Source of the DNA: a virus
Length of the DNA stretch: 22,346 bases
Reading direction: 5' to 3' (one strand)
Virus record (IMG/VR): IMGVR_UViG_3300023184_002441
Span: 1 to 22,346 of that record
The notes beneath the pieces were generated by a model that had not been told where the DNA came from, did no database searches, and was given only the letters and a program-made list of their open reading frames with translations. The position numbers and the translations under genes are program-made. This document shows positions 1-22,346 of this stretch, one piece after another. Position 1 is the first letter of the stretch. The number at the start of each line of letters is the position of its first letter.

Positions 1-133
1 CAGGGTCTAATATTTTAACCACACGTTGGACCCAGGGCTCATCATAGTCGATCTCACGCCACCAGCAGATCTTCTCACAGATTGTATATGGACTTAGCCA
101 ATGATCTCTGTATTTGCTTATATAAACTTTCAT
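1..133 (-). CDS. Conserved phage hypothetical protein, N-terminal part only
   Basis: An open frame starts with ATG at 133 and runs off the left edge, giving 44 visible residues that begin MKVYISKYRDHW and continue with an aromatic-rich stretch (CWWREIDYDEPW). From memory this opening resembles a protein family found widely in T4-like marine phages and annotated only as hypothetical; its function is unknown to me. The ATG overlaps the TGA of the gene upstream as ATGA (130-133), so translation is probably coupled. The C-terminus lies outside the window. Confidence 0.75.
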   Translation of the reverse strand, partial: MKVYISKYRDHWLSPYTICEKICWWREIDYDEPWVQRVVKILDP

Positions 134-393
134 ACCATGGTCCTTGTTTTACATTCATAATAAAGGTGTTGCGATTTAATCACCATGTCAAATGTTCTTT
201 TTAATAGGGAGAAACTCTCTTTCATTTGTTCTGCTGTTAATTGCTTATGTTCAAATAATCGTTTACTGGTTTCGTGTAGTTCTTTTGTTTTAACGTGTAG
301 GCTAACACTGTTAGCATATAGGGTTTCTTCACGCTCACAGAGTGCCATGGCAGTTAAAGGGAATACTAGTAATGCTATTAAAAGTAATCTCAT
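130..393 (-). CDS. Small predicted periplasmic/secreted protein
   Basis: An 87-residue protein of unknown function. Residues 1-16 form a signal peptide: Arg at position 2, a hydrophobic core (LLLIALLVF), then an AMA signal peptidase I site just before Leu-Cys. The residue before the Cys is Leu, so this is not a good lipobox. The mature part is about 70 residues, charged and probably helical, with two Cys, one at its second residue and one near the end, that could form a disulfide. An ATG lies 6 nt further upstream at 399, but the start at 393 is preferred. It has GAGG 7 nt upstream and overlaps the preceding stop as ATGA, whereas the Shine-Dalgarno is too close to the 399 ATG. Small exported phage proteins are often spanins or envelope modifiers; nothing here proves either. 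Confidence 0.7.
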   Translation of the reverse strand: MRLLLIALLVFPLTAMALCEREETLYANSVSLHVKTKELHETSKRLFEHKQLTAEQMKESFSLLKRTFDMVIKSQHLYYECKTRTMV

Positions 394-710
394 TTCCATT
401 CCTCTCCGTGCTTAAAGAATCTGAGTGCATAATCAACATATTCTAATTCACTTAGATCTGCGTAGAACAACACAGTCTTGTGCCAGCTGGTGACTTGATC
501 GTCAAAGAAGTAATCTATCTCGATAGCATTTTCTTCAACCCAACGATATTCATCAGTGGCGCTAAAGTGTCCTGCACACTGTAAATAGATCTGACGGGTA
601 GTCAACTCGCTGGCGTTCTTAAAATGTATAGCGTGACTGAATAACCTTACACGATGAGGACGTTCATACCGCCATTGGCGCTTTGATGCTGTCATGACTT
701 GTGTATCCAT
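390..710 (-). CDS. Hypothetical protein overlapping the end of thyA
   Basis: I do not recognise this 106-residue protein. It is rich in aromatic and charged residues, with an acidic aromatic core (YRWVEENAIEIDYFFDDQV) and no membrane segment or signal peptide. The first ATG at 710 overlaps thyA by 47 nt. A second in-frame ATG at 695 would reduce the overlap to 32 nt. Neither has a convincing Shine-Dalgarno, so the start is uncertain. Its stop is shared with the start of the secreted protein downstream (ATGA at 390-393). It reads as the third gene of the thyA transcript. Confidence 0.6.
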   Translation of the reverse strand: MDTQVMTASKRQWRYERPHRVRLFSHAIHFKNASELTTRQIYLQCAGHFSATDEYRWVEENAIEIDYFFDDQVTSWHKTVLFYADLSELEYVDYALRFFKHGEEWK

Positions 711-1497
711 CTAATCTAAGGTCCTCCATGGTAAAGGTTAAGATGTCTTGGACATCAGGATTAATCCACAGGGTGGGGAGCGGTAAGGGTTCACGTGCCA
801 ATTGTTCTTTTACCTGCTCCACGTGGTTCAGATATATGTGTGCGTCGCCAAGCACGTGAACGAACTCACCTGCCTCAAGCCCACATACCTGCGCGATCAT
901 ATGTGTGAGCAAGGAATAGGATGCTATGTTAAAGGGCACGCCCAAGAACATATCGCAGGAACGCTGGTACATCTGACAACTTAATTTACCGTCTGCTGAG
1001 ACATAAAACTGTGCGAAACAATGACAAGGCGGTAGAGCCATTTGATCTAACTGCCCTGGGTTCCACGCTGTTAAAATATGTCTACGGCCATACGGGTCTT
1101 TTTTAATGTTGTTGACGAGTTCTACAACTTGATCAACACCACCAAAATCTCTCCATTGGACCCCATATACTCGTCCAAGGTCTCCAATGAATTCAGCATT
1201 AGGTAACCAATACTTGCTGGTAGCATTATCCGTCCAAATAGTTTTCTTGCTAGAGCTGCGAGTGCCATGCAAGATTTCACATAGTCTACGTTCATCACGG
1301 CTACCTTCGAGGAACCAAAGTAGTTCGCTTAGGCAGGCACGGAATGCTAGTTTTTTGGTTGTTACTGCTGGGAATGATTTGGATAAGTCGTAGCGTTGTT
1401 GCATACCAAAAACGCCAATGGTACCCGTGCCTGTACGATCTTCACGCACTTGCCCATTTTCTAAAACGAATTTTAATGCATCAAGATAAGTTTTCAT
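664..1497 (-). CDS. thyA: Thymidylate synthase (ThyA type)
   Basis: Converts dUMP to dTMP using methylenetetrahydrofolate, supplying thymidine for phage DNA. At 277 residues it is close to the 264 of E. coli ThyA and complete. It contains the active-site motif LPPCHCFAQFYV with the nucleophilic Cys, the dUMP/folate motif QRSCDMFLGVPFNIASYSLL, then GLEAGEFVHVLGDAHIYLNH, and ends in the family-typical IKAPMAV. Residues 74-98 (LHGT...KTIWTDNA) match the small-domain insertion of the bacterial form. DHFR lies immediately upstream and regenerates tetrahydrofolate. Its own sigma-70-like promoter lies in the 37-nt gap after the DHFR gene, with the ATG only 6 nt past the -10 box and no Shine-Dalgarno, so the mRNA is predicted to be leaderless. 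Confidence 0.97.
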   Translation of the reverse strand: MKTYLDALKFVLENGQVREDRTGTGTIGVFGMQQRYDLSKSFPAVTTKKLAFRACLSELLWFLEGSRDERRLCEILHGTRSSSKKTIWTDNATSKYWLPNAEFIGDLGRVYGVQWRDFGGVDQVVELVNNIKKDPYGRRHILTAWNPGQLDQMALPPCHCFAQFYVSADGKLSCQMYQRSCDMFLGVPFNIASYSLLTHMIAQVCGLEAGEFVHVLGDAHIYLNHVEQVKEQLAREPLPLPTLWINPDVQDILTFTMEDLRLDGYTSHDSIKAPMAV

Positions 1498-1503
1498 ATT
1501 ACT

Positions 1504-1532
1504 ATTATACTATCTTTCTAAGGGAAGGTCAA
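1504..1532 (-). promoter_or_regulatory. Sigma-70-like promoter of thyA, leaderless type
   Basis: On the minus strand TTGACC (1532-1527) is followed after 17 nt by a perfect TATAAT (1509-1504). The thyA ATG begins 6 nt beyond the -10 box, about where transcription should start. Confidence 0.85.
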
Positions 1533-1534
1533 AT

Positions 1535-2032
1535 CTAAAACAGCACACGATTCCAAATTTCATAGGTGCAGTTGTTACCAGGACGAACACCACTGATGCG
1601 GAAACATGCTAGATAACGTTCTAGATCGATACGAGTATCAGCAAACCATGCTCCTTTCATGCGTGTTAAATAAACACGTTCAACGATAGGTTCAGTGGCA
1701 TCGTATAACTGACGACCACCAATGATGAACACGTCTTGTTTTGGATTTTGTTTTTGGATCTGTTTGACATTATTTACTACATCACTAGGAATCCAACGTA
1801 CTAGGTGTTGGTATTCTTTATCTACATGACGACTGCTGACAACATAATTAACGCGATTAGGTAGTGGTTTGGGCATCTTTGGGTCATCCCAGGTATTACG
1901 TCCCATGACTACGATTTGGTTCTCAGTGTGTTCTTTAAACCAAATCATGTCTTGTGTATGTTTGGGCCAGGGCAAGGTACCTCTATTGCCTATTCCGCCT
2001 AAGTTGGTTGAAGCTAATATGCTACAAATCAT
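1535..2032 (-). CDS. folA: Dihydrofolate reductase
   Basis: Reduces dihydrofolate to tetrahydrofolate with NADPH, recycling the folate oxidised by ThyA. At 165 residues it is the usual length (E. coli 159). Visible motifs are the N-terminal strand and Met20-type loop (GGIGNRGTLPW), catalytic Asp28 in TQDMIWFKEHT, the NADPH-binding VVMGRNTWDD, and the second cofactor motif FIIGGRQLYD. The start overlaps the previous stop as ATGA, with an upstream AAAGG partly within the preceding gene. The DHFR-ThyA pair is a common T4-like phage nucleotide module, here in the order folA then thyA with an extra promoter between them. Confidence 0.95.
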   Translation of the reverse strand: MICSILASTNLGGIGNRGTLPWPKHTQDMIWFKEHTENQIVVMGRNTWDDPKMPKPLPNRVNYVVSSRHVDKEYQHLVRWIPSDVVNNVKQIQKQNPKQDVFIIGGRQLYDATEPIVERVYLTRMKGAWFADTRIDLERYLACFRISGVRPGNNCTYEIWNRVLF

Positions 2033-2373
2033 AGGCCTTTCAGTACCTTGTCTGTCTCGGGTTGTACAGCATCTTTGACTTTATCAATATCAACAAAGAA
2101 ATCAACATTTTTGATATACTGATCAAGCTCGTTAAACTTTTCGTCTAACATAGCTTCAATCTCAAGAGGATCTTGCCCGGCACTGATCAAATCTTTGATG
2201 TTGATAGTAATATTAGCACCATCTATTAGCTGTACTGAAATATGTTCCAGCACGCTGATAGGTACTTCACGCTTATCAACACCGTTGACTATGTCTTGCC
2301 AACTCTTTCTCTTATTAAGATTAAGTTTCTTTGCTTTAGTATTACGCGATGGTTTTTTTGGTTGCTCTGACAT
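2029..2373 (-). CDS. Conserved T4-like phage hypothetical protein
   Basis: A 114-residue protein. The first 25 residues are strongly basic (many Lys/Arg/Asn). The rest is acidic and helical, with a characteristic DVDKVKDAVQPETDKVLKGL-like tail (here VDIDKVKDAVQ...). From memory this C-terminal pattern recurs in a hypothetical family of T4-like marine phages; no function is known to me. A basic tail plus acidic body would suit a nucleic-acid or structural partner, but that is only inference. The start has AAGG 6 nt upstream and overlaps the preceding gene by 32 nt. The stop overlaps DHFR by 4 nt. Confidence 0.75.
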   Translation of the reverse strand: MSEQPKKPSRNTKAKKLNLNKRKSWQDIVNGVDKREVPISVLEHISVQLIDGANITINIKDLISAGQDPLEIEAMLDEKFNELDQYIKNVDFFVDIDKVKDAVQPETDKVLKGL

Positions 2374-2986
2374 TCTTAGCCTTTGTTTTTGGTGCTAATG
2401 AACTAGCTTCTTCTTTTAATCGTTTAGCTTCTGCTAGTAGTGTCTTCGCTTGAAGTTCCATTTTTGTAGCTTGGTCAATACGTTGGCTAGCTAGATCAGC
2501 ATCAGTTAGTACTCCACTAGTATTTACCGCAGATTCAGCTACCTTTTTAGGTTCGCCCAGTTCGCGACCAATGTTTTTGCTAGGATCAGCATAGCCACGG
2601 CCTGCATCAATTTTAGCCATTGCATCAACTGCTTCTTGACCAGCTTCCATCTTTTTAAGGATATCATTTAATTCATCAAGACGCACACTTGATTTAGCAT
2701 TAGGTTTTAAAATAACCTGCTTAGTCTGTACTTTCTTTAAGAATCCACCTTTATGTAGTGCGCCTAGGGTATTATTACCGTCTGGCATGATATTACGGAA
2801 TAATGCATCAGCTAGTGATTTAGCAGTTTGACCAGCTGGGCTTTCGATTACTTTCATAACTTCATCGTGTAGCATACTTGGTAATGAATCGCTATAAATT
2901 ACTAGTGCCATGTGATCTTCACCTGGAACTGTGTTGTAAGCTACTACAACTTTCTTTTCGCCATGACGGCCTACGTGTTTAAGCAT
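2342..2986 (-). CDS. Conserved T4-like phage hypothetical protein
   Basis: A 214-residue protein beginning MLKHVGRHGEKKVVVAY, an opening I recall from a conserved hypothetical family of T4-like cyanophages and pelagiphages. Residues 1-90 look globular, including VPGEDHMALVIY and SPAGQTAKSLADALFRN. Residues 95-214 are charged and helical, with a likely coiled coil at about 170-200 (many Ala/Lys/Glu), ending in a Lys-rich tail. No catalytic motif is visible. A virion or assembly role is possible but not shown. The start has GAGG 9 nt upstream inside the end of the preceding gene (8-nt overlap). Confidence 0.8.
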   Translation of the reverse strand: MLKHVGRHGEKKVVVAYNTVPGEDHMALVIYSDSLPSMLHDEVMKVIESPAGQTAKSLADALFRNIMPDGNNTLGALHKGGFLKKVQTKQVILKPNAKSSVRLDELNDILKKMEAGQEAVDAMAKIDAGRGYADPSKNIGRELGEPKKVAESAVNTSGVLTDADLASQRIDQATKMELQAKTLLAEAKRLKEEASSLAPKTKAKNVRATKKTIA

Positions 2987-3236
2987 TTGTATTTTCCTCG
3001 GGTTGTGTTGCCTCAGCTGCTGGAGTCAACGCACCAGTGCTTTGTAAAAATGCAACTAATTTTGTATATAGATTACCAACATTAGCTAGTTCATCAGCTT
3101 TAAATGCGCCGCGTGCTGAGCAAATTTGTATAATCTGCGCTACTAGGATTAGATCCTGTAGGTTTAAACTTGGTTGTTCTTGTTGTGGAGCAACATCTAC
3201 TGGTGTCTGCTCTACTTGTTTTTCTTTCTTCGCCAT
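2979..3236 (-). CDS. Conserved T4-like phage hypothetical protein
   Basis: An 85-residue protein. A Lys/Gln-rich N-terminal tail is followed by a conserved helical core (LNLQDLILVAQIIQICSARGAF, then ADELANVGNLYTKLVAFLQ) and an acidic Asn/Glu C-terminus. From memory the QDLILVAQIIQ...RGAF core is typical of a small phage family adjacent to the MLKHxGRHG protein, as here. Function is unknown. The Shine-Dalgarno AAGGAG lies 10 nt before the ATG, inside a predicted RNA hairpin (3239-3267), which suggests translational control. Confidence 0.78.
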   Translation of the reverse strand: MAKKEKQVEQTPVDVAPQQEQPSLNLQDLILVAQIIQICSARGAFKADELANVGNLYTKLVAFLQSTGALTPAAEATQPEENTNA

Positions 3237-3238
3237 TT

Positions 3239-3267
3239 ATAGAATTCTCCTTAGGGGACAATTCTAT
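3239..3267 (-). promoter_or_regulatory. Hairpin occluding a ribosome binding site
   Basis: A perfect 8-nt inverted repeat (ATAGAATT at 3239-3246, AATTCTAT at 3260-3267) encloses a further 3-bp stem (3248-3250 with 3256-3258) across a single mismatch, leaving a 5-nt loop. On the minus-strand RNA the AAGGAG Shine-Dalgarno of the gene starting at 3236 lies in the 3' half of this stem-loop. The stem ends 2 nt before the ATG. There is no U-tract, so a terminator is unlikely. Confidence 0.55.
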
Positions 3268-3298
3268 TTAACAGTTAGATGAGAGGTGGAAAAATTTC

Positions 3299-3583
3299 TT
3301 AGATAGTGTTTATGCTTGGCAGTACTAGGCTGAAATAGCTGGCTTCGCTAGCGAGTTCAAAAGCCACTAATAAGTTACGATCTATGGGCTTGCCGCCCGG
3401 AGTGCGTGCTACATCTATATTACCTACGTAGAACCGCCCTTCAAGATTTTCATAAAGCCAATCTGTTATTTGTTTTTCTGTGACGTATGGCTCAAACATA
3501 ACCTGCTCAAAATGAGGGGGGCAATGATTAACCCGCCTCAATTGATGTACGTTTAAGGGATTAACTTCGCCATGTTTAAGCAT
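3299..3583 (-). CDS. Conserved T4-like phage hypothetical protein
   Basis: A 94-residue protein with a distinctive stretch NPLNVHQLRRVNHCPPHFEQV, then WLYENLEGRFYVG and a terminal VAFELASEASYFSLVLP. The pattern, in which an embedded Asn/Leu-rich peptide leads into ENLEGRFYV and a C-terminal FE..SEAS.F strand, is familiar from memory as a T4-like phage hypothetical. No function can be assigned. It overlaps the VWA protein gene by 8 nt, so it is probably translated by coupling, since no strong Shine-Dalgarno is visible. A 62-nt gap with an RBS hairpin separates it from the next gene. Confidence 0.75.
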   Translation of the reverse strand: MLKHGEVNPLNVHQLRRVNHCPPHFEQVMFEPYVTEKQITDWLYENLEGRFYVGNIDVARTPGGKPIDRNLLVAFELASEASYFSLVLPSINTI

Positions 3584-4862
3584 GTTCTTTGCTTAATTCA
3601 TAGTAGGTTGTAATACCAAACGGTGCTTCGATAGTAGTGCTACCGTGTATAACAAACATAGTATCACAGTAGTCTGGCTCGCCCCATGATCCAAATGGAT
3701 AACCATCTGTGAACATGATGAACTTCTTGGGTTGTATGTCATTTTCACGCATGTATTTCCAATTAGATTCAAAGTCTGTACCACCACCACCCAAAGGTTC
3801 CCAATCCATGATTTCATCTAGGTTATCAGCTGTGAATACCTTAGCACCTTCTGGATATACCTCTGTATCAAAACTCCACAAGTGTAAGCGGAAACTAGTA
3901 TAGCTCTCCATGATGCCTTTAACTTCACTAAGGATGTCTTTAAGCATAAGTTCTGACATACTACCCGATGTGTCGATGGCTACGCAGATATCAATCTCTT
4001 TATCCCAATCACTACCTGGCATGATAGCATCCATATCCCAACCTTTACGTGAGGCACGTGTCCAGGTATAGTCAGTGCGTAGTGTGCTTTGGATCTGTTG
4101 TTGTAACAGTGCTCTCCAATCTAACTGCGGTGCTGTTAGATCTTTGATCATACGCTTAACACCACTAGGCAAGTTACCTGCACCTACTGTTTGAGCGGCA
4201 GTCATTACTGCTTCTTTGATCTCATCACGGATCTGTTTCTTTTCTTCATCGTTTAGTTTAGGACGACCTTTGCCTTCTTTCTTTTCGTCTCCGTCTTCAC
4301 CGTCATCACTGTCGCCATCCCCGTCTAAATGCTCATCTAATAGTTTATCTAATAGATCGTCAATGTCTATTTTTTCTGCATTTTTGTACAAGTCGTCATA
4401 GACTTCTTCAGCTGACCAGCCACGATATTTTGGCTCATATAACCCAACTGGAATCTTTTCACCAATTCGTTGATCTAACAAGTCTTGATTTACGCAGTAG
4501 TCATCAGCGATGTTCCATAGTTGAGGATCACGCTCACCACGACGTCCCATATGGTCATAAACACAATGTAGGACCTCATGCCCCATGAGGAATTCCAACT
4601 GTTTAGCTGGCATTTTCTTAAGGAATTCACTGTTATAGTAAAACTTACGTCCGTCAGTTGCGGCAGTTGGACACCAATCATCTGCGTTTACAAGTTGTAA
4701 ACGTGTAGCTAGATTACCAAAGAAAGGTGCCTTAAGTAGTAGGGCAATACGAGCACCCACGATCTTTTCTCTAACTATATGATCTGTTTCTGGATTAGTT
4801 TTTACACCTACATAGTTTTTAGCTTTGGTAGTTGTGGTACCTTTTGAATTTTCTTTTGCCAT
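3576..4862 (-). CDS. VWA-domain protein with metallopeptidase-like motif (MoxR partner)
   Basis: A 428-residue two-domain protein. The N-terminal half holds a zinc-metallopeptidase-like HEVLH at 95-99 within GHEVLHCVYDHMGRR, as in VWA-like/DUF2201 proteins. An acidic Asp/Glu linker spans about 166-195. The C-terminal half is a von Willebrand A domain with an intact MIDAS motif DTSGS (Asp297, Ser299, Ser301) and a later GGGGTDF loop containing the MIDAS Thr. Such proteins usually work with MoxR-type AAA+ ATPases as chaperone or metal-insertion machines, and a moxR-like gene lies upstream at 6284-7381. The phage target is unknown. The gene has its own consensus sigma-70 promoter 33 nt upstream and a predicted leader of about 26 nt, with only a weak Shine-Dalgarno. 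Confidence 0.88.
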   Translation of the reverse strand: MAKENSKGTTTTKAKNYVGVKTNPETDHIVREKIVGARIALLLKAPFFGNLATRLQLVNADDWCPTAATDGRKFYYNSEFLKKMPAKQLEFLMGHEVLHCVYDHMGRRGERDPQLWNIADDYCVNQDLLDQRIGEKIPVGLYEPKYRGWSAEEVYDDLYKNAEKIDIDDLLDKLLDEHLDGDGDSDDGEDGDEKKEGKGRPKLNDEEKKQIRDEIKEAVMTAAQTVGAGNLPSGVKRMIKDLTAPQLDWRALLQQQIQSTLRTDYTWTRASRKGWDMDAIMPGSDWDKEIDICVAIDTSGSMSELMLKDILSEVKGIMESYTSFRLHLWSFDTEVYPEGAKVFTADNLDEIMDWEPLGGGGTDFESNWKYMRENDIQPKKFIMFTDGYPFGSWGEPDYCDTMFVIHGSTTIEAPFGITTYYELSKEHA

Positions 4863-4894
4863 TTGTCTAGTCGCTTTTTAACTTTAATATGTAT

Positions 4895-4923
4895 ATTATA
4901 CACTCAAAATACCTTTTTGTCAA
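4895..4923 (-). promoter_or_regulatory. Consensus sigma-70 promoter of the VWA gene
   Basis: Perfect minus-strand TTGACA (4923-4918), 17-nt spacer, perfect TATAAT (4900-4895). The predicted start is near 4888, giving a leader of about 26 nt to the ATG at 4862. Confidence 0.9.
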
Positions 4924-4932
4924 GCTCAAAAT

Positions 4933-4941
4933 TGGGATAAT
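4933..4941 (+). promoter_or_regulatory. Possible extended -10 promoter for the plus-strand radical SAM gene
   Basis: TGGGATAAT fits an extended -10 (TGn plus GATAAT, 5 of 6 matches). No good -35 is visible at normal spacing. The ATG at 4951 would lie only 2-3 nt after the predicted start, so the mRNA would be near-leaderless. This is weaker than the minus-strand promoters. Confidence 0.4.
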
Positions 4942-4950
4942 AAATACGTT

Positions 4951-5961
4951 ATGCCTAAATTTTGTTCATCCCCATTTGATACCATAAGCATTCATGCAAA
5001 TGGTGATATATCATCATGTTTCTGTGCCGGTTGGCATACATTCCGAGAAAAAACGGGCAGTAATATGGGTAATATAATCGAAACCCCACTTACAGAAATA
5101 TTTTCTAATCAGAGTTTTGGTATATTCAGAGATTCGATCGTTGATCAATCTTTTCGATTCTGTCGTAAAGATGAATGTGCTAAATTATGGAATTTGGATC
5201 AAGTTGATGATTTAAAAACAGTTGTCAAGCATACAAGATTACCAACCAAAATGAATGTCCAAATTGAAAAGAATTGTAATCTTAAATGTGGTAGCTGTAG
5301 AAACAGTTTGATTTGGAGTAAAGAAGTAAATCCTCAAGTTGAAAAAATATTAAATACCCTAATAGAAGACTATCAAGATTTTGATCAACCAGTGTGGTTT
5401 CAATGCGATGGATTAGGTGATGTTTTTGCTAGTTCAGCGTATCAAAATTTCTTCAAAAGTGAAAATCTACCAAAATGCTTTCAATTTAACATAACTTCAA
5501 ATGGTAATTTAATTACGAAAAACCTTGACCTATTAGAAAAAATTAAAGATCAAATATTCAGTGTATGTATTAGTTTCGATGCTGCTACTCCAGAGACTTA
5601 TAAAATTATACGTGGTGGTAAGTTTGAATTAATAATCGATGGTGTAAAGGCTATGAAGAAAATGGGTATCTATAGAGTTAATACATCATTTGTGGTACAA
5701 AAGAAAAACTATCTTGAAGTATTAGATCATTATAACATGTGTAAAGAATTGGATATTAATTATTCTGGATTATCTAAAATAGATCGTTGGGGTCATATGA
5801 GTGATGTGTGGTGGGAGGAAAATCGGCTCGATGACAATCCTACAATAGATTACGATTTTTTAATACATGCTCTAAAAACTATTAAACAAGACCCAAAATT
5901 TGGATTGTGTGGCGGATTAGAAAATCTTATCGCTACTAAATCTACATCCATTTCAAATTAA
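4951..5961 (+). CDS. Radical SAM protein with N-terminal SPASM-like cysteines
   Basis: The only plus-strand gene, 336 residues. The radical SAM cluster motif is CNLKCGSC (Cys109, 113, 116), unusually far from the N-terminus. It follows an N-terminal Cys-rich segment (Cys5, 23, 25, 71, 76) whose pattern C-x2-PF...NGD...C resembles the SPASM domain that normally sits at the C-terminus. Downstream parts fit the partial TIM barrel: a CDGLGD segment where GGEP would be, then TSNGN, SFDAATPETYKIIRGG and the following strand. Family members bind a 4Fe-4S cluster and S-adenosylmethionine; the substrate is unknown. The gene is visibly more AT-rich than its neighbours. It splits the VWA and MoxR genes and overlaps the convergent gene by 20 nt at its 3' end, consistent with late acquisition. 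Confidence 0.85.
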   Translation: MPKFCSSPFDTISIHANGDISSCFCAGWHTFREKTGSNMGNIIETPLTEIFSNQSFGIFRDSIVDQSFRFCRKDECAKLWNLDQVDDLKTVVKHTRLPTKMNVQIEKNCNLKCGSCRNSLIWSKEVNPQVEKILNTLIEDYQDFDQPVWFQCDGLGDVFASSAYQNFFKSENLPKCFQFNITSNGNLITKNLDLLEKIKDQIFSVCISFDAATPETYKIIRGGKFELIIDGVKAMKKMGIYRVNTSFVVQKKNYLEVLDHYNMCKELDINYSGLSKIDRWGHMSDVWWEENRLDDNPTIDYDFLIHALKTIKQDPKFGLCGGLENLIATKSTSISN

Positions 5962-6247
5962 ACAGTGTCAACGCGGCAGTATTGACATAGATACGTTGTT
6001 TTCCGAACTCGGTATCCCAGCACCAATGAATGTTATGGCTTCGATTTGCATTATCTACAGTTGGAGCCGAATGGTAGTGCCAGTATCTAAACTCCTTGCT
6101 TGGTCCAAGTTGTTCCCAGAACCACTCTCTGAGAGTGAAGAAGTTTATTTCCTTATGCTGATCAACTCCGGCCCTGGTCCAAGTGGTCCGGGCGATTCTA
6201 AATACATTCTCTTCGATATAGTAGCTAAAATGTGGATAGGCTGTCAT
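5942..6247 (-). CDS. Hypothetical protein between MoxR and radical SAM genes
   Basis: I do not recognise this 101-residue protein. It is strikingly rich in Trp, Phe, Tyr and His (for example REWFWEQLG, FRYWHYHSAP and HNIHWCWDTEF), with no membrane segment or signal peptide. The frame can be read from a TTG at 6283, but the ATG at 6247 is preferred because GGA lies 7 nt upstream. It follows the MoxR gene with no promoter between them and is probably cotranscribed with it. Its last 20 nt are shared with the 3' end of the convergent radical SAM gene. Confidence 0.65.
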   Translation of the reverse strand: MTAYPHFSYYIEENVFRIARTTWTRAGVDQHKEINFFTLREWFWEQLGPSKEFRYWHYHSAPTVDNANRSHNIHWCWDTEFGKQRIYVNTAALTLFNLKWM

Positions 6248-6283
6248 ACGCCTATCCAATTTCTTAACATTGAAAAGCTTCAA

Positions 6284-7381
6284 TTATGCCACAGCTTGGA
6301 CGATATACTTACCAAAACGTTTATGGAATTCATCAAACGTTTTAAGTTTGTTAGGAACGAACGGTAAGTTGTAAACAGTAAGGGCCACACGAGCACCCAT
6401 AACAGTAAGTTCTGTAGTAAAGTTCTCCATCATAAATTTGAAGAAGTTATCTACTTTCTCATGCCATTGGTCTTGATTAACACTTTCTTTCTTGTTAGTG
6501 TTAATGTCTTTAAGTTCATAGCACATAGACACAGTTAAAGAATACATAGCTGAGATTTCTTTGACTTTAAGTTCACGAACTTTACCATCAAGGATTTCTC
6601 TAGGGTCAGGCATTTGGCCAGCTATTTTTCTATGCGCCATGAATTTTACTGCGGTACCTTCACCAACTGTGCCTGCTACCAAGTCTGTTTCAACATTGGT
6701 TGGCAAGTTATCTTCTAACAGTTGACTTACGAAAGTCCACGAACGAGGTGTTGCGAAAGCACGTGATGCTGTCTTAGGATCAAAGTCAAATAAGTCCTGC
6801 TTAGCAAATGACACGTAACCTACAACGTCTTTATGAATATTGTTGAGCACTGCCCATTTTTGCCAAGCGTCAAAGTCTGGACGCATTTCTAAATGGACAA
6901 AACGATTACTTAATGGGCTAGGCATTTTAAATGTAACACCCTTGTCACCTTCTCTATTACCCGCCGCCACCATAACAACATTGTCTGGTAATTTATACTT
7001 ACCTACACGACGATTAAGGATAAGTTGATAAGCCGCCGCCTGCACGCTAGGTGCCGCTGAATTCATCTCATCAAAGAATAATACGATAACTGGATACTTG
7101 CTGGCTAGCTCTTCACTAGGTAAGTCGATCGGAGGTGCCCAATCCATCAAACCATTATCTTTATTGTAAAAAGGAATACCACGGATATCTGTTGGATCCA
7201 TCTGCCCTAAGCGTAAGTCGATCATGTAGCCACCCATTTCTTCAGCAATACCTGCTACTAGTTCTGACTTGCCAATGCCCGGAGGACCCCAAAGAAATAC
7301 TGGACGTTTTTTATTGAAACATTGTTGGAGTGCTACTCTAGCCTCATCACTGGTTACGGTACGATTTTCTGTAACTGCCAT
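6284..7381 (-). CDS. MoxR-family AAA+ ATPase
   Basis: A 365-residue AAA+ protein. Walker A GPPGIGKS lies at 32-39, Walker B VIVLFFDEMN at about 98-107, sensor 1 Asn in VVMVAAGNRE, and an arginine-finger region in PSPLSNRFVHLEM. MoxR ATPases remodel or load cofactors into client proteins together with VWA-domain partners. The VWA gene lies downstream on the same strand, separated only by a small gene and the reverse-oriented radical SAM gene. It has its own consensus sigma-70 promoter, a leader of about 26 nt, and an AAAGGG Shine-Dalgarno 5 nt before the ATG. The client in phage infection is unknown. Confidence 0.92.
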   Translation of the reverse strand: MAVTENRTVTSDEARVALQQCFNKKRPVFLWGPPGIGKSELVAGIAEEMGGYMIDLRLGQMDPTDIRGIPFYNKDNGLMDWAPPIDLPSEELASKYPVIVLFFDEMNSAAPSVQAAAYQLILNRRVGKYKLPDNVVMVAAGNREGDKGVTFKMPSPLSNRFVHLEMRPDFDAWQKWAVLNNIHKDVVGYVSFAKQDLFDFDPKTASRAFATPRSWTFVSQLLEDNLPTNVETDLVAGTVGEGTAVKFMAHRKIAGQMPDPREILDGKVRELKVKEISAMYSLTVSMCYELKDINTNKKESVNQDQWHEKVDNFFKFMMENFTTELTVMGARVALTVYNLPFVPNKLKTFDEFHKRFGKYIVQAVA

Positions 7382-7413
7382 TTTAACCCTTTCTTATTTA
7401 ACTGTGTAGAACT

Positions 7414-7442
7414 ATTATAGCACCAAAATGGTCATTTGTCAA
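7414..7442 (-). promoter_or_regulatory. Consensus sigma-70 promoter of the MoxR gene
   Basis: Perfect minus-strand TTGACA (7442-7437), 17-nt spacer, perfect TATAAT (7419-7414). The -35 box begins just after the stop codon of the 35-residue membrane peptide. Confidence 0.9.
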
Positions 7443-7443
7443 G

Positions 7444-7551
7444 TTAAATCCTGCCTTTAGATTTCAAGTTGAATAGATAACAAACCACAGCACCTCCAAA
7501 GAATGCTCCTAAAGTAAACGCCCAAGCATAGCATAAAACATATTCAATCAT
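7444..7551 (-). CDS. 35-residue single-span membrane peptide
   Basis: A short frame from ATG at 7551 to TAA at 7444-7446. It encodes MIEYVLCYAWAF, then TLGAFFGG, then AVVCYLFNL and a basic tail KSKGRI. Residues 4-27 form one transmembrane helix with GxxxxxGG-type small residues, and the Lys/Arg tail predicts the C-terminus in the cytoplasm. Support for a real gene: AAGGA lies 6 nt before the ATG, the start overlaps the preceding stop by 8 nt, and the frame exactly fills the gap to the MoxR promoter. Function is unknown; inner-membrane peptides of this size in phages can modify host membrane processes. Confidence 0.65.
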   Translation of the reverse strand: MIEYVLCYAWAFTLGAFFGGAVVCYLFNLKSKGRI

Positions 7552-8359
7552 TTTGTGTCCTTATCTGTTGTTTAAGTTTTTCAGCTGTTAGCCATATATC
7601 AAAATCACTACTAGTTAACGGTAATTCAACCTCGTAAGTGCTCTTAGTTTGATTATGTCTACCACCTAAATGATCTACTAATTTTTTATCTTGATCCGTT
7701 GGTGAATTGAAATGTATACCAACTTTATAACAACTTTTTAATTTATGTATATAGTGCTCACCTTTACTGATATCTCTAAACCAAAGAGTTTTTGCACTAT
7801 CACTGACATCTTCTCTCTGTATTGACCAATCTTTGGCAAAGGTATTTATAAAGTCTCGATAATAAACAATAGCCCTGTCTTCTTTAGCTATTACATTATG
7901 TTCCTTAAACAAACAAGGGACATAATCCCCTTGTTCAGTCCATTGACTTTTAACTGCATGGACATTACAGTGGCTATTATAACTACGACGTTCATACGCC
8001 CAACGAATATCTTTAAATGTGTCTAGGAATATTTGATCAATTGATTCGCATAATAATACAGCACCTGATACTTTCAATCCTTGATTTTTTAATACTCTGG
8101 CATAGTGTGATGTTTTACCTACATGAGTTTGATCTGCTCGCCCAGTCTGATCTTGGTGTTCATAAACAATGGCATGTCCTTTGTCAGTGAATCCCACCAC
8201 ATCAATTGACCCACCGGGAATGGGATATTCATTGATGGCTTTAGTGATAGTAGGTAACCCCAATAAAGCATTTATCTTGTTTAGACTGTTAATATCAGTA
8301 GAAAGATACTGGGTAAATTTTACCTCAGATCCATACATTTCTTTAAGTGTTTTATACAT
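7544..8359 (-). CDS. Predicted PD-(D/E)XK nuclease-like protein
   Basis: A 271-residue protein. Residues 50-90 resemble the nuclease-fold core of DUF4268-type proteins: SIDVVGF with Asp53, then AIVYEHQDQ with Glu67-x-Gln69, then THVGKTSHYARVL, matching the pattern D...ExQ...DHxGKLLTYA of that group. The usual ExK lysine is Gln, as in that family. The C-terminal half (about 165-260) looks like a separate alpha/beta domain with WFRDISKGEHYIHK and VGIHFNSP. The ATG at 8359 overlaps the upstream stop as TAATG and is preferred to a TTG at 8371. If active it could cut host or rival DNA; this rests on motif resemblance alone. Confidence 0.7.
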   Translation of the reverse strand: MYKTLKEMYGSEVKFTQYLSTDINSLNKINALLGLPTITKAINEYPIPGGSIDVVGFTDKGHAIVYEHQDQTGRADQTHVGKTSHYARVLKNQGLKVSGAVLLCESIDQIFLDTFKDIRWAYERRSYNSHCNVHAVKSQWTEQGDYVPCLFKEHNVIAKEDRAIVYYRDFINTFAKDWSIQREDVSDSAKTLWFRDISKGEHYIHKLKSCYKVGIHFNSPTDQDKKLVDHLGGRHNQTKSTYEVELPLTSSDFDIWLTAEKLKQQIRTQND

Positions 8360-8535
8360 TAGTGCAACCAATCCGTTAGTGGAACGTAAGCAATCTTACC
8401 AGCCTCCATACGGGCCTTCATAAGGTCAGCCATGGCAAAGATACCTTCTACTACCTGTGTGGCTTCTGCCTTGTCCACTTCTGAGGCATCCTCGCCCCAG
8501 ATAGCATCAATGATTTCTTGTTCTTGTGGTGTCAT
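8359..8535 (-). CDS. Small phage hypothetical protein
   Basis: A 58-residue acidic, helical protein starting MTPQEQEIIDAIWGEDAS and ending VPLTDWLH. A longer frame upstream exists, but the ATG at 8535 overlaps the previous stop as ATGA, which is this genome's normal coupling. The extra upstream residues would lie wholly inside the previous gene. I do not recognise it, and no motif is visible. Confidence 0.65.
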   Translation of the reverse strand: MTPQEQEIIDAIWGEDASEVDKAEATQVVEGIFAMADLMKARMEAGKIAYVPLTDWLH

Positions 8536-8849
8536 AGGTATAAAGGACCTGTCCATTGAACAGTGTAACCACCGTCTATGATGTTGCCACGGGCTTGATT
8601 CATTGCTGGAGCATTCCAACCTGCCGCTTTCAAGATGTCGCCCTTACGGAACTTACCACCGTCTTCTTTAACGATGAATCCCCATACGCTGGTACCTTGG
8701 ATGACCTTGATATACTTCTTACCTTCAGTAACACGGATACGAGCATTAAACTCATCGATCATCTCTTGGCGAGGTGATGTTAAGTTCTTGCTCCAACGCT
8801 TGTAGTCGGCTTTGATAGCATCTAACAGTTGATCTAATTGAGTTAACAT
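8532..8849 (-). CDS. Conserved phage hypothetical protein
   Basis: A 105-residue protein: a helical N-terminal 30 residues, then a conserved beta-rich core (KYIKVIQGTSVWGFIV, FRKGDILKAAGWNAPAMNQA and RGNIIDG). This KGDILKAAGWNAPA...ARGNI pattern is familiar from memory as a T4-like phage hypothetical. Its function is unknown to me. It starts with a TAATG overlap onto the stop of the gene upstream and ends with an ATGA overlap, so it sits in the middle of a tightly coupled set of four genes from 9136 to 7544. Confidence 0.75.
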   Translation of the reverse strand: MLTQLDQLLDAIKADYKRWSKNLTSPRQEMIDEFNARIRVTEGKKYIKVIQGTSVWGFIVKEDGGKFRKGDILKAAGWNAPAMNQARGNIIDGGYTVQWTGPLYL

Positions 8850-9136
8850 TATACAGTCTCCTTCATTGCCTTACGACGTGATGGGTCCATGACATCAAAC
8901 ATTATGGCCTTGGCACAGTTGATATATTGACGTGCTTGGTTGGAAACGTCAGGACTAACCCAACCATCAGCATTAAACTCTGGGTCTAAAACCTGTTGGG
9001 CATCACTTAACATACCTGCGGCAAACATAAGTTCTTGACCTGGAAAAGCCTGCGTTTTTACCATACGATTTAACTCTGCTTTTGTCATACCGTAGGCTTG
9101 AATTTCCCACTGTAAATCTGTTGTTTTTGCTGTCAT
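8849..9136 (-). CDS. Conserved phage hypothetical protein
   Basis: A 95-residue, mostly helical protein starting MTAKTTDLQWEIQAYG. It contains FAAGMLSDAQQ and ARQYINCAKAIMFD, and no catalytic motif. The frame is open to an ATG at 9169, but that codon lies inside the -10 box of a strong promoter and cannot be on the mRNA. The ATG at 9136 has GGAG 6 nt upstream and a leader of about 25 nt, so it is the start. It heads the operon that runs through the nuclease-like gene to the 35-residue membrane peptide. Confidence 0.78.
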   Translation of the reverse strand: MTAKTTDLQWEIQAYGMTKAELNRMVKTQAFPGQELMFAAGMLSDAQQVLDPEFNADGWVSPDVSNQARQYINCAKAIMFDVMDPSRRKAMKETV

Positions 9137-9167
9137 ATTTTGCTCCGTTTTCTTATTGTATGTAAAC

Positions 9168-9196
9168 ATTATACAGTCATTTTACCAAAAAGTCAA
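9168..9196 (-). promoter_or_regulatory. Sigma-70-like promoter for the 9136 operon
   Basis: Minus-strand TTGACT (9196-9191), 17-nt spacer, TATAAT (9173-9168). The 14 nt TATAATGTTTACAT recur exactly in the promoter at 16480-16493. Confidence 0.87.
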
Positions 9197-9218
9197 CCAA
9201 AATTAGTGTAAAATAGCC

Positions 9219-9247
9219 AAAAAAAATGCACTTTTTTAGTGCATTTT
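9219..9247 (-). terminator. Rho-independent terminator
   Basis: A 10-bp stem (9223-9232 with 9238-9247) with a 5-nt loop, followed on the minus strand by eight T (9226-9219). It begins within the stop codon of the gene at 9246-9449 and lies just before the promoter for the next operon, so it cleanly separates two transcription units. Confidence 0.85.
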
Positions 9248-9449
9248 AGGGCTTATTAACCCAATCTTTATCCCACATGTCTGCGTGGGGATCTGGGATT
9301 TTATCTAGCTCAGCAAATTTCTTTTCTATGCGCAAGCGGATAACTTGGTTTCGTTCCCATTCTTTGGTCACTATGGCCGCTTGGGCTTTGGTGAGATTAT
9401 CGGCGGGTTCTGGAGCTTCTGCCTGGGCTAGAGTAAACCACTCAAACAT
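9246..9449 (-). CDS. Small hypothetical protein, single-gene transcript
   Basis: A 67-residue helical, charged protein (MFEWFTLAQAEAPEPADN..., ending DMWDKDWVNKP). I do not recognise it, and it has no signal peptide or membrane segment. It is bracketed by its own promoter (9484-9512) and a rho-independent terminator at its stop codon, making it a monocistronic unit, which is rare in this window. The predicted leader is about 28 nt with no clear Shine-Dalgarno. A dedicated promoter and terminator suggest separate timing or high expression. Confidence 0.7.
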   Translation of the reverse strand: MFEWFTLAQAEAPEPADNLTKAQAAIVTKEWERNQVIRLRIEKKFAELDKIPDPHADMWDKDWVNKP

Positions 9450-9483
9450 TAATCATATACCGATACTAATATTATTTAACATC

Positions 9484-9512
9484 ATTGTAACAGAAAAATT
9501 GATAAAAGTCAA
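9484..9512 (-). promoter_or_regulatory. Sigma-70-like promoter of the 9449 gene
   Basis: Minus-strand TTGACT (9512-9507), 17-nt spacer, TACAAT (9489-9484). The predicted start is near 9477, 28 nt before the ATG. Confidence 0.75.
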
Positions 9513-9518
9513 TGCTTG

Positions 9519-10391
9519 TTATGATCTATATAATTTTTGTAAATCCTGAAGTAATTTTTGTGTGTCTTGTATTATTTCTCTCTCTGCTCGTATACTAGCA
9601 TCAAACCATAACCCATGTACGAAATTGGCTTGTTCATAATGATCTTCTAATTCAAACCAATCAATTAACTCCTGATACCATTCTTTATTTAAAGTTTTAC
9701 CAAATAATATACTAGCATCAAGTAATTTAATATTATTTGGGTTTTCTTTTGCGATCGTTTGATTTTGTTCGTTTATAGAACTTATTGGAAATTTGAGATT
9801 ATTGAAATAAAATTCCTCCATGCCCAACAATAGATTCTTGTAATTGTCTTGAATTAATTTTGCTACTGATCTAACGGCTAATGTTGGATCAATGGTTAAA
9901 ATTAAAGTTTTTAAGTTATTATGTTCGTTTATTACTGGTTGCGCATTTCTCTCAAGAACCACAACCTTATTTTCAAATTGATTATATAGATGGCCAAAAA
10001 TTACTAATTTATTTAAAATATTCCTATACTCCCATTCCATAGCCTGCCAATTATGCCAAGTTCTAGTAGAGGGATATATCTTCTCTTTTATACTAGTTAA
10101 TTTATTTTTTAAATTATCAAAATAGATCAACGAATTGCTTGGAGAGATGTCAAATAAGGTTTCCATTTCTTCAATAATATTGATATTGATATTTTGTAGC
10201 TTATTATCTAATAAGTCTGCATACGCTGGCCAATCTGATCCTTTGAAAGTTTCATATTTTTCTTTATTATATGTAGAAAGATTCCATTTAAATGAGTCAT
10301 CTAATAGAACTAACCATCTGACATGATTGCCAAAGGCTCCGACCGGAGCAACGATATTATATTTTGAATTTATTTTTGGATAATCAAACAT
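9519..10391 (-). CDS. AT-rich protein of unknown function (APVGAFGNHVRWL family)
   Basis: A 290-residue protein I cannot assign. Its N-terminus has a glycine-containing loop, APVGAFGNHVRWLVLLDD at about 15-32, which could be a ligand-binding loop after the first strand. It is followed by TRTWHNWQAMEWEYR (about 110-124) and a helical C-terminus with WFELEDHYEQANFVHGLW. I recall similar openings in uncultured marine phage proteins without a known role. A sulfotransferase or other transferase fold is conceivable but unsupported. It is more AT-rich than its neighbours, like the two non-QueE radical SAM genes. Its promoter (TTGACA-17-TATACT) lies over the end of the gene upstream, with the ATG 6 nt past the -10 box, so the mRNA is predicted to be leaderless. 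Confidence 0.7.
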   Translation of the reverse strand: MFDYPKINSKYNIVAPVGAFGNHVRWLVLLDDSFKWNLSTYNKEKYETFKGSDWPAYADLLDNKLQNININIIEEMETLFDISPSNSLIYFDNLKNKLTSIKEKIYPSTRTWHNWQAMEWEYRNILNKLVIFGHLYNQFENKVVVLERNAQPVINEHNNLKTLILTIDPTLAVRSVAKLIQDNYKNLLLGMEEFYFNNLKFPISSINEQNQTIAKENPNNIKLLDASILFGKTLNKEWYQELIDWFELEDHYEQANFVHGLWFDASIRAEREIIQDTQKLLQDLQKLYRS

Positions 10392-10397
10392 AAAACT

Positions 10398-10426
10398 AGT
10401 ATAGCATCAACCGGCTAGATTGTCAA
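10398..10426 (-). promoter_or_regulatory. Sigma-70-like promoter, leaderless type
   Basis: Minus-strand TTGACA (10426-10421), 17-nt spacer, TATACT (10403-10398). It overlaps the last codons of the gene ending at 10407. The next ATG (10391) starts 6 nt after the -10 box. Confidence 0.83.
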
Positions 10427-10802
10427 GATATTGTTGAAGATCGCTACCATGTAGGGCCAGCATGATTGAATCCTGCTCACTGAATACATAAATGGATTTT
10501 GGCCCAGATATATAGTATGGGCTAGTGAAATGTTTTTCTAATTGGATATAACTGCGATTAACTAATTCTGTAGGCAGTTTAAAATGCCAATTCTTGATTT
10601 CTTTATTTTTATTCAGCATATTAAATGCTGGACGAGTTAGTCTTAGGCTATCTGGATTAACTGGATTGTGCCACCATGACGCTGGATTATCGTAGCGTTG
10701 GTAACGGATACCAAGTTTGGGGTCTGAAGTGAATGGATTTAGGGTATGTTCTTGGAAACGGGCCTGCCATACATTTTGCAATGAGTCAGCAGTGCGTGCC
10801 AT
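10407..10802 (-). CDS. Conserved phage hypothetical protein
   Basis: A 131-residue protein with the conserved stretches DPKLGIRYQRYDNPASWWHNP, NPDSLRLTRPAFNML and KNWHFKLP, and a C-terminal DSIMLALHGSDLQQYLDNLA. The order NPDSLRLT, then a short helix, then an aromatic LP motif, then a terminal ML.LHG.DL..YL is familiar from memory from uncultured T4-like phages; function unknown. It starts 3 nt after the gene upstream, and its 3' end carries the promoter of the next gene. Confidence 0.75.
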   Translation of the reverse strand: MARTADSLQNVWQARFQEHTLNPFTSDPKLGIRYQRYDNPASWWHNPVNPDSLRLTRPAFNMLNKNKEIKNWHFKLPTELVNRSYIQLEKHFTSPYYISGPKSIYVFSEQDSIMLALHGSDLQQYLDNLAG

Positions 10803-10805
10803 ATA

Positions 10806-11093
10806 TTAAGCCAGTACTGGAGTTCCAGCACTTAGTAATACCACTGTGAATTTATCAGATTTAAACAAGGCGTTCAATTTTTTAGCCAGATTATGTGCAT
10901 GACCTGGATTACTAAATGATACTTTTTTATACTTAGGACCAGGATAGGCTACTAGGATATTCTGTGTTTTTAAATTAATAGGTTGATTATCATAGAACAC
11001 AGCCCAGATACCTTCACTACTCAGGATCTGATCACTCTTATATGTTGTCTTATTTACATGTTCTAATAATACGTTGGGTTTTGGTCGACTCAC
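10806..11093 (-). CDS. Conserved phage hypothetical protein, GTG start
   Basis: A 95-residue protein starting (GTG) SRPKPNVLLEHVNKTTYKS, then GIWAVFYDNQPINL, YPGPKYKKVSFSNPGHAHNL and a final FTVVLLSAGTPVLA. This is a small alpha/beta protein family I recall from marine T4-like phages; its function is unknown. The GTG start at 11093 is supported by a strong AAGGAGG Shine-Dalgarno 8 nt upstream (11102-11108). It usually sits next to the NPDSLRLT protein, as it does here. Confidence 0.77.
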   Translation of the reverse strand: MSRPKPNVLLEHVNKTTYKSDQILSSEGIWAVFYDNQPINLKTQNILVAYPGPKYKKVSFSNPGHAHNLAKKLNALFKSDKFTVVLLSAGTPVLA

Positions 11094-11140
11094 TAGACGA
11101 TCCTCCTTAGTATTATTTATGCCATAAACTACATATATAA

Positions 11141-11362
11141 TTAGAAATTGCCACCATCAAATTCAACTGATACCACTGCTTCTGTTTCTGCGGTTTGTTT
11201 AATTTCTGTAAGGTCATTGATCTTTGTTAGTAATTCAAAAATCTCGCCGTGTATATTACGTGCTTCTAATGCTGAGAGATTAAGTTCTTTAGCATTGGTT
11301 TGATTCATAACCTTAACACGATCGTTAAATTTCTTCAGATGCAGGCTTAACTGTTGTTCCAT
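11141..11362 (-). CDS. Small hypothetical protein
   Basis: A 73-residue helical protein (MEQQLSLHLKKFNDRVKVMN..., ending VSVEFDGGNF), probably a coiled coil, with an acidic C-terminus. The frame is open further upstream, but the ATG at 11362 has GGAG exactly 6 nt before it and is preferred. It overlaps the 3' end of the gene upstream by 38 nt. I do not recognise it. The 47-nt gap downstream contains only the next gene's Shine-Dalgarno. Confidence 0.62.
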   Translation of the reverse strand: MEQQLSLHLKKFNDRVKVMNQTNAKELNLSALEARNIHGEIFELLTKINDLTEIKQTAETEAVVSVEFDGGNF

Positions 11363-11837
11363 GTAGAGCTCCATTGGCGATACGTAAATGTTCTTGCATT
11401 TCTTCAGCTGACTCATATGGTCCAGCATAAGCATAGCGATTTAGTGTGATTAGTTTGGGACAATATGATTTAACCCAGCCGTTGTTAAACTTGACGATAT
11501 AATACCCAGCACAGAAGAAACTTTTACTTTTAGTACCTTTAGTAAAGATAGGCAATTTGTGCTTAACGTCCCATAGAATATTATTAGCTTTATGTTCGCA
11601 TGGATACCCATAGACATCGTTGCTTTCTGTGATGATTTTACGTGGTGGTGCCTTGTCTACAACGATATTGTACTTGTCACTAAGCATTTTCAAACTAGGA
11701 AATTGTTCACGAGTTTGATTGTGTTGATAAACTACACCTTGTGGGTTTGTCATAATAGTACCAACTTTATTATGACTGTCATCTTCGACGATCCAACATT
11801 TATTCTTAACGATGGCTTTAGCTAATAACATTATCAT
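11325..11837 (-). CDS. Conserved T4-like phage hypothetical protein
   Basis: A 170-residue protein with a pattern I recall from many T4-like marine phages: MLLAKAIVKNKCWIVEDD near the start, NDVYGYPCEHKANNILWDVK, LPIFTKGTKSKSFFCAGYY, and a C-terminal WVKSYCPKLITLNRYAYAGP. The highly conserved TKSKS.FCAGYYI.KF..GW.KS.CPKLITL core suggests a structured small protein; function unknown. The frame is open to an ATG at 11912, but GGAGG lies 4 nt before the ATG at 11837 and 10 nt before another ATG at 11831. Those starts also fit the family N-terminus. The upstream Cys-rich 25 residues are probably not translated in this frame. Confidence 0.75.
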   Translation of the reverse strand: MIMLLAKAIVKNKCWIVEDDSHNKVGTIMTNPQGVVYQHNQTREQFPSLKMLSDKYNIVVDKAPPRKIITESNDVYGYPCEHKANNILWDVKHKLPIFTKGTKSKSFFCAGYYIVKFNNGWVKSYCPKLITLNRYAYAGPYESAEEMQEHLRIANGALHGTTVKPASEEI

Positions 11838-11895
11838 TGTACCTCCGCAGGAATCAGCATCCTGACAGGTTGTGTGTAATTTACATTCTTTTTTA

Positions 11896-12264
11896 TCATA
11901 GTGTTGTGGCATAGGTAATAATTCCTATATAAGTTAAATAATGCAGTGCTTGATCTGCACCAAGCCAAATCCAGAACTGACGATCTGCTGGCGTAAGTCC
12001 CTTATTCAATTTCTGTTTAAAATAGTCTATATGATAATGTAAGACAAAGTCTGCAAACGAAAGTGCGATAATTATAGTTGCATCAGAGCAAAAGAACACT
12101 AGAATTAAGAATGTCCAACTAGCATGTACCAAGGCGTGATGGACACCACCAGTAGCACCATAGATGCCTTTTTCACGGAGCATATAGTCAAACTGCATCA
12201 AGAAGTCGGCGATGAAATGCTTGATGCCAAATAATGCTAGTAAGATAAAAACTGTGGTGTTCAT
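11896..12264 (-). CDS. DUF3307 integral membrane protein
   Basis: A 122-residue polytopic membrane protein with about four hydrophobic segments (roughly 4-20, 45-60, 62-76 and 98-118). Characteristic residues are GIKHFIADFLMQFDYMLREKG near the N-terminus, the HHALVHASW segment, and FVLHYHIDYFKQK. The His/Asp-rich membrane edges match DUF3307, which is common in phages and bacteria and has no proven function. The start overlaps the upstream stop as TAATG. Confidence 0.8.
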   Translation of the reverse strand: MNTTVFILLALFGIKHFIADFLMQFDYMLREKGIYGATGGVHHALVHASWTFLILVFFCSDATIIIALSFADFVLHYHIDYFKQKLNKGLTPADRQFWIWLGADQALHYLTYIGIITYATTL

Positions 12265-12578
12265 TATTTACTCTTGTATCGATCTAAAACGTTAATTGCA
12301 ATATTTTCTTTTTTAGCCTGTTCTAACCAACCAGATAGTAGACTACTCATATATCCACTCAGTCCGTATGCACCTTTGTGGCAAACATAAGTGCTACCAC
12401 TATAGCCATCAAACTCCCAATGGTCATCTAGTTCTCGTTCTGCCTTGTTACCACTGTTGAGCTTCCAACTATCACCATCTAAATACCCACCATACCAACC
12501 TGCGAATACTTTTTGGATCGTTTCATCTGGTGCTACAAATTCTAATACTACCCAACGTTCTGGAGTATACCCTGACAT
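12264..12578 (-). CDS. Conserved phage hypothetical protein
   Basis: A 104-residue soluble protein starting MSGYTPERWVVLEF. It contains KVFAGWYGGYLDGDSWKLNSG, then a GSTYVCHKGAYGLSGY motif and a helical C-terminus. The arrangement of aromatic/Gly strands around YVCHKGAYG is family-like, and I recall it as a phage hypothetical without a function. AGGA lies 6 nt before the ATG at 12578. It sits 8 nt downstream of queD and 1 nt overlaps the DUF3307 gene. Confidence 0.72.
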   Translation of the reverse strand: MSGYTPERWVVLEFVAPDETIQKVFAGWYGGYLDGDSWKLNSGNKAERELDDHWEFDGYSGSTYVCHKGAYGLSGYMSSLLSGWLEQAKKENIAINVLDRYKSK

Positions 12579-12586
12579 ATCAGTTC

Positions 12587-13135
12587 CTATCTATAAAATA
12601 CACTGCGGCTCTTAGGAGTTTCCCACCAATCAATGCGGTCAACGGTTACGTTTAACTTACTCATTTTTACTTCTACCAGATCTGCCATCCAGCTAGATAG
12701 GTTTTCACTTGTTGGTACAAAGTCTACAATTAGAAATCCTTCAAAGTATTCATACTCTGGTGTATCTTGTTTGATACCATCTAAACGAACATTCCACCCT
12801 GCTATGTGAGTTGTTTCTGGAACATACACTGGTAATAATACTTTATCGCCAATCAACTGACTGTATAACGGATCATTCTTGTCAATAACAAACTGATGAT
12901 CAATATACGTGTTGATCCACTTCTTCAACCATTCCAAGTGACGGAAGTCTGTTACCATACCAGTGGGATCTAAATCACCTGTTGGGCTCTTAAGATATAC
13001 CTGCATCTTACCTTCATGTCCATGTAGGTGACGACAAGCACACTTCAAGTCTGCCGCGTATTCACCATTTAGTTTCTGTGTCCAAACTCTGTGTCCATAA
13101 CAGAATTCAAATGTTTTATCAATTATATGTGCCAT
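12587..13135 (-). CDS. queD: QueD-like 6-carboxytetrahydropterin synthase
   Basis: A 182-residue member of the PTPS/QueD T-fold family. QueD converts dihydroneopterin triphosphate to 6-carboxytetrahydropterin on the way to preQ0. Zinc ligands are His15 (YGHRVW) and His38/His40 (HLHGH). The catalytic Cys34 sits in the C-x3-HGH motif, followed by TGMVTDFRHLEWLKKWI and YIDHQF with the catalytic His. PTSENLSSWM and WWETPKSRSVFY complete the fold. It is about 60 residues longer than E. coli QueD because of an insertion between the DH motif and PTSE. The frame is open to 13174, but the ATG at 13135 has AGGA 6 nt upstream and follows the QueF-like stop by 1 nt. Confidence 0.92.
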   Translation of the reverse strand: MAHIIDKTFEFCYGHRVWTQKLNGEYAADLKCACRHLHGHEGKMQVYLKSPTGDLDPTGMVTDFRHLEWLKKWINTYIDHQFVIDKNDPLYSQLIGDKVLLPVYVPETTHIAGWNVRLDGIKQDTPEYEYFEGFLIVDFVPTSENLSSWMADLVEVKMSKLNVTVDRIDWWETPKSRSVFYR

Positions 13136-13136
13136 A

Positions 13137-13541
13137 TTAATCCTTGTGATGTTGCCAAAGTTGATCACTGCCACCTAGATGACCCCAATCACTGTCTACT
13201 ATCATTCTACTGCTGATTCCGCCTCTAGGACGATATTCAATTTCTATACGGATACGATCTGGTTCGTAAACTGCTTTAAGATCTTTATACATTACATCTA
13301 AAGCACGTTCATAACTCAGACGTGTATCTCGATATTGGAATATGTATTGCTTAAGACTTTTAAGTTCAATAGTCTTGTCCTTGCCATAAAACCAAATAGT
13401 AACATCACCAAAGTCTGGCTGATTAGCACCGCCCAAGAATGTAAATTCTGGGATATTAATACGTTGTTCATATCCACGTGCGGCATTAGGTAGACTTTTT
13501 AATATGCTACTGTCTATACTGTCCCAAAGTTTCTTTTCCAT
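13137..13541 (-). CDS. QueF-like T-fold protein lacking the catalytic cysteine
   Basis: A 134-residue protein clearly related to type I QueF (preQ0 nitrile reductase). It has IPEFTFLG, QPDFGDVTIWF (Asp43), the NADPH-site-like ELKSLK (59-64), QYIFQYR, Glu78, and the PRGGIS motif near the end. In QueF the segment before QPDF carries the nucleophilic Cys (CPxTGQPDF). Here it reads LGGANQPDF: the Cys is gone and one residue is deleted. The His next to the substrate-binding Glu is Tyr (SYER). It therefore should not reduce preQ0 by the known thioimide route; it may bind a deazaguanine or do another reaction. It is next to queD, with TAA and ATG abutting on both sides. The ATG is preceded by AGGA. 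Confidence 0.85.
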   Translation of the reverse strand: MEKKLWDSIDSSILKSLPNAARGYEQRINIPEFTFLGGANQPDFGDVTIWFYGKDKTIELKSLKQYIFQYRDTRLSYERALDVMYKDLKAVYEPDRIRIEIEYRPRGGISSRMIVDSDWGHLGGSDQLWQHHKD

Positions 13542-13790
13542 TTATTTCTTTTCCTTTTCCTCAACGTAATGCTTACTCCAGTTATACTGTGTTTCCTGAT
13601 GTCTTTCACCTTGATAATGACTAGGACCATCATAGTAGTCTAATCCAAAATGGCGACGTATGTTCTTCTGATCACCTTGGCTACCACACATGTCAGCACA
13701 ACGTTCCCCAACTAGCCGATAGAAATGTTCAAGATTATCTGTTACGGATAATCCTGCTTGTTCTGCTAATTTTTCTAATTCTTTAGTCAT
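13542..13790 (-). CDS. Small conserved phage protein, leaderless
   Basis: An 82-residue protein: a helical N-terminus (KELEKLAEQAGLSV...FYRLVGERCADMCG), an IRRHFGLDYYDG motif, and a charged His/Tyr/Glu tail. The LAEQAG...GERCADMC...HFGLD pattern resembles small proteins found in many T4-like phages; function unknown. It starts the transcript containing the QueF-like gene and queD. Its ATG lies 5 nt after a TATAAT box with no Shine-Dalgarno, so translation is probably leaderless. It ends with TAA directly abutting the next ATG. Confidence 0.72.
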   Translation of the reverse strand: MTKELEKLAEQAGLSVTDNLEHFYRLVGERCADMCGSQGDQKNIRRHFGLDYYDGPSHYQGERHQETQYNWSKHYVEEKEKK

Positions 13791-13795
13791 ACTAT

Positions 13796-13824
13796 ATTAT
13801 ATTTAGATTTTTGATAGAAGTCAA
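13796..13824 (-). promoter_or_regulatory. Sigma-70-like promoter for the QueF-like/queD operon, leaderless type
   Basis: Minus-strand TTGACT (13824-13819), 17-nt spacer, TATAAT (13801-13796). The TGA inside the -35 box is the stop codon of the upstream exonuclease gene. The ATG at 13790 starts 5 nt after the -10 box. Confidence 0.85.
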
Positions 13825-14402
13825 ACATTTTTTGCACTATCCAATATGCTTTCTAATTTGGCCTGACGTTCTAGCAGGTTAAAAAATAATGCTAGTGTAT
13901 TAGCCGCATCTACATCTGCCCTATGCGCTTTACCTTTGAAATGCATTTTGAAATAGCCCATTGCTGAGCTTAGTCCACCACTAGGCTGTTTACCTCGGGT
14001 CAGCATCAAGTATGTGTACCAGGTCTTAACATCGATCCAACGACGGCCAAAATGCGGGAAATCAGCATGGTTTTTGCAGAATTCTGCCAATAATTCCACA
14101 CTATCACCACCGCCCCAGGTCACTGGGTTGACAAATACCTTATGTTCTTTAATCAGCTCACCTAGTTCACGGGCAACATGCTCATGACTATACGCATTGG
14201 CACGGATATCACTATCAGTTATACCTGTAAGATCATTGATAAACTCACTGATAGGTTCTTGTGGATCTATGTACCATTTACGGACGACATAGTCTTCAAA
14301 GCGTGTGTTCTTATCGCCTATGGCTACACCAACCTGTATGATCTTACCACTAGGTTGATTAAGTTCTAAATCTAATGCTAGGAACTTTGCATCTACTACC
14401 AT
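13821..14402 (-). CDS. DnaQ-like DEDDh 3'-5' exonuclease
   Basis: A 193-residue RNase H-fold exonuclease with all the acidic motifs: ExoI LALDLELN (Asp11, Glu13), ExoII around GGGDSVELL (Asp100), and ExoIII HRADVDAANT (His160, Asp165). LTGITDSDI matches the usual T/S-G-I-T segment of the DEDDh group. It removes nucleotides from 3' ends; in phages such proteins serve proofreading, repair or nucleotide scavenging. There is no polymerase domain. It follows the radical SAM gene by 1 nt (TAG, C, ATG), and its stop codon forms part of the next gene's -35 box. Confidence 0.92.
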   Translation of the reverse strand: MVVDAKFLALDLELNQPSGKIIQVGVAIGDKNTRFEDYVVRKWYIDPQEPISEFINDLTGITDSDIRANAYSHEHVARELGELIKEHKVFVNPVTWGGGDSVELLAEFCKNHADFPHFGRRWIDVKTWYTYLMLTRGKQPSGGLSSAMGYFKMHFKGKAHRADVDAANTLALFFNLLERQAKLESILDSAKNV

Positions 14403-14403
14403 G

Positions 14404-15483
14404 CTAATTTATTTTCTTTGGAAAAAATATTTTTTTTGTTGTGGCTTTTATTGAGGTGCATTGACCGCCTTCAGAACAGAATCTGCACTGTGCAATTGGA
14501 TCAGTAATAATACCGAACCAAGCTGTTAATTCTTCTTCTGACATATCAAGCGTTGCCGGTTGATAATTTTTCAATATTGCTAAATCAACCTCATTCAGAT
14601 CAACATTAAATTGCTTTTGGAATTCCTCAAAATGCCCCGCAGTAGCACATTTATGTATTTTTCCATTATAAAATTCATGGCAGAAGCGTTGAAGACACAC
14701 ATCATGTGCCAGACTAGGATCGCTCTGATGCCAGTTAAATCCTGATTGATCTTCTTTAGGTATCAATGGACCCGGCGCGAACTCATGAGCTAATCTTACT
14801 ATAACTATTACCCCGTTTGAATCGACGATCTTCCATCCCCTGTTGCTATTTGTTATTATAGTTGGTGATACATGGTGGCGGTGTATACATTCTTCTTTAA
14901 TCCAGTCTGGTAAAGAGTCCCAATCATTGATCGAATTTAAATCAGGCCAATCATCACCTCGTATTCTCTGATAACTATTTTTAAGTTCTATTTCGACTTT
15001 TTCTGATTCATCTTCTGTCAGATAGTCTTCGGCATGCGGCCATGTCCTATGGTTTATATACTTAATTGTAGTTGGACCTTCAATCCAATCATTTATTTTT
15101 TTAAATAAAAAGTCAATGGTATCAGGATTATGATGGCTTATTTCTAACCAATGTTTTCCGTTTGAATTCTTTAAGATATCGTAGAATTTCTTATTTTTCT
15201 TACTTAATGCATATCCATTAGATGTTATCTTCCCTTTAGCGTTTGGCCAAAGATCTGCGATTCCAGTAAACCAATCTAGTACAGTGGGATTAAGTAAAGG
15301 TTCACCACCAAGTATATCAAAATAATCTAAACTAATTTTTTTTGACCATTCTATATAATAATCACGATGATCTTCCCATAAACTATGCCCTGAGAAATTA
15401 TAATTACTCATGGTCTGACAATGAGTACAATTTAAATTACATTGATTAGTGATATGAAAAGCTAAAACTGGGGTATGTATCAT
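14404..15483 (-). CDS. Radical SAM protein with C-terminal SPASM-like cluster domain
   Basis: A 359-residue radical SAM enzyme. The cluster motif CNLNCTHC is at Cys15, 19 and 22, FDILGGEPLLNP (GGEP 59-62) binds S-adenosylmethionine, and ITSNGYAL follows. The C-terminal third has two groups of Cys (CLQRFCHEF...KC and CRFCSEGGQC) resembling a SPASM/twitch auxiliary-cluster domain. Such enzymes often modify peptides or proteins; the substrate here is unknown and no obvious precursor peptide is adjacent. The gene is AT-rich compared with flanking genes. The start overlaps the 5' nuclease stop as ATGA, so it has been fitted into the operon. It differs from QueE and from the plus-strand radical SAM protein. 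Confidence 0.87.
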   Translation of the reverse strand: MIHTPVLAFHITNQCNLNCTHCQTMSNYNFSGHSLWEDHRDYYIEWSKKISLDYFDILGGEPLLNPTVLDWFTGIADLWPNAKGKITSNGYALSKKNKKFYDILKNSNGKHWLEISHHNPDTIDFLFKKINDWIEGPTTIKYINHRTWPHAEDYLTEDESEKVEIELKNSYQRIRGDDWPDLNSINDWDSLPDWIKEECIHRHHVSPTIITNSNRGWKIVDSNGVIVIVRLAHEFAPGPLIPKEDQSGFNWHQSDPSLAHDVCLQRFCHEFYNGKIHKCATAGHFEEFQKQFNVDLNEVDLAILKNYQPATLDMSEEELTAWFGIITDPIAQCRFCSEGGQCTSIKATTKKIFFPKKIN

Positions 15484-16481
15484 GCCAAATCTTTCTGCGG
15501 ATAGCTAGCCATTAACCATTCACTGATCGCGCTGGCATTATCACTGAGTTTAATCAAGTCATACTTGCCACAGAACTTAAGAAACTGTGCACCAACCATG
15601 GGCATGTTCTTGGGCACTTGTGCGGCCGCTATGGTTTCTGCCATCTTGATCTTTATCGCATCTGGTTGTGCCGTTAGATCAACTAGGATACGATTACGTT
15701 CATAGTCATCTAATACACGATGCTCGATGCCATTGTGATCAACCCAACGCTGTAGCATCATGTTATTCCAATTATAACCTTTCTTATCTTTGTCACCGTA
15801 GGCTTCTTCAAGACCTACTTTGTTTTTACTACCTTTAGTGCGCACGCCTGGAAATGCTGAAAATACATTGTCTGTGGGATCGCCACGCATACACTTTTCA
15901 AAAAGTATAAACTGCGGGTTAGGGATCTTTTTAGGTTCTTTAGTTTTCTTGTCAATGACTGGTTTACCTTTCTTGTCAAAGATACCTTTTAGTGTATGGA
16001 GCTCGTCGCTGATACCATTGTATTGATTAACGTTGTCTGCTAGTAGTTGATAGAAGTCCGTGTCACTGGATATGATAGTGTGATGATCATCTGGATGGCT
16101 TTGTATCCACCCAGCTATCAAATCATCTGCTTCTAGTTCACCGTGTTGTAGAACACTACAGTTAGTCTTTTCTGCGACAAATGTTTTTAAGTTATCAAAG
16201 GTTTCCCAAAATAACTTATCTTCTTCTGCTTCGCTTTCAGTCAATGCCGCACGTGCTACGCTACGGTTTTTCTTATAGGGTTCATAGAAGTCTTTACGCC
16301 AACTGCGTCCTTCTAAACAGAATATAACATGATCAGCCTTTTGATCACGCCATGATTTATTGATTGATGCTAGGGTTACGTGGATAGCAAAACCCAGCTT
16401 GTCCCAAGTATCACTTTGGCGATGTGCTGAATGTCTTGCTCTAAAGAAGGTGTTTGCAGTGTCTACAAGTAAGTATCTCAT
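15480..16481 (-). CDS. FEN-family 5'-3' exonuclease / RNase H (T4 Rnh-like)
   Basis: A 333-residue flap-endonuclease-type protein. It has MRYLLVDTANTFFRARH with metal ligand Asp7, FCLEGRSWRKDFYEPYKKNR (arch region), GELEADDLIAGW, ISSDTDFYQLL, and RGDPTDNVFSAFPGV, the helix-turn-helix that holds DNA. It removes RNA primers or 5' flaps during replication, as T4 RNase H does. The frame is open to an ATG at 16535, but that lies upstream of the promoter -35 box. The ATG at 16481, where homology begins, is 6 nt after TATAAT and lacks a Shine-Dalgarno, so it is predicted to be leaderless. Its stop overlaps the next gene as ATGA. Confidence 0.9.
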   Translation of the reverse strand: MRYLLVDTANTFFRARHSAHRQSDTWDKLGFAIHVTLASINKSWRDQKADHVIFCLEGRSWRKDFYEPYKKNRSVARAALTESEAEEDKLFWETFDNLKTFVAEKTNCSVLQHGELEADDLIAGWIQSHPDDHHTIISSDTDFYQLLADNVNQYNGISDELHTLKGIFDKKGKPVIDKKTKEPKKIPNPQFILFEKCMRGDPTDNVFSAFPGVRTKGSKNKVGLEEAYGDKDKKGYNWNNMMLQRWVDHNGIEHRVLDDYERNRILVDLTAQPDAIKIKMAETIAAAQVPKNMPMVGAQFLKFCGKYDLIKLSDNASAISEWLMASYPQKDLA

Positions 16482-16487
16482 GTAAAC

Positions 16488-16516
16488 ATTATACTTTCTA
16501 TTTTGATTTTTGTCAA
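16488..16516 (-). promoter_or_regulatory. Consensus sigma-70 promoter of the 5' nuclease, leaderless type
   Basis: Perfect minus-strand TTGACA (16516-16511), 17-nt spacer, perfect TATAAT (16493-16488). The stop codon TGA of the upstream gene is embedded in the -35 box. TATAATGTTTACAT is identical to 14 nt of the promoter at 9160-9173. Confidence 0.9.
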
Positions 16517-16887
16517 CTAACTTCTGTTCTTCCATCGCCTAAATCGCGGCGATTACTAGCACGTATTTCTGGATCAGCTTGTTCTTGCTCAAAATTTTCC
16601 TGTATGACATTGCGACATACAGCTTTGAACCAATTGTCTACTATATCTTGATCTGTTTTACCTTGGTATCCAGCACGGATTAAATTGGATAAAAATTTGT
16701 CATTCCAATCCAATTCAAACGCACCATTACCTGGATTATCTTTGTCGATATCCATGCTTAATACTTCTACCCACGGCTCATCACGTTCTGTAGCCAACTC
16801 CTTGGGAGTCTTTTTAGATTTTTGTTCTTTGATAACTGCGGGTTCTGGCTTAGTACCAAATAAATTATTGATTAATTTCTTTATCAT
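16513..16887 (-). CDS. Conserved phage hypothetical protein
   Basis: A 124-residue protein with a basic N-terminus (MIKKLINNLFG, then a Lys-rich stretch). A conserved acidic-aromatic core follows: KELATERDEPWVEVLSMDIDKDNPGNG, AFELDWNDKFLSNLIRAGYQ and DIVDNWFKAVCRNVI. The EPW.EV...DNP..G.FELDWN..F...L..AGY pattern is one I recall from T4-like phages; its function is unknown. It begins 1 nt after metK and ends inside the promoter of the 5' nuclease. It is therefore the last gene of the S8-metK operon unless readthrough continues. Confidence 0.77.
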   Translation of the reverse strand: MIKKLINNLFGTKPEPAVIKEQKSKKTPKELATERDEPWVEVLSMDIDKDNPGNGAFELDWNDKFLSNLIRAGYQGKTDQDIVDNWFKAVCRNVIQENFEQEQADPEIRASNRRDLGDGRTEVS

Positions 16888-16888
16888 A

Positions 16889-17986
16889 TTATTCCTTGAA
16901 TAAATCTAATTCTTCCCACGGTAAATTATCTTTACCAAAATGTCCGTAGTTAGTTGTACGACTGTAGATTGGGCGGAACAGATCAAATCTATTAATAATA
17001 CCTCTAGGAGTTAGATCTACATTAGTAATTATCCATTTAGTAAGCTCACTATTATTTCCGTCACTGTCAACGTAAACACTCATTGGTTGTTCTACACCAA
17101 TAGCATAAGCAAGTTGAACAGTAGCATATGATGCCTTGCCATTGGCTACAATGTTCTTAGCAAGATAACGGGCCATATACGCCGCTGAACGATCTACCTT
17201 AGTAGGATCCTTGCCTGAGAATGCACCGCCACCGTGTGGGCAACTACCACCGTAGGTATCAACAATAATCTTACGTCCTGTTAGGCCAGTGTCACCATCT
17301 GGTCCACCAATGACAAAACGTCCAGTTGGATTGATTAAAAACTCAGTGTCAGTTTTAATAAGTTCTACAGGTAAGATAGTTCTAATAATGTTTTCTACGT
17401 TAGCACGTACAGTCTCAATATGTGTGTCTTCTGTATGTTGAGTTGAACATACAATCTTAGTAGCGTGACTAAGTGAATGATCATCGTTAAACTTTAATGT
17501 CACTTGTGATTTAGCATCAGGACCTAACCAGGTAGCACCATCTTTGCGTAATTTTGTTAATGCTTGAACAATCTTATGACTGTAGTAGATAGTTGGTGGC
17601 ATATAGTTGGGTGTTTTATTAGTAGCATACCCAAACATAAGTCCTTGGTCACCAGCACCAAACGTGTCTGTACCTAGGGCGATGTCTGCACTTTGTCCAT
17701 GCATGAGATTTTTAATGTCCACAGTTTCCCAATGGAATCCATCTTGCTCATAGCCGATATCACGTATGACACGACGCACAGCATTCTCAACTTCCTGATG
17801 ATTGTAGATACCTTTGTATTCACCTGCTAGGATAACTTGATTAGTTGTTACCAATGTTTCACATGCGCAACGATAGGCAGTATTTCCCTCACGCATCATC
17901 AAATCTAAAACAGCATCACTGATAGCATCTGCTACCTTATCTGGATGTCCCTCACTGACACTTTCACTTGTAAACAAATAACTCAT
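16889..17986 (-). CDS. metK: S-adenosylmethionine synthetase
   Basis: Makes S-adenosylmethionine from methionine and ATP. At 365 residues it is slightly shorter than E. coli MetK (384) but complete: FTSESVSEGHPDKVADAISD (metal and ATP site), GAGDQGLMFGYA, FINPTGRFVIGGPDGDTGLTGRK and GGGAFSGKDPTKVDRSAAY are all intact. GGGG lies 6 nt before the ATG, and the start overlaps the DUF2061 gene by 4 nt. It shares an operon with queE and sits upstream of another radical SAM gene, so it may raise S-adenosylmethionine for these enzymes or for DNA methylation during infection. Phage-borne metK is known but uncommon. Confidence 0.96.
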   Translation of the reverse strand: MSYLFTSESVSEGHPDKVADAISDAVLDLMMREGNTAYRCACETLVTTNQVILAGEYKGIYNHQEVENAVRRVIRDIGYEQDGFHWETVDIKNLMHGQSADIALGTDTFGAGDQGLMFGYATNKTPNYMPPTIYYSHKIVQALTKLRKDGATWLGPDAKSQVTLKFNDDHSLSHATKIVCSTQHTEDTHIETVRANVENIIRTILPVELIKTDTEFLINPTGRFVIGGPDGDTGLTGRKIIVDTYGGSCPHGGGAFSGKDPTKVDRSAAYMARYLAKNIVANGKASYATVQLAYAIGVEQPMSVYVDSDGNNSELTKWIITNVDLTPRGIINRFDLFRPIYSRTTNYGHFGKDNLPWEELDLFKE

Positions 17987-18195
17987 TCAGTTCCCCATTT
18001 AATTTTTAACCATATACGTTCGTGTATATAGTAATCAATACTCAATAATAGATGTAAGGTCGTAGCAAATCCTGTCGATTTTGCGATGTCCCCTAGTATC
18101 AACCAAGTCCAAAATATAGTAAATAACCAAGCGGTTAATCTATATGTTATCATACGAACTATGGTTCGTTTTTGTGTTTCTTTTACTTGCCCCAT
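17983..18195 (-). CDS. DUF2061 small membrane protein
   Basis: A 70-residue protein: a basic N-terminus (KETQKRTIVRMITYRL), one or two hydrophobic segments (about 18-35 and 43-55), and the signature YYIHERIWLKIKWG at the C-terminus. This matches DUF2061, a family of unknown function in bacteria and phages. An in-frame ATG at 18207 also exists, but the one at 18195 has GGGG 6 nt upstream and gives the usual family N-terminus. It overlaps queE by 13 nt and metK by 4 nt. Confidence 0.82.
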   Translation of the reverse strand: MGQVKETQKRTIVRMITYRLTAWLFTIFWTWLILGDIAKSTGFATTLHLLLSIDYYIHERIWLKIKWGTE

Positions 18196-19037
18196 GAATT
18201 TCCCCATAAGTCCACATGTAATCTCGGACTATAATAATATCCACGACGCATAGCTTCATCAGCTACATTAAACTTGTTACCATCGTAGACTTTAACCACC
18301 CCGCCTACTGGCATAATGTATATAACACCTTTGAATTTAGCCCGCCTGTATTCTGATACTGCACTATCTACTTCATCAAAGTCACTGGGGTTCTCAACTA
18401 CAAACTTGAGATATGTTGTACCAACACGCTCATAGCTTTTAACAATTTCAGGTTTAATTGCGTCCGCCCACTTCTCACCACTTGCACTTAGTTTAGCACT
18501 GACTGAGAATGTAATCTCACGGCTACCACGATTCCATAGTTTCAAATACTTGGCAAAATCTTCATGTAGTTCTTGAGTACCATTCGTTTCAAACGTTAAG
18601 TTCTTTAAGTTATACATATCCTTATGTGATAATAAATCTGGATAAGCACGTTGCCAACCCAACAATGGCTCTCCACCTGTGATAACCAAATGGGTATCAT
18701 TACCATTGGGCATGATCCAACTGTTGCTAGGCACTAGATCTAGCATACGCTTAACCACAGCATCAATTTCTAATAATGGACTGAAGTTCTTAAAACGAGG
18801 ATCCCAGCTCGCATAACTATCACATCCTGTGTTTACTAACGGTAAGTCTTCATATATACGATATTTTGTAGGATCAATAAACTCACGTTCTGTACTCATC
18901 TGAGTACGATCCTTCATACCAAACCCACCGCAGGTAAAGTTACAACCAAACGTTCTTAAGAAAACACTAGGTACACCAATAAAGCGTCCTTCGCCTTGTG
19001 CTGAATAGAATATTTCACTGACTTTAAGTTTACTCAT
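18183..19037 (-). CDS. queE: QueE-like 7-carboxy-7-deazaguanine synthase with unusual cluster motif
   Basis: A 284-residue radical SAM protein that should form the 7-deazaguanine ring from carboxytetrahydropterin. It opens EIFYSAQGEG with GVPSVFLRTFGCNFTC as QueE does. LVITGGEPLLGWQ, LTFETNGTQ and FSVSAKLSASGEKW follow. The normal CX3CX2C cluster motif is altered: Cys32 and Cys36 are present, but the third position is Phe39. The next Cys is Cys72 in GCDSYASWDPRF, which may supply the third ligand (CX3CX35C). I recall this arrangement from other T4-like marine phages, so it looks like a phage subfamily, not decay. The start overlaps the gene upstream as ATGA. MetK is two genes downstream. Confidence 0.9.
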   Translation of the reverse strand: MSKLKVSEIFYSAQGEGRFIGVPSVFLRTFGCNFTCGGFGMKDRTQMSTEREFIDPTKYRIYEDLPLVNTGCDSYASWDPRFKNFSPLLEIDAVVKRMLDLVPSNSWIMPNGNDTHLVITGGEPLLGWQRAYPDLLSHKDMYNLKNLTFETNGTQELHEDFAKYLKLWNRGSREITFSVSAKLSASGEKWADAIKPEIVKSYERVGTTYLKFVVENPSDFDEVDSAVSEYRRAKFKGVIYIMPVGGVVKVYDGNKFNVADEAMRRGYYYSPRLHVDLWGNSWGK

Positions 19038-19258
19038 CTAACCAATCCATAAAGATAAATTACACATATTAGTGCGTTCAATGTCCACAACTCTGGTTTC
19101 TTCCATAGTATGCCAGTTATGACCCAAAATACACAGGCTAATGATAATATAGCAATGTTGAGCGGATACACATCAAGACTGGTGAATACAACACCAACAA
19201 CGGTAATGATATTAGCTAACCATCCTATTAGTTTACTATGTTTTATAAAAAAATGCAA
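19034..19258 (-). CDS. Small three-span membrane protein (DUF6552-like)
   Basis: A 74-residue hydrophobic protein with three membrane segments and the pattern IGWLANIITVVGVVFTSLDVYPLNI, then a WVITGILWKKPELWTLN loop and a final ALICVIYLYGLV. This resembles DUF6552-type proteins of unknown function, distantly recalling PnuC-like transporters. An ATG at 19291 would overlap the upstream gene by 32 nt. A TTG at 19258 lies just past the upstream TAG and has GGGAG 7 nt before it, so I prefer TTG, though the choice is not certain. Its stop is shared with the queE start (ATGA). Confidence 0.68.
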   Translation of the reverse strand: MHFFIKHSKLIGWLANIITVVGVVFTSLDVYPLNIAILSLACVFWVITGILWKKPELWTLNALICVIYLYGLVR

Positions 19259-19259
19259 C

Positions 19260-19805
19260 CTATCTCTCCCATGGATAAACAATCCAAACATCTTCTTCGG
19301 CTTTGTTTATTTCTACAGCACTGTAGTCGACCTTGCGACTAAACTTGCTGCTTAGGTTATCGAATAGCACAGCAAAGCGTACATTATTACCCCAGATGTC
19401 TGCCCAGGCCGGATCGTTGGGTAAATTAATACCTTGCCAATCTTCAACGATCCAATCTAGTGTAGCACCTGTATCATTGATGTCATCTAAGATCAAGATG
19501 TTTTTACGTAGCTCAGGATCACTGGTTGGTTCGCCTGCTGGCCTAGGCACGCTACTAGCACTTAAATATCCAAATGCATCTTCTGCCATCCAGCAGTTGC
19601 TTTCGCCGCCTTCACCGTCACGTAGAGCTACCTTTAGTGTTTCCATTGGAATATCCAACATATGACTCATATATACCGCAGGAACAAGTCCTCCGCGGGT
19701 AAGTCCAACGATGTAGTCCGGACGCCAATTGTCCTTATACATCTGGTATGAGATTTTATTAACGTATTCACAGATCTGTTGATCATCTACATATAATTTT
19801 TTCAC
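19260..19805 (-). CDS. Phosphoribosyltransferase
   Basis: A 181-residue type I phosphoribosyltransferase. The PRPP-binding loop is NILILDDINDTGATLD (about 105-120), preceded by DYIVGLTRGGLVPAVYMSHML with the usual R-G-G pyrophosphate loop, and it ends VDYSAVEINKAEEDVWIVYPWER. The layout is closest to xanthine-guanine/hypoxanthine-type enzymes, so a purine base is the likely acceptor; the exact base cannot be read from sequence. Because it is two genes upstream of queE, a 7-deazapurine base is an attractive but unproven substrate. The start is GTG at 19805 with AAAGGA 5 nt upstream, inside the end of the NTF2-like gene. Confidence 0.87.
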   Translation of the reverse strand: MKKLYVDDQQICEYVNKISYQMYKDNWRPDYIVGLTRGGLVPAVYMSHMLDIPMETLKVALRDGEGGESNCWMAEDAFGYLSASSVPRPAGEPTSDPELRKNILILDDINDTGATLDWIVEDWQGINLPNDPAWADIWGNNVRFAVLFDNLSSKFSRKVDYSAVEINKAEEDVWIVYPWER

Positions 19806-19807
19806 AA

Positions 19808-20134
19808 TTATCCTTTATAAGCACGTAAGCTAGAAATCTTATCACCCTCGAATGTAATTACGTCAACTACTAGTAATCTTGTATCATCATTAACTAAAAC
19901 TTCAATTTCGGCAGTTACCGTGTTACTGTCTTCGTATAATGCCATTGGTGTAACAGTGATAGTATCGACTGCATCAAATATAGATTTATTAGCAGCTAAC
20001 ATATCAACTTTACCTGATGCTGATCTTTCCCAATCACGTAATGTAACAGTGTCAGTAAACATTGACGCAAGCCCATTTAAGTCCTTGCGTGAGAATGTTT
20101 CAAAGTATTGTGTTGCAATTTCTTTTAATGTCAT
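19808..20134 (-). CDS. NTF2/SnoaL-like protein
   Basis: A 108-residue cone-fold protein: MTLKEIATQYFETFSRKDLNGLASMFTDTVTLRDW is the classic SnoaL/NTF2 start (helices, then a strand with Asp). It is followed by a conserved Asn in LAANKSIFD and four strands ending VDVITFEGDKISSLRAYKG. The family includes small isomerases, cyclases and ligand-binding proteins, so no reaction can be named. The frame is open to 20164, but the ATG at 20134 has AGGAG 7 nt upstream and follows the S8 stop by 1 nt. From memory similar proteins occur in marine T4-like phages. Confidence 0.82.
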   Translation of the reverse strand: MTLKEIATQYFETFSRKDLNGLASMFTDTVTLRDWERSASGKVDMLAANKSIFDAVDTITVTPMALYEDSNTVTAEIEVLVNDDTRLLVVDVITFEGDKISSLRAYKG

Positions 20135-20135
20135 A

Positions 20136-22346
20136 TTAAAACTCCTTGTTAAGTGCAAAGCCAATCTGTTGATTAGTTACGCCTGCTTGATTAAGATAGT
20201 TCATCTGATGCTCACCATAGGTAATCAAGTTCAATGTATTAGTTTTGTACTTGTAGTACACTCCCATGTCATACTGATTTACAGTTGGAGTAATGCTTAC
20301 AGTTGAACGATCATAGGCAATAGTGCCATTCGCATAGTAACCAATTGGTACGCTAACATCAACAGTACCTTTGCTTACAGTCACTGGTTGACTTACTGTA
20401 GCCCCAACGCTATGTTTCTCTTTGGTATAGTCCACGCCCATGTTCCAGCTGTATGATTGTGTAGCACCTACATTAGTAATTAACCCTGTGTTCTGTAGAT
20501 TAGCCTGAGTATAACCTAACCATGCACTACCAAATAAGCTCAAGTTTTTATTTAAGTTATATGCACCAGTGAAGTTCATAAACTGCGTATAACTACCACT
20601 AACTTCGCCCATCATACCTGAGATCTGATTTCCCATCCAAGCCTTACGTTCGTTTAACATGCCAACGCCTAGACGATAGTTTGTTTTATCGTTTAGTTTA
20701 GTAGTATAACCCATCTCTACCAGACCTGTTTGAGTGTAGTCATTCATTGACATTTTAACATCATAATTTCCTGCTGTGACTTTACCACCAGCAGTAAAGT
20801 AGTTTAACTTGTTATAAGGATTGTAGTCTTCATAGAAGTTAGCCTTGCTAATAGGGTTAAAATTACCTGCGGCTCTTTTAGCATTAGCTGACGATTTCAT
20901 GTTAACATAATAATCACGACCAAAGTCATCTGTTACCATAACGTTACTCAATGAACTGAGTGTGGCTAGCCCACCTGATGTACTAGTCGAGAACCCGCCA
21001 CTGAGTGCTGTTTTAACACCATAGCGACCATCAGTAGGAATGCCTACTACACCGTATGGTCGAGTCGCTTTTTCTAAATCTAATAGACCAGCACCCATGA
21101 CATTTGGGTCATAGTTGACTAGATCTTTATTAGCGGTTGCAGTTAATAATTTAACAATATTACTACCAGTCATCAATGGCCATTGTTGATGGATGATCGC
21201 TACAGCACCCGAAACCACAGCTGCCGCTTCACTGGTACCTGTTGAAATATTATATACATCTGTGCCAGTTTTGCTAGCAGAGAATGCATTACCTGGTGCT
21301 AGGATATAAAAGTCACTCATGCGATAGGTGTCTTTACAAGTACCAGCAACAATATTAAATCCCTGACATAAATGTCCAGCTTGATTACTATAACTAGCAA
21401 TGCTATTAGTGTTGATATCATATGCTCCAACGATTAACATCTGTCCATTTAAGTATAATGTTCCATCTAGACGAGTAGCATAGGCCATTGGCGCAGGATT
21501 TTCCGGATATCTCAATCCACTATTGCCTGCTGAGTTAACGATAACCATTTCACTTGTGCCTAACGCTGATGCCCAGGCTTTCGGATCTTCATTTAAGTAA
21601 AATCCAGTTGCGCGACTTCCAGTGTAATAATTAGTCTTATATGTAGCACTGCTATTGGCCCACGATCCATCTGCTAATTGGTAGAACGTTTTCCTAGAAG
21701 TAGAGTCATATACAGTATTAGCACTGATGTTAGCTACATCGGCACCGATAGTAGTACCCCAAGTAATAGCTTGACGAGCTTGACTGAACCCATAAGATGT
21801 ATTATCAGTTACCTTAGCAATGGCTAACATGGCATCTGGAGCCACACCTGCTACGCCAACGCCATCCCAATTAGCTGCCGCAATACTGGCCATGCTAGTA
21901 CCGTGACCAACTTTATCAGTGATTCCAACCGCTGATCTAACGAAGTCTTTAGTATCAGTGATACTATTTAAAAACTCATTGTGATTGGCATTGATACCGC
22001 TGTCGATGATCAAAATCTTAGACCCTGCGCCTGTGTATCCTCTGCTCCACGCTGAGCTAGCATTGATTACACGTAGATAGTCATCATTGTATTTGCCAGC
22101 ACTGATTCCGTCTGCGGTATATTCTGCCGTGGCAAACGTTGATATATCAATAGTTGGAGAAGTAGCGACTGGTTCGGTTGGGGTAGTTATCACTGTTGGT
22201 GTAGTTACTACCGGAGCAATTACTGTTGGGGCTGTTACCACAGGTGCTGATCCATCAAGCGTTTTACCATAAACAGCTAGATAATCTGCCGCATTTTTAG
22301 CCTGGATAGCAGCATAGTTGGCATCCCATGCCGCCTGAGCCGCCGC
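20136..22346 (-). CDS. Subtilisin-type (S8) serine protease with C-terminal beta-barrel, autotransporter-like; 5' end outside window
   Basis: An open frame continues past the right edge (736 visible residues), so the N-terminus and any signal peptide are missing; a GTG at 22241 is internal. An Ala-rich segment comes first, then a Thr/Pro/Val linker (about 22140-22245). Next is an S8 domain with the full catalytic triad: Asp in ILIIDSGI (codon 22002-22004), His in GHGTSMAS (21903-21905) and Ser in GTSEAAAV (21231-21233), plus the oxyanion Asn in NSAGNSG. After a spacer, the last 240 or so residues alternate polar and hydrophobic strands and end in Phe, as outer-membrane beta-barrels do. This fits a classical autotransporter protease that reaches the cell surface. 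A phage tail or virion protease is the alternative. The NTF2-like gene follows by 1 nt. Confidence 0.82.
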   Translation of the reverse strand, partial: AAAQAAWDANYAAIQAKNAADYLAVYGKTLDGSAPVVTAPTVIAPVVTTPTVITTPTEPVATSPTIDISTFATAEYTADGISAGKYNDDYLRVINASSAWSRGYTGAGSKILIIDSGINANHNEFLNSITDTKDFVRSAVGITDKVGHGTSMASIAAANWDGVGVAGVAPDAMLAIAKVTDNTSYGFSQARQAITWGTTIGADVANISANTVYDSTSRKTFYQLADGSWANSSATYKTNYYTGSRATGFYLNEDPKAWASALGTSEMVIVNSAGNSGLRYPENPAPMAYATRLDGTLYLNGQMLIVGAYDINTNSIASYSNQAGHLCQGFNIVAGTCKDTYRMSDFYILAPGNAFSASKTGTDVYNISTGTSEAAAVVSGAVAIIHQQWPLMTGSNIVKLLTATANKDLVNYDPNVMGAGLLDLEKATRPYGVVGIPTDGRYGVKTALSGGFSTSTSGGLATLSSLSNVMVTDDFGRDYYVNMKSSANAKRAAGNFNPISKANFYEDYNPYNKLNYFTAGGKVTAGNYDVKMSMNDYTQTGLVEMGYTTKLNDKTNYRLGVGMLNERKAWMGNQISGMMGEVSGSYTQFMNFTGAYNLNKNLSLFGSAWLGYTQANLQNTGLITNVGATQSYSWNMGVDYTKEKHSVGATVSQPVTVSKGTVDVSVPIGYYANGTIAYDRSTVSITPTVNQYDMGVYYKYKTNTLNLITYGEHQMNYLNQAGVTNQQIGFALNKEF

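Follow-up and report, generated by a model that had tools for sequence, protein, structure and literature searches.

A QueF-fold protein family without the catalytic cysteine in phages and bacteria, with a possible role in the folate-methionine-SAM cycle

Short QueF, the preQ0 nitrile reductase of Bacillus subtilis (PF14489, TIGR03139), acts through a cysteine that forms a thioimide with preQ0, and its motif ELKSLKxY is the NADPH site. In other T-fold enzymes a conserved glutamate holds a guanine, deazaguanine or pterin by its 2-amino/NH edge. QueF-Like archaeosine synthase (QueF-L) works by a Cys thioimide as well and is not known to have the NADPH motif, and the zinc ligands of GTP cyclohydrolase I (FolE) include a cysteine. 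DpdL is reportedly named for the decarboxylation of CDG, which gives 7-deazaguanine in phage DNA. The DNA of Streptococcus phage Dp-1 and of Halovirus HVTV-1 carries dPreQ1 (PMC6884629).

The window, that is, the whole stretch of 22,346 nucleotides of viral DNA analysed here, encodes a QueF relative that differs from all of these systems. We use the name QueF*, coined here, for the clade of Cys-less QueF relatives to which it belongs. The features of the window that bear on the argument are the following.

664..1497, minus strand: thyA, thymidylate synthase
1535..2032, minus strand: dihydrofolate reductase-like protein
12587..13135, minus strand: queD-like gene (PTPS family), its ATG one base after the QueF* stop
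13137..13541, minus strand: QueF*, a Cys-less QueF-fold protein of 134 aa, from profile, alignment and model evidence
16889..17986, minus strand: metK, SAM synthetase, which lies directly 5' of QueF* in some related phages
18183..19037, minus strand: queE-like radical SAM protein (7-carboxy-7-deazaguanine synthase family)
19260..19805, minus strand: phosphoribosyltransferase near queE, possibly for purine-base salvage

The window protein scored 63.9 bits with the Pfam QueF model PF14489, whose cut-off is 27.3, and fell below the equivalog cut-off of the NCBI preQ(1) synthase model TIGR03139 (78.8 versus 86.9 bits). It aligned across the core with the Bacillus QueF structures 4f8b and 4fgc. In this alignment Gly37 occupies the position of the catalytic cysteine and adjoins a one-residue deletion, while D43, E78 and the NADPH motif (E59-L-K-S-L-K64-x-Y66) are kept; Y77 stands beside E78. 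There are no cysteines anywhere in the 134 residues. When 55 relatives and 36 comparison QueFs were aligned, all 55 relatives had Gly at this position, where 35 of the 36 comparison proteins had Cys, and the residue that follows was missing in the QueF* relatives. The Asp and the Glu were invariant among them, and ELKSLKxY was nearly so. These results bear out an earlier note on this DNA, which described a QueF homologue that had lost its cysteine and one residue while keeping Asp43, Glu78 and a motif like the NADPH site. The same note had treated the replacement of His by Tyr beside Glu78 as a further special change. This substitution is not diagnostic and is rejected as a second catalytic loss, since 24 of the 36 comparison QueFs, a group in which the cysteine is the rule, also have Tyr.

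An AlphaFold2 model computed from the 55-sequence alignment had a pLDDT of 89.7 and a pTM of 0.85, and its closest fold in the PDB was B. subtilis QueF (4fgc; TM about 0.8). The QueF T-fold of the window protein is thus predicted with confidence, and the comparison with Bacillus QueF that had been proposed earlier recovered it. A sequencing error that hides the cysteine, the artefact considered at the outset, is excluded together with gene decay, because the loss is common to 60 phage and 80 bacterial loci (the best 80 of 162) and dN/dS relative to the window was 0.03-0.07 wherever dS could be estimated, which indicates strong purifying selection. On the strength of this selection and of the model, the window gene is predicted to encode a functional QueF-fold protein that lacks the nucleophile of QueF.

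Compared with short QueF, QueF* has the same fold, the Asp, the Glu, the NADPH motif E(S/L)K(S/A)xKxY and the RGG motif in common. It differs in the Gly and the deletion at the Cys position, in invariant residues of its own, including the motif DSDW..GG (D116-S-D-W119...G123-G124 in the window protein), and in a methionine/folate genomic context with SAM-I riboswitch control. The T-fold of the QueF superfamily is also common to QueF* and QueF-L (5jyx), but with the Cys absent and the NADPH motif present QueF* is the reverse of that enzyme. The phage QueFs of Dp-1 and HVTV-1 are about 30-34% identical to it over the QueF core and, unlike QueF*, keep the cysteine and lie in folE/queC/queD/queE clusters. 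FolE shares the T-fold (TM about 0.6-0.7) at a low identity of about 7-16%, and its type of Zn-Cys ligand is missing from the window protein, which has no Cys.

Every family member read from the 60 phage loci of a viral scan lacked the cysteine. Genomes were scanned for bacterial relatives with the phage alignment through two peptide patterns, and the best 80 of 162 were retained, so the bacterial loci are a selected sample. These 80 were about 50-69% identical, all carried [IV]PEFTFLG and had Gly in place of the Cys, and came from Bacteroidota, deltaproteobacterial MAGs, Gammaproteobacteria and one Neomarinimicrobiota MAG. A tree of 91 rows set QueF* apart by a branch with support of 98/92, and in it the phage sequences together with one from a Halieaceae MAG formed a subclade with support of 100/100; finer placement is unsure because some of the comparison rows have very long branches. 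QueF* is rare: among 296 genomes sampled from the phylum of one host it occurred in two, both already known. Weaker matches were found in 157 other genomes of this sample, and 27 of the 28 that were read carry the Cys. By sequence and tree, QueF* appears to be a distinct, monophyletic and mostly bacterial Cys-less QueF family. Two observations stand beside this one. Two Halieaceae-binned contigs (L187 and L188) have a QueF* of phage type; they may have come from phages and been binned into MAGs, or may point to hosts. The phylum sample also contained a separate Cys-less QueF relative outside the QueF* clade (L311, EFTTLGPVNRQPDF, with FYEH).

The neighbours of the bacterial genes were counted by homology to seed proteins, with Pfam used as confirmation. 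A methionine or folate gene lay within 300 nt of QueF* in 37 of the best 80 of 162 loci (metH in 23, thyX in 10, metB/Y with hom in 3 and a pterin-binding protein in 1), compared with 3 of these 80 at a control distance of 3-7 kb. The 37 loci span Bacteroidota, gamma- and deltaproteobacteria and Neomarinimicrobiota, and the arrangement varies with the group. In Bacteroidota QueF* is often placed between the halves of a split MetH, with the homocysteine domain 5' and the part with the pterin-, B12- and activation domains 3'; in some of them MetF then follows downstream, and at least two genomes (L191 and L218) have it within the operon. In Pleionea and other gammaproteobacteria QueF* is divergent from a full-length MetH. 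It comes after ThyX in deltaproteobacterial MAGs and after a pterin-binding protein in Neomarinimicrobiota, and is flanked by a PLP enzyme of Cys/Met metabolism and homoserine dehydrogenase in Niastella and a related Chitinophagaceae genome. The seed-homology searches found Que genes within 7 kb of QueF* in none of the best 80 of 162 bacterial loci.

The regulatory signals agree with this context. An Rfam scan placed SAM-I riboswitches (RF00162) ahead of 16 of the 17 met-type operons tested. These were 13 of 14 metH-type operons of Bacteroidota (L189, L190, L191, L197, L203, L208, L209, L217, L218, L219, L234, L252 and L265, with L211 as the only miss) and all three metB/Y-QueF*-hom operons (L242, L247 and L260). 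The scan detected no preQ1 riboswitch in any locus covered and no RNA family in the phage loci covered.

From these results we conclude that the fold family of QueF* is known and that its function is probably new: a separate, mostly bacterial family in methionine/folate/SAM operons probably does a job that has gone unrecognised. With regard to the job itself, the thioimide route from preQ0 to preQ1 would be closed without the Cys, as the earlier note had argued from the chemistry of QueF, and because the Glu, the Asp and the NADPH motif nevertheless remain, another reaction, which that note had also raised, is the natural reading. We favour, at a probability of roughly 0.55, a reading in which QueF* would be a T-fold protein that binds NADPH and has been recruited to the folate-methionine-SAM cycle, and would not act on preQ0. 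In such a protein the conserved Glu would hold a pterin (a reduced folate being the likeliest) and the NADPH motif would pass a hydride to an electrophilic C=N. Since this target would already be electrophilic, no covalent Cys would be needed. Candidate targets are the N5 iminium of methylene-tetrahydrofolate and oxidised 5-methyl- or quinonoid dihydrofolate. The most specific version, in which QueF* would be a flavin-free NADPH-dependent folate reductase on the QueF T-fold that acts beside MetH and ThyX and that large phages carry with metK and sahH, is tentative. A folate-repair reaction, the reduction of methylene-THF and a non-catalytic role are each possible.

If a folate/methionine role is true, one-carbon metabolism includes a T-fold reductase that has so far been missed and that forms part of a SAM-cycle gene set in large phages. 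We found no paper that ties QueF to metH operons in a literature search of limited scope. Present annotation may also conceal the family: five of ten members tested, bacterial relatives, scored above the TIGR03139 cut-off (87.2-89.9 bits), and such members are liable to be mislabelled as preQ(1) synthase, though all those seen lack the catalytic residue. Many members also lie in methionine operons under SAM control. The bacterial members make the question accessible to direct genetics and enzymology.

A protein without catalysis was also considered. Having lost the nucleophile, and being placed between the halves of MetH or beside ThyX, QueF* could be a folate- or purine-binding partner or regulator, for example of either enzyme. 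The retention of the NADPH motif, the Asp and the Glu by nearly all members argues against such a role, as do the phage genes, which have no MetH or ThyX partner in the sequences seen, and we consider it distinctly unlikely.

Several results count against the folate-methionine reading or narrow it. In 43 of the best 80 of 162 bacterial loci (Chitinophaga, most Marinilabiliaceae and some Flavobacteriales) none of the tested neighbours was found, and in the lineage of the window queD, queE and folE are close by. MetF and QueF* share an operon in at least two genomes (L191 and L218), so QueF* does not just stand in for an absent methylene-THF reductase, and a plain replacement of MetF is weakened. 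Nor does it generally stand in for an absent DHFR: a DHFR was present in 21 of 26 QueF* genomes, so a general replacement of this enzyme is unsupported.

The queuosine genes of the host genomes bear on whether QueF* still handles preQ0, as a preQ1 synthase or a related enzyme, without a covalent Cys. QueA was present in 25 of the 26 QueF* genomes. In three deltaproteobacterial MAGs (G023, G026 and G042), which gave no DHFR match, QueC and QueA were present and QueF* was the sole QueF match; these three MAGs count against the folate-methionine reading and keep a Cys-independent preQ0 role alive. The retained fold, Asp, Glu and NADPH motif, and the members above the NCBI cut-off, are likewise what such an enzyme would have. 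On the other side, the cysteine that forms the thioimide is absent from every member, and the genomic and regulatory context is that of methionine and folate, not of queuosine. In addition, a second, long QueF was found beside QueF* in gammaproteobacterial and Marinilabiliaceae genomes, and it carries the Cys in the gammaproteobacterial genomes read directly. In 11 of the 26 genomes there was no strong QueC match and no second QueF above the cut-off; one MAG (G041) was without QueC, yet had a second QueF. Taken together, these observations make action on preQ0 unlikely.

In the phages, the adjoining queD reported earlier is confirmed, with its ATG at 13135; the GTG start at 13174 chosen by the ORF caller is probably too early. 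The note had also asked whether Cys-less QueFs cluster with queD and queE in other phages. queD lay within 300 nt of QueF* in 10 of 60 distinct phage loci, but metK or sahH were commoner neighbours at that distance (31 of 60). QueF* is directly followed by sahH in five contigs (G004, G005, G008, G010 and G011), and the order metK-QueF*-sahH was seen in two (G006 and G001). Under the folate-methionine reading, phage QueF* would be an auxiliary metabolic gene that accompanies metK, sahH, thyA and DHFR and supports the supply of methyl groups and SAM. The codons of the conserved C-terminus of QueF* (HHKD; window 13133-13160, minus strand) contain AAGGAT, a possible ribosome-binding site for the next gene, which varies among phages and may be queD, sahH or another.

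The earlier note had gone further and proposed an unrecognised step in phage DNA modification. This is not favoured, because the family is mainly cellular and Que neighbours were found in 0 of the best 80 of 162 bacterial loci; it is further weakened by the methionine/folate neighbours, by the SAM-I riboswitches and by a 338-kb phage contig (G002). For the window's own lineage a deazaguanine role deserves consideration, because folE, queD and queE occur there. QueF* might act on CDG, the product of QueD and QueE, for instance by decarboxylating it to 7-deazaguanine for DNA, as reported for DpdL. QueF* has both queD and queE in its vicinity in the window and also in three contigs (G001, G007 and G009). 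These three also have folE, which in the virus of the window may fall outside the fragment, and no queC was found in fragments of the window type. Without the Cys there could be space for a carboxylate, and Asp43 could serve as the acid. Against this, G002, which has a 123-base direct end repeat, keeps QueF* with metK and has no detectable folE, queD, queE, queC, dpdA or TGT-family gene, its queE-family matches being weak radical-SAM ones. No known DpdA family was detected, and the searches with the phage DpdA families phrog_10773 and phrog_887 were empty, but their positive controls were silent too. The bacterial orthologues lack Que neighbours (0 of 80, the best of 162), and phages ACP17 and BUCT-ZZ01 have folE, queD and queE with no QueF-like match among the matches listed. 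Action on CDG is therefore very doubtful.

A 132-aa protein beside folE in Acidovorax phage ACP17, a suspected DpdL, showed no homology to QueF*. Unannotated phrog_10773 proteins lie beside folE/queD/queE in BUCT-ZZ01 (L119:19114-20364) and ACP17 (L125:33532-34806); judged by eye, both look like DNA-guanine transglycosylases, and glycosyltransferase-like genes are near them. A phosphoribosyltransferase near queE, as in the window, is also found in Synechococcus phage BUCT-ZZ01 and Flavobacterium phage immuto, and it might, speculatively, recycle guanine freed by a base exchange of the DpdA type. In the 210-kb related phage contig G001 (C1:205855-206848) an IscU-like gene is followed by one for a 206-aa QueC-like ATP pyrophosphatase with a Cys-rich C-terminal motif. 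The window itself encodes two further radical SAM proteins (4951-5961, plus strand, and 14404-15483, minus strand), one with a SPASM domain, and a subtilisin-like serine protease (20136-22346, minus strand) that resembles an autotransporter peptidase.
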